Assembly (NCBI RefSeq): GCF_001953175.1
Contig: NZ_CP018258.1
Coordinates: 462,210-526,209, forward strand
Length of the DNA stretch: 64,000 nucleotides
Source of the DNA: Dehalogenimonas formicexedens
Lineage (GTDB): Bacteria; Chloroflexota; Dehalococcoidia; Dehalococcoidales; Dehalococcoidaceae
Reading direction: 5' to 3'
In this document: positions 1 through 64,000 of the stretch, piece by piece
Layout of the letters: each line of letters starts with the position of its first letter
How positions within the stretch are numbered: position 1 is the stretch's first letter
Translations under genes and position numbers: made by a program
Notes under the pieces: model-generated
Seen by the model: only the letters and a program-made list of their open reading frames with translations
Told to the model about the DNA's origin: nothing
The model's database searches: none

Positions 1-261
1 ATAGACCAGTTCGTAAGCTTTTCCTTTGCTAATTCCTAAACGCTCGGCTACTTCAGGCACTGAAAGCGTCAATTTCTCCGGTGTTGACTGGCTCGGAGTG
101 TTTTGATCTTGGTTGGGGACAGAGTAGCAGGTCGTCTTTAATTCAATGGCAATTTCCCGCGCGATCATCCTCGCCAGAATCTTAAGCCCTTCACCAAGAT
201 GTTTGGCTGCCTCCGTAGCTTCATCCAAGCCACTGGGACGGTTGGGTTTAAAATGGTCCAA
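1..261 (-). CDS. Helix-turn-helix (excisionase-like) protein, C-terminus cut by window edge
   Basis: The reading frame is open from a TTG at 261 (preceded by GAGAGGA) to the window edge, 87 codons. The last visible part, LSVPEVAERLGISKGKAYEL, is a typical helix-turn-helix of the MerR/excisionase (HTH_17) type with the V-x-E-V-A-x-x-L-G-I-S signature. The N-terminal 60 residues have no recognisable motif. It starts 12 bases after the stop of the next gene upstream, so it is probably the last gene of a four-gene minus-strand operon. A DNA-binding role is likely; the target is unknown. Confidence 0.6.
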   Translation of the reverse strand, partial: MDHFKPNRPSGLDEATEAAKHLGEGLKILARMIAREIAIELKTTCYSVPNQDQNTPSQSTPEKLTLSVPEVAERLGISKGKAYELVY

Positions 262-273
262 GGGGTATCCTCT

Positions 274-768
274 CTATGTTAGTTCGCTGCGTAATAAGGC
301 GGCGATTTCTTCGTCAGCCCACTTGTAGAACGACGCGACAATTGGGGCTAGCTGTAAAACCACCATCGCCACTTCCCAGCATTTATTCTCATCCGGGGTC
401 CAATCATCCACTGAAGTCTGGAGGTCGAACGCGGTGAGTAATTCAGGGAGGGCGGAGGGCCGATAGAACATCGCAAACGGATTCTGCCAATATTCTCTGA
501 GGTAATCGCTGTCTGGCTCGAGGGCCGTAAGCTTCTCTTTGTAAAACCATTGCCAAAGATCAAGAAATCGCTCTTCGTGACTAGTGAGCCATTCACGGAG
601 GAGTTCGTAAGTGGCGGCGTTACTCGCTGAAAAAGGTATCTTATTCTCGGAGGGGCTTTTGTCCCTACGCAGAACGTCGAATAATAGGTCCCCGAGCTGG
701 AACCACCGGTCTCCCCATTCGCTTACGAATTCACCACAACTCAGTTTGGCCTCATCATTATTATCCAT
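274..768 (-). CDS. Hypothetical protein, 164 aa
   Basis: This acidic, tryptophan-rich soluble protein (for example EWGDRWFQLGD near residue 17) has no signal peptide or membrane segment. I do not recognise the family. It begins two bases after the stop of the 770-1060 gene and is followed closely by the helix-turn-helix gene, so it is almost certainly co-transcribed with both. Its length and tight packing support a real gene. Its job may be tied to the phosphatase that begins the cluster, but nothing in the sequence shows how. Confidence 0.6.
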   Translation of the reverse strand: MDNNDEAKLSCGEFVSEWGDRWFQLGDLLFDVLRRDKSPSENKIPFSASNAATYELLREWLTSHEERFLDLWQWFYKEKLTALEPDSDYLREYWQNPFAMFYRPSALPELLTAFDLQTSVDDWTPDENKCWEVAMVVLQLAPIVASFYKWADEEIAALLRSELT

Positions 769-769
769 A

Positions 770-1060
770 TCAGATCGATTCCTCCGATTGCTGTTTCAAA
801 GAGCGGTCGATCATTGACAGGAGCGCCAAAAAGCTGAAGTGCAACTCTCGGGACAGTTTTTGGTGAAACTCCGGAAACTCCGATTCCAGATCGGGAGCCG
901 CTGCTTGAAAGACATTATCTTCAAACGCCAGGATAGTGTTTGCCAGCACTTCGTTTGATTGGTTAAGCCGCGTAAATTCAAAATCGAGGGTGGCACGGTC
1001 GAGTTCGAGCATTGTGAGGACAGAGTCTGCTAGTTCAACTTTAGGAATACACTCAAACAC
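770..1060 (-). CDS. Hypothetical protein, 96 aa
   Basis: The chosen start is the GTG at 1060. It overlaps the stop of the upstream phosphatase gene as GTGTTTGA and has GGAGG eight bases before it; a longer frame from 1099 would overlap the phosphatase further. The product is a small helical protein with alternating acidic and hydrophobic residues and no cysteine pairs or membrane segments. I do not recognise the family. The start/stop overlap indicates translational coupling with the phosphatase. Confidence 0.55.
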   Translation of the reverse strand: MFECIPKVELADSVLTMLELDRATLDFEFTRLNQSNEVLANTILAFEDNVFQAAAPDLESEFPEFHQKLSRELHFSFLALLSMIDRSLKQQSEESI

Positions 1061-1550
1061 TAGCCACCTCCGTGGTGAGCCGCCCCTTTTCGATGTCATT
1101 CAACCGACTGGCAATCAGTTTAGTCATATCATCCAATTGCTTGGCGCACCGCTGGTAATCTGCATCGGTGCCGCCAATCGGATCCGGCACCTGGTCGCCG
1201 GAACCGACGAATTCGCCGATGGTGAACACCTTATAGGCCTCCTCTGGGGCAGAGCGTTTTATAGTATGAGACCTGCCGATATCTGTCGTAAGCACTAGGT
1301 CAGCCCATTCCAGCAACCGGTGATTTAAAGCTTGAGACTTGTGATTTCTCAGACTAAGCGGACGGCCAGAATTGCTCTTGTATCTAGCGATCGCCTTGAC
1401 CGACCCGGGGCTGGCTGGGCAGCCGTCCTCGGCACCGGTACCGCACGACTGTACTTCGTCCTGCCGGCTGCCCATGTTGGCTTTGTACAGCGCCTCGGCC
1501 ATTGGGCTGCGGCACATATTGGCGTAGCAGACAAAAAGGATTTTCTTCAA
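1053..1550 (-). CDS. Low-molecular-weight protein-tyrosine phosphatase / arsenate reductase family
   Basis: The N-terminus carries the phosphatase loop C-X5-R (CYANMCRS, Cys8 to Arg14 from the chosen start), and a VPDPIGG segment near residue 120 supplies the general-acid Asp. Both are diagnostic of the LMW-PTP/ArsC fold. About 165 aa fits the family. TTG at 1550, with GAGGTGGG upstream, places the catalytic loop at the usual position; an in-frame start exists at 1583. Members dephosphorylate protein phosphotyrosine or reduce arsenate. No arsenic transporter is nearby, so a protein phosphatase role seems likelier. It heads a cluster with three small genes. Confidence 0.8.
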   Translation of the reverse strand: MKKILFVCYANMCRSPMAEALYKANMGSRQDEVQSCGTGAEDGCPASPGSVKAIARYKSNSGRPLSLRNHKSQALNHRLLEWADLVLTTDIGRSHTIKRSAPEEAYKVFTIGEFVGSGDQVPDPIGGTDADYQRCAKQLDDMTKLIASRLNDIEKGRLTTEVASV

Positions 1551-1655
1551 GGACTTCCCACCTCGCTGATAAGAATCGGACACAAGCTATTTCATACACA
1601 GAGTCGCTAATCCGTCAATTTTTGATTGAAATAACGACAGTCCCAAGAGCTATCC

Positions 1656-2390
1656 CTACTTGGCGCCTTGCCACTGGTAAGGCAGGGTTTCACCCCGGTT
1701 CAGTTTGGCGATTTCCGCTTCTAGACGAAGCCCATTGGCGCCGGGAAGCAAGCGGCCGTCAGGGTAAACCGTCCAGTCAGCTTCCTGCCAGGGGACGCAC
1801 ACGAACCTGTATTGCCACCCAATATTCACCCTGCCTTGCTGAGAGTTGCCGGAAATGTCGTACCAGTTGAGGCCATTCCAATAGGTGGAAACGTAGTTCA
1901 TGGCGGATGGGGAGGTAGCCAGCGAAACAAGCCGGGCGTATATGAACTGCGTCCCCTTAAAAGAATAAAAAATCTGCCAGTCGGTGGCGATGTTTGAAGG
2001 CAGTGATTCTCCGCTCTTTCCTACAGCGTAAACTCGATAGTAATAGGTAGTAACTGGATGATCTAGGTCGGCGGCTACTAAGTTAAATGCCGGTTCGGTC
2101 AGGTCTGTGAAATTGGAGGTCAGATTTGTTACGGTCACGTCCTTGGTGAAATTGAGATCGGTGGATCGTTCCAACCGGAAACCCTGCTCATTTACCGAGT
2201 TATCAGACCAACGGATATTGATCTTGTTTTCGTCGATAATCTTCACCACCAGATTGGATGGCGCCGCCGGGATTGGTTCCGGTGGATCGGTCGTAGTAAT
2301 CGGCGGCGTGACCTGAGCACTACAGGACGCCACCGCAAGAATGAGAACTATTGAAAGCACCGGGTAAAGCCACCGTTTAATACGAGCCAT
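1656..2390 (-). CDS. Lipoprotein with fibronectin type III domain
   Basis: Residues 1-24 form a lipoprotein signal with a lipobox ending in Cys (VASC), so the protein should be anchored outside the membrane. Residues about 42-130 resemble an FN3 domain (PSNLVVKIIDENKINIRW, then DLDHPVTTYYYRVYAV). The C-terminal 100 residues contain SPSAMNYV, GWQYRF and GLRLEAEIAKL. The same pattern recurs in the lipoprotein at 18110-18541, so the two are paralogues that differ by the FN3 domain. The function is unknown; a surface or envelope role is inferred. An RBS (GGAGGAAAT) precedes the ATG. Confidence 0.7.
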   Translation of the reverse strand: MARIKRWLYPVLSIVLILAVASCSAQVTPPITTTDPPEPIPAAPSNLVVKIIDENKINIRWSDNSVNEQGFRLERSTDLNFTKDVTVTNLTSNFTDLTEPAFNLVAADLDHPVTTYYYRVYAVGKSGESLPSNIATDWQIFYSFKGTQFIYARLVSLATSPSAMNYVSTYWNGLNWYDISGNSQQGRVNIGWQYRFVCVPWQEADWTVYPDGRLLPGANGLRLEAEIAKLNRGETLPYQWQGAK

Positions 2391-2452
2391 ATTTCCTCCT
2401 CGTGTTTTATTAAATAGGAAGAGGTCATTTCCTCCTCCCTAAGACGCAGAGA

Positions 2453-2932
2453 TCACTTCGCCTTACGGATGCGCCGTTTGAAGGGTGGGAAGCCAGCGCA
2501 CCGGCGGAGTTCGTCGGTTTCTTGGGCGGAGGTCTTGAAGCCAACCCCGGCAACCCTTCTAACGTACACTCCGTGCTTTGTGTACCGGTCCACTTCATAG
2601 TGAAAGGAATACTCTTCGCCGTTTGGTGCAACACAACTGGTTAAAGCATCAATAGCTGTCCGCCTGCCGGTGTAACGGATCTCCGGGTTATGGTTCCAGC
2701 AGAACTCTTCTATCGAGGCGCCGAGGACAACACCAAACATATCTACCGGAGGCGGGTGTTGGCGGGATGAGCTGGATGGAATTAATGTCTTTCCTTCTAG
2801 TTGAGCCGTGCGGGTGATCCGGCCATCGATGACGGCGCTCATGTTTCTAAGTATCACCCTATCCTGTGGTGAGGTGTTGTGATGGAGGTATTCAATCATT
2901 TTAGCTAGATGCAAATTATGCTCAATGTCCAT
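2453..2932 (-). CDS. Hypothetical protein, 159 aa, paralogue of 3031-3711
   Basis: The C-terminal half (TAIDALTSC, YSFHYEVDRYTKHGVYVRR, TDELRRCAGFPPFKRRIRK) matches the C-terminal half of the neighbouring 3031-3711 product in order and spacing (GIDALTAA, YHFEVIKYDKDGIIIRK, VDEWRRIEGLPPIKRPKQK). The N-terminal parts differ. The protein is basic at its end, soluble and without cysteine motifs. I do not recognise the family. The tandem pair probably arose by duplication inside an accessory region, and nucleic-acid binding is a guess from the basic tail. Confidence 0.55.
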   Translation of the reverse strand: MDIEHNLHLAKMIEYLHHNTSPQDRVILRNMSAVIDGRITRTAQLEGKTLIPSSSSRQHPPPVDMFGVVLGASIEEFCWNHNPEIRYTGRRTAIDALTSCVAPNGEEYSFHYEVDRYTKHGVYVRRVAGVGFKTSAQETDELRRCAGFPPFKRRIRKAK

Positions 2933-3030
2933 TTGAAAACTCCTTATCTCATATTCGATAACTCTTCTACTGTTGCTGACTAAAGGGGAGACGCGATTCG
3001 TAATCTGCTCTGATACACCTCCTTTGCCAG

Positions 3031-3711
3031 TTACTCAAACACACTTTGAATCTTTTGTTTCGGTCGCTTTATCGGCGGCAATCCTTCTATCCTACGCCAC
3101 TCATCGACCTCATCGGAGTAAGTACGGTAGCCGTGACCGGCGGTCTTTCTGATGATGATGCCGTCTTTGTCGTATTTGATAACCTCGAAATGGTAGGGGA
3201 GATCATCCCCGGACAAGTCCCTTGCCGCGGTTAAGGCATCTATCCCATTCAGCATCCCGCTGTACTTTAAGCCATGCTTTCGTGCGAATTCAGATGGGTT
3301 ATTGGCCAGGACACTGCCTTGCTCATCCTTAACCGGCGGATGAATACTTCGACTGCGAAGGGAATATCCAGATTTCCTGCGCGGGACCGAGGTGTCGCTG
3401 GTAAGGGATGTTTGGAGCACATCCAGAACTGCACGATAGAGTTCCTTTTCAGCGCCGGTCATCAAAGGCAGTAAGCCTTTCAGCTCCTCAGCCGGTGGTA
3501 GAACAGGGGTACATTTGGCAGTTCCGTTCACTACGGCTCTAGCTGTTAGGCGAACGAGCAAAGTTTCACCAGCCGAAAGTTTGGTGAAGCGTTTATTCAA
3601 TTCTTGCAGGCGGACGTCTAGGTTCATCTGGTGCCACTTCTTTTCGAGGTTCTCGTGGTTCTCTAGTATGGGTAGTATGTTGTTGGCACATATCTTATGT
3701 GTACCACACAT
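3031..3711 (-). CDS. Hypothetical protein, up to 226 aa, paralogue of 2453-2932
   Basis: The shared C-terminal domain (about residues 140-226) is described under the 2453-2932 gene. The upstream ATG at 3711 lies inside a perfect 19-base dyad (3695-3713), so translation more likely starts at an internal ATG at 3627 (MNLDVRLQELNKRF). The N-terminal segment is helical and charged. It is divergent from the XRE gene at 3746, with only the dyad between them, so the XRE protein probably controls both promoters. Function unknown. Confidence 0.55.
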   Translation of the reverse strand: MCGTHKICANNILPILENHENLEKKWHQMNLDVRLQELNKRFTKLSAGETLLVRLTARAVVNGTAKCTPVLPPAEELKGLLPLMTGAEKELYRAVLDVLQTSLTSDTSVPRRKSGYSLRSRSIHPPVKDEQGSVLANNPSEFARKHGLKYSGMLNGIDALTAARDLSGDDLPYHFEVIKYDKDGIIIRKTAGHGYRTYSDEVDEWRRIEGLPPIKRPKQKIQSVFE

Positions 3712-3713
3712 AA
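3695..3713. promoter_or_regulatory. Operator-like perfect dyad before XRE gene
   Basis: TTATGTGT-ACC-ACACATAA is a perfect 8-base inverted repeat with a 3-base spacer. It lies between two divergent genes, 33 bases before the XRE start codon. Its size and place fit an autoregulatory operator bound by the XRE dimer. Confidence 0.55.
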
Positions 3714-3745
3714 TTTGTCAAGCTCTTTGCCCTAAGATATTTGCC

Positions 3746-3985
3746 GTGGAAAATAGAAACTTGATCGGTGCCAGGATACGGCAAGCCCGGCTGTCAGCCC
3801 GACCTCCCGTAACCCAAGAGGATTTAGTTGCCCGTTTACAGACTCAAGGGCTTAACATAGACCAGGCGATGATCTCCAGAATCGAAAGTGGTCAACGGCC
3901 GGTTTCTGATTTCGAAGTGGTTGCGTTTTCAAAAGCATTAAAGGTAAAGACCTCGTGGCTCCTTGAAGGAGACAACGGCGGGTAG
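3746..3985 (+). CDS. XRE-family transcriptional regulator, 79 aa
   Basis: This is a single-domain Cro/CI-type helix-turn-helix protein: RIRQARLSARPPVTQEDLVA, then MISRIESGQRPVSDFEV and a TSWLLEGD end. The GTG at 3746 gives the usual size; an upstream frame from 3515 is antisense to the neighbouring gene and is not used. It is a close paralogue of the regulator at 18634-18882, which shares PPVTQEDLVARLQ and WLLEGD. It lies divergent from an unknown gene across a dyad, so autoregulation is likely. Confidence 0.75.
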   Translation: MENRNLIGARIRQARLSARPPVTQEDLVARLQTQGLNIDQAMISRIESGQRPVSDFEVVAFSKALKVKTSWLLEGDNGG

Positions 3986-4157
3986 GGACGGGGGTTACCG
4001 CTCGGATTTATTGAGTATTTGAACGTAGCCCAATGACGTTAGGATAATGCGAAGGTAGCAATAAACGTTCTACCTTTTGATACCTTCGCTCCACCAAACA
4101 AACGATACCCGGGATGTCGCCTGTTCTATCAAACTTCCGATTGAAGCCTGGTCGCAT

Positions 4158-4892
4158 TCACCGTTGGAAGCATTCACAGTTCGCCGGGCTGCCGACCGGT
4201 GAAAATGGATCCTCAGCCAACGGCTCTTTCAAGAACCACTTGCTTATAACCAGCCTGTGATCGATATCGTCTTTAACGATGCCGGCGAGCTTGAGCGATC
4301 TCATGACATTGGTAATCATGACCCGGGAAGCTCCAACCAGGGCGCCAAGATCATCATGGGTTAACCTGAAATTCAGTTTCATTCCGTCCAGCGTTTCCTG
4401 TCCATGTTCGGTCGCCAGCCTGGCTAGCGTCCGGCTCAGGCTGATCCGGGTATCGTAAATAGCGACATCAGCCAGCTGCTCGGTTATCCGCCTGAGTTTG
4501 TCGCCCATCGTTTTAATCACCTTCAGGGATAACTGGCTGTTCGTCGCCAGCAATCCCTCGAAGTCGCTTTTGTAGCAGGCACACAACCGGGTATCCTCAG
4601 CAGCAACGGCGGCAAAACTCCTCAGGGAATCATCAAAAAGAACTTCCTCTCCGAACAACTGGTTGGCCGTCAGGTATCCGAGGACAATCTCCTTGCCAAA
4701 CTCGGAAGTCTTGAACAACTTGATCCGGCCCTTGGCAACGATGAATACCGAGTTGGCCGGTTCGCCCTCGTTAAACAGGCATTCGTCCTTGAGGTATTCC
4801 GGACGCCGGAAGAGTTTCCGGATATCATCTTTTTCCGCTTCATTCAGAGAATTGAAAAGCCACATATCAGCCATACAATTCAGGTATGCCAT
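4158..4892 (-). CDS. Crp/Fnr-family transcriptional regulator
   Basis: Residues about 10-125 form a cyclic-nucleotide-binding type beta barrel (DECLFNEGEPANSVFIVAKG, then LFGEEVLFDD). A dimerisation helix follows, then a winged helix with FRLTHDDLGALVGASRVMIT near residues 178-197. The length of 244 aa is normal. N-terminal Fnr-type cysteines are absent (only Cys6 and a few scattered ones), so an oxygen-sensing [4Fe-4S] cluster is not supported and the ligand is unknown. It is divergent from a small membrane protein, with a dyad between them. Confidence 0.85.
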   Translation of the reverse strand: MAYLNCMADMWLFNSLNEAEKDDIRKLFRRPEYLKDECLFNEGEPANSVFIVAKGRIKLFKTSEFGKEIVLGYLTANQLFGEEVLFDDSLRSFAAVAAEDTRLCACYKSDFEGLLATNSQLSLKVIKTMGDKLRRITEQLADVAIYDTRISLSRTLARLATEHGQETLDGMKLNFRLTHDDLGALVGASRVMITNVMRSLKLAGIVKDDIDHRLVISKWFLKEPLAEDPFSPVGSPANCECFQR

Positions 4893-4946
4893 GTTTACCT
4901 CCCATCAGTACCGACATTATCTTACAACAAGCCGACAAACGCTGAG

Positions 4947-4962
4947 TGTAAAGTATTTTACA
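4947..4962. promoter_or_regulatory. Dyad TGTAAA-N4-TTTACA, candidate Crp/Fnr site
   Basis: TGTAAAGTATTTTACA is a 6-base inverted repeat with a 4-base spacer. It lies in the divergent promoter region between the Crp/Fnr gene (starts 4892) and the small membrane protein (starts 5018). The spacing is that of Crp/Fnr-family operators. Binding by this regulator is inferred. Confidence 0.45.
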
Positions 4963-5017
4963 GACATCTTCTCATCGCAATGGCAAAATTGAACAAATTT
5001 TTCAGGAGGGAATTGAC

Positions 5018-5182
5018 ATGGCGACCTGGGCTTTTATTTTCATCCTGGCGGCGGGTATCTGCGGTTTTACTCTGAAAACGGCTCACAACCCTCTTAAGGG
5101 CTTCATCACTGCTAAATTGTTTTGGGTTCACCTGCTGCTGGGTTTAACGGCAATGACCCTGGCAGTCATTTCTCTGTTTTAA
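5018..5182 (+). CDS. Small membrane protein, 54 aa
   Basis: A strong RBS (AGGAGGG) precedes the ATG. The product has two hydrophobic segments, residues about 3-18 (WAFIFILAAGICGFTLKT region) and 34-53 (FWVHLLLGLTAMTLAVISLF), joined by a short polar loop. It is too short to assign. It is divergent from the Crp/Fnr gene with a dyad between, so it may be that regulator's target. The clean RBS and balanced hairpin topology make a real gene likely. Confidence 0.6.
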   Translation: MATWAFIFILAAGICGFTLKTAHNPLKGFITAKLFWVHLLLGLTAMTLAVISLF

Positions 5183-5290
5183 TCGGTAGAGTTGAAACCG
5201 ATCCCGGCAAGTCGCACAGTTAGTTTCGAGGGGCGGCGCTTTAGAGTAGGTGACCTGGACTTGTGTCTGAGGAATTCGCCGGCAAATCAA

Positions 5291-6124
5291 TCAGTTGCCG
5301 GCGTTCTCCTTTTCAGCCCAGGCTATGTTGGCCTTCAACCAGCCTTCGGGAGTCCCGGCATCGAATCTGGTGCCTCGAAATTTACAGGCATAAACCGGCT
5401 GACTAGCGGCAAGGCGCCGAATGGCATCGGTTAGCTGGATCTCCCCGCCTTTACCGGGTTTGGTCATCGAGATAGCCTTGAAGATCTCCGGCATCAGGAT
5501 GTATCTGCCGATGATAGCTAAATTGGAGGGGGCTTCTTCAGGGCTTGGTTTTTCGACCAGGTTTCTAACCCGATAGACGCCCTCGTCAACGATCTCCGCG
5601 TCGATGATACCATAACGGTTCGTTTCTTCCGGCCGGCACTCCTCGACCAGGAGCAGGTTTCCCGGGTATTGTTGATAAACATCGAGCATCTGGCGGAGGA
5701 CCGGGACGTCGGAATCAATAATGTCGTCGGGCAGGATGGCAGCGAACGGTTCATTACAGATCGCCTCACTGGCAGATGCGATAGCGTGGCCTAAACCCAA
5801 CGGCTCGGATTGATAAACATGGCTGAATCTTGCCATGGAAGGAATGGAACGCAACTCGTGAAGTCCGGCGGCATCGCCTTTCTTTACCAGAAAACTTTCA
5901 AGTTTCGGCGAGGGGCGAAAGTAGTCAACGACGGTTTCCTTGCCTTGAGAAATCACGAAAACGACATCGCTGATACCTGAGGCAACTGCTTCATCAACGA
6001 TATATTGGATGAGCGGCCTGGAGAGCAGGGGCAGCATCTCCTTGGGGACGCTCTTAGTGATGGGCAGAAACCTGGTGCCATAGCCCGCGGCAACGATGAC
6101 CGCTTTGTTTACGGGTTCGTTCAA
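5291..6124 (-). CDS. galU: UTP-glucose-1-phosphate uridylyltransferase
   Basis: The product makes UDP-glucose from UTP and glucose-1-phosphate for cell-envelope and storage sugars. The nucleotide-binding signature AAGYGTRFLPITKSVPKEML is near the N-terminus. LPDDIID (metal-binding Asp), the NLVEKPSPEEAPSNLAI block and GEIQLTDAI follow in GalU order. Start choice: TTG at 6124 with GGAGGA five bases upstream gives 277 aa, whereas the frame's first ATG at 6214 adds 30 residues without homology. It is followed after about 130 bases by an unrelated small membrane gene region, so it is probably monocistronic. Confidence 0.9.
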   Translation of the reverse strand: MNEPVNKAVIVAAGYGTRFLPITKSVPKEMLPLLSRPLIQYIVDEAVASGISDVVFVISQGKETVVDYFRPSPKLESFLVKKGDAAGLHELRSIPSMARFSHVYQSEPLGLGHAIASASEAICNEPFAAILPDDIIDSDVPVLRQMLDVYQQYPGNLLLVEECRPEETNRYGIIDAEIVDEGVYRVRNLVEKPSPEEAPSNLAIIGRYILMPEIFKAISMTKPGKGGEIQLTDAIRRLAASQPVYACKFRGTRFDAGTPEGWLKANIAWAEKENAGN

Positions 6125-6256
6125 CGATTCCTCCGCTGAGAGGTTTGATTCAGGCTCGTCCCGGCAGGATATAAACGCCAAAATCCTACGACGCGGCTTT
6201 GCCCGTGTCAACAATGACCCTCTCCGAAGGAGATCGTAGGGGCTGCCTGCCGCAGT

Positions 6257-6520
6257 CTAAGTCATCTTCTTGGCGGCCGCTCCCAGCTTCTTCTGGGTTG
6301 TGGCGACGGTCTTCTGCGCCTTAGCGACGGTTTTTCCCGCCTTTTTTTCGGCTTTGGCCATCGAACCCTGGATTTTTCCCATCGTCTCCTGGGCTTTGCC
6401 GACTACCTGTTCGCCCTTGCCCTCAAATTCCAGCGGTTTGCTTCCGATGACTTTACCTGCGGTTTCATGGACTTTACCTTTTGCCTGCATCATCTTGCCC
6501 TTGACTTCGTTCTTTTCCAT
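6257..6520 (-). CDS. CsbD-family stress protein
   Basis: This lysine- and alanine-rich, low-complexity hydrophilic protein of 87 aa opens with KNEVKGKMMQAKGKVHETAG and carries repeated G-K-A-Q-E-T-M-G-K-like units, as in CsbD/YjbJ proteins. Members are abundant stress-induced proteins of unclear mechanism; the amphipathic helical repeats fit that family. It has a good RBS (GGAGTGAG region) and lies between galU and a small membrane protein, with no clear operon partner. Confidence 0.75.
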   Translation of the reverse strand: MEKNEVKGKMMQAKGKVHETAGKVIGSKPLEFEGKGEQVVGKAQETMGKIQGSMAKAEKKAGKTVAKAQKTVATTQKKLGAAAKKMT

Positions 6521-6610
6521 CGCTCACTCCTCCCACTTTGGATACGCATTTCAGTTATACAACGAATCCGGGCGAGCACCAAATGAATGCCGTGCGGGTA
6601 AAAAACAAAA

Positions 6611-6635
6611 AACTGGCGGGGAGTGCCCGCCAGTT
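6611..6635 (-). terminator. Rho-independent terminator after 6658-7017 gene
   Basis: AACTGGCGGG and CCCGCCAGTT form a perfect 10-base stem with a 5-base loop. On the minus strand it is followed by TTTTGTTTTTT. It ends the transcript of the membrane protein gene just upstream. Confidence 0.8.
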
Positions 6636-6657
6636 TGTGGGTTAATGTATTTGATTC

Positions 6658-7017
6658 CTATCTGGGGTTTCGTAAAATGCGGATGGCCTGGATGGCGGGG
6701 ATCATGATGATGAAGACGAACATGACGACAATGAGAGCCTTGTTGTCGCTCACAGTTTCGACGATGCCGACTTTGATCAGTGCGGCGACTACCGCGAGAT
6801 AAAGCGCGACCGACGTAACTGTCTCCACGCCGATAATCCAGCGGGGAATATAGTCAAAAGCTGTCGAAATGGCTACCAGGAACCCGATAAGAATGAAAAT
6901 CAGCCCCACGAGAAGCGCCAAGCCCCCGTAGGTCTGGTCCGAAGTAACCACCAGAGCCCCGCCGACAGCCACGTATGCTATGGACTGTGTCACCCGGCTG
7001 AATATATTCTCTCTCAT
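6658..7017 (-). CDS. Small polytopic membrane protein, 119 aa
   Basis: Four hydrophobic stretches are visible (residues about 14-26, 32-54, 66-84 and 90-112, the last including ALIVVMFVFIIMIPAIQAI). The pattern resembles small phosphate-starvation (PsiE-like) or YqhA-type integral membrane proteins, but no diagnostic motif is present. It has its own promoter region and a strong terminator, so it is monocistronic. Confidence 0.6.
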   Translation of the reverse strand: MRENIFSRVTQSIAYVAVGGALVVTSDQTYGGLALLVGLIFILIGFLVAISTAFDYIPRWIIGVETVTSVALYLAVVAALIKVGIVETVSDNKALIVVMFVFIIMIPAIQAIRILRNPR

Positions 7018-7205
7018 GGCGCCTCCTTATTGGGCTTTATAGTATCACGCGATTAGCCTCAAGTCTATAATTTTTAATCGAAGCAACATCCGTATGTTGG
7101 TGTTTGTCCGCGTGTTGAAATCAAGGGTACGTCAATGCTTTACCATTGAAGAATTTATCCGGCGGCTGATAGAATTGGCGGAAAAATTTCGATTGGGGAA
7201 AGCTA

Positions 7206-7454
7206 TTGAGCGATTCACTCGAGAACCTGCAACAAGCTCTGACCTTATGGACCAATATCGCCCATAAACTCTGGGAAGCAAAATCGACATTACTGCCTAA
7301 AAATTCCGATCACGGGCACGGCGAGGATGGAGACTCGCCGATATTTTCGAAGGAAATTTTGGCTGTTTATGACGGACTCGATGCCCTTTATATTGAAGCT
7401 GAAGCGAAGAAAAGAGAGATATTGGCCTGTATAGCGTCTATTCAAGGCGTGTAA
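7206..7454 (+). CDS. Hypothetical protein, 82 aa
   Basis: The frame begins at a TTG with GGGG ten bases upstream. It encodes a small acidic helical protein (ENLQQALTLWTNIAHKLWEA, then ALYIEAEAKKREILACIAS). There is no signal peptide, no membrane segment and no recognisable family. It stands alone between a minus-strand membrane gene and a gene-poor stretch. Codon use looks ordinary for the window. Confidence 0.4.
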   Translation: MSDSLENLQQALTLWTNIAHKLWEAKSTLLPKNSDHGHGEDGDSPIFSKEILAVYDGLDALYIEAEAKKREILACIASIQGV

Positions 7455-7806
7455 ATACTTCTGGGTGACAACTCTTGTTATACCCAAAGGGTTTTTACAT
7501 CCCCGCCGAACCTTGCTCTGGCATAGACCGTACCGGTCCTACCAGAACCGGGGGTACCCGGCACAGTAGTTGTTATAGAGCTCAACAATTGACGTTCCTG
7601 CATCCGCGGTTGTGGTCCCCAGAGTGGATTTAGACCCTTTGCCTCTCGCAGCCTGTCACACCCCCATAATAAGCCAAAGTCAAGGTCCCACACAGATCTT
7701 GACTGTAAACGGGCAAGAGACGATGGCAAGACTTTCCCGATCTACGAATTGGGTACCGAAAATTCACTCGGCTTTTTCGTGTAGGTGCGCTAGAATTCTT
7801 GATGAT
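7455..7806. other. Gene-poor stretch with possible decayed coding sequence
   Basis: About 350 bases without an intact gene. On the minus strand, short open pieces in different frames (ending TGTVYARARFGGDVKTLWV at 7478) read like the tail of a secreted or surface protein broken by frameshifts. I could not assign it. No tRNA, tmRNA or copy of the dnaN end was seen here, although this is a plausible boundary between core and dehalogenase regions. Confidence 0.3.
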
Positions 7807-9030
7807 CTACGGAATATTGAGCATCAACTCTTTCACAAAGTGTTTAAGTTCAGGACTGGAATCTTCAGTCATATCCTGGGCTAAGGCGGCAAAGCGAAAA
7901 GCGTCTTTCCATTGACCAAGTTTGTTTGCGGCTTCAGCAGCAATATAGGTCGGGACAGCCGTTCTGGCCCAGATATCTGCCTCACGATACAGAGTCAGAA
8001 CAAGTGTGTAATCCTGGTCTGCGATAGCTTTTTGCATCTTTAAGGCGAGATCTGATGCAGAAGGTATAGAATCGTGATTGAATGCAATATCATGCCAAGC
8101 CAGGCAACCACCATAGCATCGGCCTGTCCTAAAATGATCGCATTTATTACACTTTTCAAAGGTTCCCTGTTTTAGCATTTGAGTGTCTACACGCTTGTGA
8201 TACCAATTTAGTATTCCCTCTTGATTGTTAAAATTCAACAAGTTCACTCTTTTAATCCTAGAAAAGGCAAAACACCTAAGGACTTCCAATTCTGGTGTCA
8301 CGTCCAAAACAGGACCACACGTTCCAATACGTGTTGATGTACCCGGATGATATTGCCTCACCCATGCAAGTTGTGATTCATTGAAAAAGCATAATGGGAC
8401 CGGGCAATCTAACATTGCATCAAGATTCAGCCGGGACGCCTCCTGAAGCATGGTAAAACAAGCATTGCTCAATTCAGCGTATTGCGAAGGGTTGACGACT
8501 TTGCTAGGAAAATCGATTTGTGGATTCGCTACGGTCCACCGGAAATTCGTTCGTGCAAGACTGTTGGCTAACTCTGGCATGAATTGGGGGTCGAAATCAG
8601 TCCTCCAGACGTTAAAGCCTAGAACAACTCGGAACCCCATTTTTATTGCATGTTGGATATTATTAATGACTTTAGAAAAATGTTTTGGATTTTTGTAATC
8701 CCGTGGTTCGTTTACATTGAATACAAGTCCGAAATCTTCAGGCAGTAAATTGTCAAGTAATTTCTTATTAAAGACCCCACCGGTAAGTATTCTCAAATTG
8801 GTAGTCGGACAAGTTTGCCTAAGTGTTTTTACAATGAGGTTAAGTTCGGGATGTAAAAATGGTTCTCCACCGAGTAAAGATAAATATTCCAGATTTGATG
8901 AACGGGCCCAATTTGTGAATTTTGATACATTTTCCATGGAGATGAAGTCACTAAATTTCCCTTGTCTCTCGGCAGTTTCAAAACAATAAGCGCATGAATT
9001 TGTGCAATTCCTCGCTAATACTAAGTTCAT
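7807..9030 (-). CDS. Radical SAM / SPASM domain protein
   Basis: The N-terminus has the radical SAM cluster motif C-X3-C-X2-C (CTNSCAYC, Cys9, Cys13, Cys16), then SLLGGEPFLHPEL for SAM binding. A C-terminal cysteine set including CGP, CNKC and GRCYGGC is typical of SPASM auxiliary Fe-S clusters. A TPR-like helical tail of about 80 residues follows. Such enzymes usually modify peptides or mature enzymes. It is the next gene after rdhA on the same strand and could act on the dehalogenase or an unseen peptide; no small precursor peptide was recognised. ATG 9030 is chosen with GGTGAT before it; a TTG at 9042 is also in frame. Confidence 0.8.
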   Translation of the reverse strand: MNLVLARNCTNSCAYCFETAERQGKFSDFISMENVSKFTNWARSSNLEYLSLLGGEPFLHPELNLIVKTLRQTCPTTNLRILTGGVFNKKLLDNLLPEDFGLVFNVNEPRDYKNPKHFSKVINNIQHAIKMGFRVVLGFNVWRTDFDPQFMPELANSLARTNFRWTVANPQIDFPSKVVNPSQYAELSNACFTMLQEASRLNLDAMLDCPVPLCFFNESQLAWVRQYHPGTSTRIGTCGPVLDVTPELEVLRCFAFSRIKRVNLLNFNNQEGILNWYHKRVDTQMLKQGTFEKCNKCDHFRTGRCYGGCLAWHDIAFNHDSIPSASDLALKMQKAIADQDYTLVLTLYREADIWARTAVPTYIAAEAANKLGQWKDAFRFAALAQDMTEDSSPELKHFVKELMLNIP

Positions 9031-9061
9031 TATCATCACCAATTAATGTTATTTGCTAAAA

Positions 9062-9088
9062 AATAGGGTGGCTTTTGGCCACCCTATT
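9062..9088 (-). terminator. Terminator after rdhA
   Basis: AATAGGGTGGC, a TTTTG loop and GCCACCCTATT form a perfect 11-base stem. On the minus strand it runs into ATTTTTTAGC. It lies between the rdhA stop (9120) and the radical SAM start (9030), so the dehalogenase transcript probably stops here, or only part of it reads through. Confidence 0.8.
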
Positions 9089-9119
9089 GTAGCTGGAATC
9101 GAGTTATTTAACTAGCACA

Positions 9120-10496
9120 TTATTGAGTTGAAACACCAAGAATAACATCACGTTTGTAAGTGGTCAGATCTCGATTCCACCAGGTATCTTCACTCAACGG
9201 TCGTTCATACCCGAACAATCTATCCATACTTGCGAAGAAGCCATTGAATACAGAGGTTGTGGACATGACAGCGCCTACGGTCTTATGAATTGAAGCTGCC
9301 GCGCTATTTATGGCGTTAGCTGGGCAGTTCGTGTGACAAAGACCACAATCCTGAGGGGCTCCAAAATCAATGCAATTCTTCCAATTTATATGCCATTTCT
9401 TTGAACCCTCTCGGTTACCACAGACAGGTTCCCAAAAAGGCTCGGTTTCCATTGATTGAGCACTACTCGGACACGCTTCCGAACAAATTTTACATGTTTG
9501 GCAGAAACGCATTAACCCGGCATCAATTGGTTTCGTGACCGCCAAAGGCATGTCAGTGATAAGGGTGTTCATTTTGCGAAGTCCTAAGCCATACTCGGGA
9601 GATATGCCCATTGTGGCTCGCGACTCCTCTGTCATCCCTGCTAAAATTCCCGCAGGAACATTTAGCGGACCCGCACTTAAGGCTTGATAACCCAGAGCTT
9701 TGATATATGTTTGGAGGCGATGTTGAAGGATGGCACCGTCAAAATATGCCATAAACCCTGCTGCGTGATGTGCCGTGCCAGGATACCCCTTGTTCGGTCC
9801 GGATTCATCAACACCGCCGGCAAACTTGTCCGCTTGGTGGTTTTGGACCACCATTTGAGTAATTAGCCATTTGCACTTGTTTGGGAGAGTGGTTCTGTCA
9901 CTTGTAGCTTGGTCAATATCCGCATAGGTTTTAATTGAATCACCCATTAATTTTTTTATATTGGCATCAATTTGAACGACGCCCAGATGCGGTGATCCAA
10001 AATAATGGCTGGCTGAAGCAAGAGTACGGTAATTTTCTTCCGGTGTTCCCTCAAACTTTGGCACACCAATTGCTGTGGGGGAATGCCCTGATTTATCCAC
10101 ATCCCACCCACGCCAATCATACGAACTTCCTAAATCACGGTCTCTCAATGAATCGCTGATTGCCAGCAGTCGTTGAGATGAGCGATCCATATTTTGAAGA
10201 ATGCCATCTTTCCTTCGTTGTGCCCTGGAAGCCGAGATTTTAGCAGAAATTTCAGTTGGAGATTTGTAAGCAGTAAAAGGTTTTGAATAGTCCAAAATCG
10301 TCCAATCGATTTCAACAGTAGGGTTGTCGACTTCTTTGACATACCACGGTAGATTGTGTTTGGCAGATGTTGACATAAGCTCATCAATGTCGTGGAATTT
10401 GGGACTTATCGCGGCAGCCGCTCCAACTCCTATCCCGGCTATACCTAACCCCTTCATAAAATCTCTTCTGCTGACTGTTGAATGGAATTGCGACAT
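9120..10496 (-). CDS. rdhA: Reductive dehalogenase catalytic subunit
   Basis: The product is the corrinoid and Fe-S enzyme that removes halogens from organohalides as terminal electron acceptors. The Tat signal SRRDFMKGLGIAGIGVGAAA starts at residue 9. Two ferredoxin-type Fe-S motifs lie near the end: CQTCKICSEACP (residues 332-343) and CGLCHTNCP (384-392), the latter with an upstream Cys375. At 458 aa from the ATG at 10496 (GGAGGAG upstream) it is full-length; an ATG at 10562 would only add residues before the Tat signal. No rdhB membrane anchor and no MarR or two-component regulator is adjacent. The substrate cannot be told from sequence. A recombinase remnant lies upstream. Confidence 0.93.
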   Translation of the reverse strand: MSQFHSTVSRRDFMKGLGIAGIGVGAAAAISPKFHDIDELMSTSAKHNLPWYVKEVDNPTVEIDWTILDYSKPFTAYKSPTEISAKISASRAQRRKDGILQNMDRSSQRLLAISDSLRDRDLGSSYDWRGWDVDKSGHSPTAIGVPKFEGTPEENYRTLASASHYFGSPHLGVVQIDANIKKLMGDSIKTYADIDQATSDRTTLPNKCKWLITQMVVQNHQADKFAGGVDESGPNKGYPGTAHHAAGFMAYFDGAILQHRLQTYIKALGYQALSAGPLNVPAGILAGMTEESRATMGISPEYGLGLRKMNTLITDMPLAVTKPIDAGLMRFCQTCKICSEACPSSAQSMETEPFWEPVCGNREGSKKWHINWKNCIDFGAPQDCGLCHTNCPANAINSAAASIHKTVGAVMSTTSVFNGFFASMDRLFGYERPLSEDTWWNRDLTTYKRDVILGVSTQ

Positions 10497-10707
10497 TTTT
10501 TCTCCTCCATACTTTATTTTGGTGATTAAGTAAATATATGCCTTTATATCGAAATGTGTCATCGTACTAAAGGACTAATCCATATTGTACTTTATGCTGA
10601 TTTATACTGTTAATAAATCGCGGTGCTGAACAGGAAAGGCATTGAATTAGATGTTAGGTTGAAACTCCGCAATTTAGCTTTTCTAAACGAAATAAAGACC
10701 ATTTCTC

Positions 10708-11221
10708 AACTTCTACTGAACTCCGAAAACAAAATGAAATAGATACTAAAGCGTTAGATTCGGGCGATCTCGAAAATGACATTCGGGATATATCCCGTAG
10801 GCTCAAAGGATATGTGGGACAAGAACGTCGATTGATGAATGCTCTCCGCATGGAGGATGCTTCACCTGACGTAATTTTGTATGAAATGAATCAGATGAAG
10901 CGAGAACGTGAGGCTGATGAAAAGCGGCTCTCAAGCCTTAATGAAATGAAAGAGCACGTTTCCAAGACGGTTGATCTTGAAAACTTCCTGAAAGAATTAT
11001 GCTCGAAAGTTATTGCTGACCTGGATAACTGCTCGACCCAGGATAAGAAGGACGCCTTCACTTATTTGGATTTGAAAGTGAAGGCGTCCAGCCACTCAGT
11101 AGATATTAAGGGTTACGTTGATCTAAAGCTAATCACCACTGGACAAACATCGGGATGTCAGATTGAAAGGACGTACGAGTGGCCCAACGGAAATGATTCG
11201 GTTGCGATAATGCCCATTTGA
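10708..11221 (+). pseudogene. C-terminal remnant of large serine recombinase
   Basis: Reading one frame gives a coiled-coil and tail that align with the intact recombinase at 13600-15297: DIRDISRRLKGYVGQERRLM against QIKELRVKLKAYPQKEKNLY, then a helical block and a TTGQTSGC tail. The catalytic N-terminal domain and zinc ribbon are missing, and the frame upstream is broken. The 3' end contains a copy of the dnaN end (11133-11156) on the opposite strand. It is the scar of an older integration, now lying directly upstream of rdhA. An ATG/GTG-started part (10814-11221) may still be called as a gene, but it lacks all catalytic residues. Confidence 0.75.
11133..11156 (-). repeat. dnaN-end attachment-like copy 1
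   Basis: On the minus strand this reads ATC CCG followed by ATGTTTGTCCAGTGGTGA, that is I-P-M-F-V-Q-W-stop, the last residues of DnaN. It matches the dnaN site at 27955-27978 except for a few bases. Within the P-M-F-V-Q-W-stop codons all differences are synonymous. It lies inside the tail of the recombinase remnant and marks the junction between the decayed element and element B. Confidence 0.75.
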
Positions 11222-11224
11222 ATA

Positions 11225-12121
11225 TCACTGGGACAAATGTGAGACAGTGTGGAGAATGATACGTTTCGCGAGTTTTTGTTTGTCATTCAATTCGACATAA
11301 TCTATATCTCTTGAGTGATCGGTTTTCCCATGAGCGGCTTTTTTATCTCTAGTTCTTTGCATTCTAAGAACTTTTTTGATTATCGTTTCTTCGGCTGACC
11401 CGAGGTGACTTCCCCCAATTACTTCATCGGGATCTATGCCTTGAGCAACCATTTTATCCCTCAACCGATCAATATTTGAGGGAGGTTCACCAATAATCGC
11501 CTCAATAGCTTTGAAGGCGTTTTGGTACGCCGTTTCAATATTTGCCTTTTCCACTATTGAAGTTGGTATTTCATTATCAAGTATAATTTCCGCGATATCT
11601 TCTTCGCAAAGCCATATCTTGTGAATACTTTCTCTGTAAAAGCTGGCCGAATTCATAATTGATTGATTTTTATAAAAAACAGGCATTATTTGCAATGCCT
11701 TATATAGGGCAATATTGGGAATTCCGATTGCCGCATGATATCGAATGAGATTATTCGTTTCATAATCATCAATGTTGCGTGTGCGTAAAATACCATCAGA
11801 TGTGATTTGTTCACTATGAATCCGGACCGGTATCGGGGGTTCTTCCAATGTTAAATCGTAAAGAACCGCAAGTGTAACCATTAGAGCATCAGCAAACGCT
11901 TGCGCATCTGTTTCATCGATTTCCCCATCCTTTGAGGAGAATACGAACCGCGCATTCATGCCTCGAACTCCAGTTTCAGAATTCGAGCTTTCTAACGTCA
12001 CTTTAGTAAGAGTTACTCCGATACTCTCAAGTCTTATATCTGCGATGTCCTTTATACAGCCTTCCTCATCTATAAAACTACTACTGTCCGGATATATGAG
12101 GCCTGTTAATAAATATGGCAT
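11225..12121 (-). CDS. Hypothetical protein, 298 aa
   Basis: This soluble protein has an N-terminal half rich in beta-strand patterns and a helical C-terminal part with many charged residues (KKVLRMQRTRDKKAAHGKTD). It resembles proteins of unknown function carried by mobile elements, but I do not recognise the family. It is the first gene inside element B, four bases beyond the end of the recombinase remnant frame. It follows the membrane protein gene at 12126 with a 4-base gap, so the two form an operon. Confidence 0.6.
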   Translation of the reverse strand: MPYLLTGLIYPDSSSFIDEEGCIKDIADIRLESIGVTLTKVTLESSNSETGVRGMNARFVFSSKDGEIDETDAQAFADALMVTLAVLYDLTLEEPPIPVRIHSEQITSDGILRTRNIDDYETNNLIRYHAAIGIPNIALYKALQIMPVFYKNQSIMNSASFYRESIHKIWLCEEDIAEIILDNEIPTSIVEKANIETAYQNAFKAIEAIIGEPPSNIDRLRDKMVAQGIDPDEVIGGSHLGSAEETIIKKVLRMQRTRDKKAAHGKTDHSRDIDYVELNDKQKLAKRIILHTVSHLSQ

Positions 12122-12125
12122 TTCG

Positions 12126-12758
12126 CTACTTCAAGTCCGTTTTAGGTTCAATTGGGTTTTTCAGTTTAGTCCCCTCATCTTCGACCAAGGCATAACCATA
12201 AGAGAGCATTCCACTTAGGAATAATATAATACAACCCAACAACAAGAATTTACCGGATACATAATCAGTGTAGTCTTTAATAACATCCGGTGAGATGTGA
12301 ACGTCTAACATAGTCTGCGATATCACGAAAATCGCAAATAGTCCGAACGTTATCGTATAGATAAACAGCGATAGTCCTAATAAGTAAAACGTAGGCTTCG
12401 CGTCCAGCTTCCCTTTGAATTGTGAAGATGTACTTGTTTTCTTCCAAATTTTGCTAAACGTAAATTTTCCAATTGACCATAACGACCCCAGGACTATGAA
12501 TATGAACACCATCAAAAGCATAAATTCTTGTATTGTGTTCGGGAAATATACCCCTGCTATCCAAAAGGTAATTGCGAATAGCAGAAGCACTAAGGACATG
12601 GATCCAGCAACTTTCCTTACTTCTTTCCTTTCATTTTCTGACTCGATTCTCGAATACACCTGATAGAATCTTTTCCAAAGTCCCGAAAGAAGATAGAGGA
12701 CGATTGATATGATTGTCAAAGCTACAATACATACTAGAGCGGCAATTTCTCTGTCCAT
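12126..12758 (-). CDS. Polytopic membrane protein, 210 aa
   Basis: Five or so hydrophobic segments are visible: residues about 6-27, 54-72, 78-98, 124-148 and 172-192. There is a charged cytoplasmic loop between the first two. No transporter or enzyme motif is seen. It is co-oriented and nearly abutting with the 298-aa gene downstream, so the pair probably acts together. A membrane component of an unknown two-gene system in element B is a reasonable description, but no function is shown. Confidence 0.6.
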   Translation of the reverse strand: MDREIAALVCIVALTIISIVLYLLSGLWKRFYQVYSRIESENERKEVRKVAGSMSLVLLLFAITFWIAGVYFPNTIQEFMLLMVFIFIVLGSLWSIGKFTFSKIWKKTSTSSQFKGKLDAKPTFYLLGLSLFIYTITFGLFAIFVISQTMLDVHISPDVIKDYTDYVSGKFLLLGCIILFLSGMLSYGYALVEDEGTKLKNPIEPKTDLK

Positions 12759-12775
12759 GCAACCTCTCTTTACGA

Positions 12776-13024
12776 TTATCGCCTTTTATTTTTGCGTTTT
12801 AGTTTCAAGGTGTTTGACCCTCTGTTAATAGGGCTGGGGAGTATATTTTCAGGTGCTACCGGAACTTTTACTACCGGCAAAGAGACACCAATCCCCTTGT
12901 ACATCAGTTCCCGGATAAGGCTAGTATAAGGCTTACCCCGCCGGGCTGCTTCGGTCTTAAACTTCTCCAGAAAATCATCCGGTACTCTGACAGTCACCGG
13001 GGTTGTGTTGCGACCTTTTGACAT
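12776..13024 (-). CDS. Ribbon-helix-helix (CopG/BrnA-like) DNA-binding protein
   Basis: Residues 8-50 (TPVTVRVPDDFLEKFKTEAA, then RRGKPYTSLIRELMYKGIGV) have the ribbon-helix-helix pattern of CopG/Arc proteins and of BrnA-type antitoxins. A basic tail (LKLKRKNKRR) follows. The toxin that usually lies upstream of BrnA is not found, so this is either a solitary regulator of element B or an orphan antitoxin. It lies 17 bases before the membrane protein gene and is likely the first gene of that operon. Confidence 0.65.
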   Translation of the reverse strand: MSKGRNTTPVTVRVPDDFLEKFKTEAARRGKPYTSLIRELMYKGIGVSLPVVKVPVAPENILPSPINRGSNTLKLKRKNKRR

Positions 13025-13361
13025 GACAAATTCCTCCCTGTATTACACTATACGCCAATCGTAAGCGGGGGTTCAACTTATTACCTGTTTTGGCGCAAAA
13101 GACTTTTTTGGGTTCGATTTGAACGTAAAAACGTCCTTTACAATCGTAATGTTCCGATTTGCGGCTATTGACAAGCCCATAAGACGGGCATCGGTTTTCG
13201 ACCGCTTAACCCGCAGACCTGTCGCCTCGATTCTACGTCCCCGGCGCGGTGGCTCCCGGTGCTCGGAAAACCTGCGCCCCGGCTCCGCCAGATCGCGCCG
13301 GTTCGACGGTAGTCTCAAGGGAGACATCCAGCGTCTATGCGAGTCCGAAAGTCCGACCTTG
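13025..13361. other. GC-rich non-coding stretch before recombinase
   Basis: No convincing gene is seen on either strand. From about 13180 the GC content rises sharply compared with the AT-rich genes to the left. The sequence has many short inverted repeats and leads into the long palindrome at 13362-13492. It could encode a structured RNA or hold the element's origin or transfer site; the sequence alone does not decide. Confidence 0.4.
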
Positions 13362-13492
13362 TTTTCCTTTCGGGCCGGACAGCCTAGCACACGCGCGCAG
13401 CCCGTCAAGGTAAGCTGCTTCGCAGCCGCGTCGCGGCCTTGACCGCCTGCTTGTCCGCGTGCGCCCCTGCGGTCGGCTGTCCGAAAGGAAAA
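13362..13492. other. 131-base nested palindrome upstream of recombinase
   Basis: Outer arms TTTTCCTTTCGG...ACAGCC (13362-13384, with a 5-base insert) pair with GGCTGTCCGAAAGGAAAA (13475-13492). Inside them CACGCG (13390-13395) pairs with CGCGTG (13456-13461), then GTCAAGG (13404-13410) with CCTTGAC (13437-13443). A terminal hairpin GCTGCTTCGCAGC lies at 13414-13426. The nesting order is consistent with one long folded RNA or a cruciform. It ends 17 bases before the first possible start of the recombinase. Confidence 0.6.
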
Positions 13493-13599
13493 TCAAGCTG
13501 GAGGGAACGATGGTAAATCAGATATTGGCAACAAATAATTCTTGTCTTATCGCTAAAACCGATGTAAAGTTCCGAGATCCGATTTTGAAGGAGTCGCCA

Positions 13600-15297
13600 A
13601 TGCCCCCAACCTTGAAGGCAGCTATTTACTGTCGGGTGAGCACCGATGACCAAGAGAGGGAAGGAACAAGCCTGCAGACCCAACAAGCGGCTTGTGAGGA
13701 GTATTGCCAGAGGAAAGGCTACAACGTCACCCATCGGTTTATTGAGGCTTACTCAGGTTTAACTCTTGACCGTCCTAAACTTCGAGACCTCCAAGGTAAA
13801 GCAAGATCCCACGATTTTGATGTTATTGTCATTTATTGCCTTGACCGAATGACAAGGAATCCGACCCACGGCGTCATCCTGGGTGAGGACTTCACCAGGC
13901 TGGGGATTAAACTTGAGGCCGTTACCGAAACCATTGAGAGTAGCGAATTGGGAAAACTGATTAGCTACGTCAAAGGGTATGCCTCGAACCTTGAAGCCGA
14001 GCGAATTAAAGAGCGCACAATGCGCGGCAAGATGGCGCACGTTAAAGCCGGGAAATTACCACAAGGAACGGGCATCGGCGTTTATGGCTACCAGTGGAAC
14101 AAGGACACCGGACGCCGGACGATCATTGAGCATGAGGCAAAAACGGTGCTGCGAATCTTTGCCGATGTTATCGCCGGAAAGAGTGTTAACAGTATTGCCC
14201 TATCACTGAACAAGGATGAGATACCGACTAAATCAGGTTCTCTTTGGTTCCCATTGACAGTTAGAAGGATTGCACTTAATTCGACCTATGCCGGATTAAC
14301 TTATTATGGCCAGACAAAGCGAGTTGGCAAGAATAAGGTCATTGCTCAACCCAAAGAAAACTGGGTGCTTCTCCCCGATGTCACCCCGCCCATCATCACC
14401 CAAGAGATGTTCAATAAGGCACAGGAAGCAATCAAAAATAGGCATGAAGTCAGACCACTTAAACAAAACGCCGCGTATTTGCTAACGGGTTTCATGCGTT
14501 GCCCGAAATGTGGCTCAACTATCGGCGGGACTATGTTATCGGGAAAATATCGTTATTATCAGTGTCGCGGGTCCAAGCCGACAGCAACAAGGGCAAAGAT
14601 TTGCGACGCCGGTTATATCAAGGCCGATGAGATAGAGGAGAATGTTTGGTATAGGTTGATTAGTGTCGCCACCGAACCATTGAAAATGGACGGAATCAAT
14701 ACCACAGAAGATGATTCAACAAACCTTTTGCCGATTCTGGATAAACAAATTAAAGAGTTGAGGGTAAAACTCAAAGCTTATCCCCAGAAAGAAAAGAACC
14801 TTTATGGATTGCTCACGCACGAACAGGTTACTAGTGAGTATGTTCTTGAAGCTGTGAGCAAGCTTAAAGAGAGACTAGCTGAGGACGAACAACAACTTAA
14901 AGGCTTGGTTGAGACGCGGAAACGGATTGGCGCATCGGCTCAAATAGCACTTAGTTCAGAGCAGAAAAATAGCCTAGTGTTAGAAAAGTTGTTTGAAGCC
15001 ACCACCATTGAGGATAGGCGCCGATGGCTTCAGGCAATGAGAGTGAAAATAATCGCCCAGCCGGGCAGTTTCAAGATGATGTGCTTTTACGATGCCAAAA
15101 TCGATTATGCGGATTTCCTCGAAAATCCGGACGCCGACTTAGAAAGTGGCGACCCGATGCCTGACGTTAACCAGCCTGTGTACGCCGACTATGCCAAAAG
15201 TGTTAAGGATTTAGTCACCATTGAACGAACATCGGGATGTGCGTGGAGTTACGAGGGAGATTCAATCCCATTTCAGCGAACGCTAAGGCCAGCATAG
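13600..15297 (+). CDS. Large serine recombinase of element B
   Basis: The resolvase-type catalytic domain opens with AAIYCRVSTDDQ (nucleophile Ser14). LDRMTRNPTHGVILGEDFTR and the RTMRGKMAHVKAGKLPQGTG block of the recombinase domain follow. Further on are a zinc ribbon (CPKCGS...YYQC...ICDAG) and a long coiled coil, as in large serine integrases. ATG 13600 with AAGGAG upstream matches the start position of the second recombinase; ATG 13510 with GGAGGG upstream is also possible (595 aa). The last 25 or so codons lie beyond a copy of the dnaN end (15215-15238), so its C-terminal tail is encoded by the neighbouring element. Confidence 0.88.
   Translation: MPPTLKAAIYCRVSTDDQEREGTSLQTQQAACEEYCQRKGYNVTHRFIEAYSGLTLDRPKLRDLQGKARSHDFDVIVIYCLDRMTRNPTHGVILGEDFTRLGIKLEAVTETIESSELGKLISYVKGYASNLEAERIKERTMRGKMAHVKAGKLPQGTGIGVYGYQWNKDTGRRTIIEHEAKTVLRIFADVIAGKSVNSIALSLNKDEIPTKSGSLWFPLTVRRIALNSTYAGLTYYGQTKRVGKNKVIAQPKENWVLLPDVTPPIITQEMFNKAQEAIKNRHEVRPLKQNAAYLLTGFMRCPKCGSTIGGTMLSGKYRYYQCRGSKPTATRAKICDAGYIKADEIEENVWYRLISVATEPLKMDGINTTEDDSTNLLPILDKQIKELRVKLKAYPQKEKNLYGLLTHEQVTSEYVLEAVSKLKERLAEDEQQLKGLVETRKRIGASAQIALSSEQKNSLVLEKLFEATTIEDRRRWLQAMRVKIIAQPGSFKMMCFYDAKIDYADFLENPDADLESGDPMPDVNQPVYADYAKSVKDLVTIERTSGCAWSYEGDSIPFQRTLRPA
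15215..15238 (-). repeat. dnaN-end attachment-like copy 2
   Basis: On the minus strand this reads ATC CCG followed by ATGTTCGTTCAATGGTGA, encoding I-P-M-F-V-Q-W-stop. It differs from the real dnaN end by two bases in 24 if the first codon is left out, both silent. It lies inside the recombinase 3' end and marks the junction between element B and element A. Confidence 0.8.
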
Positions 15298-15343
15298 TAG
15301 CCATCCCGGAGACAGTCAAGCTCGCCAAGTCACATTTGAGCGC

Positions 15344-15877
15344 TCAAAGGACGATGCCCTTTAGCGCCAGATATCCATCAAAGGTGGATGACGGCAATCT
15401 GCGTCTTTTCCTTATCATTCCTTCCCAAATCGAATTGGCAGTAGCTCGAGTAATGAAAGAAATCCTACAAGCTTCGAGGAGGATATCACAGGTGGTGATA
15501 AGTCGCCTAGTATTTTGCTGACAGTAGTTGAATACGTCCGCGAGATTATTACTTCCCATGGTTCCCGGATGGTGCTTTAAGTAAGCCATACAGGCCGCTT
15601 CTCCACTCCCGTAAATTCCCGAATCTACTAACAAGAAATATTCCGTTGCTTCGGGAGAACCTGTAATAAATTCAACTGTTCCCATGTGACCATCAGACAC
15701 GCACTTTTGAATTTTCTCGAAGATGTGCTGAATCCTCTGTAATTCAACCAGAACTTCTTCGGGAACAACCATATTTTTTGAGAACATTGCACATAAAATG
15801 TCAGCCCGGTTTACCCAAGCGAAACTCGATAGTAGATCGGTGTCGAGCACCAATGGTGCCTCAATCAACAACGTCAA
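15344..15877 (-). CDS. PIN-domain-like protein
   Basis: The N-terminus APLVLDTDLLSSFAWVNRAD has the conserved acidic start of PIN nucleases (Asp12, Asp14). GSGEAACMAYLK supplies the central Glu and SNNLADVFNYCQ, with ITTCDILLEA, the later acidic residues. At 177 aa it is slightly longer than toxin PINs. It overlaps the ImmA gene upstream by 17 bases, so the two are translationally coupled. It probably cleaves RNA; within this operon it may be a toxin controlled by the XRE/ImmA pair, or a partner of unknown role. Confidence 0.7.
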   Translation of the reverse strand: MTLLIEAPLVLDTDLLSSFAWVNRADILCAMFSKNMVVPEEVLVELQRIQHIFEKIQKCVSDGHMGTVEFITGSPEATEYFLLVDSGIYGSGEAACMAYLKHHPGTMGSNNLADVFNYCQQNTRRLITTCDILLEACRISFITRATANSIWEGMIRKRRRLPSSTFDGYLALKGIVL

Positions 15878-16595
15878 GAGTATCTTCCTGGTTGATTATA
15901 TCGAGTAGGTCTGCATCAGCTAAAATTTCCTCGTATTTGGATGCTGTTATCAGATTGCAGTCAAATGCCTGTTGGGCTTTCGCGGCATAATCCGAGATCA
16001 GAACTTTATCATTCGTAGGCTTGTATAAATCAACGGGCTTACCTAACCTCAGAACACCGCTTATGACGTCCAAACAAAAGTTGTTAGTCTCATCACGAGA
16101 AATAAGCTTCATGCCTTCGAGCCGCCGACACATTGAGCGCCGGCTTACTCCGAAGAATTGCTCCAGATTTACTATATTCGATAGGGTGAGCGGCTTATCC
16201 TTGATGCCAAGTTGCATCAATTGATAGAGGATACCATCTTCGGGCATTAATAGATGCTTTGCGAAGAGATCTGCCAACTCCTCGTTTTGGGCTGGATTAG
16301 ACAGTTGCTCGGTTTTACAAAGGCGGTTCACTAACTCAGTATCGCAGAGGCAATGGAATAACTCATGGGCGATGGTGAAGTGTTGGTGCCCAAGAGTTTT
16401 CGAGGAATTTACGAATATGCACCTAACCCTCTGTGTCTTTACGGTAGCCCCTGAAATAGAGCTCTCAAGTGGACGTTTTATACAGCAGATATTGAAAGCT
16501 TCAATCGATCTTAATACGTCGAGATATTCGATTGATTGCAGGCCTAGCTTCAGCCTAGTTTCGATTGCTAATTGTCGCGCTAAGGTTTCAGACAC
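15861..16595 (-). CDS. ImmA/IrrE-family metallopeptidase
   Basis: HFTIAHELFHCLCDTE holds the zinc motif HEXXH (His77-Glu78-His81), with the downstream helix NEELADLFAKHLLMPED typical of ImmA/IrrE (DUF955) proteases. Family members cut a partner XRE repressor to relieve repression of mobile elements or stress genes. The gene overlaps the XRE gene upstream by 8 bases and the PIN gene downstream by 17, a tight three-gene operon. The C-terminal 100 residues are specific to this protein and may bind the partner. Confidence 0.85.
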   Translation of the reverse strand: MSETLARQLAIETRLKLGLQSIEYLDVLRSIEAFNICCIKRPLESSISGATVKTQRVRCIFVNSSKTLGHQHFTIAHELFHCLCDTELVNRLCKTEQLSNPAQNEELADLFAKHLLMPEDGILYQLMQLGIKDKPLTLSNIVNLEQFFGVSRRSMCRRLEGMKLISRDETNNFCLDVISGVLRLGKPVDLYKPTNDKVLISDYAAKAQQAFDCNLITASKYEEILADADLLDIINQEDTLDVVD

Positions 16596-16938
16596 AATGG
16601 TTGTCTTCCAACATTGCAGATAGTTTGTCCAAATTCATCGCGATTTTGTTGACCTGGGCAATTATTGAAATATCACAATCGCTCAAATCACTGACTCTAA
16701 AGGCCATTGAAACTTGGGGTTCTGGAGCAAGGGGAGCTTCTTGAACGAAATGGGACGCTCGGTAGCCATATAGATCAGCAATTTTACTTAATGTAACGGT
16801 ACTAATTGGGCGCGCTCCAGTTTCGATGTAAGATATGACTTCCCTTTTTATCCCAAGAAACTTAGCCACATGTTCTTGAGTGAATCCCAGGCTTTCTCTA
16901 GCAGCTTTCAATCGGCTTCCAATCAATTTCGCATCCAT
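16588..16938 (-). CDS. XRE-family repressor, ImmR-like, 116 aa
   Basis: Residues 6-60 form a Cro/CI helix-turn-helix (SRLKAARESLGFTQEHVAKF, then KREVISYIETGARPI). A short tail with hydrophobic heptads follows. It is first in the XRE-ImmA-PIN operon. Two operator-like dyads with GTTACA/TGTAAC half-sites lie just upstream (16950-16998). By analogy with ImmR/ImmA of ICEBs1 it probably represses its own operon and the mobile functions of element A until ImmA cuts it; that link is inferred. Confidence 0.8.
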   Translation of the reverse strand: MDAKLIGSRLKAARESLGFTQEHVAKFLGIKREVISYIETGARPISTVTLSKIADLYGYRASHFVQEAPLAPEPQVSMAFRVSDLSDCDISIIAQVNKIAMNLDKLSAMLEDNHCV

Positions 16939-16949
16939 TTCAGGCCTCT

Positions 16950-16998
16950 GTTACAATGTAACTTCAATCAACGTGATGATTGTAACATCGACGTTACA
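16950..16998. promoter_or_regulatory. Two operator-like dyads before XRE-ImmA-PIN operon
   Basis: GTTACAATGTAAC (16950-16962) is a perfect dyad, and TGTAACATCGACGTTACA (16981-16998) is a second one with a longer spacer. Both share GTTAC half-sites. They occupy the promoter region of the operon and are the likely binding sites of the XRE repressor. Confidence 0.6.
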
Positions 16999-17207
16999 CA
17001 AGAGTCAATGGGTTTGACTTAACAAATGAAAATAAATCCGTCGTTAAGCTGTCAGATGACTTTCTTTAATTTGCCACCCTTTGCCGCGAATAGTGATTGA
17101 ATCTATGACCATAGAATACGAGTTGTTGTTTCCCAATCGCATCGAACACCGATTTAATGGCTAAAGCAGGGTGTATAATAAGTTACACGACTGAGGAGGC
17201 GCTGTTT

Positions 17208-17588
17208 ATGGTTTGTATTGTGGTTACTCCCCCTACGACCTTCCCTAGGCTAACTGTATTACCGGCTATATTGGCGATCCTGGCCGTGCTGTGGGTTAGC
17301 TTTTATTGTTTTGATAATCGGGATGGTAGGCGGGTACACAGTCCCCATGGGTCAACGGTTGCAGAGATAATCGTGTCCGCGGCTCAAGGTTTTCTTGCTG
17401 TCAATGCTGACCTTGATTCAGATGGAACAATCAGAGCCACAAGTGAGTCAACCGTCCCGGTGAACATCACAAATACAGCACAAAGTGATGGAAGGGATCT
17501 CGGAGACAATTACTATGGTTTGAATCCAAAAGAGTCTTATACATTCGTTTTCCAAGAACCCATGATCATTACTGTGGTTGCTGCCTAG
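17208..17588 (+). CDS. Hypothetical membrane-anchored protein, 126 aa
   Basis: ATG at 17208 has GAGGAGG eight bases upstream and is preferred over the earlier frame start at 17157. One hydrophobic segment at residues about 14-35 (LPAILAILAVLWVSFY) is followed by a polar, threonine- and serine-rich region with an extracytoplasmic look (STVPVNITNTAQSDG). The stop is immediately followed by the next gene's ATG, so the pair is co-transcribed. The family is not recognised. Confidence 0.5.
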   Translation: MVCIVVTPPTTFPRLTVLPAILAILAVLWVSFYCFDNRDGRRVHSPHGSTVAEIIVSAAQGFLAVNADLDSDGTIRATSESTVPVNITNTAQSDGRDLGDNYYGLNPKESYTFVFQEPMIITVVAA

Positions 17589-18038
17589 ATGTCTGATACC
17601 ATTATCGCAGCGATTTTTGGCCTAGGTGGCCTTGTCTTTGGCGTAGGGATCACCGAATTTAATCGATCCAGAATAGAAAGAGGTCGCCTTCGCAAAGAAT
17701 CGTTTTATAAAAGGCTGCAAGCCCATCAACAAGCCTTTGGCCAGTGCCAAGACTTGGGCATAGCAGTCACCGATATTGATCTCGAAAGGATCAAGAATAT
17801 CGCTTCCGAAGGGCTTAAGTGGTGGAATTATAGCTGCCTTTACTTAGATACGGTGTCAAGATCGGAATTCCTAACCCTGTTTCATATAGCCCAAAAATAC
17901 GCTGATGGGGTGGAGAATGCCAGACGGATCATCTGGGAGCAACTCACCAAAACCGAAAAATCCATTCTACGAGGGATCAGGATGGAATACTTGCCCGAAG
18001 GTTGCCCACTTCCTGAGGAACTCCAGGCGGTTATTTGA
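17589..18038 (+). CDS. Hypothetical membrane-anchored protein, 149 aa
   Basis: A short N-terminal hydrophobic segment (IIAAIFGLGGLVFGVGI, residues 5-21) precedes a basic helical region (FNRSRIERGRLRKESFYKRL) and a soluble domain with aromatic residues. It starts one base after the stop of the upstream gene. I do not recognise the family. Together the two genes look like a small envelope module within element A. Confidence 0.5.
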   Translation: MSDTIIAAIFGLGGLVFGVGITEFNRSRIERGRLRKESFYKRLQAHQQAFGQCQDLGIAVTDIDLERIKNIASEGLKWWNYSCLYLDTVSRSEFLTLFHIAQKYADGVENARRIIWEQLTKTEKSILRGIRMEYLPEGCPLPEELQAVI

Positions 18039-18109
18039 TTAAAGAGTAGTACCGCAAGAACAGTTTCATCGGTTGATAACAATGAACAAACGTGCCATTT
18101 GTCAAGCGC

Positions 18110-18541
18110 CTATTTCAACTCTAACAAATCCGCCTTGACTCTTAGGGCGTCGTTGGAGCCTTCGCTTACAAAACCGTCTCTGGCGACAGCCCAATTGAGA
18201 TTCCCCCAATATGTCCTTGAAATAGGGGGGCCGCCGGTGGGCCTAAAGTAGACCTGCCAGCCGCTATACGGGTGTCCCAGCACATCTTGACCAACAGCGG
18301 ATTCAAGATATATAGCTTCCACCCAAGTTTGCGAACTAAGGTCGGCAAGGTATCGGATTGCGTTTGGGCTAGATGCTAATCCGTTTAGGTAGGCGTTAAC
18401 TTTGCTGATTGCCCAGTTTTGGTCAAGTACCACGACGCGCGTATCCGGGTCTTGAACAACGTTTTGGCTGCATCCGAAAACGCCGACAGCTAGAAGACTG
18501 ATTAACACCAAGGCTAAAAGCAATCTCAGGGGTCTGTTCAC
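18110..18541 (-). CDS. Lipoprotein, paralogue of 1656-2390
   Basis: GTG at 18541 with GGAGG upstream gives a clean signal peptide ending in a lipobox (AVGVFGC). The mature part carries the same domain as the C-terminus of the 1656-2390 lipoprotein: SPNAIRYL, GWQVYFRP and ALRVKADLLEL, in the same order and spacing. No FN3 domain is present here. It is divergent from an XRE regulator across a perfect dyad. The function is unknown; the domain seems to travel with this regulator type. Confidence 0.65.
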   Translation of the reverse strand: MNRPLRLLLALVLISLLAVGVFGCSQNVVQDPDTRVVVLDQNWAISKVNAYLNGLASSPNAIRYLADLSSQTWVEAIYLESAVGQDVLGHPYSGWQVYFRPTGGPPISRTYWGNLNWAVARDGFVSEGSNDALRVKADLLELK

Positions 18542-18582
18542 GTAATCCTCCGGTGGGAAAATTCCAAAAACGAATATGACTA

Positions 18583-18599
18583 TATTCGATAATCGAATA
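18583..18599. promoter_or_regulatory. Perfect 17-base dyad before XRE gene
   Basis: TATTCGATAATCGAATA is a perfect palindrome with one central base. An overlapping CGAATA...TATTCG pair starts at 18571. It sits between the divergent lipoprotein and XRE genes and is a likely operator for the XRE protein. Confidence 0.6.
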
Positions 18600-18633
18600 A
18601 CTGTCAAGACTCTTTGCCTTATGATTTCATACG

Positions 18634-18882
18634 ATGAAAGAGGGCAATCTAGTGGGAAAGAGGGTACGTGAGGCTCGCTTAGCTGCTAAGCCACCTGTCA
18701 CCCAGGAAGACCTTGTCGCCCGGCTTCAAATCCAAGGGTTAGACCTTAATCAAACCATGATCTCGAAGATCGAAAGAGGGCAAAGGTCAGTTTCGGATTA
18801 TGAGTTACTAGCTTTAGCAAAGGCTTTGAAGGTTAAAGCCGCTTGGCTACTCGAAGGGGATGAGAGCGAAGCAACTCGTTGA
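18634..18882 (+). CDS. XRE-family regulator, 82 aa
   Basis: This Cro/CI-type helix-turn-helix (KRVREARLAAKPPVTQEDLV, then MISKIERGQRSVSDYELLAL) ends in KAAWLLEGDE. It is a close paralogue of the 3746-3985 regulator; both lie near a lipoprotein with the same C-terminal domain. It is divergent from the lipoprotein gene with a dyad between, so it probably controls both genes. The start ATG lacks a strong RBS, and the transcript may be nearly leaderless. Confidence 0.75.
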   Translation: MKEGNLVGKRVREARLAAKPPVTQEDLVARLQIQGLDLNQTMISKIERGQRSVSDYELLALAKALKVKAAWLLEGDESEATR

Positions 18883-18934
18883 TTAACGGAAAACTTGAAC
18901 AGCAAAATCTATTAAACCGACGGCAGCGATGAAT

Positions 18935-19147
18935 TCATACACTCATCCATGGCCATTCGATTTTGGCAATCCAGGTGATGATTTGCACTAACCCCCAAAT
19001 CGCGGCGATGAGGCCAAGGCATCCAAGCAGTAACTGGGTACTAAACTCATCGTTTGCCTTCTCTTGCGCCGGTGTTAGCCTGCGAGGTACATAACCTCGC
19101 CGTCTCCCACGATTTTCACTTGGGTCCCACTGCGAGAAGTTAGTCAT
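18935..19147 (-). CDS. Small membrane protein, 70 aa
   Basis: An arginine-rich N-terminal part (ENRGRRRGYVPRRLTPAQEK) is followed by one hydrophobic segment (LLLGCLGLIAAIWGLVQIITW, about residues 39-59). It would sit in the membrane with the basic end inside. Family not recognised. It lies in element A among other short unknown genes on the same strand. Confidence 0.45.
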   Translation of the reverse strand: MTNFSQWDPSENRGRRRGYVPRRLTPAQEKANDEFSTQLLLGCLGLIAAIWGLVQIITWIAKIEWPWMSV

Positions 19148-19189
19148 TTGATGAAACTCTCAAGAAAAGCAATGGTTTGACGATTATCA

Positions 19190-19528
19190 TCATTCCTTCA
19201 ACAACTCTCGTCCTTTCGGGGTTAGTTGATATATTGAGCCATAAATTCCCCCGGGTATGGTTGTTATATAGCCTAAAGGACGAAGGAAACGATAAGCAAC
19301 CCGAGTCCCACAATAGTCACGCCACAACTCTTTGTGATGATTAGGGGTTATTTTCAACCATTCTTTTGATGGGTCGAGATTGGCATGGAATTTCTCATAG
19401 AATTTGTTTTCTATTTCCCCTAATTCGGCCACACCTCCAAGTAAGTCTAATATCTTGAGTACAGGAACTATAAAGTCCTTAACATGGGTTAAAACGTATG
19501 AAGCAGAATCCGTTGTTACATCTGGCAT
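19190..19528 (-). CDS. Hypothetical protein, 112 aa
   Basis: This small soluble protein ends GYITTIPGGIYGSIYQLTPK, which looks like the wing of a winged-helix domain (Y-x-L-T-x-x-G-x-x-L). The middle region is helical. A DNA-binding or replication-associated winged helix is possible but not shown. It has the same orientation as its two small neighbours in element A. Confidence 0.45.
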   Translation of the reverse strand: MPDVTTDSASYVLTHVKDFIVPVLKILDLLGGVAELGEIENKFYEKFHANLDPSKEWLKITPNHHKELWRDYCGTRVAYRFLRPLGYITTIPGGIYGSIYQLTPKGRELLKE

Positions 19529-19625
19529 AAGTCAACCTCACATTGGACGCATTTTCACGGGTGAAAGGGCATATAATTTCTAAGGAATCGCCTAAATACG
19601 TCATTCTTTTGATGATCTCGCAAAC

Positions 19626-19907
19626 TCAGATAAACGGCTTCACCAGATATATCTCAATCTGGTCGTCTCCGTCCGATTTGTGATTGAAAAACTCTTTCAC
19701 CTTCAATACTAATCGGGCACTTGGATCAATTTCGCCATTTTTTAAGGCAAGTAACTCGGACAATTTAATATCCAAGACGTCAGCCACATTGTTATCTTTG
19801 GATAAATCTTTGTCCCAGTTGACCACCTTGAATAATTGCATGATATAAGCGTACGCGGTTTTTCGGGAGTGGCGAACAGCATTAGATTCGTTCATTGATA
19901 GACTCAC
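19626..19907 (-). CDS. Hypothetical protein, 93 aa
   Basis: This short acidic protein has a helix-turn-helix-like middle (DVLDIKLSELLALKNGEIDP) that resembles the second half of a Cro-type domain without a clear first helix. It begins at the base next to the stop of the methylase remnant upstream. Function unknown; a small regulator of the adjacent restriction genes is a possibility only. Confidence 0.4.
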   Translation of the reverse strand: MSLSMNESNAVRHSRKTAYAYIMQLFKVVNWDKDLSKDNNVADVLDIKLSELLALKNGEIDPSARLVLKVKEFFNHKSDGDDQIEIYLVKPFI

Positions 19908-20006
19908 TTAGCTAATCGTAAACACCTTTAACACCTCATCCCCGTAGTGGTTGATGACCCTAAGGGCAATCTTGCCGGTCTTTGGCGGACAGCGGTACGC
20001 CCATGC
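19908..20006 (-). pseudogene. Remnant of a DNA methyltransferase C-terminus
   Basis: Between the stop of the HNH gene and 19908 the minus strand reads CPPKTGKIALRVINHYGDEV followed by LKVFTIS-stop. This resembles the C-terminal end of N6-adenine methyltransferases of restriction systems. There is no start codon or catalytic part, and the frame breaks upstream. It is probably the tail of a methylase gene replaced or deleted when the present DUF262-HNH gene was acquired. The family match is from memory of the motif, not a search. Confidence 0.4.
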
Positions 20007-21172
20007 TATCGATTACCTTTGGCCTGATTGTGGGTAATGCAGAGCATCTGGCAATTCTCAGACGAACTGCCGCCGCCCTTACTCCATGCGGAAACGTGGT
20101 CAGCGTCCATTTCGTTAAGCTTATAGATTCTGATCTTGTTCGCGTTGTTTCCCATCGCGCAGAGCGGACAGTTGGACTCGCCCTTCGCTTGTGCCGCGCT
20201 CGTTTGCTTCTCATAGACTGATTGCTTGGTGGCATCATCGAACACTCGCACATCCAGGAGCGTCGTATTTTGCGAGCCGCCGAGAATATATGCGAAGACG
20301 CCGCGACGGTTCTTGATGTACGGGTCGCCATAGAGTCGCTTGACCTCGGCGGAAACTTGCGCCGGATCATACGACTGGGAGTGATATTGCTCGTAGAGCT
20401 TGCCCCACTCCAAACCCTGCATCTCTTTCTTTACGTCTGTGAAAACCGTTGAAACCCAATCGATCACGCTGTTGAAATAGGTCTTCAACCCGTTGATGTT
20501 CTTGTCGTAGCGATGCCGACTCATGTAGGCGGCGATTTCTCCCTTACTCACCCACTCCAATGCTCGCTCAAGAAAATCCTGACGATTGATGCTGCCCTTG
20601 ATGTAGGCGCTCCACTTCTGGATGTTCGCGTTCTGGCCGTTGCTGAACTCTTCCCTGGCCTTGGTAACGAAGGGCCCGGAAAAGATGGCGTTCAACTTTT
20701 CCTGCTCGTTGAGCGGTACACCGGCGATGTTGATTGTCTCGAACCACTGCTTAATCTCGGGCTCAGAGCCCTCGCACTCATAAATCAGCAGCATCGAGCG
20801 AAGAATTTTTTCCCGTTGCTCCGGGGCCATCCCGCCAAAGTTCTTAGGGTTCCCGTTATCCATGATTGCAAACTTGTCGGTAACGAAACGCCCGATGCTG
20901 GTAATGCGTTGCTGGCCGTCGAGAACCTCGAACTTGTCCGCCGCGACGGTGTTGAAATAAATCAATCCCAGCGGATACCCCTGGAGCAGTGATTCAATGA
21001 CCGCCTGTTCTTTCTTTCCCCCGCCCTCGGCGTAGATGTAATTCCGCTGGTACTCCGGCTGAATGGTGAGCTTCCCGCCCAAGCCAAACAAGCCCTTGCC
21101 TTCGAGTTGGTTGTAGACGAACCCGGCGCAGATGTCGGCGACAGTTAGGTTGGTTCGGAGGGTGGTTTTCAC
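20006..21172 (-). CDS. DUF262 / HNH endonuclease protein (GmrSD-like)
   Basis: The N-terminal DUF262 domain has the [15 protein letters not shown] signature (Asp85-Gly-Gln-Gln-Arg89), a ParB-like nucleotide-using fold. The C-terminal 50 residues form a zinc-stabilised HNH nuclease: [30 protein letters not shown]. At 388 aa it is complete. Its ATG overlaps the stop of the methylase gene (ATGA, 21169-21172), so the two are translationally coupled. The pair reads as a restriction-modification or modification-dependent defence system: the methylase marks the DNA and this protein cuts. Confidence 0.8.
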
Positions 21173-22365
21173 TCTTTCTTCCCCTTTGCTGGGCGGCGGT
21201 GGCGGATGACAATGCGCTTGTAGAGCGGCGTCTTCGATATGACTGGGCCATTCCAGTTCATTGTCTTACCTTTTGTGACGATCTCGGTCATTGTCGCGCC
21301 CAGTTCAGCCCCATGCGTCCCGGCGTTGAAGCTCCCCATGATCTCGAATTGGTCGGGGTTATACTTATCGAGGAAAGTAATCGGGACGCCCATCATGCCG
21401 TCGTAGTCACTGGGGATTTCCTTATACGTTGGAACTTCGATCGCATCGAAGTTGTCGTAGCGATCGTAACGCCCCTTGTCTTTCATGTTCCGACTGAACT
21501 TCAGATTCTCGGCCATGGTCATGAGGGGTAGCACTTGGTGCCGGCGTCCATGGTCTAGGTTCGTGAACCACATGATGCGTCCCATGCTGAAGTACTTGAC
21601 TCCGTTCGCAATCTTTTTGCGGGATTCGGTCTGGATGTCGTAGTCGTCGGGGACTTGAAACCATTTCGTCCCGCCGTTGTCAACTCCGAGCCACAGCTTG
21701 TTCTCCTTAATGAGTTGAAAAATCTCTCTGTAGGTGATCGCGTTCTGATCGCCGAGGATTAAAAACTTCTTACCGTGTTCCACGAGTTGCGTGACGTATT
21801 CGCGAAACAGCGAGAAAGGCGGGTTGGTCACGACGATATCGGCTTCTTTGAGGAATGCGATGCACTCGGCGCTGCGGAAGTCGCCGCCGGGGTATTTATC
21901 CGGGTTACCTTTGAGGGCGCTGCGGGCGGCCTTGTTGTGTTTTAGGAAGAGTTCAACATCGGTAACATTCGCGGCGCCGTCACCGTCTTCGTCCTTCACG
22001 TGCTCAATAATGAATGCTAGTGCCTTCGGCTTTTGGCGCTTGCCGTTGCCTTCGTTGTATTCCGGGAACAACGTGCCCTGCCCCGCGATGGGGGAGCCGT
22101 CATAGCTGGTGGTGATGAGTTTCTTAAGGCCGAGCTTGTTGAAATTGGCGGCGAAGTACTTGAAGAAATTGCTCTCGAAGGGGTCGTCACAATTGCAATA
22201 GACAACCTTGCCGCGGAAGGTGTCCGGGTCGAATTCTAGGTAGGCTTCAACTTCTTTCTGGATGTCGACGTACTGAGTGTAGAACTCGTCCTGCTTGGCA
22301 GCCTTGGCGGCGCTAAGGCTGCGGTTGAGAGGTTTGCTCTCTATGACGTCGTTTCGGTCTAACAA
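21169..22365 (-). CDS. M.EcoRI-type adenine-specific DNA methyltransferase
   Basis: [20 protein letters not shown] (residues 56-75) and TNPPF (180-184) are the hallmark motifs of the EcoRI modification methylase family, with NPPF as the catalytic [DNS]PP[FY]. [12 protein letters not shown] and FQVPDDYDI also fit. It transfers methyl to adenine N6 in a short recognition site that cannot be read from the sequence. The 398-aa length is full. It is first of two coupled genes with the DUF262-HNH nuclease. High GC compared with the flanking element genes suggests separate acquisition. Confidence 0.88.
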
Positions 22366-22525
22366 TAGAAACTAATTCCTTCAGTCTATTGACGCCGGGC
22401 TCAGCCAGTTACACAAGAACCCTCTCAATGGGCTCGGATACCAGCTAGTTAGTCAACAACTATATGGCCGACTGCGTTGGATGTCAAGGTGTCTATCCAA
22501 CAATATACTATTTGAGCCAATCAGT

Positions 22526-22894
22526 TCAACACTTGCACGACACTCCAATAGCCCCACCAAGATCATCCGAAAATGATATGACGCAGCAATTGTCCCGCAT
22601 AATGTCGCTTCCAACGATGGCTTCGTGCCCCGCCATATTCTTTTTATCTGCTATTCCTACCAACGTGAGCTTGGTCTGGCCGCCGACGGTTAACGCAACC
22701 ACTCCGAGTTCGGCGGGAAAAGTATGCCCTGTCACACCTACGATCTGTGTTGATTCATCCAACAGGATGGCTCCCATTTGGCTGGCGCGCTCTTTGCTCA
22801 CCATAGTTAAGCTGCAGCCCGAGTCGAGAAGCGCCTCAATTTGTGAACAAGCTTTCCTGCCACAGCCCGTGATATTGATTGTAGGTAATTTCAT
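22526..22894 (-). CDS. Retropepsin-like aspartic protease
   Basis: A 122-aa single-domain protein has the active-site pattern ALLDSGCSLTMVS (Asp24-Ser-Gly, in place of Asp-Thr-Gly) and a later hydrophobic stretch AIVGSDIMRD that matches the second conserved block of retropepsins. Such bacterial proteins probably work as dimers. The substrate is unknown. It is a lone gene in element A between the methylase and the helix-turn-helix gene. Confidence 0.65.
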   Translation of the reverse strand: MKLPTINITGCGRKACSQIEALLDSGCSLTMVSKERASQMGAILLDESTQIVGVTGHTFPAELGVVALTVGGQTKLTLVGIADKKNMAGHEAIVGSDIMRDNCCVISFSDDLGGAIGVSCKC

Positions 22895-23165
22895 GTCGAT
22901 CCTCCATTCATCTGTTGCCTTCGATGTTAAAGACCGCTCATTCCGTCTGTCAATAGTATCTCAATGGCAGGAAGACGATGATAATCGGTAAAAATTGGTG
23001 TGTGTCTGTCCTTGGTACTTGTTCACATGGTCGACGGGTTGCGGACAGCAATTGAGGCGGATGCGGACACGACCGTCATTAAAATGGAATGGTTAGGAAT
23101 GGAGTGTACCATGGACAGTAAAGTGTCCCGAATGGCCGGATTGATGGCGGTTGATTTGAACCGGT
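22895..23165. other. Intergenic stretch without clear gene
   Basis: Short open frames on both strands (about 60 codons) have no RBS and no family likeness. The plus-strand part repeats GGAATGG and ATGGAATGG motifs near 23090. I see no RNA gene or terminator with a T-run. Confidence 0.3.
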
Positions 23166-23891
23166 TTAAGGTGAAGGGTGGATAGTCTGTTGAGGGCACC
23201 ATTGACATTTTGAGTTCAAACCGAATTTAGGCCAAGCATTTTCGTCACCATAAAATGCGATAACCTCTAAGCCTCCAGAAACGATGAGTGGATATGCCAT
23301 ATTCACTCTCTCCATGCGTGTTTCGAGAGATGCGGAGCCTTTGCCATCTTGGGAAGGCAGAAAAAGGCTATCCCGTGTCAATTCAAGCCGCCTGGCTTGT
23401 GCTCCTAAGTGACCAGCTAGCATTGGCCATCTTGAATCAGAGATCAGATATGTAAGCGCCTTAAAGTAAGCATTCTCTTTGACTTCCAAATGCGTGGGAT
23501 CATCGATGTCGCCGATAAGGTTAGCGCTATCCCAGGTTTTTCTAGCGAGTTCTTGAAGGCTTGCAATATGCTCTTTTTGATATGCACCATTGGGCTTAAC
23601 CTGAGATTGCGATGAATTGTTATCAAGGTCAGAAGGAACTACAAGAGGTTTTTGGTTTGGTTTGCCAGCCTTGACCCGTATTATTTCGGATTCAAGAATA
23701 TGCCATTTACCGTGTGTGCCAATCTTAGTGGCTTTAATTAGACCGGAATTGATGTGTCGCCTGACAGTCCGACCTTCCCTGTCGAATCCCAGTATTATTG
23801 AGGCTTCTTGCACGCCATAGGTTCTTTCGCTCAACACGTTTTCGTCCACAAACAAACCGCCGATTTGGCCCAGTTTGGCCGATTTGTCCAT
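23166..23891 (-). CDS. Helix-turn-helix protein, 241 aa
   Basis: Residues about 24-70 (ERTYGVQEASIILGFDREGR, then TVRRHINSGLIKATKIG, WHILESEIIR) form a MerR/excisionase-like helix-turn-helix. The remaining 170 residues are mostly helical with no recognisable domain. It is divergent from the AbrB-type gene at 23952, which may share its promoter region. It could be an excisionase or control gene of element A. Confidence 0.55.
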   Translation of the reverse strand: MDKSAKLGQIGGLFVDENVLSERTYGVQEASIILGFDREGRTVRRHINSGLIKATKIGTHGKWHILESEIIRVKAGKPNQKPLVVPSDLDNNSSQSQVKPNGAYQKEHIASLQELARKTWDSANLIGDIDDPTHLEVKENAYFKALTYLISDSRWPMLAGHLGAQARRLELTRDSLFLPSQDGKGSASLETRMERVNMAYPLIVSGGLEVIAFYGDENAWPKFGLNSKCQWCPQQTIHPSP

Positions 23892-23951
23892 TTTTCCCCT
23901 GTAGGCTAGTTGCTATCCTATAACGGAATCGTTAACGGGAGCAAATCTGAA

Positions 23952-24158
23952 ATGCCTAGTGAAACAAAGCGAACCGTGATTAATCTAGGTCAAGGCAGTC
24001 TTATAATCTGTCTCCCAAAAGATTGGTTGCGGTATCACCATATTCGAGCCGGGGATAAGGTAAGGGTCGTGACTAACGGTGTGATCACCATCGAGCCTTT
24101 AATTGCAGATGGTCGAAGTGGCAATAACCGGGGTAGCCAAGGTGATTCCGCCGATTAA
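23952..24158 (+). CDS. AbrB/SpoVT-like DNA-binding protein, 68 aa
   Basis: ATG 23952 gives TKRTVINLGQGSLIICLPKD, a swapped-hairpin AbrB start, then HIRAGDKVRVVTNGVITIEP, the second half of the fold. Such proteins are transition-state or antitoxin regulators. An earlier frame start (23910) adds 14 residues without family match. It begins the plus-strand block of element A that leads to the DnaB-N-like gene. Confidence 0.65.
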   Translation: MPSETKRTVINLGQGSLIICLPKDWLRYHHIRAGDKVRVVTNGVITIEPLIADGRSGNNRGSQGDSAD

Positions 24159-24321
24159 ATGCCTAATCGAGGAGTCTACAGCTTGTTCAAGCCAAGAACA
24201 GGCTTGGTCGAAACTTTGGCGGTTGTTATTACAAAAACAGCTAGCGAAAGAGCCCTTTGAATTAACAAATCCAAATGATGGTATGGAAGAGAACAAGGAC
24301 GACCATGGTGGAGCACCATGA
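24109..24321 (+). CDS. Hypothetical protein, 70 aa
   Basis: The frame opens at ATG 24109, overlapping the end of the AbrB-type gene by 50 bases, and runs helical and charged (SSQEQAWSKLWRLLLQKQLA). No clear RBS or family. The codon pattern is plausible, but the overlap is large; it may be spurious. Confidence 0.3.
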   Translation: MVEVAITGVAKVIPPIKCLIEESTACSSQEQAWSKLWRLLLQKQLAKEPFELTNPNDGMEENKDDHGGAP

Positions 24322-24419
24322 ACAAGGCGTGAAAAGCAACAATAGAAGTGGATTAGTATTAAGCCCAACAGTGAAAACGTTGAGGGTAACTGTCGGGCTT
24401 AAGGAAGTAGGACAGGAAT

Positions 24420-25505
24420 ATGGCTCCACGCAAACCTCTTTCCGACCATGCGCCTACGCATGACGAGAAGGCCGAAGCCGCCATTATCGCCGCCATATTC
24501 ACTGAGCCTGAATGGTTACGTGAACTTGAGCTGACGCCCGGCGACTTCTATGACGATGACCTAAGACGTTTATACGAGACACAACTCGAACTATATGTCA
24601 GCAATAACTCCGTGACCCCGGATACCGTCTCCAGGGCAGTAGCCGGGAAAGTGGAGCAATGGGTCATCGACGGCGTTCTCAAAAATGCCAATGGCACCGA
24701 CCCCGTTGAAGCGTCCAAACTGGTACGGGAACTCTGCCTCCGGCGTGTCACCTTGAGCCTGTTTGCCAAGTGGTCAAACGCCGTGCTGACCATGGGAACC
24801 GGCGAGGAAGTGATGAAGGCCGTCAGCGAGTGTTCAGCCGAGCTTCTTGGACTCGGATTAGTCAAGGGCCACCGCTCGGTCATCTTCAGCAACCCGATCA
24901 AAATCGACACCGCCGACCCGACTTACCGGTTCCATGTGGAAACTTTGGACGGCCGATACAAGACCGATGTCTCCTTTACGGCCCGTGAGCTTGATCGGGA
25001 GTCTGATTTTGGCCGCAAAATACGCAACGTGCTGAACCTTAATCCAATTTTGCCAAAAGACTTCAAGTCGCTTATCAATCGCTTGGTTACCACATGCAAG
25101 ATCATCCCGGCACCGTCGCAGACCTCAGAAGATGATTTCATTGTCTTTTGGGTGCGTGAATGGTTTGAGCGCGCCCAGGTTGCCACGGCGAAGAAAGACC
25201 TTGCTCATGGGTATATCGTTCGTAATGGATACCGCTACTTCGTCCAATCACAGCTTCTGGCCCATCTTTCCAACAAGCTCAAACGCGCGATCTCTGCCAG
25301 TAGGCTCGTACAGGTTCTTGAGTCATACGGCTATCAAGACCTCAATACTCGCGTCTCCAGCAAGGCCATGCGGCTCCACGGCCTGCCTGAAAGTTTCTTT
25401 GAGCAAGGGGCAATGCCGCCATCTGAAGAAGTGCCCGACCTTTTCACCGAAACCGACAACAACCCAACCGTTCCGCCGCCAACAACTGATGAGTTTATGA
25501 TATGA
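24420..25505 (+). CDS. DnaB N-terminal-domain-like protein without helicase domain
   Basis: Residues 14-150 (AEAAIIAAIFTEPEWLRELE, then LTPGDFYDDDLRRLYETQLE) match the N-terminal primase-binding domain of DnaB-type helicases, but no Walker A or RecA-like core follows. The C-terminal 210 residues include helical, winged-helix-like stretches (IVRNGYRYFVQSQLLAHLSN). At 361 aa it is probably a replication or initiation protein of element A. Repeats that look like iterons lie 110 bases after its stop, which supports this. Confidence 0.6.
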   Translation: MAPRKPLSDHAPTHDEKAEAAIIAAIFTEPEWLRELELTPGDFYDDDLRRLYETQLELYVSNNSVTPDTVSRAVAGKVEQWVIDGVLKNANGTDPVEASKLVRELCLRRVTLSLFAKWSNAVLTMGTGEEVMKAVSECSAELLGLGLVKGHRSVIFSNPIKIDTADPTYRFHVETLDGRYKTDVSFTARELDRESDFGRKIRNVLNLNPILPKDFKSLINRLVTTCKIIPAPSQTSEDDFIVFWVREWFERAQVATAKKDLAHGYIVRNGYRYFVQSQLLAHLSNKLKRAISASRLVQVLESYGYQDLNTRVSSKAMRLHGLPESFFEQGAMPPSEEVPDLFTETDNNPTVPPPTTDEFMI

Positions 25506-25612
25506 CAGTAACATTCCTTAACGTCACCATGTGGCCTCAAGCCCTGCGACCAATAAATCGGCCTTTTATATATATACAAAATAAAAAAATACACACCTCT
25601 TTTGAAAATGTA

Positions 25613-25695
25613 TGTCGCTAATGTCGCTTAAACCTAGTCTACCGTCGCTAATGTCGCATGTTGCTTTTGTTGCTTTGAGTGCGACATTAGCGACA
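25613..25695. repeat. Iteron-like repeats TCGCTAATGTCGC
   Basis: TGTCGCTAATGTCGC at 25613-25627 is repeated directly at 25644-25657 and in perfect inversion (GCGACATTAGCGACA) at 25681-25695. Each copy contains two GTCGC-type units. The AT-rich stretch just upstream (25565-25600) would melt easily. The arrangement fits a replication origin or a protein-binding site of element A, next to the DnaB-N-like gene. Confidence 0.6.
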
Positions 25696-25807
25696 GGTGT
25701 TAAAGGTTATCAACTTAATAAAATTACCACCTATCTGGAAGTCGCGCGCGCGCGATGCTCGCTATGCGAGGGCAAAAATTCCTATATATATTAAAGGGCG
25801 ATTTGAA

Positions 25808-26203
25808 ATGATAGTTTTCCAGCAACAGCGGAGTCTTGGCGACTGGTGCGCCTTTTACATTGGCTTGATCATCATGGTTCAGGAGTTGGATGAGGCGGCC
25901 AAGGCCCAAGGATGGCTGACCGACCGCATTGCCTACCGGCTTACACTGGCATCCTATGGGCGGCTGTTGGCTGGGTGGAAACTTCAGGTCAAACCTCTAC
26001 TGTATGCGGAAAATGGTTCGGGAACAAAACGCCCCCCTTCAATAGATAGTAGGCGAGAGCCCTCCTGGTGGCGAATGCGCCATTTCCAGCCATTCCCTGC
26101 CGGATTCTATGCCTACCAATCTCGAGCCTGCCATATACACTACTCGATGACAAAACCCACTTCCTCAACCGCTCCATCATTCCCAAGGGTGGATTGCTCT
26201 TGA
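25808..26203 (+). CDS. Hypothetical protein, 131 aa
   Basis: ATG 25808 begins IVFQQQRSLGDWCAFYIGLI, then a helical stretch (TDRIAYRLTLASYGRLLAGW). The second half (RPPSIDSRREPSWWRMRHFQ and on) looks low in coding quality. Preceded by an AT-rich leader. Unrecognised; similar short genes precede recombinases in related elements, but that is from memory only. Confidence 0.4.
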   Translation: MIVFQQQRSLGDWCAFYIGLIIMVQELDEAAKAQGWLTDRIAYRLTLASYGRLLAGWKLQVKPLLYAENGSGTKRPPSIDSRREPSWWRMRHFQPFPAGFYAYQSRACHIHYSMTKPTSSTAPSFPRVDCS

Positions 26204-26348
26204 AGCCGGTTTGGAGCTATCCCAAGCGGTATCTCTCCGTTTCATGGGATTGTCGCCGAGTAATTTTCCAAACGAGTAAAACTTCTGCGGGAATCATCAT
26301 CGGAGGCAAACAGCTATGAAATATCAAACCCTAACTAGCGTTTGAACC

Positions 26349-26371
26349 TTTACAATATGCCCTATTGTAAA
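26349..26371. promoter_or_regulatory. Perfect dyad before element A recombinase
   Basis: TTTACAATA-TGCCC-TATTGTAAA is a 9-base perfect inverted repeat 68 bases before the recombinase ATG. Its TTACAAT half-site is the one found in the dyads before the XRE-ImmA-PIN operon, so the same repressor may bind here. Confidence 0.6.
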
Positions 26372-26438
26372 TGCTGGAGGTCAACTTTGAGCGTGTGATA
26401 CCCTTCGATATGGGATTTTCAACGTAAGGGGGCACAAA

Positions 26439-28043
26439 ATGAACACGGGAGCGATCTACGCCAGGGTAAGCACCGAAGATCAAGCCACTGGCGGAACGTC
26501 ACTTGGAACTCAAGTGCAAAAGGCGATGTTGAAGGCTCAAGAACTAGGCTGGAACGTGCCTGAAGGCTACATCATCACGGAAGACCATTCGGGCAAGGAC
26601 TTACACCGTCCAGGCCTGAAAAAAGCCCTAGAATTGGCGCGAAGCCGCTCGATAACCGGTATCATTTTTTTTACCCTCGACCGGCTTTACCGACCAGATC
26701 AGCCGGGTGACGAATGGCGGGTTTTCGAGGTACTACAGCGTTTCCAAGATCAAGGGGTTAAAGTTGAATGGGTAGACGCTTCCATATCGTCCCGCGAAGG
26801 CCCGTTTTCCGGTGTGATGATGTATCTCGACTCATGGCGAGCGGGTGAAGAACGACGGAAAATCATCGAGCGCACGGTACGCGGCAAAAAAGCACGCGCC
26901 TCGGAAGGCAGAATGCCGCAAGGAACAGGGAAGGGCATTTTTGGCTACGACTACGACGTCATAACTAAAACCCGGAGGATCAACGAGGCGCAAGCCTCGA
27001 CGGTTAGGCAGCTATTTGATTGGACAACACAGGGATATTCAATTCACGGGATGGCTAAGAAGCTGAATGGCGACGGCATTCAGGCCTTTTCCGGGGGTCG
27101 GTGGCATCCATTAACTATCAGGCGCATAGTGACTAATTCTGTTTATGCTGGACAATCTTTTTATGGCCGCACGCAGCGCGTTGTTGATAAAGATGGTAAA
27201 TCCCACGTTAGAGAGACGCCCCGGAGTCAGTGGATCGAAATGCCAGGTGTTACACCCGCCATTATCACGGATGACAAGTTTCAGGCTGCTCAGGCTGCAC
27301 TTGGAGGTACGAAGCGACGGGTATTTTCGGAGCCCCGAAAAAATCTCCTATCAGGGTATATCCATTGCGGGGTTTGCGGTCACAGACTTACTGGATCAGT
27401 TCTTAAACAGAAATACGCCTATTATTACTGCCGCAACAATTGGGAACGTTACGGGCACACGTGTTCACAAGGTTACGTCAAGGCTCCAGAACTTGAAGCG
27501 AGGATATGGCAAACCGTGGGCGACATTCTACAAAACCCCGATCTGATACTGTCGGAGATGCGTAGGAGCCACAACCAATCCCTTCCGCACTTGGATGAGA
27601 CCGAGAGCAAGCTCAAAAAAGAATCAGCGTCTTTAGCGGAACAAGAGAAGCGTTTGGTGAGGCTATATGCCTTGGGAGAGGTCAACGAGATGTTTATCCT
27701 TCAGGAAACGAGAACCTTAAAAACGCGTCAAGATGCAGCGCAGCGACACCTAGAGGAAATAAGAAAACAGCGTTTGCAGATTATGAGCCTGCTGGATTCT
27801 CAAGCCAGAATAACAGAAGCGTGCCAGTTGGTGTCAGCCAATCTAGCACGCTTAACCTTTGATCAAAAACGCTTGGCGCTCGAGGCCATAAAGACCGAGG
27901 TTTGGGTTTACCCGGATCGGGTTGAACTACGCGGCAAATTGCCTACGTCTTCCCTCACCATTGCACGAACATCGGCATCACAACATGGACGTAGTTGTCA
28001 GTTCCAACCGGCCTCAGTACACCGGGGGATGAGGGTCCGGTGA
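26439..28043 (+). CDS. Large serine recombinase of element A
   Basis: The catalytic domain begins AIYARVSTEDQ (Ser11) and continues FFTLDRLYRPDQPGDE. The recombinase domain has RTVRGKKARASEGRMPQGTG. A zinc ribbon (CGVCGHRLTGS...YYYCRNN...TCSQG) and a coiled coil follow. At 534 aa it is a normal large serine integrase. An RBS-like GTAAGGGGG precedes the ATG. Its last 89 bases overlap the 3' end of dnaN in the opposite direction: the final 29 codons (from TIARTSASQHGR) are read from the antisense of dnaN. The site it uses is therefore the dnaN end. Confidence 0.9.
   Translation: MNTGAIYARVSTEDQATGGTSLGTQVQKAMLKAQELGWNVPEGYIITEDHSGKDLHRPGLKKALELARSRSITGIIFFTLDRLYRPDQPGDEWRVFEVLQRFQDQGVKVEWVDASISSREGPFSGVMMYLDSWRAGEERRKIIERTVRGKKARASEGRMPQGTGKGIFGYDYDVITKTRRINEAQASTVRQLFDWTTQGYSIHGMAKKLNGDGIQAFSGGRWHPLTIRRIVTNSVYAGQSFYGRTQRVVDKDGKSHVRETPRSQWIEMPGVTPAIITDDKFQAAQAALGGTKRRVFSEPRKNLLSGYIHCGVCGHRLTGSVLKQKYAYYYCRNNWERYGHTCSQGYVKAPELEARIWQTVGDILQNPDLILSEMRRSHNQSLPHLDETESKLKKESASLAEQEKRLVRLYALGEVNEMFILQETRTLKTRQDAAQRHLEEIRKQRLQIMSLLDSQARITEACQLVSANLARLTFDQKRLALEAIKTEVWVYPDRVELRGKLPTSSLTIARTSASQHGRSCQFQPASVHRGMRVR
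27955..27978 (-). repeat. dnaN-end attachment site (intact copy)
   Basis: The last codons of dnaN, ATGTTCGTGCAATGGTGA preceded by CCG, form the site repeated at 15215-15238 and 11133-11156. It is the right-hand boundary of the integrated stack. Confidence 0.8.
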
Positions 28044-29085
28044 CCTCGAGGGCGACCTGGTCTTCCGAGAGTACGCTCAGGACGTCCAGCAGGTATTTGC
28101 CATTGAAGGCTATCTTTGATTCTTCACCCGAAACCGCCGCGTCCAGTTCCGCCTGGTCATCGCCGATCTCTTCGCTACGGGCGGTGATCGACAACCGGCC
28201 GGGCGCCTTGCCTCCACCCGGTGTCATGATCAGGCGAACTATGCCGCCGCCATCACGGGCGAAAATCTGGGCGGTCTTGGCAGCCATCAGGAACTGCGCG
28301 ACTTCGATAACGGATCGGGTGGTGTGGGACTGGGGAATTATCTGGTTGTACTGCGGGAAAGATCCCTGGAGCAGTTGAGACACCAACTCGATGTTCTTGA
28401 GTCGGAAAAGGATCTGGCTCTTCTGCGAATCAACGGTGATGCCGATGGTTTCTTCGCCGTCGGTTATAAGCCGTGAAACCTCGGACAGGGTCTTGGAGGG
28501 GATGATCGCCTTGACTTTCTGCGAGGCCGGTTCAGCCAGGGCCATCTTGTAAACGGCCAGCCTGAAGCCATCGGCGGCGGCAAGGGTCAGGACTCCGCCG
28601 TCAAACTCGGCATTGATACCCGTTAAAACCGGCCGGCTCTCATCAGTGGCGGCGGCAAAAACGACGCGGGCGATGCCTTTTTTAAACTCGTTGACATCAA
28701 TTTTGACCGAGACCCCGCCCTCAACCTTGGGGATCGGCGGGAAATCCTTGGCGTCAACGCCGGTCATGCGCGCCTCAAAGCGGCGGCACTTGAGGGTCAT
28801 TATCTTTTTGGCGGAAAGGGCGATCTCGATCTTGTCATTGGGCAGGGTGGCGACGAAGTCGGTAAGGAGCTTGGCGGGAACGGTGGTGGCGCCCTCTTCC
28901 TCTACCTTGGCGCCGATCCAGCAGGACACGGCCATTTCCAGGTTGGTGGCCGACAGTTTCAACCTTCCTTCATCGGTGGAAAGGAGAACGTTATTGGTAA
29001 TCGGCAGGGTCGAGCGAGACGCCGCGGCGCGTCCGACTATCGCCAAGCCCTTGGAAAGGTTCTCTTGTAAGCAGGATAAACGCAT
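27955..29085 (-). CDS. dnaN: DNA polymerase III beta subunit (sliding clamp)
   Basis: At 376 aa it is a normal length. It starts MRLSCLQENLSKGLAIVGRA and has the three-domain clamp repeat. The C-terminus (VHVVMPMFVQW) carries the M-P-M-F/R type end that faces the polymerase-binding pocket. It tethers polymerase III to DNA. The reading frame is intact although a recombinase gene overlaps its end by 89 bases, so integration rebuilt the end without loss. RBS GGAGG lies just upstream (ccggaggacc). Confidence 0.95.
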   Translation of the reverse strand: MRLSCLQENLSKGLAIVGRAAASRSTLPITNNVLLSTDEGRLKLSATNLEMAVSCWIGAKVEEEGATTVPAKLLTDFVATLPNDKIEIALSAKKIMTLKCRRFEARMTGVDAKDFPPIPKVEGGVSVKIDVNEFKKGIARVVFAAATDESRPVLTGINAEFDGGVLTLAAADGFRLAVYKMALAEPASQKVKAIIPSKTLSEVSRLITDGEETIGITVDSQKSQILFRLKNIELVSQLLQGSFPQYNQIIPQSHTTRSVIEVAQFLMAAKTAQIFARDGGGIVRLIMTPGGGKAPGRLSITARSEEIGDDQAELDAAVSGEESKIAFNGKYLLDVLSVLSEDQVALEVTGPSSPGVLRPVGTDNYVHVVMPMFVQW

Positions 29086-29179
29086 TTTGGGGTCCTCCGG
29101 TTCTAACTAGGTAGTGTCAGATTATATAACGCCGATAGCTGCTAGGCAATCATTTTTTTGATGATTTTACAGGGAAATA

Positions 29180-30454
29180 TCATTCGTACCGCAGGGCTTC
29201 GACAGGGTCGAGCCGGGCGGCGCGACTGGCGGGATACAGGCCGGCCAGCAAGGAAATTGCGGTGGTGAGGGCGATGACTCCCGGCACGAGCCAAAAGCTG
29301 AAAACCGATAGTTTGAACCCGGGAAAGTTCGATAAAAAGGTTTGGGCGCCGATGACGTTCAAAAGTTGTCCCAGAACCAGGGCCAAAATAACCCCGATGC
29401 CACCGCCGAGGAAACCCAGGGCGGCTCCTTCGGTGGTAAACAGGGCGCGGATATTGGAGCGGGTGGCGCCGACGGCTTTCATCACGCCGATCTCCCGGGT
29501 GCGTTCATGGATCGCCATGAGCAGTGTATTGATGATACCGATGGCGGCGACGACCAGGGCGATAATCCCGAACGCCGACAGCCCGACCTGAATGACGCTG
29601 AACACCCGGTTGATTTCGGCCAGGATGTCATCGGCGGTCAGGGCATTGAAGCCCAGCGACTTCACCGCCGCGGCTATCGTGCCTACCCGGGAGGCGTTCT
29701 CAGCCTTGACCTGGACGGTGAATCCGGGCTGCTGCTCCGAGTAGCGCAGGGGGTTGTCCTGGTAGTACCGCGCCATTTCAATGGCATCGGTTTGGGTTAT
29801 CAGCAGTTGCGCCGATGAAACCTTTTTGTCGATGACGCCCTGGATGGTGAAGGTGAAATCCCGGGTGTCGGTGTTGTAGGCCAGTTGTTTGCCGACGGAC
29901 ACGATGACCTTTCTGCCGATGACCGATTGATCCACACTCCATCCAAAAGCCGTGAGGTAGTCATAGGAGATGAGGCATTTCCCGGTATCGCCGTCCGATA
30001 TCGTCGAACCGAGAAACAGCGGCCGGATGGCGGCTTCATAGGCCGGGGCGCCGCTGACGTCGACGGTATACATCCTGGCGCTGTCTTCAGGCTGAACGTA
30101 ACGGGCCTGGACGCTCACCAGGTAATCGACCCGTTCGACGCCGGGGATCGACTTTATTTTGGAGATGTCCTCCGCGGTGAAAGGCTGAACCACCGTATTG
30201 ACACTGGTGATCTCCTGAGGCCCGCCGTTACCCCGGAAAACATTAATGTCCCGGCCGGAGGAAACGATGACTGCGTCCTCGGGGAAGGTTTGGCCGAACT
30301 GGCCGACGATAAAGCCCTTAAGGCCGTCGCCGAGGGAGGCCATCAGGGCAATAAGAGTGGCGCCGATAACCACCGCGGCAATGGTCAGCACTGTCCGGAG
30401 CTTTCGCCGCCAGAGGTTGGAAAACGCCATCGACAAGATTTCACTAAACCGCAC
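29180..30454 (-). CDS. ABC transporter permease, MacB/FtsX type
   Basis: An N-terminal membrane helix (RTVLTIAAVVIGATLIALMA) is followed by a large extracytoplasmic MacB-type core domain (residues about 50-250) and three C-terminal helices with the FtsX signature (HERTREIGVMKAVGATRSNI). At 424 aa it is complete. The stop of the ATPase gene overlaps the start (30444-30454), so the two form one exporter. Substrate unknown; relatives export antibiotics, peptides or lipoproteins. Confidence 0.88.
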   Translation of the reverse strand: MRFSEILSMAFSNLWRRKLRTVLTIAAVVIGATLIALMASLGDGLKGFIVGQFGQTFPEDAVIVSSGRDINVFRGNGGPQEITSVNTVVQPFTAEDISKIKSIPGVERVDYLVSVQARYVQPEDSARMYTVDVSGAPAYEAAIRPLFLGSTISDGDTGKCLISYDYLTAFGWSVDQSVIGRKVIVSVGKQLAYNTDTRDFTFTIQGVIDKKVSSAQLLITQTDAIEMARYYQDNPLRYSEQQPGFTVQVKAENASRVGTIAAAVKSLGFNALTADDILAEINRVFSVIQVGLSAFGIIALVVAAIGIINTLLMAIHERTREIGVMKAVGATRSNIRALFTTEGAALGFLGGGIGVILALVLGQLLNVIGAQTFLSNFPGFKLSVFSFWLVPGVIALTTAISLLAGLYPASRAARLDPVEALRYE

Positions 30455-31133
30455 GGGTGTCTCCGATAATCAAGCCGTCCCGGAGGGTGACGATCCTCCG
30501 GGCGCGTTTTGCCAATTCGCCGTCGTGGGTGGCTACAATCAGGGTGATGCCCTGTTCCCGGTTCAAATTTCCCAGGAGTTCCATGATACGGACGCCGTTG
30601 ACCGAATCAAGGTTGCCGGTCGGCTCGTCGGCGACAATGATGCTGGGGTTGGTAACCAACGCCCTGGCGATGGAAACCCGCTGGCGCTCCCCGCCGGAAA
30701 GCTGGTTCGGGCGGTGGTCCGCCCGGTGGCTCATGCCCACGGCGTCCAGGGCTTTCCGGGCACGGGACAATCTTTCATTCTTCTCGGTTCCGGCGAACAG
30801 GAGAGGGATAGCCACGTTCTCCAGGGCGGTGTATGTCGGATGGAGATGAAAGGCCTGGAAGACGAAACCGATGTTTCGATTACGGTAGGCGGCAAGTTCT
30901 TTATCGGTGGCCCGGCTCAGATCATGCCCGTCCACGGTGATGCTGCCCGCCGACGGCGTGTCCAGGCCGCCTATCAGGTGGAGGAGGGTGCTTTTGCCTG
31001 AACCCGACGGCCCGACGAAAGCGGCGAATTCACCCTTCGGAATGTCGATGCTGACACCCGCCAGGGCATGAACGAATTCATCCCCGAGGTGGTAGTCTTT
31101 TTTCAGGTCTCGAACCTCAATAAAAGCAGTCAT
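30444..31133 (-). CDS. ABC transporter ATP-binding protein, LolD/MacB type
   Basis: Walker A GPSGSGKST (near residue 40), Q-loop FVFQAFHLHP, signature LSGGERQR and Walker B IIVADEPTGNLDS are all present in 229 aa. EPTGNLDS is typical of the MacB/LolD branch, which pairs with FtsX-like permeases. It overlaps the permease gene and follows pyk by 14 bases, so it could be co-transcribed with pyk, though the products are unrelated. Confidence 0.92.
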   Translation of the reverse strand: MTAFIEVRDLKKDYHLGDEFVHALAGVSIDIPKGEFAAFVGPSGSGKSTLLHLIGGLDTPSAGSITVDGHDLSRATDKELAAYRNRNIGFVFQAFHLHPTYTALENVAIPLLFAGTEKNERLSRARKALDAVGMSHRADHRPNQLSGGERQRVSIARALVTNPSIIVADEPTGNLDSVNGVRIMELLGNLNREQGITLIVATHDGELAKRARRIVTLRDGLIIGDTRAV

Positions 31134-31147
31134 ACTATAAGAAACGT

Positions 31148-32587
31148 CTAATCGATCTCCTGGACCTTGAGCAGGTTGGTGGTCCCGGCTTTGCCGAGCG
31201 GAATGCCGCCGGTGACGATGATGTTTTGCCCGGTTTCAGCCAGGTTGATCTTCTTGCAGATATCGACCGCGGTCGAAAACAGATCGTCAACCGTTTCCGG
31301 GGTGGAAATCTGCTGTGCCTGAACCCCCCAGTTGAGGATAAGCCGCCGGCAAGTATCGATGTTGGGGGATATGGCCAGGATCGGGGTGCTGGGGCGGTAC
31401 TTGGAAACACGGCCGGCGGTAGAGCCTGAAGAGGTGAAGGCGACGATGGCGGCGGATTCCAGCCGTCTGGCGGTCAGGCAGGCATTGTATGAGATGAGTT
31501 CCTCGGTCTGGTTCGAAAGCCAGGAATCCCGTTCAGCGATCCATTGGTCATAAGGTAAGTCTTTTTCAGTCTCGACGGCTACCGCCGCCATCATCGATAC
31601 CGCCTGGACCGGGTATTTGCCGATGGAGGTCTCCGCCGAAAGCATGACCGCGTCGGTGCCGTCGAAGATGGCGTTGGAGACATCGCTGACCTCCGCCCGG
31701 GTGGGGCGGGGCGAATTGATCATCGATTCCAGCATCTGAGTTGCTGTTATCACCGGTTTGCCGGCGCGGTTGGATTTGTGAATGATCTCTTTTTGGACGA
31801 GCGGAAGCCGCTCGAGCGGGATGTCGACCCCCAGGTCGCCTCGGGCGACCATGACGGCATCGGATTCAGCCAGGATGGCATCGAAGACTTTGACGGCGGT
31901 GCCCCGCTCGATCTTGGCAACGAGCGGGAGGTCGGCGTTTTTCTTTTTGATAAGATCGCGTACCTGAATCAAGTCTTCGGCTCTGCTGACGAACGACAAG
32001 GCGATGAAATCCGGTTTTTGGCTGACGGCAAATTCGATATAAGCCTGAAGCTGGCCGGTCATAAAGGGCATGCTCGATGTCTTGCCGGGCACGGCGATGC
32101 CGCGGCCCGCGGTCAGCGGTCCGCCAACGAGTACGGTGCAACCGACATCGGTGTCCTTGACCGTATCGCACTTCAATTGGAGAGAACCATCGTCAACAAG
32201 GATGATGTCGCCGGGTTTCACGTCATCGGGGAAGGTCGGCAGGTTCACGGAGACCAAGGAGCTATTTCCAACAACTTGTTTGGTGGTCAGGGTGATCGGT
32301 TCGCCTTTCCTTAATTGCACGACCGGGTTGGAGAGAGGGCCGGAACGGTATTTTGGTCCCGGGATGTCGATCAGGATGGCGACCGGTATGCCCGCTCTGT
32401 CACTCTCGGAACGCACTCTGGCGATATACTCGGCGTGGTCATCGAGCGTACCATGGGACAGATTCAACCGGGCTATGTTCATGCCAGCCTTGATCAGGTC
32501 GGCGATGACCTCCGGCGTGCCCGTGGCGGGGCCGATGGTAGCGACGATTTTTGTTCTTCTGAAGGGAGCCTTTTTTCTGTTTGACAT
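31148..32587 (-). CDS. pyk: Pyruvate kinase
   Basis: Converts phosphoenolpyruvate and ADP to pyruvate and ATP at the end of glycolysis. RRTKIVATIGPATGTPEVIA at the start, KIERGTAV (active-site Lys), VMVARGDLGVDIPLERLPLV and TRAEVSDVSNAIFDGTDAVM (Thr, Asp, metal sites) are all present. At 479 aa it has barrel, lid and regulatory domain. The N-terminus is basic (MSNRKKAPFRR). It lies after mutS on the same strand with a 42-base gap. Confidence 0.95.
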   Translation of the reverse strand: MSNRKKAPFRRTKIVATIGPATGTPEVIADLIKAGMNIARLNLSHGTLDDHAEYIARVRSESDRAGIPVAILIDIPGPKYRSGPLSNPVVQLRKGEPITLTTKQVVGNSSLVSVNLPTFPDDVKPGDIILVDDGSLQLKCDTVKDTDVGCTVLVGGPLTAGRGIAVPGKTSSMPFMTGQLQAYIEFAVSQKPDFIALSFVSRAEDLIQVRDLIKKKNADLPLVAKIERGTAVKVFDAILAESDAVMVARGDLGVDIPLERLPLVQKEIIHKSNRAGKPVITATQMLESMINSPRPTRAEVSDVSNAIFDGTDAVMLSAETSIGKYPVQAVSMMAAVAVETEKDLPYDQWIAERDSWLSNQTEELISYNACLTARRLESAAIVAFTSSGSTAGRVSKYRPSTPILAISPNIDTCRRLILNWGVQAQQISTPETVDDLFSTAVDICKKINLAETGQNIIVTGGIPLGKAGTTNLLKVQEID

Positions 32588-32629
32588 ATCAGGTTATTAT
32601 CACACGAGAGGCGACGACGCTCAAAGGGA

Positions 32630-35188
32630 TCAACTCTGATCCGCCAGGCGCTTGATTTCATAGAGCCGGTCGAGGGCTTCCCGAGGAGTCAGGGTGTCAG
32701 GATCAAGTTTTTTGATCTCATCGACGACTTTCGGGGGGCGGCCAAGAAAAGAGAGCTGGGGCGTTTCTTCGATCCTGGTAACCTTTCCGGGCGGCGAGGT
32801 TATTCCAGCCGTTTCCAGTTCGAGCAGGATCCGGTTAGCCCTGTTGATGATCGACTTCGGAAGGCCGGCAAGCTTAGCCACGTGAATCCCGTAGCTCCGA
32901 TCGACGCCGCCGGTTTGAATCCGGTGAAGAAAAACGACATTGCCTCTATCTTCGGCGACAGCCACATTGAAATTGCGGACGCGCGGCAATTTTTCAGCCA
33001 ATTCAACAAGTTCATGATAATGGGTGGCGAACAATGTCCTGGCGCCGATACGGTCATGGATGTACTCGACCACGGCACGCGCGATCGCCAGTCCGTCATA
33101 GGTCGAGGTGCCGCGCCCGATCTCGTCGAGGATCAAAAGGCTCCGGCTCGTTGCGCTCGACAGGATCGCTGCCGTTTCAACCATTTCGACCATGAAGGTG
33201 GACTGCCCTGAGGCCAGGTCCTCCCGGGCGCCGATACGGGTGAAGATCCGGTCGCAAATACCGATCTCAGCCCTGGCGGCCGGTACGAACGAGCCAACCT
33301 GAGCCATGAGCACGATGATCGCGGTTTGCTTCAGGTAGGTCGACTTGCCCGCCATGTTAGGCCCGGTGAGAATGATCAGCTGGCTATCCGAACTGTCGAG
33401 CGCCAGATCATTGCTTATAAAATTGCCCGGACCGACGCATAATTCGACCACCGGATGACGGCCGGCGGCGATAACCAGAGGTCCGATGTCTTTGACCTCC
33501 GGTTTGACGTATGAATTGGCGGCCGCCGATGCGGCAAATGCCGCGAATACGTCCAGCCGCGCCACGGCATCGGCAAGGGCGAGGATGGCCTCAGCCGATT
33601 GCCCGATCTGGCCGAGAACCTGACGGTAAAGGCTGGTCTCAATTTCAGCGAGGCGCTCCTTGGAACTCAGGATCTGCGCCTCATATTCCTTCAGTTCCGG
33701 GGTGACGTACCGCTCGGCGTTGGCCAGCGTTTGTTTGCGGATGAAGCGATCAGGTACCTGTGCCAGGTTTGCCTGGGACACTTCGAGATAGTAGCCGAAA
33801 ACCTGGTTGTAGCCGACTTTCAGGTTCTTGATGCCGGTGGCGGCTCTTTCCTCCGTCTCGAGCTTAGCGATATAACTTTTGGTGTTGGTCGTCAGGCCTT
33901 TGATCCGGTCAAGATCGGCGGAAAAACCCTCCCGGATGACGCCTCCCTCGCCGGGGGCTGAGGCCGGTTCGGGTTCGATCGATTTCTCGATCAGGGCGAT
34001 GATCTCGGGGTTTTCCCTCAGTTCGCATTTCAAACCTTCGAGCGCATGCCCATGGAGCGCCCGAGCCAATTCAGGGACGGCTTCCAGGCTGCGTTTCAAG
34101 GCTATCAATTCCCTGGGCAAGGCGGCAAAGTTGCGAATCCGGTTAGCCAGCCGCTCTATGTCGGCAACCGGCTTCAACCACCGGGAGATTTCTTCCCGGG
34201 CGGCGTTATTGCTCAGAATCGCTTCGACGATCTGGTGCCGCTGGACGATTTGTTTCGAGTCCAGCAGGGGCTGGCCGAGCCAGCGGCGGAGTAACCTGGC
34301 GCCCATCGGCGTTCTGGTGGCGTCAAGCACCCCGAGCAGCGATCCTGCAACGGCGCCGGTGGTGGCATTCTTGAAGATCTCCAGGTTGTTCACGGTATTT
34401 TCGTCGAGCGCCATATAGTCGGCTACAGAGTAAGCCGAAAGATGGCTCAATCCGGAAGAGGCATCCTTGTTGGTGTCTTTCAAATAAGCAACGACGGCTC
34501 CGGCGGCTGAAATTGCCGGCGGCCAGCGCCCAATACCATAACCTTCAAGCGTGGCGACGCCAAAATGATCTTTGAGCAAATCTGCGGCGGCACCGACTTC
34601 AAACTTGTAAGCATCTAGTTCGGAGACCGGCGCAGGATATGAAGATGTGAAACCCGATCCCCTGGGAACGATGATCTCGGCGGGGGCGAGCCGTTCGATT
34701 TCGCTTTGAATCCGGTCCGCGGGCATCTGGGTGGCGGCGAATTGCCCGGTTGAAATATCGACGTAAGCCAGTCCGAATTGGCCATCACCCGGAAATACGG
34801 CCGCAAGGTAGTTATTGGTTTTGAGGTCGAGGAGTCCGGGTTCGACGACCGTGCCGGGAGTGACCAGCCGTACCACCTCTCGCTCCATTAGTCCCTTGGT
34901 GTCGCCGGGACGGGTGGTCTGCTCACAGATGGCGACTTTATGGCCGCGGTTGATGAGGCGGGCGAGGTAGTTGTCGACGGCGTGGTAGGGGATGCCGGCC
35001 ATGGGCACCTTCATGCCTTTGCCCATCTCCCGCGCGGTGAGGACTATCTCCAGTTCACGGGCGGTGACTTCGGCATCGGTGTCGAAAGTCTCGTAGAAGT
35101 CGCCGAGGCGAAAAAAAACGATGACATCAGGATAACGCTGCTTGATGCGCAGGTACTGGGAGCGGAGGGGGGTAAGGTTTTCAGCCAC
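32630..35188 (-). CDS. mutS: DNA mismatch repair protein MutS
   Basis: Recognises mispairs through the N-terminal F-x-E motif (LGDFYETF, near residue 30). The connector, lever and clamp domains follow. The ATPase core has Walker A GPNMAGKSTYLKQ, DEIGRGTSTYDGLAIARAV and the FATHYHEL signature. At 852 aa it is the usual size. The GTG/ATG start at 35188 keeps the standard MAENLTPLRSQYLRIKQRYP opening. No mutL lies beside it in the window. Confidence 0.96.
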   Translation of the reverse strand: MAENLTPLRSQYLRIKQRYPDVIVFFRLGDFYETFDTDAEVTARELEIVLTAREMGKGMKVPMAGIPYHAVDNYLARLINRGHKVAICEQTTRPGDTKGLMEREVVRLVTPGTVVEPGLLDLKTNNYLAAVFPGDGQFGLAYVDISTGQFAATQMPADRIQSEIERLAPAEIIVPRGSGFTSSYPAPVSELDAYKFEVGAAADLLKDHFGVATLEGYGIGRWPPAISAAGAVVAYLKDTNKDASSGLSHLSAYSVADYMALDENTVNNLEIFKNATTGAVAGSLLGVLDATRTPMGARLLRRWLGQPLLDSKQIVQRHQIVEAILSNNAAREEISRWLKPVADIERLANRIRNFAALPRELIALKRSLEAVPELARALHGHALEGLKCELRENPEIIALIEKSIEPEPASAPGEGGVIREGFSADLDRIKGLTTNTKSYIAKLETEERAATGIKNLKVGYNQVFGYYLEVSQANLAQVPDRFIRKQTLANAERYVTPELKEYEAQILSSKERLAEIETSLYRQVLGQIGQSAEAILALADAVARLDVFAAFAASAAANSYVKPEVKDIGPLVIAAGRHPVVELCVGPGNFISNDLALDSSDSQLIILTGPNMAGKSTYLKQTAIIVLMAQVGSFVPAARAEIGICDRIFTRIGAREDLASGQSTFMVEMVETAAILSSATSRSLLILDEIGRGTSTYDGLAIARAVVEYIHDRIGARTLFATHYHELVELAEKLPRVRNFNVAVAEDRGNVVFLHRIQTGGVDRSYGIHVAKLAGLPKSIINRANRILLELETAGITSPPGKVTRIEETPQLSFLGRPPKVVDEIKKLDPDTLTPREALDRLYEIKRLADQS

Positions 35189-35460
35189 GACGGTAATTGT
35201 ACCCGATGCCTTGCGGCGGTGTCATCAGGCTTGGGGGGCTGCATCCCGATTTGAAATTGCGTTTTTTGATAAATCAAAGGAAACAAATCGCTTTTTACGT
35301 TGAGATTTGGAAAATCTGCGAGGCAGCCTATTGCAACGATTCGCGCAGAAGGGAATTTCTCCATGCAACATTTGGCATTGAGATTCTTCGCCCCGATTCA
35401 TCGAGGGCTCAGAAAGACAAAACTACGAAAGTATTATAGCACGCGCGTACTGCTGAGTTG
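35189..35460. other. Intergenic region between mutS and thiE
   Basis: No gene supported on either strand. It holds an AT-richer middle (35260-35450) that could contain the mutS promoter on the minus strand. No tRNA, riboswitch or T-run hairpin recognised. Confidence 0.4.
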
Positions 35461-36126
35461 TCAAGCGTTTCGTGTCGTTTTTGAAGGAATATATTTATGA
35501 CAGGAAGTTCTAATTTCCAGTACGCGCTGAGCAATCCGGGGCGCGCCGACAAGGTCTGAGATCACGGCAAAACATTTGCATCCAAGGTCTGCCAACGATC
35601 CTATATTCTCCCTGGTGATGCCGCCGATGGCAACAACAGGAAGTCCGATGCGTTTAAGGGCATATTCGACAAGCTCAATACCGCCAGGATCGGCGGCATT
35701 GAGCTTGGTGGATGTCGGAAAGACCGGTCCGACGCCCAGATAATCGACCTCGGGGATTATCAACGCTTTATCGATTTCTTGGGGTGTAGTGACTGACAGA
35801 CCGATAATCATGTCTTGGCCGATGACCCGGCGGGCGGCTTCGGGGGGGAGATCGTCCTGACCGAGGTGAAGCCCATCGGCATCGCAGGCTACGGCCAGTC
35901 CGGCATCGTCGTTCACGATGAAGCAAGCCCTGTATTCCCGGCACAGCTGTCTTAGGGCAAGGCACTCCTGGTATTTGCGCCGCATCGGGAAATCCTTCTC
36001 CCGGTACTGGATGATCTTGATCCCGGCCTCTAGTAACTGCCGGGCGGTCTCAACGTTGCCCCGGCCTTGCGAGCAGGCATCCGAGAGAACAGCATAAATA
36101 TCGGTTTGGGGCAGGGTTGGTCTCAT
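35461..36126 (-). CDS. thiE: Thiamine-phosphate synthase
   Basis: Joins HMP-pyrophosphate and thiazole phosphate to form thiamine monophosphate. IQYREKDFPMRRKYQECLAL (pyrophosphate binding), FIVNDDAGLAVACDADGLHL, GQDDLP, GLSVTTPQEI, YLGVGPVFPTSTKLNA and PVVAIGGIT are the conserved blocks in order. At 221 aa it is complete. It follows the AIR-synthase-like gene after 15 bases, so both sit in one TPP-riboswitch operon. Confidence 0.92.
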   Translation of the reverse strand: MRPTLPQTDIYAVLSDACSQGRGNVETARQLLEAGIKIIQYREKDFPMRRKYQECLALRQLCREYRACFIVNDDAGLAVACDADGLHLGQDDLPPEAARRVIGQDMIIGLSVTTPQEIDKALIIPEVDYLGVGPVFPTSTKLNAADPGGIELVEYALKRIGLPVVAIGGITRENIGSLADLGCKCFAVISDLVGAPRIAQRVLEIRTSCHKYIPSKTTRNA

Positions 36127-36141
36127 CGAATGTTTTCCCGC

Positions 36142-37203
36142 CTATTCTCCTTGCATGGCTTTTGAAAAAGCCTTCCAGAAGGGATCGACGACGGGATGTA
36201 ACAGGGCGGACTCCCGTCCCTGATCGACGAGAACCATGCCTTTTTCCGGGGCGGTCAATTCCCCGACGATCGACGACGGGATATTTTTGGCGCTTAAAGC
36301 CTGAATAACATCGCAAGCCCTGTGAGGGCGGCAGGTGACGATCAGAGTGCCTTCGGATATGGCGGCGTACGGGTCGTCGATACCGAACAGGCGGCAAATT
36401 TCAGGCACGCCGTCGGCGACGACGATGTCATCTTTGATGATCCGCACGCCCAGCCCGGCTGCCTGGGCGACCTCGAACAGTCCGCCCCAGATGCCGCACT
36501 CGGTGGCATCGTGCATAGAACTGACACCGTTATCTCTAACACCAATCGAAACGGCAGCCAGCGCATCATCGACCACCGACATCTGATAGAAAAGACCTCC
36601 GGCGCGGCTCGCAAAGTCATCACCGAATTTTTTTGTGATCAGACCGGGAAACACCGCGGCGAAGATGCCGCAGGCTTCGATGGCGGGACCCTTGGTGATG
36701 ATGATCTTGTCGCCTTCCCTGGCGAAACGCGGCGACACATACTCATCCAACCCGCCAATCCCGATCATGGTCGCGCCGCCAACCATTGGATAACTGCAGC
36801 CCTCATACCGGGCGGTATGCCCGGTGATCACGTTTATACCCATGTTCTCGCACTCGCGATGCATGACCGACCACATAGCGGACAACTGCTCTTTGGTCAT
36901 GTCCATGGGCAGATTAAGGTCGATCGAGAGAAATTTCGGTTTGAGACCGGAAGTGACCGAATCAGAGGCGATGATGTGGATGGCGAACCAGGCGGCCCGT
37001 TCAAAACCGTATTGGGGAACGATGAACACCGGATCCGTGGTGAAAGACACTGCCTGGCCGCCTATTTCGGCGATGCCGACATCGACGCCATGCTGCGGAC
37101 CGACCAGGACCTTATCACTTTTGGCGCCAAGGCGGGGGAAGATGATCTCCCTGAAGATTTCCGGGGAAATCTTACCGATTTCAGGCATTTCCATATCGGG
37201 CAT
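36142..37203 (-). CDS. AIR-synthase-related protein (PurM/ThiL/HypE superfamily)
   Basis: From ATG 37203 (GAGGAG upstream) the protein is 353 aa. VGPQHGVDVGIAEIGGQAVS, SLDLNLPMDMT-like and VITGHTARYEGCSYPMVGGA segments give the PurM-type ATP-binding fold, and TECGIWGGLFEVAQAAGLGV the second domain. The superfamily includes PurM, SelD, HypE and the thiamine-monophosphate kinase ThiL. Because it is first in a TPP-riboswitch operon with thiE, a thiamine-phosphate kinase role is a strong hypothesis, but the sequence is not a canonical ThiL. The frame extends into the upstream terminator (37242), which is not used. Confidence 0.75.
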   Translation of the reverse strand: MPDMEMPEIGKISPEIFREIIFPRLGAKSDKVLVGPQHGVDVGIAEIGGQAVSFTTDPVFIVPQYGFERAAWFAIHIIASDSVTSGLKPKFLSIDLNLPMDMTKEQLSAMWSVMHRECENMGINVITGHTARYEGCSYPMVGGATMIGIGGLDEYVSPRFAREGDKIIITKGPAIEACGIFAAVFPGLITKKFGDDFASRAGGLFYQMSVVDDALAAVSIGVRDNGVSSMHDATECGIWGGLFEVAQAAGLGVRIIKDDIVVADGVPEICRLFGIDDPYAAISEGTLIVTCRPHRACDVIQALSAKNIPSSIVGELTAPEKGMVLVDQGRESALLHPVVDPFWKAFSKAMQGE

Positions 37204-37228
37204 TTTTGAAAACTCCTCGCTTAAAAAA

Positions 37229-37256
37229 ATTCCGGAAGGCAATGCGCTTCCGGAAT
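37229..37256 (-). terminator. Riboswitch-linked terminator hairpin
   Basis: ATTCCGGAAG and CTTCCGGAAT form a perfect 10-base stem with an 8-base loop. On the minus strand it is followed by ATTTTTTTAA. It lies between the TPP aptamer and the AIR-synthase-like gene, so it is the likely expression platform. Confidence 0.85.
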
Positions 37257-37261
37257 CTGTC

Positions 37262-37350
37262 TACTTCCCTACGCTCGCATTACCGAGACCAGGTTCCAAG
37301 GGTCGTCCCGATCAAGATCAGGGACTCTCAGCCTTTCGGCTCCCCCAGTA
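37262..37350 (-). ncRNA. TPP riboswitch (THI element)
   Basis: Read on the minus strand, ACTGGGGGAGCC, GGCTGAGAG, GACCCTTGGAACCTG and AATGCGAGCGTAGGGAAG are the conserved TPP aptamer segments in the right order. The variable stem (TCCCTGATCTTGATCGGGA) sits between the second and third. It binds thiamine pyrophosphate and should switch off the AIR-synthase-like and thiE genes through the terminator just downstream. Confidence 0.93.
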
Positions 37351-37400
37351 AAAATTATATTAAGTTGTTGGGGCAATAATACCACAAACAGGAGAAAAAT

Positions 37401-38531
37401 CTAATAGCGGAGTACTGCGGCAATGCCGGTGTCGCCGGGAACTTCTTCCGGTTTGAGAGAATAGACATTTCCGCCGGTAGCCAATGTTCGCTTTACCAGG
37501 AACTCTACCAGGTCATAAGCGCCGTCACCGGGAACCTGCGTCAGATTGACACAGTGTCCGGCTTCGTCGAAGGTCCCCCAGCGTTCCAGGCCCTCAGCGA
37601 TAAACAACGAATAGACACGCCCATCGACAGCCGCCGGTACAACCTGGACCAGGTCATTGATCGAAGGCCCCTGACCGGTGGCTTCGACGTACTGGGCAAG
37701 CCTCCTGGATTGTTCCTGCATAAAATAGGGGCGGACGACCTTCCAGGCGCTCTTTTGAAGGGTATCAGGATTCACCTTATCCGGATTACCCTCTATTCCC
37801 TCGGCGAGGATGTTTCCGTAACTGGAAACAGCACGAAACATCGAACGAAGACTTTCGACTCCAGCGACCACCATGGGCGCTTTTTCACCGGCTAAAACTG
37901 TTTCGAGACTGCGGCTGACCTGCTGTAAAAATCTCAAATGGCGTTCCTGCTCTATATCCTTTGGGGTCCCCTGTCCGTGAAACATGGTCGGACCGCCCCC
38001 CAGGGTGTGCTGCTGTAGTTGTTTTTCAGGTTCGTCTAACCGCATTGCTTCTTCAAGGCTGCGAGGCATCCCGACCGGTATGATTTCCCGACAGTTAGCC
38101 GCGAGGCACCTGAAAAAGACCACCCGGTTCGAACTCAGCGCCAGCAGGTAATAGACACCGTCGTTAATTACCAGTGGCAAAAGGGGTTTGATGAAATACT
38201 CGCCGGACGCCACCACGGTCTCGGCGACCTCGAAGGGCAGGTTGAAATGGGAAAACGAATCCCGGGAAATGAAAAGGGCGAGTCCTTCTTCCTGGTGCTG
38301 CCAGAATAACGCATCGCGGAGCAACTCCCTGGCGGGCGAAAGCAGGTTACGGGATTCAGCGGTTTTCAATCCCAATTGAGTCAATTTTGTTTCGGCGTCG
38401 TCCAATAAGTGACGCAGGAGCAGCGGATCACCTTCCATATCGGCAACCCGATGGGTCGGCATGTAAATGGAGACCACCGGGCCTTCCGGTTTCTGAAGCA
38501 GGGTCAACAGATCAGCTTTTCTTAACAGATC
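37401..38531 (-). CDS. Bacterial archaeo-eukaryotic release factor-like (baeRF) protein
   Basis: From ATG 38531 (GGAGGAA upstream) the product is 376 aa. It opens MDLLRKADLLTLLQKPEGPV-VSIYMPTHR, followed by GLALFISRDSF, RVVFFRCLA and the C-terminal GNVYSLKPEEVPGDTGIAAV end of baeRF family proteins, which are distant relatives of eRF1/Vms1 thought to work in ribosome rescue or hydrolysis. Family placement is by motif likeness. It has its own long upstream region and no operon partner. Confidence 0.7.
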   Translation of the reverse strand, partial: DLLRKADLLTLLQKPEGPVVSIYMPTHRVADMEGDPLLLRHLLDDAETKLTQLGLKTAESRNLLSPARELLRDALFWQHQEEGLALFISRDSFSHFNLPFEVAETVVASGEYFIKPLLPLVINDGVYYLLALSSNRVVFFRCLAANCREIIPVGMPRSLEEAMRLDEPEKQLQQHTLGGGPTMFHGQGTPKDIEQERHLRFLQQVSRSLETVLAGEKAPMVVAGVESLRSMFRAVSSYGNILAEGIEGNPDKVNPDTLQKSAWKVVRPYFMQEQSRRLAQYVEATGQGPSINDLVQVVPAAVDGRVYSLFIAEGLERWGTFDEAGHCVNLTQVPGDGAYDLVEFLVKRTLATGGNVYSLKPEEVPGDTGIAAVLRY

Positions 38532-38863
38532 CATAGGGAACGTTCCTCCTTCTTCCTTATCAACAATTTGATCCAAAATCATCGTGTCGCGGAGTCAAAC
38601 AGAACGTCGCTAACGACCCGACGGCATATATTATCGTTTGTCAGGCTCCCATCTGCTATACGTAATCATACTTATTATCCGTCCGCCGGGTACTTATTCA
38701 ACGACGGTTCCCCAAATTCAACAATTTCCGTGAGTTAGGTACTCCGGTATGAAAAATTGAGTAGTTTTACGGATTTCAACATCATTTATGGAGCTTTATT
38801 ATGGTGATAACAAAATGACGCCAACGGAGCGGCCCGGGGGATAAGTGACAGGGGAGGTCCGGA
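38532..38863. other. Intergenic divergent promoter region
   Basis: About 330 bases between the baeRF gene and the YtxH cluster. No gene, RNA or strong hairpin is seen. It must hold the promoters of both flanking transcription units. Confidence 0.4.
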
Positions 38864-39100
38864 ATGGAAGAAAACACTAACAGGGGTCTAATGGCAGGGT
38901 TACTGGCGGGCGCGGCGATCGGGATCAGCCTGGGGTTATTATACGCGCCCAGGAGCGGGGTTGAAACAAGAGAAATGCTCCGCAAGCGGGCGGATGACAT
39001 GAAAGTCCGGGCCGAATCCCTGAGCCATTCTATCAGGGACAAGGTGGCAGGGGTGGCACATCCCATAGGGGGAGACGGCCACGGCGAAGCACAAACCTGA
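38864..39100 (+). CDS. YtxH-domain protein 1, 78 aa
   Basis: GLLAGAAIGISLGLLYAPRSG after a short polar N-terminus is the YtxH hallmark: a glycine-rich membrane segment ending L-x-A-P-x-S-G. A charged helix (VETREMLRKRADDMKVRAES) follows. Family members are general stress-associated membrane proteins. First of three tandem paralogues with separate RBSs, ended by the terminator at 39694. Confidence 0.85.
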   Translation: MEENTNRGLMAGLLAGAAIGISLGLLYAPRSGVETREMLRKRADDMKVRAESLSHSIRDKVAGVAHPIGGDGHGEAQT

Positions 39101-39132
39101 AAAAGCCGCCAATAATAGAGGGAGATTGAGAT

Positions 39133-39387
39133 ATGGAGACAAAAACGGTTAAGGGAATCGCTGCCGGCGTGCTTGCCGGGGCAGCGATCGGTGCCGGCGC
39201 GGCATTATTGCTGGCGCCCCAGTCCGGCCGCGAAACGAGGAAGGATGTCCGGAAGCGGGTAGAAGATCTGAAAGCCCAGGCTGATAGCTTTGTTGCCGAC
39301 ATCAAAGAGCGCGATGAAGCTTTTTGTAAGGCGGTCAAAGAAGGCGCAGACGACTACCGCCGGGATATGATGGCGAAATACGGGTAA
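39133..39387 (+). CDS. YtxH-domain protein 2, 84 aa
   Basis: Same plan as its neighbours: GIAAGVLAGAAIGAGAALLL-APQSG, then a charged helical tail (RKDVRKRVEDLKAQADSFVA). It begins 32 bases after the first copy with a GGGAG RBS. Sequence differs enough from the others to suggest an old duplication. Confidence 0.85.
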   Translation: METKTVKGIAAGVLAGAAIGAGAALLLAPQSGRETRKDVRKRVEDLKAQADSFVADIKERDEAFCKAVKEGADDYRRDMMAKYG

Positions 39388-39431
39388 CCTGCAGAGTCCT
39401 GATCCGTTATAAGGAATAAAAGGAGGAGTAA

Positions 39432-39665
39432 ATGGAAAAAGGTTTGGCCAAGGGTTTAGCGATCGGGATCATCGCCGGGGCGGCGATCGGAGCCGGGGTG
39501 GGGATGCTCTATGCTCCACAATCAGGAAAAAAGACCCGCAAAGAAATAATTGACCGGGCTGAGGACTTTTCCGACGCCGTAAAAGAGCGGGCTGAAAAAT
39601 TCAGCGACCTGGTGGGCAACAAGACTGATAAATATCGCAAGAAAATCATGGAATCCATCTCCTAG
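39432..39665 (+). CDS. YtxH-domain protein 3, 77 aa
   Basis: GLAIGIIAGAAIGAGVGMLY-APQSG and a charged tail rich in E, K and R (KTRKEIIDRAEDFSDAVKER). RBS AGGAGG. Last of the three copies and followed directly by a strong terminator, so the cluster is one transcript or three short nested ones. Confidence 0.85.
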   Translation: MEKGLAKGLAIGIIAGAAIGAGVGMLYAPQSGKKTRKEIIDRAEDFSDAVKERAEKFSDLVGNKTDKYRKKIMESIS

Positions 39666-39693
39666 ACCGGTTTATTCCCCGCGAAATGACATC

Positions 39694-39734
39694 GAAGCCG
39701 GACCGGGTTGACATAACTCGGTCCGGCTTCTTTT
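39694..39734 (+). terminator. Terminator after YtxH cluster
   Basis: GAAGCCGGACCG and CGGTCCGGCTTC form a perfect 12-base stem with a 13-base loop, followed by TTTTGTT on the plus strand. Confidence 0.85.
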
Positions 39735-39784
39735 GTTCCTACCCGAACCGGATTTGCGGTAAGATGTCTGGAGCGAGGTGATCG

Positions 39785-40126
39785 TTGAAAGCCGATTTCA
39801 AGGGACGTCCCCGTTTACGGAACGAAGCCGGGACGGTGCGCACGATGATCAGTATGTACTGCCGTGAAAACCATGGGCCCGGGGGCTTGTGCGACGGGTG
39901 CCGTGAATTGACCGAGTACGCCATGGAAAGGCTTGACAGATGCCCTTTTGGCGAAGGCAAAACGGTGTGCTCAGTATGCGAGGTGCACTGTTACAAGCCG
40001 GAGATGCGCCGGAGGATCCGGGACGCGATGCGGTTCGCCGGACCGAGGATGATTTCAAGGCACCCGCTATTAGCCATTAACCACTTACTGCATAAGCGCC
40101 GCAAAAAGCCTATTTCCCGAAGTTAG
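39785..40126 (+). CDS. Nitrous-oxide-stimulated promoter family protein
   Basis: 113 aa with RTMISMYCRENH near residue 21, CDGCRELTEYAMERLDRCPF and a CSVCEVHCYKPEMRRRIRDA tail. This pattern of clustered cysteines is that of PF11756 (nitrous oxide-stimulated promoter proteins), which likely bind metal. Role uncertain. It overlaps the end of the converging acetyltransferase gene by 17 bases. Confidence 0.8.
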   Translation: MKADFKGRPRLRNEAGTVRTMISMYCRENHGPGGLCDGCRELTEYAMERLDRCPFGEGKTVCSVCEVHCYKPEMRRRIRDAMRFAGPRMISRHPLLAINHLLHKRRKKPISRS

Positions 40127-40691
40127 ACGTCGATGGCTTAGGCGTATTGGAAAACGGCCAATTCTCGACATCCAGGGCGTAAAAAACGCTTTCATCATCG
40201 CTCCCGGTATCCTCGATAGGCGCTTCGCGACTTCCGGTCTGGACCATACCCAGCCTGGCGGCTAATTTGCGGGAGCGTGAATTTCCCGGGTGGACATCAA
40301 TGGTGATCCGGGTCTTGCCGAGGTCACGGAAAAGATAAGTTATAACCGCCGAGACTGCCTCAAAAACGTATCCCTTGCCTTGAAACGCCGGATCAAGCGT
40401 GTAGCCCAGCGCAACCTGGCTGCTGGCTTCGCCGAAATGGATACCAATATCGCCAATAAGGGCGGGGTCGCCGTTGCGGAAAATGCCAAGCTGGTACCAG
40501 GTACCCGGTTGATCAGGTTTTTGGGCGGTTTTCGAGATGAAGGTTTCGGCATCGGCGACACTGGAAGGACGGAATGACTGCCAGGCGTAAACTTCCGGGA
40601 GAGACCGGTAGGAGAACAGGGCCATCGCATCGACCTGGCTCAATCTGGTGAGCCGGAGCCTTTCTGTCCGGATCACTACCTCAGTGGCCAA
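40110..40691 (-). CDS. GNAT-family (RimJ-type) acetyltransferase
   Basis: 193 aa with TERLRLTRLSQVDAMALFSY at the start, QVALGYTLDPAFQGKGYVFE (acetyl-CoA loop) and ITIDVHPGNSRSRKLAARLG. These are the conserved blocks of the RimJ/RimL N-acetyltransferases. Substrate not known. It follows the glutaredoxin-PDZ gene after 23 bases on the same strand and may be co-transcribed. Confidence 0.82.
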   Translation of the reverse strand: MATEVVIRTERLRLTRLSQVDAMALFSYRSLPEVYAWQSFRPSSVADAETFISKTAQKPDQPGTWYQLGIFRNGDPALIGDIGIHFGEASSQVALGYTLDPAFQGKGYVFEAVSAVITYLFRDLGKTRITIDVHPGNSRSRKLAARLGMVQTGSREAPIEDTGSDDESVFYALDVENWPFSNTPKPSTSNFGK

Positions 40692-40714
40692 ACGGCACCC
40701 TTAAACAGATCAAG

Positions 40715-41236
40715 TTATAACAATCCTTCGGCCTGGCGCGGCTGTCCTTCCCTGATGAAACTAATACGGATCCGGGCGCCCTTTTCCAGGCGGGACAAAG
40801 CCAGACCGAGGTCCGAGGCGTTGTTCACTGTCGTAGAGTCGATCCGGGTAATGACATCGCCCGGTTTGAGACCCGCCTGCGCTGCCGGCATCCCGGGCTT
40901 TACTGCGCCGACATATGCCCCTGAAAGAACCCCGGGTCCGTGAGCGGCGCTGTATTTGGCAGCATCGGCCACCGAGGCGCCGAATGATGGCGCCTGTGCG
41001 CTCTTTGCCTGAGACAGATAGTATTCGAGCTGCTGGGGATCGAAACCAACCACGAGATTGCCGTCGATGTCAGTTACCGGGACGGCCATTCTGCCGGTCC
41101 GCCGCGCCAATTCCTGGGCGGCTGCGGCATCACGGGAGACGTCAACCTCTTCAAATGGGACACCGCGCTGTGAAAGGAACCCTTTCACGGTGTGACAGTG
41201 CGGTCAGGTCTGGGTGGTGTAAACGGTCACTTTCAT
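40715..41236 (-). CDS. Glutaredoxin-PDZ protein, probable selenoprotein (in-frame TGA at codon 11)
   Basis: ATG 41236 has GAGGTG nine bases before it. The N-terminus reads MKVTVYTTQT, then TGA (41204-41206), then PHCHTVKGFLSQRGVPFEEV. The TGA sits at the first cysteine of the glutaredoxin C-P-x-C motif, so it is likely read as selenocysteine (U-P-H-C). Downstream of the TGA, GTGAAAGG-GTT-CCTTTCAC is a hairpin that fits a SECIS element. Residues about 12-75 continue the thioredoxin fold (RRTGRMAVPVTDIDGNLVVG), and 100-173 form a PDZ domain (AAQAGLKPGDVITRIDSTTV). Without readthrough the only start is an internal GTG that removes the redox site. Confidence 0.75.
41174..41192 (-). promoter_or_regulatory. 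Candidate bacterial SECIS hairpin
   Basis: On the minus strand GTGAAAGG-GTT-CCTTTCAC forms an 8-base perfect stem with a 3-base loop that starts with G. Outer ACACC/GGTGT pairing is possible. The loop begins 23 bases after the TGA at 41204-41206, within the 16-37 range known for bacterial SECIS elements. Confidence 0.55.
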
Positions 41237-41370
41237 AGTTTGTTCACCTCGATTAAAGTATAACGCGAGATTCAGTACCTCTCAAAATTCCATCATTTAA
41301 GTTTATCCGGGAAATATCGAGCCGGGGCTATCGGAGACGCGCAATACTCGATGGAATCCCAGGCAAAGCA

Positions 41371-41393
41371 AAGCCCCCTGGTAGAGGGGGCTT
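41371..41393 (-). terminator. Terminator after zinc-ribbon gene
   Basis: AAGCCCCCT and AGGGGGCTT make a 9-base stem with a 5-base loop, 21 bases after the stop of the zinc-ribbon gene. The following T-run on the minus strand is weak. Confidence 0.6.
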
Positions 41394-41414
41394 GAAGCTT
41401 CGATTGAATTCGGG

Positions 41415-41621
41415 CTATTTGGACAGGACGCGGCGCCGGCGATCGATCTTGCCGGGTATGACGACCGGTTCTTTTTCGGCGATGGCCTCCGCCTGGCTCA
41501 GATGCCGGCCGGGATAGTTCACCCAACCGCACTGAAAACATTGCTCATAGGCGCCGTATTCGTCGCTGTCGCCGTAGAGATCGCCGACGTGACAGCGGGG
41601 ACAACTCTTGATCTTATACAC
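41415..41621 (-). CDS. Small zinc-ribbon protein, 68 aa
   Basis: Two C-x2-C knuckles (CPRCHVGDLYGDSDEYG, then YEQCFQCGWVN) form a zinc ribbon; the tail is basic (GKIDRRRRVLSK). Such small proteins are common in Dehalococcoidia with no known role. RBS AGGAGGATC before the ATG. Monocistronic, with a terminator. Confidence 0.7.
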   Translation of the reverse strand: MYKIKSCPRCHVGDLYGDSDEYGAYEQCFQCGWVNYPGRHLSQAEAIAEKEPVVIPGKIDRRRRVLSK

Positions 41622-41897
41622 GGGATCCTCCTTGTTGAATCGATCCGAAACACCGCCATTGTATACTTCTTAAAAGCCGGTGTAAGTGACCAAGGTCACG
41701 CGCGCCGCAATGTGAATGGCCGTTGCTTATTATCAACAGATTGTATTCACATTCTCTCCATATTCGATTGGTATGATGGACACGCAAAAGGCGAGAGATC
41801 CCTTTTTCAACTACTTGAGCCATGATCCCGCTGGCCGCCCGCGGCGATTGTAGAGGTGGATCCCGGATTGCGCCTGCCAAAGGAACGGGGATATATT

Positions 41898-42587
41898 ATG
41901 GATGTGACGAAAAAAATCCTGGTAGTAGATGACGAGCAAAAAATCGTCGAAATCGTTTGCGCTTACCTGGAGCGTGAGGGCTTCCGGGTTATTCCCGCTT
42001 ACGACGGAGAGTCAGCAATCAAGGCTTTCCGCCAGGAAAAGCCGGATCTCATCGTACTTGACCTGATGCTGCCGAAGCTTTCAGGTAACGACGTATGCCG
42101 GATCATCAGGAAAGAATCGGAAGTACCGATCATCATGCTTACCGCCCGGGACGAGCTGACTGACAAGATCGTCGGACTGGAACTCGGCGCGGACGATTAC
42201 CTGACCAAACCCTTCGAAGGACGGGAATTGGTGGCAAGGGTGAAGGCGATACTACGGCGTAGCGGGTTAAAACCCTCAGTCCCACTGGTCCGCTGCGGGG
42301 AGATCACGGTGGACGCAGAGCGCCGGCAGGTCACCATCAGGGACCGTGTGATCGAACTGACCACGACCGAGTTCGAGATGTTAAAACTGCTAGCCGCACA
42401 CCCCGGAAAGGTTTTTTCCCGCGCCGAACTCCTTGACCGGCTGCAGGGGGATGCCTACGAAGGATATGAACGGACGATCGACAGCCATATAAAAAACCTG
42501 AGACGCAAGATTGAACCCGATGTGGACAAACCGTCTTATATTCATACGATTTACGGCGGCGGTTACAAATTGGAGCTGCCCGGGTGA
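41898..42587 (+). CDS. Response regulator, OmpR/PhoB type
   Basis: Receiver domain: ILVVDDEQK, LIVLDLMLPK (phospho-Asp) and the LTKPFEGREL Lys. C-terminal winged helix: TTTEFEMLKLLAAHPGKVFS and IDSHIKNLRRKIE. 229 aa from ATG 41898, which matches the family start better than an earlier in-frame codon. It overlaps the histidine kinase gene (GTG at 42584), so they form one two-component system. Confidence 0.93.
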   Translation: MDVTKKILVVDDEQKIVEIVCAYLEREGFRVIPAYDGESAIKAFRQEKPDLIVLDLMLPKLSGNDVCRIIRKESEVPIIMLTARDELTDKIVGLELGADDYLTKPFEGRELVARVKAILRRSGLKPSVPLVRCGEITVDAERRQVTIRDRVIELTTTEFEMLKLLAAHPGKVFSRAELLDRLQGDAYEGYERTIDSHIKNLRRKIEPDVDKPSYIHTIYGGGYKLELPG

Positions 42588-44008
42588 AAAGCCTGGTATG
42601 GAAAATCGGCGGCGCTCTGGTCCTGGTTGCTCTGATCGCCGTTTCGATAATGGCGTACCTGACCAATGAGAATACCCACCGGGAATTCCACACCTATATC
42701 CAGGCTAATCCGGCCTTCGAGGACACCGTCGCTCGAATCTTAGGATTGGTATATATCCGCGGCGGCTGGTCGGGTCTGGCGGATGTCCTGCCGCAGATGC
42801 TGGCTTTTGAAGGCGACCGCCTGATCGTGGCCGATGTCAACAACGTAATTGTTGGTGATTCGGCGGGACTGGCTATCGGTCAGACGGTAACCCAAGCCGA
42901 GTTGACCGGCGGCCATGAAGTGGAAATCTCGCCGAGCTTTCCCAACCCGGGACAACCTGGCGGCAACGGCCAGCTGGTGGGACAGTTTTTCTACCTGGGA
43001 CAGGCGGGCGGAGTGCTCGACGCGGAGCAGAATTTTCTAAGTCAAACTAACCGCTGGTTGTGGCTTTCCGGCGGTATCGGCGTGATAATCGCCGTGGCGC
43101 TGGCGGCGGCTCTGACCTACAATTTTATCCGGCCGCTCAGGGCGTTGAGCGCCGGCGCCAACGCAATCGCCGCGGGCAACCTGGGGTACAGGGTAAAAGT
43201 TAAATCCGGGGATGAAACGGGGGAACTGGCCGAATCGTTCAATATAATGGCCGGGTCGCTTGAAAAAAGCGAACAAGCCCGAAAAAGGTTGCTGGCCGAT
43301 GTCGCTCATGAACTGCGGACTCCGCTGACCATCATCAACGGCACCATCGATGCCATGATCGACGGGGTGTTGCCCAGGGACGAGCGACAATTGAAGACGG
43401 TAAAAAGCGAAACAGTGGTGCTCACACGCCTGATCAGCGATCTCCGCGATCTTTCGCTGGCTGAAGCCGGTAAGCTCAAGCTGGAAAAATCGACGATAGA
43501 TTGGGCTGACCTGATCCAGTGGAAACTGGATCAATTTCGCCCTATGGCTGAAGTTAAAGGGATTGAACTCAAGTTCGAAGGTAGGGATGGGCTCCCCGCG
43601 GTTTCGGCTGATTGGGTAAGGATGGAACAAGTTCTAGCCAATCTGCTTTCGAATGCCATACGGCACACGCTCGAGGGTGGTCAGGTCAAGGTCAGCCTTT
43701 CCGAAACCGTTCTTAACGGCAGACCCGCCGTTACAGCTTCAGTGGCCGATACCGGTGAGGGCATTGAGCCGGATAAGCTCGAGCACATCTTCGACCGGTT
43801 TTACCGCATCGAGGATTCGAGGGCGCGAACCGAGGGTAACGGCGCCGGATTAGGGCTGGCCATCGTGAAGCAAATGGTAGAGGCCCACGGCGGTGAGGTC
43901 AGAGCAGAGAGCAAACCCGGCTCTGGCTCGACCTTCTTCATCACCCTGCCAGCGATCGAAGTTACCGCTCTGGATGTCACGCCCGAATCATCACCAGGAG
44001 CATCTTGA
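42584..44008 (+). CDS. Sensor histidine kinase with HAMP domain
   Basis: One N-terminal membrane helix, an extracytoplasmic sensing region (residues about 30-145), a second helix (GGIGVIIAVALAAALTYNFI), HAMP, H-box (LADVAHELRTPLTIINGTID) and ATPase boxes N (LSNAIRH), G1 (VADTGEGIEP) and G2 (GAGLGLAIVK). 474 aa. It overlaps the regulator gene by 4 bases. Ligand unknown. The gene's tail overlaps the minus-strand cupin gene by 32 bases. Confidence 0.92.
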   Translation: MKSLVWKIGGALVLVALIAVSIMAYLTNENTHREFHTYIQANPAFEDTVARILGLVYIRGGWSGLADVLPQMLAFEGDRLIVADVNNVIVGDSAGLAIGQTVTQAELTGGHEVEISPSFPNPGQPGGNGQLVGQFFYLGQAGGVLDAEQNFLSQTNRWLWLSGGIGVIIAVALAAALTYNFIRPLRALSAGANAIAAGNLGYRVKVKSGDETGELAESFNIMAGSLEKSEQARKRLLADVAHELRTPLTIINGTIDAMIDGVLPRDERQLKTVKSETVVLTRLISDLRDLSLAEAGKLKLEKSTIDWADLIQWKLDQFRPMAEVKGIELKFEGRDGLPAVSADWVRMEQVLANLLSNAIRHTLEGGQVKVSLSETVLNGRPAVTASVADTGEGIEPDKLEHIFDRFYRIEDSRARTEGNGAGLGLAIVKQMVEAHGGEVRAESKPGSGSTFFITLPAIEVTALDVTPESSPGAS

Positions 44009-44306
44009 ACGGGGTCACCGCTCGAACGGAGTGTGGCTCGTTCGCCGGCATGATGATCATCTGACCTTCGATCACCCGGTTCTTCTGTCCCGAAATGCTT
44101 ATCTCGGCTTCACCGTCGATGGCATAGACAAAGGCATCAAACGACGCCGAATGCTCCGATAGGCCATGCCCGGCATCAAAGGCGAAAACAGTGATAGTCC
44201 CGGCCGGTCTTTCTGCCACGGTCCGGCTGACGACCGCTCCGTCCTGATAGCCGATCAGTTTTGCCAACTCCAGGGACCGCCCGACCAACGATTCCTTTTC
44301 CGCCAT
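43977..44306 (-). CDS. Cupin-domain protein, 109 aa
   Basis: A small single-domain cupin: GTITVFAFDAGHGLSEHSAS (metal-binding G-(X)5-H-X-H variant), then YAIDGEAEISISGQK and GQMIIMPANEPHSVRA with the second motif. Such proteins bind a metal and small molecule or act as sensors. Partner unknown. Convergent with the kinase gene. Confidence 0.8.
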   Translation of the reverse strand: MAEKESLVGRSLELAKLIGYQDGAVVSRTVAERPAGTITVFAFDAGHGLSEHSASFDAFVYAIDGEAEISISGQKNRVIEGQMIIMPANEPHSVRAVTPFKMLLVMIRA

Positions 44307-44435
44307 AAATTCCTCCGTAGTCCTTTGATTTTCAGTTTATCATATTGAATCCCCGGGTTTTACATGGCACAGGGGCTCGGTTATACTCTGCCGGAAAACA
44401 AGGTATAGTTATCTATCCAGCCTGGAAGGAAACGC

Positions 44436-45401
44436 ATGGTCGAGAGTGTTTTGCCCTGGGTCGTATTCAACATATTCCTGGTCGCCATGCTGCTGCTGGA
44501 CCTGCTGGTCTTCCACCGCAAACCCCACGCCATAGGCATGAAAGAATCTCTTGTCTGGACCGGGGTGTGGGTCGGACTGGCGGTGATTTTCGGTTTGGGC
44601 GTGTGGCTGTTCGAGGGCTCGACACATGCCATAAACTTTTTCAGCGGCTATGTTGTCGAAGAGTCGTTATCGGTCGACAATCTGTTCGTTTTCCTGATGC
44701 TGTTCACCTATTTCTGCGTCCCCAGCGCCCACCAGCACCGCGTCCTTTTTTGGGGCATCCTGACCGCCATCGTCCTCAGGGCGGCTTTCATCCTGGGCGG
44801 CATAGCCCTGTTTCAAGCCCTCGAGTGGATCATCTACGTCTTCGGCGCTTTCCTGATCTTCACCGGTATCAGGATGGGGATGCAATCAGAGGAAAACCCC
44901 CACCCCGAAGGTAATCCGGTGCTCAAACTGGTAAGGCGGTTCCTGCCGATGACCGCCAACTACCACGGCAGCAAATTCTTCACCATTGAAAACGGGCGGC
45001 GCCTGGCGACGCCGTTGTTCATGGTTTTTATGGTAGTGAACCTTACGGATGTCATCTTTGCCGTGGATTCCATTCCTGCGGTGCTGGCGATCACCCAGGA
45101 CCCGTTCATCGTCTACACATCGAATATGTTCGCCATCATGGGTCTCCGGTCCATCTATTTTGCCCTTTCCGGCTTTGCCAAGAAGTTGCATTATCTTCAT
45201 TATGGGCTTTCGGCGATACTCGTCTTCCTGGGCGTCAAGATGATTCTTTCCAGCGTTTTCGAAGTGCCAACTGTCGCTTCTCTCCTGATTATCGCTGGGA
45301 TCCTCGGGGCGGCGGTCATCGCCTCCCTCCGGCGGCCTGCCGAGATTGAAGTCAGCCCCACCCCGGGAACTTGCCCCACTGATGTAGAAAAGGAAGGGTA
45401 A
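44436..45401 (+). CDS. TerC-family integral membrane protein
   Basis: About nine hydrophobic helices, with the EESLSVDNLFVFLMLFTYFC block and VNLTDVIFAVDSIPAVLAIT, the acidic signature of TerC/Alx proteins that move or sense metals such as manganese. 321 aa is full length. Start ATG with GGAAGG upstream. The next gene follows after 4 bases. Confidence 0.9.
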   Translation: MVESVLPWVVFNIFLVAMLLLDLLVFHRKPHAIGMKESLVWTGVWVGLAVIFGLGVWLFEGSTHAINFFSGYVVEESLSVDNLFVFLMLFTYFCVPSAHQHRVLFWGILTAIVLRAAFILGGIALFQALEWIIYVFGAFLIFTGIRMGMQSEENPHPEGNPVLKLVRRFLPMTANYHGSKFFTIENGRRLATPLFMVFMVVNLTDVIFAVDSIPAVLAITQDPFIVYTSNMFAIMGLRSIYFALSGFAKKLHYLHYGLSAILVFLGVKMILSSVFEVPTVASLLIIAGILGAAVIASLRRPAEIEVSPTPGTCPTDVEKEG

Positions 45402-45405
45402 GGCC

Positions 45406-45723
45406 ATGCCCGCGATAAAGGCTTTCCTTGAGCATGTCCTGGAGAAACTAACCTCCTTGGGTCCGGTGACCGGCAGGAGCATGTTCGGCGGGTTCGGCGT
45501 GTTCCATGACGAAGAGATGTTCGGCTTGATTTCCAATGATGTGTTGTACCTGAAAGCCGACGATTCGAACCGGGAAGATTACCTCTCACGCGGCAGCAGC
45601 CAGTATAAGCCGATGCCTTATTTCAGGGTTCCGGACGACGTTTTCGAAAATTCCGAGGACTTGTCCAGGTGGGCGCAGAAATCTGTTGCTATCGCTCATG
45701 CGCCGCCCAAAAAGAAAAAATAA
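45406..45723 (+). CDS. TfoX/Sxy N-terminal-domain protein
   Basis: 105 aa: VTGRSMFGGFGVFHDEEMFG, LYLKADDSNREDYLSRGSSQ and PYFRVPDDVFENSEDLSRWA are typical of TfoX N-terminal domain proteins. In other bacteria they regulate competence; alone, the role is unclear. It is the second gene after terC with a 4-base gap, so probably same transcript. The C-terminus is lysine-rich. Confidence 0.82.
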   Translation: MPAIKAFLEHVLEKLTSLGPVTGRSMFGGFGVFHDEEMFGLISNDVLYLKADDSNREDYLSRGSSQYKPMPYFRVPDDVFENSEDLSRWAQKSVAIAHAPPKKKK

Positions 45724-45790
45724 TGGGCCGAAAAACATCGTATCCCGGTTCCCTTGTTGGTGTATAATCCGTCCCGAAGCGAGGAAAGTC

Positions 45791-46009
45791 ATGTCTGATC
45801 TTGAAGACTACAAGATAATGTACAGAAAACAAGAGGCAGAATTCCTTGCGGAGCGAAAAAAGCTGATCGCTCAGAAACAGCTCATCGGTAAAGTTTTCAC
45901 CACCGAGGCGATTCACAAACGCCAACATATAGAAAAACGCATTGCGGAACTTGAGCGCAAAATTATCGAGATCCGCACTATGCTGGGCGAGAACTACAAA
46001 AATAACTAG
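45791..46009 (+). CDS. Hypothetical coiled-coil protein, 72 aa
   Basis: From ATG 45791 (GAGGAAAG upstream) the product is almost entirely helical and charged (QEAEFLAERKKLIAQKQLIG, then KRQHIEKRIAELERKIIEIR). No domain recognised. It precedes the metallopeptidase gene by two bases, so likely co-transcribed. Confidence 0.6.
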   Translation: MSDLEDYKIMYRKQEAEFLAERKKLIAQKQLIGKVFTTEAIHKRQHIEKRIAELERKIIEIRTMLGENYKNN

Positions 46010-46011
46010 CC

Positions 46012-46386
46012 ATGGACGCAAAGACCTTTTCCGGGTTGGTATCACGCGCCCTGGATAATCTGCCGGATGAGTTCCTGGATCTCCTGGAAAACATCGAGAT
46101 CGCCGTGGAAGACTATCCATCGCTCCGGCAAAGACACGGCTCCAAGCGCAATGAACTGCTGGGTTTATACGAAGGCGTCCCGCTGACCGAACGGGATACC
46201 CATTACGGTCTGGTATTGCCGGATAAAATCACTATCTTCCAAAAGCCTATCGAAGCTATCTGCAAAACCGAAGAGGAAATAATCGACCAGGTCGAAAAAA
46301 CCGTACGCCATGAGATAGCCCACCATTTCGGCATGACCGACGCTCAACTGGATGAAATCGAGCAACGCTGGTCGAAGAGATACTGA
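46012..46386 (+). CDS. Metallopeptidase-family (zincin-like) protein
   Basis: 124 aa with HEIAHHFGM (HEXXH at residues 100-104) near the end and the [11 protein letters not shown] segment of PF06262 zincin-like proteins. Function of the family is unknown; protease activity is inferred from the motif. It overlaps or abuts the acetyltransferase gene that follows. Confidence 0.85.
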
Positions 46387-46387
46387 G

Positions 46388-47221
46388 GTGTCCGAAGAAG
46401 ATGTCATCCGGGAAACGCCAGTCCCGGCTACGATCGAAAGCCTCGATCGCGATCTGAAAGCGCTGGGAGTGGCAGCGGGAATGACGCTGCTGGTCCATTC
46501 ATCCTTGTCGGCGCTGGGGTGGGTCTGCGGCGGGGCGGTGGCTGTTATCAGGGCGCTTGAAGCAGTTCTCGGAGAGACTGGCACGCTGGTGATGCCGGCT
46601 CATTCCGGGGAATTATCCGATCCCGCTTTTTGGCAGCACCCACCAGTGCCTGAAACCTGGTGGCAAATCATCCGCGACCAGATGCCGGCTTTCGATCCCG
46701 ATCTGACGCCGACACGGGGCATGGGTGTTATCGCCGAGACTTTCAGAAAGCAAAGGGGCATCTTCCGGAGCGATCATCCGCAGGTGTCTTTTGCCGCAAG
46801 AGGCCCCTTGGCATCAGAGATTACCAGCGACCATTCATTGGAGTACGCGCTTGGCGATCATAGCCCGCTGGGTAAATTATACGCTCTGGGCGGCTATGTT
46901 TTGCTTTTAGGCTGCGGTTATGGCAACAACACCTCGCTTCACCTGGCGGAATATCGGGCGAAATATCCCGGAAAGCGGATCGAAACCGGTGGGGCGCCTG
47001 TAGTTGAGAATGGCAAGAGAGTTTGGAAAGTCCTCGAAGACTTCGGGGACGATTCGGAAGATTTTAAGCTTATCGGCGCTGATTTCGAGAAGGCTTGTGC
47101 CGGAACCGTGAGGATCGGCCAGGTTGGTTTGGCCACAGCCCGGCTGATGCCTGTCAGGGTATTGGTGGATTACGCTACGGAGTGGATGACGGCTAATAGA
47201 GATAAGCGGGGTAAAGACTGA
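46388..47221 (+). CDS. AAC(3)-family N-acetyltransferase
   Basis: GTG 46388 starts [40 protein letters not shown] (CoA loop) and [26 protein letters not shown] and [17 protein letters not shown] are the conserved AAC(3) blocks. 277 aa. Family members acetylate aminoglycoside antibiotics; many homologues in environmental bacteria have unknown substrates, so resistance is not claimed. Stop overlaps the tag start (TGATGG). Confidence 0.85.
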
Positions 47222-47790
47222 TGGAACGTTGCGGCTGGGCGGAAACGGGCGATGAACTCCTGGCCAAATATCACGACGAGGAGTGGGGTGTGCCCAACCA
47301 TGACGACCGGAAACACTTCGAGTTCATGATCCTCGAAGCGTTCCAGGCCGGACTGTCTTGGATGACTATCCTCAGGAAGCGGGAGGCTTTCAGGAAAGCT
47401 TTTGCCGGGTTCGATCCGTCGAAAGTGGCGAAGTTCGATCAGCAGAAGGTAAACGAACTGCTCAACGATAAAGGCATAGTTAGAAACAGGCTCAAGATCG
47501 AAGCCGCGATCAACAATGCCAAAAGATTCCTCGAGGTACAGAAAGAATTTGGCTCATTCGATAACTACATCTGGGGATTTGTCGAAGGAAAACCAATTGC
47601 TCCCGATCGAAGGTCCTTATCCGAAATTCCAGCCACGACCGAACTGTCCGATAGGATCAGCCAGGATCTGAAGAAAAGGGGCTTCAAGTTTGTGGGATCG
47701 ACGATCGTATATTCCCACCTTCAAGCGGTGGGCATCGTAAACGACCACCTGGTGGATTGCCCCCGGTATAGAGCGGCGAGTCAAGTTTAG
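47221..47790 (+). CDS. tag: DNA-3-methyladenine glycosylase I
   Basis: Removes 3-methyladenine from alkylated [28 protein letters not shown] is the standard N-terminus with the zinc Cys4. EAFQAGLSWMTILRKREAFR and the late HLQAVGIVNDHLVDCPRY zinc segment complete the fold. 189 aa. It ends the plus-strand run from terC and precedes a strong terminator. Confidence 0.94.
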   Translation: MERCGWAETGDELLAKYHDEEWGVPNHDDRKHFEFMILEAFQAGLSWMTILRKREAFRKAFAGFDPSKVAKFDQQKVNELLNDKGIVRNRLKIEAAINNAKRFLEVQKEFGSFDNYIWGFVEGKPIAPDRRSLSEIPATTELSDRISQDLKKRGFKFVGSTIVYSHLQAVGIVNDHLVDCPRYRAASQV

Positions 47791-47827
47791 AAAAGAACCC
47801 CCCGGATGGTGTCCGGGGGGTTCTTTT
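47791..47827. terminator. Bidirectional terminator between tag and aminopeptidase
   Basis: AAAAGAACCCCCCGGA and TCCGGGGGGTTCTTTT pair perfectly over 16 bases with a 5-base loop; A-runs and T-runs flank both sides, so it can end both convergent transcripts. Confidence 0.9.
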
Positions 47828-47830
47828 TGA

Positions 47831-48937
47831 CTAGAAATCGATAACGAACTTACCGTCCTTGTACAACAGATCCCCGTCGACCCGGATTTCGCCGCCCTGG
47901 CGCAGATCGCAGACCATGTCCCAGTGGATGGCGGATTCGTTGACCGAACCGGTCTCAGGGTAACCGGCACCCAGGGCCATATGGAAGCTGCCGCCGATCT
48001 TCTCGTCGAAGAGGATTTCGCCGGTGAATTTAGTGATGCCTTCATTTGTGCCGATGGCAAATTCGCCCAGCCGCCTGGCGCCCTCGTCGGTATCGAGAGT
48101 CTTCAACAGAAATTCCTCATTTTTCTCCGCGGTGGCCTTCACCACCTTGCCGTTTTCAAACCACAGCCTGACGCCGGTGACCTCACGGCCGCTTTCGATG
48201 GCGGGATAGGAAAAATAAACGTGCCCGTTGGCAGAATCCTCGACAGGTCCGGTAAAGACCTCGCCGTCAGGCATATTGTACTGACCGTCGCATTTTACGA
48301 ACTTGCGGCCTTTGATCGATAACTTGAGGTCGGTGCCGGGGGCGGTGACATGCACCTCCCGCCGCCCTTTCAACCAATCCACTACCTTTTGAAGACGGTC
48401 GCTCTGTTTTAGCCAATAGCCTATCGGATCGTCCGCGTCAGGCATGCAGGCGCCGAAAACGAAGTCCTCGTATTCTTCCAGGCTCATCTCGGCATCCTGG
48501 GCCATAGCCGCCGTCGGGAACGGCACCACCACCCAGTTGAATTCGCCGGCCCCGGAACGCTTCATCATCGTTTTCATGAGGCCGGACCTGCCGCGGTCGA
48601 ACAGAACCATTTTTTCCGGTGCGACGTTCGATAGTTTCTTGGTGTTATCGTCGGCAAGGATGGCAAACCTGGCATCGTATTCTTCGGCGATGTAACGCTG
48701 GGGCTGATGGACATATTGAATCTGCTCATCGGTACCGAAGCGGTACAGGATGTCTTCAAAATCGCCCCGGGGCAGGACGAGGGGAAAGCCTCCGGCTTTC
48801 ACGACCTCGAGGTAAATCGCCCGGGTCAGGGGCTGGGCGGCTGAAGGCGCGTTAATTACGACCTTATTGCCCGGTTTGATCTTGGTGGAATAATTGACAA
48901 CGAGTTCAGCCAGTTTCTGGATACGGGGATCCGCCAT
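47831..48937 (-). CDS. Aminopeptidase, M29 (AmpS/thermophilic) family
   Basis: 368 aa. KLAELVVNYSTKIKPGNKVV start, EVHVTAPGTDLKLSIKGRKF, MPDGEVFTGPVEDSANGHVY, GSFHMALGAGYPETG and HWDMVCDLRQGGEIRVDGDL hold the conserved acidic, His and Asp metal ligands of M29 peptidases. It removes N-terminal residues from peptides in the cytoplasm. Monocistronic, convergent with tag. Confidence 0.88.
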   Translation of the reverse strand: MADPRIQKLAELVVNYSTKIKPGNKVVINAPSAAQPLTRAIYLEVVKAGGFPLVLPRGDFEDILYRFGTDEQIQYVHQPQRYIAEEYDARFAILADDNTKKLSNVAPEKMVLFDRGRSGLMKTMMKRSGAGEFNWVVVPFPTAAMAQDAEMSLEEYEDFVFGACMPDADDPIGYWLKQSDRLQKVVDWLKGRREVHVTAPGTDLKLSIKGRKFVKCDGQYNMPDGEVFTGPVEDSANGHVYFSYPAIESGREVTGVRLWFENGKVVKATAEKNEEFLLKTLDTDEGARRLGEFAIGTNEGITKFTGEILFDEKIGGSFHMALGAGYPETGSVNESAIHWDMVCDLRQGGEIRVDGDLLYKDGKFVIDF

Positions 48938-49242
48938 TATTTTCTCCTTTTAATTCTATCGGACTATTGTAGTCCTCGAGTGAAAATGGGGCAAGCAGTG
49001 CTCGTTCAGCTGAATTACCCCAGGATATTGCATCATTTATGATTCGGACAATGAAAGATTGATTTTATCAAATAGTTGTTGCCGTTTTGTCCCTGATTGA
49101 GCTGGCTCTTTTCAGGTTCGAGATAATAGATTGCAGCACCACGGACAACTGGAACCAGAAGGCATTTCCGGTGCGCACCGTTTACCTAGCCGCCGATGAG
49201 CCGGGAAGATTGGTCGAAGCGCTGCAACAACAATTGATGGAG
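48938..49242. other. Intergenic stretch with a small open frame
   Basis: A plus-strand open frame at 49087-49251 (54 codons from TTG, ending ADEPGRLVEALQQQLMELA) looks coding in composition but has no clear RBS and is not recognised. It may be the tail of a lost gene. It also contains the upstream promoter area of the M29 gene. No RNA gene seen. Confidence 0.35.
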
Positions 49243-50391
49243 TTAGCTTAAAACTCGCGGGAGCTGACGGGAGAGTTCATCACGGCTGTCATTCGCCGAT
49301 GAACAAGCTTCGACCCCAATGTGAATGACCGGCACCCCACGCCCTTCATAGTATTTGACCAGCGGCAACGTTTTCTCGGCGAAGATGGCCAGTTTTTTTG
49401 TGACTTCCTCAATGCTGTCGTCACGCCGCCCGCCGCGGTCGCCGCCGGCGTCGGTGCGGATGCGCTCGATCACCGTTCCCGGCGCACACTCAAGAACGAC
49501 GATAGCTGTCATGTTTACCGTCTTTGCCAGAGCGGCGGCCTGGCCGGCATGGCGAGGCAATCCGTTCATGACAGTCAGGACGCCGCCGGAAATTCCTTTA
49601 TCCTCGATGAAGGCACCCAGCAACTTTTCGGCGATGGGAAACTCCCCGTCGGTGAGCAAGGCACCGGTGCGGAGGGAGGTCCTGATGATTTCCATCTCGG
49701 TGCCGGACAGCAGCCCGGTAGGGGCGGCGGCATAGCGGCGAAGCTGTGCGCCGAAATCGAAATGGAAGCATTTATTACCGCCAAGGCCTTGTCTTTCCAA
49801 GAGCTCGCCGAGCGGAGTTTTGCCCGCTCCGGTGGGGCCGAGGAGAAGAATAGCGCGGGGCATACCGGAGCGCCAGGTTGCCGCTTTTCGGTCGATTTCC
49901 TTGATAAAACTATCTTTGCCCATAACATAGGCTTCCATGTTTTCGGGGAAAGTAGATGCCAGCTTGGATTTCAAGCGGCAATATTCCTCCAGTCGGCTCG
50001 GATGGGCAATCAGGTAATCCCGGAATGCCAGATGGCGGCTGATCTCCGGATTTCCTTGCTGGAAGACATGCAGGTGATGGCTCCGTTCGCCATCGGTCTC
50101 TTTGATAAAAAACCGCCGGCCTGAGATCCCATATTCGCCTTTGGCGGAATAGCCGATGGCGGCTAACCTGTCGTTAACGGCATCAACCCGGCCGATGTCG
50201 GTGACCACGGTGATGATGTCGATGACCGGTTTGGCAGCGGCTCCGGGAATCGAGGTGGAACCAACGTGATGGATTTCCACAATCAGATCCCCAAAGGCTG
50301 ATCTGAGCGCATCCGCCTCGACCTTGAAAAGCAGTGGCCACTCGTTACAGTACGGTACTACCTTGACTTTCCGGGGCGGTTGAATATTCAC
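49243..50391 (-). CDS. GrpB (UPF0157) domain fused to adenylate-kinase-like P-loop domain
   Basis: Residues 1-170 are a GrpB/UPF0157 nucleotidyltransferase-like domain (EIHHVGSTSIPGAAAKPVID, SHHLHVF). Residues 180-370 form a nucleoside-monophosphate-kinase-like P-loop (AILLLGPTGAGKTPLGELLE; CAPGTVIERIRTDAGGDRGG lid region). The two are usually separate proteins. 382 aa without frameshift. Function is unknown; nucleotide metabolism is inferred from both halves. Confidence 0.8.
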   Translation of the reverse strand: MNIQPPRKVKVVPYCNEWPLLFKVEADALRSAFGDLIVEIHHVGSTSIPGAAAKPVIDIITVVTDIGRVDAVNDRLAAIGYSAKGEYGISGRRFFIKETDGERSHHLHVFQQGNPEISRHLAFRDYLIAHPSRLEEYCRLKSKLASTFPENMEAYVMGKDSFIKEIDRKAATWRSGMPRAILLLGPTGAGKTPLGELLERQGLGGNKCFHFDFGAQLRRYAAAPTGLLSGTEMEIIRTSLRTGALLTDGEFPIAEKLLGAFIEDKGISGGVLTVMNGLPRHAGQAAALAKTVNMTAIVVLECAPGTVIERIRTDAGGDRGGRRDDSIEEVTKKLAIFAEKTLPLVKYYEGRGVPVIHIGVEACSSANDSRDELSRQLPRVLS

Positions 50392-50550
50392 GAATAAATA
50401 AACCTGATTTTACTGTTGACAGCGCAACTGGCGTAGTGGCATACTCTAGTGCGGTTGAAAGTTGGTATCCAAGCCAAGGCGGTTTGTCCCACGGTCCGGA
50501 TGACCAAACCGTAAACCAAAGTATATAAAAAAAAGGAGCAAAAGTCATCC

Positions 50551-50853
50551 ATGGCCCAAGACAAAACCATCCAATGCGCAGACTGCGGCACTGATTTTAC
50601 GTTCAGCGCTTCTGAGCAGGAGTTCTTCGCTTCCAAGGGCTTCACCAACGAGCCCAAGCGATGCCCGACCTGCCGACAATCCCGCAAACAGACCCGCGGC
50701 GGTTCCGGCGCCGGTAATTCAGGCGGTCCCCGCCAGATGTTCCCTGCCGTTTGCGCCGCCTGCGGTAAAGAGACCCAGGTACCGTTCGAACCTCGAAACG
50801 GCCGGCCGGTTTATTGCAGCGATTGTTTCGCTAAGTCCAAGAGCGCTTACTAA
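50551..50853 (+). CDS. Double zinc-ribbon protein, 100 aa
   Basis: Two C-x2-C pairs in each half (CADCGTDFTF...CPTCRQSRK; CAACGKETQV...YCSDCFAKSK) with FTFSASEQEFFASKGFTNEP between. This matches CxxC-x17-CxxC zinc-binding proteins common in Chloroflexota. Role unknown; nucleic-acid binding is likely. RBS AAAGGAG. Followed by a strong terminator. Confidence 0.8.
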   Translation: MAQDKTIQCADCGTDFTFSASEQEFFASKGFTNEPKRCPTCRQSRKQTRGGSGAGNSGGPRQMFPAVCAACGKETQVPFEPRNGRPVYCSDCFAKSKSAY

Positions 50854-50872
50854 ATTTTCCAGTATTGAGTTC

Positions 50873-50901
50873 AAAGAGCCCCGTCCGGGGCTCTTTGTTT
50901 T
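50873..50901 (+). terminator. Terminator after zinc-ribbon gene
   Basis: AAAGAGCCCC and GGGGCTCTTT form a perfect 10-base stem with a 4-base loop, followed by GTTTTTG. Confidence 0.88.
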
Positions 50902-50935
50902 TGTGCGACGCTTTGAAATTGACTAAGATATTGCG

Positions 50936-51322
50936 ATGAAATTGGTAATTCTTATCGCTGGGGCGGGGGCGCTGGGATCGGTATGCCGCTTCGCCCTGTC
51001 AGGCGCGGTTTATTCGGCGTTTGGTCAGAGTTTCCCGTACGGCACCCTGGCGGTCAACGTTATCGGCAGCTTTTTGCTGGGTCTTTTGATGCAACTAGGG
51101 ATGAGCACCGACCTCATCCCGCCGCACCTGCGTACCGCTGTTGCCATCGGCTTCCTCGGCGCCTTCACCACATTTTCAACCTTCACCTATGAAACGGTCC
51201 AACTCATCCAGGATGGCGCGTGGGGATCTGTCGCGCTTAATATTATGACCAGCCTTGCCCTGGGAATCGCTGCGGTGGTGGCGGGGATTTTCACCGGGCG
51301 GATGTTAGCCGGAGGAAGTTGA
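50936..51322 (+). CDS. crcB: Fluoride channel CrcB/Fluc
   Basis: 128 aa with four membrane helices and family signatures AGALGSVCRFALSG, GTLAVNVIGSFLLGLL and GFLGAFTTFSTFTYE (phenylalanine box). It exports fluoride as a dimer. It overlaps the DUF190 gene by 4 bases, a known pairing. I looked for a fluoride riboswitch upstream and saw none. Confidence 0.93.
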   Translation: MKLVILIAGAGALGSVCRFALSGAVYSAFGQSFPYGTLAVNVIGSFLLGLLMQLGMSTDLIPPHLRTAVAIGFLGAFTTFSTFTYETVQLIQDGAWGSVALNIMTSLALGIAAVVAGIFTGRMLAGGS

Positions 51323-51657
51323 TGCACATCATCGAGGGCGAGCAGGTATTGATGCGTATTTTCATCGGCGAGTCGGATATCACAGACGGCAAGCCGCTTC
51401 ATATGGCTCTGCTTGAGCTTTTCAGAAGAAGGGGTCTTGCCGGGGCGACGGTCCTCCGGGGCATTGCCGGATTTGGGGCGCATAGCCGAATCCATTCGGC
51501 ACACTTGTTACAACTTTCCCAGGACCTGCCGGTAATCGTTGAAGTGATTGATTCACAGGAACATCTCGACGACGTGCTTCCGGAAGTCGAAAAACTAATG
51601 ACCGGCGGGCTGATCACGCTCGAAAAGGCCTGGGTTATCCGCTATTCGCCAGCATAA
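51319..51657 (+). CDS. DUF190 protein, PII-like
   Basis: 112 aa: EQVLMRIFIGESDITDGKPL, ELFRRRGLAGATVLRGIAGF and LPVIVEVIDSQEHLDDVLPE are the DUF190 blocks. The fold is a ferredoxin-like PII relative that may bind nucleotides. It overlaps crcB and is likely a regulator or partner of the fluoride exporter. Confidence 0.9.
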   Translation: MMHIIEGEQVLMRIFIGESDITDGKPLHMALLELFRRRGLAGATVLRGIAGFGAHSRIHSAHLLQLSQDLPVIVEVIDSQEHLDDVLPEVEKLMTGGLITLEKAWVIRYSPA

Positions 51658-51796
51658 CTCCGCCGGATATCTTGATCCCGGATTTGCCAAAAGGAACAGG
51701 TACTAAAACCGCCACTTTTCTTGACTACAAATGTCCACAATAGTATACTGAACGCCGCCCCTCCGTCAGGAAGGCGCCAGGGCTCGAGGAGATTGT

Positions 51797-52336
51797 ATGC
51801 CGGAATTACTTACTGTCAGGGAAGTCGCGGATTATCTTAGAGTGACCCAGAAGACGGTTTATAGACTCTTACAACAGGGATCGATTCCAGCTCTCAAGGT
51901 TAGCCACAGCTGGCGATTCGATAAAGCGTCTATCGACGAGTGGTTGAAATCAACCGCGGTCGGCGCCAAAGCCAATATCCTGGTTGTCGACGACGACCAG
52001 ACGATACGGGACCTTTTCCGCGACATTCTCGAAGACGCCGGCCATAGGGTGATCACCGCTGGCAGCGGTGCCGAAGCGCTTGAATACATCAAGGCCAAGG
52101 ATTTCGCGCTGGTTTTTCTTGATCTGAAGATGCCGGGCATGAGCGGCGCGGATGTACTGAGAAAAATCCGCACCATCGATCCCGACCTGCCGGTTACTAT
52201 CATCACCGGTTTCCCTGACAGCGAATCCATGGCCGCCGCGTTGGCCCAGGGGCCGTTCGGGGTGATGAACAAGCCTTTTGGAGAGGCCGACGTCCTGAAC
52301 GCCGTGAAGAGCTTTATACGTATTGGCCGAAGCTAG
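51797..52336 (+). CDS. Excisionase-type HTH fused to receiver domain
   Basis: Residues 1-52 are an HTH_17 domain (LTVREVADYLRVTQKTVYRL; SWRFDKASIDEWLK). Residues 60-178 are a receiver domain (ILVVDDDQTIRDLFRDILED, phospho-Asp in LVFLDLKMPGM, MNKPFGEADV Lys). DNA-binding domain comes first, opposite to most response regulators. It probably gets phosphate from the adjacent PAS histidine kinase. Confidence 0.88.
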   Translation: MPELLTVREVADYLRVTQKTVYRLLQQGSIPALKVSHSWRFDKASIDEWLKSTAVGAKANILVVDDDQTIRDLFRDILEDAGHRVITAGSGAEALEYIKAKDFALVFLDLKMPGMSGADVLRKIRTIDPDLPVTIITGFPDSESMAAALAQGPFGVMNKPFGEADVLNAVKSFIRIGRS

Positions 52337-52392
52337 GACGACCGCCGTGATTTTTACTGGTTTCCGATACGGTAAGCCCGGAGAAAGCATCC

Positions 52393-53916
52393 ATGCCGGG
52401 CCGTGAGGCGGAGCGCCGGGGTATAACCATTCGCGAGGTCGTGGAGCAGAGGCTGCTCGGCGATGCGGCCAACACCTTCCGGACAATGTTCGAACGTTCG
52501 GGCACCGCGGCGGCTGTGCTGAACGACGCCGGAATCATGGTGTTGGCGAACGAAGCCATGTCCAGGCTCGTTGATCTGCCCGTCCCCGAGATTGAGGGTA
52601 AACATTCCTGGTTCGAGTTTGTCGCCGAAGCCGACCGCAAGAAAGCCCAGGACTATCACCGGCTGCGGCGCAGCCATCCCGGTACCGCTCCGGAACATTA
52701 CGAATTCAAACTGATCGACCAGAACGGCGGCAGCCACGAGATCGAAATCACCGTCGCCATGTTCCCGGGCACCGACCTTTCGCTTCTTTCCTGCATTGAC
52801 GTCACTCACCTGAAGACCGCCCAGGAGATGGGGAGGCTGACACGCTTCGCCGTCGAAAACGCCCCGGAATCAATCCTCTGGCTCAGCGAAGAGGGGGCTA
52901 TTCTGTACGCCAACGGCGCGGCTTGCCGCATGCTGGGTTACAACCTGGGGCAACTGATGTCTCACAATGTTTCTGACATAGACGCCAGCCGTTCCCGGCG
53001 AGAATGGCTCCGCCTGCTTAAAGACCTGAAGCAATCCGGTTCGATGATCTGGCAGTCGGAATATCGACGCCAGGATGGGCAGGTCATTCCGGTTGAAGTA
53101 CTCATTAATTATATCCTGCTCAACGACAAGAACTATTATTGGGCTTTTGCCAGGGACACTTCCGCCAGGCAACAGGCGGAGAAACGCGAACTCCAGCTTC
53201 AGTCGGAACTCAACGTGTCCGCCAGGCTAGCTTCCATTGGAGAACTGGCCGCAGGAGTGGCGCATGAGATCAATAACCCGCTTACCGGCATAATCGGATA
53301 TTCCGAGCGCCTGATCAGAAAAGCAACCGATGAGAAAACCGCAGCGGACCTGAAACGCATCCATGGCGAAGCGACCAGGGCGGCGAGGGTGGTCCAAAAC
53401 CTGCTGACCTTCGCCCGGCGCCGACAGCCTTCCAAGGAGCCGGTAGACATCAATAAGATCATCAGGGAATCTCTGGCTCTGAGGGAGTACGAACTGCGCC
53501 AGCAGAATATCCAGGTGTTGACCCATCTGGCGGATCTGCCCTGTTTTATGGCTGATTTTTATCAGATGGAACAGGTATTCGTTAACCTTATTGTCAATGC
53601 CGAGCAGGCGATGACCAATGCCAAAAAGGGTGACCGGTTGACGGTAACGACTGGTTTACTTGAAGGTCAGATCGTGGTCACCATCGCCGACAACGGTCCG
53701 GGCATCAAAGGCGAAAATCTGGATAAGTTGTTCGATCCGTTTTTCACCACCAGGACGGAGAGCGGGGGCACGGGTTTGGGCCTTTCGATTTGCCACGGTA
53801 TTGTCCTGGAGCACGGCGGCCGGATAAGCGTCTCCAGCGACTACGGTAAGGGGGCGACATTCACCGTGGCCCTGCCGCTTAAAAACAGCCAGTGCCCGGA
53901 CGAGGAACCTACCTAG
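52393..53916 (+). CDS. PAS-domain sensor histidine kinase
   Basis: 507 aa, no membrane helices: a cytoplasmic kinase. Two PAS domains (residues about 30-150 and 155-270), H-box LAAGVAHEINNPLTGIIGYS, N-box FVNLIVNAEQAMT and G-boxes ADNGPGIKGEN, GTGLGLSICHG. It follows the HTH-receiver gene after 56 bases and is its likely partner. Signal unknown; PAS may bind a cofactor. Confidence 0.92.
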   Translation: MPGREAERRGITIREVVEQRLLGDAANTFRTMFERSGTAAAVLNDAGIMVLANEAMSRLVDLPVPEIEGKHSWFEFVAEADRKKAQDYHRLRRSHPGTAPEHYEFKLIDQNGGSHEIEITVAMFPGTDLSLLSCIDVTHLKTAQEMGRLTRFAVENAPESILWLSEEGAILYANGAACRMLGYNLGQLMSHNVSDIDASRSRREWLRLLKDLKQSGSMIWQSEYRRQDGQVIPVEVLINYILLNDKNYYWAFARDTSARQQAEKRELQLQSELNVSARLASIGELAAGVAHEINNPLTGIIGYSERLIRKATDEKTAADLKRIHGEATRAARVVQNLLTFARRRQPSKEPVDINKIIRESLALREYELRQQNIQVLTHLADLPCFMADFYQMEQVFVNLIVNAEQAMTNAKKGDRLTVTTGLLEGQIVVTIADNGPGIKGENLDKLFDPFFTTRTESGGTGLGLSICHGIVLEHGGRISVSSDYGKGATFTVALPLKNSQCPDEEPT

Positions 53917-54185
53917 CCGATATCCAGCAATCTGTGGCGGGCTTCGGATTCGGTCATTCCTTCAACCGCGACAGTTTTATGACGGCCGGTCCGGCCCCTG
54001 ACCAGTTTGACCGCACCTCTGGGAATGCCGAGGCGTTCCGCGATAAACTCAACAAGCGCTTCGTTGGCCAGTCCCCGTTCGGGGGTTGCCGCTATCTTGA
54101 TCTTGACCGCTTCACCGAACAGCCCGACGACCTCGGTCTTGCGCGCTCCCGGCTGGACGTGGATGTCTACCAGGGTCCGGCTCAC
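53913..54185 (-). CDS. DUF167 (YggU) family protein
   Basis: 90 aa: VDIHVQPGARKTEVVGLFGE, IKIAATPERGLANEALVEFI and VKLVRGRTGRHKTVAVEG are the DUF167 signature. Function unknown. It overlaps the kinase stop and the membrane gene upstream by 4 bases each. Confidence 0.88.
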   Translation of the reverse strand: MSRTLVDIHVQPGARKTEVVGLFGEAVKIKIAATPERGLANEALVEFIAERLGIPRGAVKLVRGRTGRHKTVAVEGMTESEARHRLLDIG

Positions 54186-55600
54186 GTAATTACTTTGATC
54201 GCCGCCGGCCTGGAAAGGTCGCGGGAATGGTATTCGATCAATACGGCGGCCAGCAGAATGATGTCAAAATAGAAAAAATAGGAATTGAGGCTGCGCCAGG
54301 CAAAAAATACCGGAAGGATGGCGAGCAGCAGCCCGGTTGAAGGATATTTCGGTCCGTTTTTATAGTACCACCACAGGCCACCGCCTAAAGCTGCCAACTC
54401 CAGTAGAGTAAATACGGCAGACGATTCGATATTAACAATACCAGTTTCAGTCAGGCTGACCAATCCGACCCCAAGGGGATAAAGCGGATCGAATACCGGG
54501 GCCATAACCGACCGGAACCATAGCACAGGGTCGGCAACAATGAAAGGCAAGTTTAACGCCGCAAACACCGCTGCCGCAAGGGCAACACCCGCTGCCGCTC
54601 GCTTCCAACCCCATACGTGGTAAACGTAAATCGCGGCGAAGGGCACCAGGAACCAGACGGTTTGATAGGCGGCGGCGCCGGCACCCAGGAGGAGCATCGA
54701 AAGTTTCGGATACCTGGGAATTAGCAACCAGCCGGCGACCATAAACGGGAAAATGACCAATCGCTTCTCGAGACCGATCAAACCCGTTATCCACAATTCC
54801 AGGCTGACCGCGGCGGCGATGGCGAAAATCAATCGGCTTTTCCCGGGGATACGCCACAATCCGAAAACTATGGCAGCGAGCAAAAACAAGCCCACAACTA
54901 GTTGCATATTATCCAGCCCCGCAAGCATAAAAGGCACTGAGATCAGGAATGATCCTGCGGGATAGGAAAGCCGGGACTCAAGTTCGATCGGTATCGAAGT
55001 CGGATTTACCTTCGACTGTTCCCAAAGGGACGTCAACGCTTCCTGGCTGGGATAAGGGAAAACCTCGGAGAAGCGGCCTTCCTGGATGGGGGTCAGATTG
55101 ACGAAGGGGCCGTTATTATCGCTGGCTTGGCCGTCATAAGTTTCCATAGCGGTGATGATGTTCGACGAAGCATAGGGGTTTTTGCCGTCGATAAAGTTTT
55201 CCGTCGCCTGCTGGGTCAAAGCGGCGCCGTCGGAGTAACGCGGCTGGGTCTTGAAATAGGCAAGTCCCGATTTTATTGGCTCGTTGAAGGAGTCAGGGTT
55301 GAGCAGATTGGTTTTCAAGCCAACGTAGATGCCGGCGATCGAAATCCCGGCAAAGGATAAGAGTAGCACGATTGCTACAGTTACTTTTTTAAGATGGTTA
55401 TTCCAGCGGGACAATATCAGATCGGTCTTGGGAAGGGCCACCAGCCACAGGACACCGAACCAGAGGATCCATGAGATGATGCCCAGTACCGATTTGCTCG
55501 GGGAAACAACATAGGGTCCGCCAGTGAGGGTGGAAAAACCCAATTTTAAAAAGACGCCGATGAAAAAAAGATTGATTCTTGGAGTCAGGAGTTTAAGCAT
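54182..55600 (-). CDS. Polytopic membrane protein (glycosyltransferase-like)
   Basis: 472 aa with about eleven hydrophobic segments and a long extracytoplasmic loop at residues about 85-215. The pattern resembles GT-C type polyprenyl-sugar glycosyltransferases (EamA or GT87-like), but no catalytic motif is certain. It is translationally coupled with the DUF167 gene. Confidence 0.6.
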   Translation of the reverse strand: MLKLLTPRINLFFIGVFLKLGFSTLTGGPYVVSPSKSVLGIISWILWFGVLWLVALPKTDLILSRWNNHLKKVTVAIVLLLSFAGISIAGIYVGLKTNLLNPDSFNEPIKSGLAYFKTQPRYSDGAALTQQATENFIDGKNPYASSNIITAMETYDGQASDNNGPFVNLTPIQEGRFSEVFPYPSQEALTSLWEQSKVNPTSIPIELESRLSYPAGSFLISVPFMLAGLDNMQLVVGLFLLAAIVFGLWRIPGKSRLIFAIAAAVSLELWITGLIGLEKRLVIFPFMVAGWLLIPRYPKLSMLLLGAGAAAYQTVWFLVPFAAIYVYHVWGWKRAAAGVALAAAVFAALNLPFIVADPVLWFRSVMAPVFDPLYPLGVGLVSLTETGIVNIESSAVFTLLELAALGGGLWWYYKNGPKYPSTGLLLAILPVFFAWRSLNSYFFYFDIILLAAVLIEYHSRDLSRPAAIKVIT

Positions 55601-55765
55601 TCTTGATCAGGTTCTGTTCGCAAGTCTTATATTACTTGGTATTTTTTGGCGCAAATTGCCAACATAATATAACAAACAAATAGAAGCCGCGGCAATATTA
55701 CATCATCTGAAACGAAAACCGCTCTGGTATAATACTCCCGAAAGCACCCGAAACGAGAGGCGGCT

Positions 55766-56242
55766 ATGACTTCCTTGGAAAACCAGCTTGCGAAGCTCCT
55801 TCAAGACCACGGTTTGATAATCGGCACGGTGGAATCCGCCACCGGAGGCATGATCGCCGAGCGGCTCACTTCAGTCTCTGGCGCCTCCAAATACTTCAAA
55901 GGCGGCCTGGTTACCTATCACAACGAACTGAAGATCCGTCTGTGCGGGGTCAGATACGAGACCCTGTTGGCATATGGCGCAGTCAGTCCACAGGTAGCGG
56001 AAGAGATGGCAGCAGGCGGACGCAAGGCGCTTGGCGTGGATATCTGCCTTTCAGATTCGGGTATCGCCGGGCCCGGGGGCGAAAGCGCCGGAAAACCGGT
56101 CGGCCTTTTTTACATCGGACTGGCTACTCCGGAAGGAGTTTGGAGCAGAAAATTCATCTTCAAGGGCAACCGCGGTGAAAACCGGGGTCAAGCGGTCGCG
56201 GCGGCGCTTAAGTGGGCCGTCGAGCACCTCGCCAACGGCTAA
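55766..56242 (+). CDS. CinA C-terminal-domain family protein (NMN amidohydrolase)
   Basis: 158 aa: TVESATGGMIAERLTSVSGA, YFKGGLVTYHNELKIRLCGV and DSGIAGPGGESAGKPVGLFY form the PF02464 domain, which deamidates nicotinamide mononucleotide. The N-terminal CinA domain is absent. Convergent with rph. Confidence 0.88.
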   Translation: MTSLENQLAKLLQDHGLIIGTVESATGGMIAERLTSVSGASKYFKGGLVTYHNELKIRLCGVRYETLLAYGAVSPQVAEEMAAGGRKALGVDICLSDSGIAGPGGESAGKPVGLFYIGLATPEGVWSRKFIFKGNRGENRGQAVAAALKWAVEHLANG

Positions 56243-56958
56243 AGACCTTTTATCGTCGCAGCCTGGATTTCAAATAGCTGTCTGATGCCTTTTTCTCCGA
56301 GAGCCAGAACGGCGTCCAGGGTCTCCCGGGAGTAAGCTTTCTTCTCTGCGGTGCCCTGGACCTCTATGAATTCACCCCGGGAATTCATCACCAGGTTGAA
56401 GTCGGATTCGGCGTTGCAGTCTTCATCGAAAGCAGGATCCAGAAGGATGTTGCCCTTGTAAACGCTGACCGAGACCCCCGCGACCTGTGATCTTAGGGGC
56501 ATGCTCTTGAAAATACCCAGCCGGTGCAGTTTGGAGAACGCCAGGTATAAGGCGACATAGCCGCCGGTGATTGAAGCGGTCCTGGTGCCAGCATCAGCCT
56601 GGAGAACGTCGCAATCGACGGTAAAGCTCCGTTCACCAAGCGCCGCCAGATCGGTTACACCACGGAGCGAACGCCCGACAAGGCGCTGGATCTCCTGGCT
56701 GCGACCCGAGATCTTGCCGGCTGAATCGCGCGGCGTGCGCGTTGTGGTCGACCTCGGCAGCATGGCGTATTCCGCCGTCACCCAGCCCGTGCCGCTGTTC
56801 TTTAAAAACGGCGGTACTTTTTCCTCCATGGTAACGGAAACGATTACCCTGGTATTGCCCTGTTCGATGAGCACCGAGCCTTCGGCATAGGTCTGGTATC
56901 CAGGAGTAATCCTGATGGGGCGTAGCTCGTCGGGCGCGCGGCTGTCTAGTCTGGGCAT
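56239..56958 (-). CDS. rph: Ribonuclease PH
   Basis: Trims tRNA 3' ends phosphorolytically. The start MPRLDSRAPDELRPIRITPG (ATG 56958) is standard; five more codons upstream at 56973 are unlikely. VTAEYAMLPRSTTTRTPRDS, EIQRLVGRSLRGVTDLAALG, DCDVLQADAGTRTASITGGY and DLNYDED-like segment (DEDCNAESDFNLVM) are conserved. 239 aa. Confidence 0.93.
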   Translation of the reverse strand: MPRLDSRAPDELRPIRITPGYQTYAEGSVLIEQGNTRVIVSVTMEEKVPPFLKNSGTGWVTAEYAMLPRSTTTRTPRDSAGKISGRSQEIQRLVGRSLRGVTDLAALGERSFTVDCDVLQADAGTRTASITGGYVALYLAFSKLHRLGIFKSMPLRSQVAGVSVSVYKGNILLDPAFDEDCNAESDFNLVMNSRGEFIEVQGTAEKKAYSRETLDAVLALGEKGIRQLFEIQAATIKGL

Positions 56959-56992
56959 GATTAAACCTTTCAAACAGTCAGTGACAAAAATG

Positions 56993-58273
56993 TTATGGGC
57001 GGGCTTGCCCCGAGCCGTATACCAGCCATTTGTAGCTGGTAATTTCCTTGAGGCCGAGCGGGCCGCGGGCGTGCATTTTTTGCGTCGAAATACCGACTTC
57101 GGCGCCTAAGCCGAATTGGGCGCCATCGGTGAACCTGGTCGAAGTGTTGACATAGACCGCGGCGGCGTCCACTTCGTTCATAAAACGCTGGGCGTTGGTG
57201 TAATCCTCGGTAATAATGGCTTCCGAATGCCCGTCACCATAAGCGGCGATGTGATCCAAAGCCTCGTCCAAGGAATCGACAATCTTGATCGCGGCAATAA
57301 GCGCCAGGTATTCCTTTCCCCAATCGGCATCGACGGCGGGCACCAGTTTCAATCCCGGCAGCGAACCAAGTATTGCCAGGGATCTCGGGTCACAACGCAA
57401 TTCGACGCCGGATCCGGCTAATTCAGCGGCGGCTTCAGGGAGATACCGGGCGGCAATATCTTTATGCACCAGGATTGTATCCAGGGCGTTGCAGGCCGAT
57501 GGCTTTTGCACCTTGGCGTTGTACACGATCGCCGTTGCCCGATCAACCCTGGCAGAGGCATCGACGAAGGTGTGGCAGACTCCGGCGCCCCCGGCAACCA
57601 CCGGGATGCTGGAATTTTCTTTGACGAACTTTATCAAGCCGGTCCCGCCGCGGGGGATGACCAGGTCTACCTGGTCATTCATTTTCAACAGGTGCGGCAC
57701 CAGTGAGCGATCGGTGTTATCGATGAATTGGACGACATTCGGGTCTAAACCCGCGCGCTCAAGAGCGCCGACGATAATTTTTACAAGGGCTCTGTTGGAG
57801 TTGATGGTTTCCTTGCCGCCCCGAAGGATTACGGCATTGCCGGCTTTCAGGCACAATGCCGTGATATCGATCGTGACATTGGGGCGGGATTCGTAGATCG
57901 CCGCGATCACCCCGAGCGGAACCCGCTTTTTGCCCAGCGTCAAGCCGTTGGGCAAAGTCCTCATGTCGAAAATCTCGCCAACCGGGTCAGGCAGTCCGGC
58001 AACGCTCCGCACGTCGGCGGCGATCAGGTCGACACTGTGGGGAGTGAGCGCCAGGCGGTCCAGCATTGCCGGAGCCATGCCGATTTTCCTGGCGTCCAAC
58101 TGGTCAATGGCATTCGCTTCCAGAATGACCTCTTTTTGGGAGAGGAGATCATCGGCGATATGTTCCAGCGCCGAATTCTTGGCCGCGGTTCCCGTGTAAG
58201 CCAGTTTCCGGCTAGCCAGTTTGGCGCGGCGGCACTGCATTTCCAGTTCAACAATGGGGTCCACGGTAATCAC
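56993..58273 (-). CDS. proA: Gamma-glutamyl phosphate reductase
   Basis: Reduces glutamyl phosphate in proline synthesis. ALCLKAGNAVILRGGKETIN (NADPH), VDLVIPRGGTGLIKFVKENS, VVAGGAGVCHTFVDASARVD with the catalytic Cys, and FGLGAEVGISTQKMHARGPL end. 426 aa. proB is not adjacent. Close to rph on the same strand. Confidence 0.94.
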   Translation of the reverse strand: MITVDPIVELEMQCRRAKLASRKLAYTGTAAKNSALEHIADDLLSQKEVILEANAIDQLDARKIGMAPAMLDRLALTPHSVDLIAADVRSVAGLPDPVGEIFDMRTLPNGLTLGKKRVPLGVIAAIYESRPNVTIDITALCLKAGNAVILRGGKETINSNRALVKIIVGALERAGLDPNVVQFIDNTDRSLVPHLLKMNDQVDLVIPRGGTGLIKFVKENSSIPVVAGGAGVCHTFVDASARVDRATAIVYNAKVQKPSACNALDTILVHKDIAARYLPEAAAELAGSGVELRCDPRSLAILGSLPGLKLVPAVDADWGKEYLALIAAIKIVDSLDEALDHIAAYGDGHSEAIITEDYTNAQRFMNEVDAAAVYVNTSTRFTDGAQFGLGAEVGISTQKMHARGPLGLKEITSYKWLVYGSGQARP

Positions 58274-58348
58274 CTTAATTCAAGATAGGCAAAGTATAGT
58301 TGAAGGTTTTACCAGAGGCAAGGAACGAGGCTGGATACCCTGTGCAGA

Positions 58349-59872
58349 TCAGGCGCTCCCGCTGCCCGATCCCCCCGAGATCGGCGTTTTCAATATCTTT
58401 TCGGTGATCTTCCGCAGATGATAACCTGTGATGGAGAGCGTCACTGCCAGCGGGAACACCTTGGGTCTCCTGAACAGGCTGAACGCCAGGAGTTTCCAAT
58501 AATAGATACGTCCCTTTTCGACAATCCCAAGCTTCCACAATGAACGGAAGAACGCCGCGATGTGGTGAAATTCAAAACGCGGGAGGCGGCCCCGAATCCG
58601 CGGGTTGTAATTGCGAAGGAATAATTTGGTCCGCTCATAGTATTGCTTGGGAGAGTAGATGGTTTCCAGCAGGTGCCGGTATCCCTCAATGAGGGTTTTC
58701 CGCGGCATCTTGGGTTCGAAATTGAGCGTAGAGTCAGTGTTATCCCCGCCAAAATCCTCCAGCATCCGGTTTTCCTTCTTGAGGCGTTGGAATAACCTCG
58801 TACCTCTAGGCGCGTTGAGGAGACCTACCATGGCGGTGACTATACCGCTATTCTGAATAAAAGCTATCTGCGATTTGAAAATCGAGGGCGGGTCCGAATC
58901 AAATCCGACGATGAAGCCGCCCTGGACCTGGAGACCCGCGGATTGGATTTTCCTGACCGCCGCGACCATGTCGCGGTTTTCATTCTGGCCTTTGTCGCAC
59001 TCAGCCAGGCTTTCCGGATTAGGAGTCTCGACGCCGACGAAAACCTGGAAAAAACCGGCATCCGCCATGGCTTTCATCAACTCGTCATCATCAGCCAGGT
59101 TGATGGAAACTTCCGTCGAGAGGCTGAACGGGAATTTGTGCTTCTCCTGCCAGCGGGTGATTGCCGGGAGTACCTCGGCCTTCAGGTGGCGTTTATTTCC
59201 GATAAGGTTGTCATCCACGAAGAAAACGCCAGCCCGCCATCCGGTATCGTACAGAGACTGCAATTCGAGAACTACCTGATCAGCTGTTTTCACCCGGGGT
59301 TTACGGCCGAACAGCACGACAATATCGCAGAACTCGCAATTGAAGGGACAGCCGCGAGAATACTGCAATGACATCGAGGAATACGCGGATTTATCGAGAA
59401 GTCTCCACATTGGTATCGGGGTTTTGGTGATATCGGGTTTGTCCGCTGAGCGATAGATGGGTTGGGGTGTTCCGGCTGCGAGGTCGGCGAGAAACAAAGG
59501 CAGAGTGAGTTCAGCTTCATCCAGGACGAAGTGGTCCACTCCCTGGATGCGATCGTACTCGGTTGTGAAATACGGCCCGCCGGCGACCACCATTTTGCCG
59601 GCTGCCCGGGCTTTTTCGATTATCTCTGTGGCGGACTTACGCTGGATGGCCATGGCAGAAATATAAATGGCGTCAGCCCATTCAAGATCCTTTGCTTTAA
59701 GGGAATTGACGTTAAGATCTGCCAGGCGCAAGTCCCATTCTTTGGGTAGCATCGAGGCAATGGTCAAAAGACCAAGAGGGGGGAATGACGCCCGTTTGCT
59801 GATGAATTTGAGGGCGTGGCGGAAACTCCAGAAAGTCTCGGGGTAGCGGGGGTAAACCAAGAGTATGTTCAT
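58349..59872 (-). CDS. B12-binding-domain radical SAM protein (HpnP-like)
   Basis: N-terminal B12-binding-like domain (FPPLGLLTIASMLPKEWDLR). Radical SAM motif C-X3-C-X2-C at Cys175, Cys179, Cys182 (CPFNCEFC). C-terminal DUF4070-type region (LRNYNPRIRGRLPRFEFHHI). 507 aa. The combination is that of hopanoid C-2 methylase and relatives; substrate here is not shown. It lies upstream of proA by 75 bases. Confidence 0.85.
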   Translation of the reverse strand: MNILLVYPRYPETFWSFRHALKFISKRASFPPLGLLTIASMLPKEWDLRLADLNVNSLKAKDLEWADAIYISAMAIQRKSATEIIEKARAAGKMVVAGGPYFTTEYDRIQGVDHFVLDEAELTLPLFLADLAAGTPQPIYRSADKPDITKTPIPMWRLLDKSAYSSMSLQYSRGCPFNCEFCDIVVLFGRKPRVKTADQVVLELQSLYDTGWRAGVFFVDDNLIGNKRHLKAEVLPAITRWQEKHKFPFSLSTEVSINLADDDELMKAMADAGFFQVFVGVETPNPESLAECDKGQNENRDMVAAVRKIQSAGLQVQGGFIVGFDSDPPSIFKSQIAFIQNSGIVTAMVGLLNAPRGTRLFQRLKKENRMLEDFGGDNTDSTLNFEPKMPRKTLIEGYRHLLETIYSPKQYYERTKLFLRNYNPRIRGRLPRFEFHHIAAFFRSLWKLGIVEKGRIYYWKLLAFSLFRRPKVFPLAVTLSITGYHLRKITEKILKTPISGGSGSGSA

Positions 59873-59966
59873 ATATGATCCACCGGCACAAGATCACTTT
59901 TAAAACAAGGGTAGCCTTTGACACGAGATAAGTCAAACAACCATTAGGCTGCTTGAAATCGAATCG

Positions 59967-60980
59967 TCAGTCCGGAACGATTACTACTTTAAGCGACTCC
60001 CCCGCCCCCGCCACCAGCCCAAACCCATCGACGATCTTTGATAGAGGCACACGATGGCTGATCATCTTTTTCGCGTCGAATCGGTTGGTTGCCATCAGCT
60101 CGAGGGATTCCTTGATTTCGTCCGTAGCCGCGCCGTAGGAAAATAGCACAGAGATCTCTTCCCGCCAGAAACGTACAGAAGGCAATTCCAGCGGCTTCTG
60201 CGGTACGGCGAAGAAGAGGATCGTTCCTCGTTTATCAACCGAGGCGATGGCGTCGGACACAGCTTTGTCGGCGCCGGCGCAGACGATGACCGTCTCGGCC
60301 AAATGTCCTTCGTTCACTTTCCTGAGTTCCTCGGACGAGTAGACCGCGGCATGGATGGTGACATCAGCCCCCAGTTCAGCGGCTTTCTTCAGGCGGAAAT
60401 CATTGATGTCGGTGGCTATAACTCGGGCCCCTGCAGCTTTAGCCAGGAGTACATGACATAATCCTGAAATACCGGAACCGATGATCAAAACGGTTTGCCC
60501 TTTGCGGAGATTGAGCCGTTTCTGCCCGGAGACAACGCAGGCCAGCGGCTCGATCATCGCCGCCTCTTCAAAATTCACCTGATTGGGTAGTCGGAAGGTG
60601 CCGTATCTCACGTTTATTTCGGGAATGCGGAGGTATTCAGCGAACCCTCCCGGGTCGTAATTTCCAGTATGCAATGTCTCGCAGGCGCTCTCCCGGCCGT
60701 TGCGGCAATAGTGGCAGTCGAAGCAGGGGACGTGGTGAGAGACGAAAACGCGATCGCCGAGGCTGTAACCGGTAACTCGGTCTCCGATTTTGACGATCTC
60801 ACCGGCCATCTCGTGGCCGAGGACACGGGGCGCTTTTGGCTTGCGGTACCACTCCATTACGTCGGTGCCACAGATGCCGCAGGCTTTCATCTTAACGAGT
60901 ATTTCGCCCGGGCCGATTTCCGGCACCGGCCGCTCTTCGATACGGATATCACTATTGGAGTAGTAAACTGCGACTTTCAT
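59967..60980 (-). CDS. Zinc-dependent MDR alcohol/polyol dehydrogenase
   Basis: 337 aa. Catalytic zinc: CGICGTDVMEW and GHEMAGEIV; structural zinc: CFDCHYCRNGRESACETLHT; Rossmann: VLIIGSGISGLCHVLLAKAA. These are the medium-chain dehydrogenase features. The substrate is unknown. In the same orientation after an interval comes a class I aldolase, suggesting sugar or sugar-alcohol metabolism. Confidence 0.88.
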   Translation of the reverse strand: MKVAVYYSNSDIRIEERPVPEIGPGEILVKMKACGICGTDVMEWYRKPKAPRVLGHEMAGEIVKIGDRVTGYSLGDRVFVSHHVPCFDCHYCRNGRESACETLHTGNYDPGGFAEYLRIPEINVRYGTFRLPNQVNFEEAAMIEPLACVVSGQKRLNLRKGQTVLIIGSGISGLCHVLLAKAAGARVIATDINDFRLKKAAELGADVTIHAAVYSSEELRKVNEGHLAETVIVCAGADKAVSDAIASVDKRGTILFFAVPQKPLELPSVRFWREEISVLFSYGAATDEIKESLELMATNRFDAKKMISHRVPLSKIVDGFGLVAGAGESLKVVIVPD

Positions 60981-61046
60981 TTTATCGGGAACTTAGCCTT
61001 CCCATGATTACGTTTGCTACGAAGAAGACTTCTAACAATCAAGTTT

Positions 61047-61361
61047 CTATTTAGAAAATGCTTGAATTTCATCTATTAAACCCATCATGAATGCTTTTTT
61101 TACAATGGGCCAATCGTCCCGTCTGTTAAAAAACAATGTGCAATAATTTCTTTGGATTTGAGTTCCTTTGAAGAGATACTCACCGATGACTTCAATTCCC
61201 TTTGCTGATTTTACCAAGCTCAAGGCATAATCAATGAATTTAGAATCAATAATAGTCGTGTTAGAATCCAAATCTTTCATGATCAAATCGATATCAAATT
61301 CAGTCCCATGTTCGGCTAAATTAATGTAATATTGCAACTTGCTTTCAGTATTCTTAGGCAT
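61047..61361 (-). CDS. Hypothetical protein, 104 aa
   Basis: An AT-rich gene among GC-rich neighbours, encoding a helical soluble protein (KLQYYINLAEHGTEFDIDLI; IQRNYCTLFFNRRDDWPIVK). It may be a HEAT-like repeat. No family recognised. The base composition suggests later acquisition. Confidence 0.5.
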   Translation of the reverse strand: MPKNTESKLQYYINLAEHGTEFDIDLIMKDLDSNTTIIDSKFIDYALSLVKSAKGIEVIGEYLFKGTQIQRNYCTLFFNRRDDWPIVKKAFMMGLIDEIQAFSK

Positions 61362-61499
61362 ATGTTATTACCCTCATCTAGAACATCGAATCGGATCATA
61401 AACCATACCTCAATGAAAATACGATGTCAGAAATGATGAATTATATTACTAAGGGCAATAATCAGAATGATTGCCTGATGTTATCTCCAAAATCCCAAC

Positions 61500-62267
61500 C
61501 TACTGTTCGAAAATCCTGAACGCTTCCTCCGCTGTCAATCCTTCGTGCACGATAGCCTTAACAGCCTTGATCATCCCGGCCGGATTGGTCGATTGGAAGA
61601 TGTTGCGGCCCATATCCACCCCCGCCGCCCCCGCCTTGAGGGCGTTCTCCGTCATCTGCAAGGCTTCCATTTCCGGCATCTTCTTGCCGCCGGCAATCAC
61701 AATAGGCACCGGGCAGCCGGCAACCACCTTCTGGAAATCTTCGCAATAATATGTTTTGACAATCCGCGCCCCGGTCTCCGCGGCGATACGGCAGGCAAGC
61801 CCCAGGTAGCGGGCATCGCGTCCCATGTCCTTGCCCACCGCCGTGACCGCCATGACCGGCAAACCGTACCGCTCGGCCTCGTTCACCAGTTTTCCCAGGG
61901 CTGCGATGGTCAGGTTTTCGTCGGGCGCGCCGACGAAGATCGACATGCCGACGGCTGAGGCGTTAAGCCTCAGTGCCTCTTCGACGGAAACCGTGACCTC
62001 TTCGCGAGAGAGCTCGCCGAGAATGCTGGTGCCGCCGGAGACACGCAAACAGATCGAAGCATCGATGGAGGGGCTGATGCAACTCCGTAGCATCCCGCGA
62101 GTGATGAACACACAATCCGCTTCGCTGACGAGTGGCGGAATGCAAGCACCAAAATCGGAAAGGCCGGTGGTCGGACCCTGGAAATAGCCGTGATCGACTG
62201 CCAGCATGACTGTACGCCCGTCTTCTTGGAAGATGCGAGAAAGACGATTGCCCATTCCAAAATCCAT
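61500..62267 (-). CDS. Class I aldolase, DeoC/LsrF/FbaB family
   Basis: 255 aa. TVMLAVDHGYFQGPTTGLSD at the start, SGGTSILGELSREEVTVSVE, ARIVKTYYCEDFQKV with the Schiff-base Lys, VIAGGKKMPEMEALQMTENA and AAGVDMGRNIFQS. These match the archaeal-type class I fructose-bisphosphate aldolase / LsrF thiolase group. Which reaction it does is not certain. Confidence 0.85.
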   Translation of the reverse strand: MDFGMGNRLSRIFQEDGRTVMLAVDHGYFQGPTTGLSDFGACIPPLVSEADCVFITRGMLRSCISPSIDASICLRVSGGTSILGELSREEVTVSVEEALRLNASAVGMSIFVGAPDENLTIAALGKLVNEAERYGLPVMAVTAVGKDMGRDARYLGLACRIAAETGARIVKTYYCEDFQKVVAGCPVPIVIAGGKKMPEMEALQMTENALKAGAAGVDMGRNIFQSTNPAGMIKAVKAIVHEGLTAEEAFRIFEQ

Positions 62268-62319
62268 TGAAGACTCCTAATTCGTGATATCGAGAGTAGT
62301 ATAGGTAAACAAGGCATGG

Positions 62320-62952
62320 GTGGCAACTGGACTCATCAACGATCCACAAGTTGCAAAGAATTTAATGATGCATTATTGTGGCGCTGAAAGGAAACCATCA
62401 TTGGAAACTGATATAAAGAAAACTACTCTGATTCTTGGAGCCGGTAACATAGCAGCTGGTGACGAAGGGTTCGGCGTTCACGTAGCCCGACGCTTAGCTA
62501 AAACTCAATTACCAACCGATGTTCGTATCATGGAGGGCGGGGTAGGGGGGTTTGACCTGTTAGGGCATCTAGAAGGGGTCACCCGGCTAATTATTGTCGA
62601 CATAATCGCGCTTGAAAAGCCCCCAGGAGATTTGTTTCTATTCAAACCGGGGGGTACTTCGATTGAGCCCGGCAAAAAGGTAGTCTCCTTCCACCAGGTC
62701 GGCGTATTAGAACTCATCCAGATAGCAGCTATTATTGGCTGTGAGCCAGAAGTATTTGTCCTGGCGACCCCGCCGGAGACGATGGACTGGAGTTTTGAAT
62801 TGTCACCCGCACTATCCGAGGCTGCCGATGCCGCCGTCGAATTTCTGCGAGGGGTAATCGGGGACGAGTTTGCCAGTCTTGGGAAGTATGTGACATCTTT
62901 CCCGACGATTTATTCCATTGGCTCGGTTCCCCAGGGTCCTGGAAGCAGCTAA
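62320..62952 (+). CDS. Hydrogenase maturation protease, HyaD/HybD (M52) family
   Basis: TTLILGAGNIAAGDEGFGVH (first Glu ligand), RIMEGGVGGFDLLGHLEGVT with the conserved GG, and LIIVDIIALEKPPGD (Asp ligand) are M52 family motifs; VSFHQVGVLELIQIAAIIG supplies the His. It clips the C-terminus of a [NiFe] hydrogenase large subunit. 210 aa from GTG 62320; ATG starts a few codons later are possible. No hydrogenase genes lie in the window. Confidence 0.87.
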   Translation: MATGLINDPQVAKNLMMHYCGAERKPSLETDIKKTTLILGAGNIAAGDEGFGVHVARRLAKTQLPTDVRIMEGGVGGFDLLGHLEGVTRLIIVDIIALEKPPGDLFLFKPGGTSIEPGKKVVSFHQVGVLELIQIAAIIGCEPEVFVLATPPETMDWSFELSPALSEAADAAVEFLRGVIGDEFASLGKYVTSFPTIYSIGSVPQGPGSS

Positions 62953-64000
62953 ATCTTACTGATATTGTTGCTGCCGAAGTTCACAACCCAGATATTGGCG
63001 CCGTCAAAACATATCGATCTGGGATTGGTACCGACATTATAAGTGCCGACAGTCCCGCCATCACTGACACTGAGCTGGCTTATATTATTATTGACGTCGT
63101 TAGCAACCCAAATGTTGTAACCATCGAAGCACACCGCAGTTGGGGTGCCACTGGAGTATGTACCAACCACGGTCCCGTCACTTGCCCGGACTTTGGAAAC
63201 ATTGTTACTTCCATAGTTCCCGAGCCAGAGATTAGTCCCATCGAAGCAGATTGAACGTGGATTGGTACCCACGTTGAACGTACCGAGCGTAGTGCCATCG
63301 TTTGCCCTGAGTCTACTTACGTTATTGCTTCCATCGTTGGCAACCCATATGTTGTTCCCGTCAAAACAAATAGCTTTGGGATTGGTACCAACATTGTATG
63401 TACCCAGGACGGTTCCGGTGTTGGCTTTGATTTTGGTTACACTGTTACTTCCCGCGTTCGATACCCAGATATTGGCTCCATCGAAACAAACGCCTGAAGG
63501 ATTCGTGCCTACGGTGAAAGTGCCGAGGATGGCGCCATTGCTCGCGGCGATTTTGCTCACATTATTACTACCATGGACGACCCAGATGTTGGCTCCGTCA
63601 AAACACATTGCTACCGGTGCGGCACCGACGCCGTAATTTCCTAAGTTAAGTCCATCATTTGCTCTGAATTTAGTCAGCGTCCCTGCGACGGAATTGGCAA
63701 CCCAGACGTTCGCTCCGTCGAAACATGCCGAGGTGGGAGAAGTACCGACCGAATATGAGATGCCTGATTGATTCGCTTGCCACCAGCGTTGCAGAGCGAT
63801 ATCGGTAAGGTTCAACGAACCTCCGGCGGGTCCCTGAGGGCCGGTGGCTCCGGTATCGCCCTTTGGTCCCTGAGGACCGGCCTCTCCCGGGGCGCCAGGG
63901 GATCCTGCACACGCTACACCTGAGATACTTAGAAGAACAAACAAGCATATGCACCCAATTACTTCAACAAATGATTTCGATAGGCGGGTATGTTTAAACA
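62949..64000 (-). CDS. Surface lipoprotein: collagen-like stalk plus YncE-type beta-propeller (5' end beyond window)
   Basis: The frame stays open to the window edge, so the start lies outside; a signal with lipobox (VLLSISGVAC) is visible. A short collagen-like Gly-X-Y stretch (GSPGAPGEAGPQGPKG...) is followed by seven or eight repeats of about 42 residues built on VGTNPxxxCFDGxNIWVxN and SNNVSKIxA, a YncE/NHL-like beta-propeller. It is likely an extracellular binding protein. It converges on the M52 protease gene with a 4-base overlap. Confidence 0.75.
   Translation of the reverse strand, partial: FKHTRLSKSFVEVIGCICLFVLLSISGVACAGSPGAPGEAGPQGPKGDTGATGPQGPAGGSLNLTDIALQRWWQANQSGISYSVGTSPTSACFDGANVWVANSVAGTLTKFRANDGLNLGNYGVGAAPVAMCFDGANIWVVHGSNNVSKIAASNGAILGTFTVGTNPSGVCFDGANIWVSNAGSNSVTKIKANTGTVLGTYNVGTNPKAICFDGNNIWVANDGSNNVSRLRANDGTTLGTFNVGTNPRSICFDGTNLWLGNYGSNNVSKVRASDGTVVGTYSSGTPTAVCFDGYNIWVANDVNNNISQLSVSDGGTVGTYNVGTNPRSICFDGANIWVVNFGSNNISKI

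Follow-up and report, generated by a model that had tools for sequence, protein, structure and literature searches.

A predicted selenocysteine-containing glutaredoxin-PDZ fusion protein in Dehalogenimonas formicexedens and other Chloroflexota

Introduction

Glutaredoxins with selenocysteine (Sec) are already known. Grx1 of Clostridium oremlandii (cGrx1) is a native selenoprotein with a U(or C)PxC motif (PMC7642778), an 84-residue single-domain protein (PDB 7c10/7c12) without a PDZ domain that has been proposed as the reductant of the selenoprotein MsrA. The YruB family (TIGR02196) is likewise described by a single-domain model, of 74 residues, that is silent on both Sec and PDZ. Four UXX-star families (NF041212, NF041114, NF041211 and NF047338) have a glutaredoxin-like fold and place Sec close to the N-terminus, and none carries a PDZ domain. 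The pairing of a redox domain with PDZ in a selenoprotein has been described for the Trx7/PDZ (seleno)protein NF041199 (PMC13188914), a model of 390 positions whose thioredoxin-type domain has a CxxU motif.

In Dehalogenimonas, the selCDAB genes and Sec in FdnG and SelD have been published, and the selenoproteins named in the genome papers are selenophosphate synthase and formate dehydrogenase (PMC4918011, PMC13390414). Here we describe a further candidate, absent from those papers: a glutaredoxin fused to PDZ (Grx-PDZ), with a UxxC motif, encoded in a 64,000-nucleotide stretch of the D. formicexedens genome (the window), and we compare it with homologues across the phylum.

Results

The gene and its domains

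The initial annotation of this locus had placed an in-frame TGA at the first Cys position of a C-P-H-C redox motif, behind a start codon with a good ribosome-binding site and in an otherwise intact frame. The features of the gene, all on the minus strand, bear this out:

41236-40715, minus strand: predicted Grx-PDZ selenoprotein gene, from ATG (41236-41234) to TAA (40717-40715); 173 residues, with the TGA counted as one residue
41250-41244, minus strand: RBS-like GAGGTGA, 7 nt 5' of the ATG
41206-41204, minus strand: codon 11, a TGA that putatively encodes Sec as the first redox residue of U-P-H-C; TGA or TGY in 72/76 Chloroflexota homologues
41015-41233, minus strand: glutaredoxin domain, YruB type, residues 2-74 (TIGR02196, PF00462, structural model, PDB 7c10)
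40730-40972, minus strand: PDZ domain, DegP/DegQ type, residues 89-169 (PF13180, 5e-14; sequence and fold searches)

The translation opens with MKVTVYTTQT-U-PHC, codon 11 is the only interruption of the frame, and GAGG also precedes the gene in most members of the genus. As had been anticipated, a standard gene caller drops the first part: in the table-11 list of open reading frames the first start is the GTG at 41188, and the redox centre is lost.

When the Sec codon was taken as Cys, the N-terminal domain scored 93.3 bits against TIGR02196, over the cut-off of 88.55; in the genome frame scan, where the TGA was not read as Cys, the score was 87.6. Its nearest solved glutaredoxin is dithiol cGrx1 (PDB 7c10; 53% identity, rmsd 1.2 A), which it also resembles in motif. 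The C-terminal domain scored 52.7 against PF13180 (Pfam gathering threshold 27), and Foldseek searches also recovered a PDZ fold; the PDZ domains of DegP and DegQ are the closest by both sequence and fold, although those proteins have a protease domain that Grx-PDZ lacks. An AlphaFold2 model built from 33 window and locus sequences (pLDDT 87.9) shows two folds in succession, glutaredoxin and then PDZ, with a pTM of 0.55 that leaves the mutual placing of the two domains uncertain. Cys14 is invariant across the 33 aligned sequences. The protein is probably cytoplasmic, since it has no obvious signal peptide.

By score, the protein falls outside the described selenoprotein families. NF041199 gave 40.7 bits, from the PDZ part only, against a cut-off of 300, and all four UXX-star models scored below their cut-offs (NF041212, 55.2 against 66). 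No NCBIfam model covers both the glutaredoxin and the PDZ domain, and the accessible part of Table 1 of a 2026 selenoproteome survey (PMC13188914) lists no glutaredoxin-PDZ fusion with a UxxC motif. Our literature search returned nothing on YruB with selenocysteine, nor on a glutaredoxin and PDZ selenoprotein of Chloroflexi. Outside the phylum, one contig scan with a few peptide patterns found single-domain or PDZ-only relatives only. Relative to that table and to NCBIfam, the fusion of a YruB-type glutaredoxin with a DegP-type PDZ domain appears to be new.

Elsewhere in the window, the only Rfam match at gathering thresholds was a TPP riboswitch (RF00059, 67.8 bits; 37249-37356, minus strand), which precedes two ORFs, one AIR-synthase-like (36142-37242) and one ThiE-like (35461-36126); no SECIS was found by this search. 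Three consecutive small YtxH-like ORFs on the plus strand (38864-39665) share the start GLxxGAAIGxxLGxLYAPxSG and are apparently tandem duplicates; elsewhere in the genus, too, their relatives lie near the Grx-PDZ gene.

Selenocysteine machinery in the genome

The genome assembly is a single contig of 2,092,789 bases. All four sel genes whose presence had been suggested as a check are in it: tRNA-Sec (selC), SelD, SelA and SelB cluster within about 5 kb, at approximately 2,056,145-2,061,160, with matches of 423 bits for SelA and 358 bits for SelB. The tRNA-Sec has the anticodon UCA, and the SelD gene itself has an in-frame TGA at its active site (YSGUAAK) followed by a small hairpin.

A SECIS-type hairpin downstream of the TGA

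The initial annotation had also reported a perfect 8-base hairpin, with a 3-base loop starting in G, at the distance from the TGA used by bacterial SECIS elements (bSECIS), and the hairpin was found as follows:

41188-41170, minus strand: putative bacterial SECIS-type hairpin GTGAAAGG-GTT-CCTTTCAC, perfect 8-bp stem, loop GUU, 23 nt from TGA to loop

Taken alone, it has an energy of -8.5 kcal/mol. As given in PMC13188914, bSECIS elements have a loop of 3-9 nt, a stem of 4-16 bp, G in the first two loop nucleotides, a distance of 16-37 nt from the UGA and a minimum free energy of -7.5 kcal/mol or below, and the hairpin falls inside all of these ranges.

Of the TGA triplets in the window, 2313 in all, 0.5% are followed at the same distance by a G-containing loop on a stem of at least 8 bp; when stems of 6 bp or more are counted, the share is 2.1%. 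The predicted fold of the segment is unremarkable (z -1.6), per-gene free-energy z-scores are weak, and the synonymous-shuffle p for the hairpin, per gene, is approximately 0.08. By itself the hairpin is evidence of modest weight. This bears on the reading of the TGA as a true stop, with translation only from the GTG at 41188 yielding PDZ plus a truncated glutaredoxin and the hairpin present by chance: the table-11 caller gives exactly this product, and a hairpin of this kind is not very unusual. The product would, however, have a glutaredoxin fold without its first strand and without either redox residue, and the comparative evidence below runs against it.

Conservation within the genus

Codon 11 is TGA in 8/8 genus genomes examined, at protein identities of 70-89%, and the frame and the codons upstream of the TGA are intact across the genus. 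Codons 1-10 and the TGA are kept at the protein level in the eight species, with synonymous changes among the codons, which argues against a true stop. The hairpin codons GTG AAA GGG TTC CTT TCA are identical in all eight save one G-to-A change in one member (L012), whereas silent sites vary in nearly every codon flanking them. The sister genus (g2) has neither the Grx-PDZ gene nor SelA.

A TGA lies one base away from a Cys codon, and a decayed gene or a sequencing error turning TGC or TGT into TGA would produce the same interruption. The TGA recurs, however, in every genus member and in 37 further genomes, in a frame that is otherwise undamaged. The comparative data already refute this origin, and we give it a negligible chance.

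Selenocysteine and cysteine forms across the phylum

Scans of 393 genomes of the class and 400 of the phylum gave 76 Grx-PDZ homologues readable at codon 11. The codon is TGA in 45 (37 outside the genus), TGC or TGT in 27 and GAT in four, so that the suggested alignment of homologues turned up only Cys or TGA, bar four divergent copies. The fusion to PDZ, thought uncommon in the initial annotation, is instead widespread in Chloroflexota. The GAT (Asp) forms (L098, L099, L100 and L103) make up a separate long-branched clade in whose genomes SelB was not found; they are probably redox-dead derivatives.

The hairpin accompanies the TGA. A stem of at least 6 bp, with its loop 21-24 nt after codon 11 and G in the first two positions, was found in 44/45 TGA genes and 0/27 Cys genes (Fisher 6e-19, which overstates the independence of related sequences), the loop window having been picked after the Sec forms had been seen. 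The Cys genes serve well as a control, as the amino acids encoded at the hairpin are similar in both sets. The stem is shifted or weaker in nine members. Bare-hairpin energies of -7.5 kcal/mol or below occurred in 24/45 Sec forms and 1/27 Cys forms; the published energy cut-off thus separates the two sets, yet is too strict for many members.

RNAalifold returned no consensus structure for either the 45 Sec or the 27 Cys segments, and covariation was then counted on the named hairpin. In the Sec set, 86% of cells were paired against 80.4% after shuffling, and changes on both sides of the stem numbered 26 against 10; 0/500 shuffles reached these values. Relatedness alone can produce such an excess, though the counts also fall when the partner is slid. 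The Cys set stood at the shuffle level.

Placing Sec and Cys on the tree takes 12-13 changes, at least five of them on well-supported branches, and in these five switches the hairpin tracks the codon (sign test p 0.06, from five pairs only). Three TGA forms (L051, L053 and L063) are nested in a Cys clade and have a hairpin whose register is shifted by one nucleotide, with loop GGTT or GATT; they are candidates for a regain of Sec from Cys with a new SECIS.

SelA or SelB is present in 44/45 TGA genomes; the SelB wing domain occurs in 238/393 genomes of the class (61%). In the remaining TGA genome (L073; G419, an 88% complete assembly), neither SelA nor SelB was found, though its gene has an intact hairpin. 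Neither was found in five genomes with the Cys form (G335, G067, G111, G078 and G083).

Discussion

Taken together, TGA in 8/8 genus members and 45/76 homologues of the phylum, and a hairpin in 44/45 TGA genes against 0/27 Cys genes, are far beyond chance. We consider it about 95% probable, from the comparison of sequences, that the gene at 41236-40715 encodes a real selenoprotein with Sec at UGA codon 11. Comparison lends good support to each of three predictions, namely the decoding as Sec, the SECIS-type hairpin and the two-domain composition, and every check proposed with the initial annotation that was run favoured Sec. SelB and Sec-tRNA would bind the hairpin at 41188-41170, and the UGA would be decoded as selenocysteine, giving an N-terminal YruB-type glutaredoxin with U-P-H-C and a C-terminal DegP/DegQ-type PDZ domain. 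A true stop, against which stand the TGA or Cys at codon 11 in 72/76 homologues and the association of hairpin with TGA, is very unlikely.

Bacterial read-through of UGA is known in some species, and the codon could in principle be recoded without SelB, by near-cognate insertion of Trp or Cys or by a suppressor tRNA. This would leave the SECIS-type hairpin and the complete set of sel genes without a part, the only common alternative to TGA is Cys, and SelA or SelB accompanies the TGA form far more regularly than the class-wide frequency of SelB; we regard such recoding as highly improbable.

With Sec decoding as the preferred reading, the function of the protein may be approached through its neighbours. 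Genes for chaperones or proteases adjoin 13/68 loci outside the genus, in Sec and Cys forms both, where fewer than one adjacency would be expected by a rough guess (ten such genes in 2500) and the genomes, being related, are not independent. They encode LonB (L030, L061), ClpB (L045, L047, L054), DnaK (L050, L056, L060), DnaJ (upstream in L043, L048 and L062, downstream in L092) and FtsH (downstream in L086), and most are on the same strand and within 125 bp. This chaperone neighbourhood is absent in Dehalogenimonas, where the downstream neighbour is an acetyltransferase-like ORF, and the functional proposal therefore rests on distant homologues. At L086, a second glutaredoxin ORF lies directly upstream of the Sec gene. 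A gene for a small FmdB-type zinc-ribbon protein is repeatedly found downstream of the Cys form (L054, L055, L056, L058 and L060).

The neighbours and the DegP/DegQ-like PDZ domain together suggest a role in protein quality control, the reduction of disulfides in misfolded clients, which we propose tentatively and at rather less than even odds. The PDZ domain would hold clients by exposed hydrophobic C-termini, Sec11 would attack their disulfides (or sulfenyl or selenyl bonds) and Cys14 would resolve, making Grx-PDZ a targeted selenol/thiol reductase beside the chaperone/protease system. Thioredoxin reductase or some other thiol would, more probably than glutathione, serve as the reductant, since the glutathione synthetase profile PF02955, which stands for one route to glutathione beside GshF and uptake, had no match in 25 genomes.

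A Sec protein with a role in peroxide or sulfur handling instead, for example together with rubrerythrin or rhodanese, is also given rather less than even odds. Genes for one or the other adjoin L037, L041, L075 and L096, but the chaperone and protease neighbours are commoner and of five kinds, and the PDZ domain resembles that of DegP/DegQ.

Beyond the single gene, these results may describe a phylum-wide selenoprotein family outside the selenoproteome table of PMC13188914, in which PDZ tethers a selenol glutaredoxin to the chaperone/protease system and at least one clade went back from Cys to Sec through a fresh, shifted-register SECIS (L051, L053, L063); as a whole, we hold this to be a little short of evenly balanced.

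The fusion adds a two-domain architecture to the selenoproteins, and ordinary gene callers would cut it short ahead of the active site. It occurs in both Sec and Cys forms, with a hairpin beside the TGA only, which offers a clean natural experiment on the gain and loss of selenocysteine. The hosts include organohalide-respiring bacteria used in groundwater clean-up, and should the link to chaperones prove true, Grx-PDZ would give them a redox arm of protein quality control that depends on selenium.
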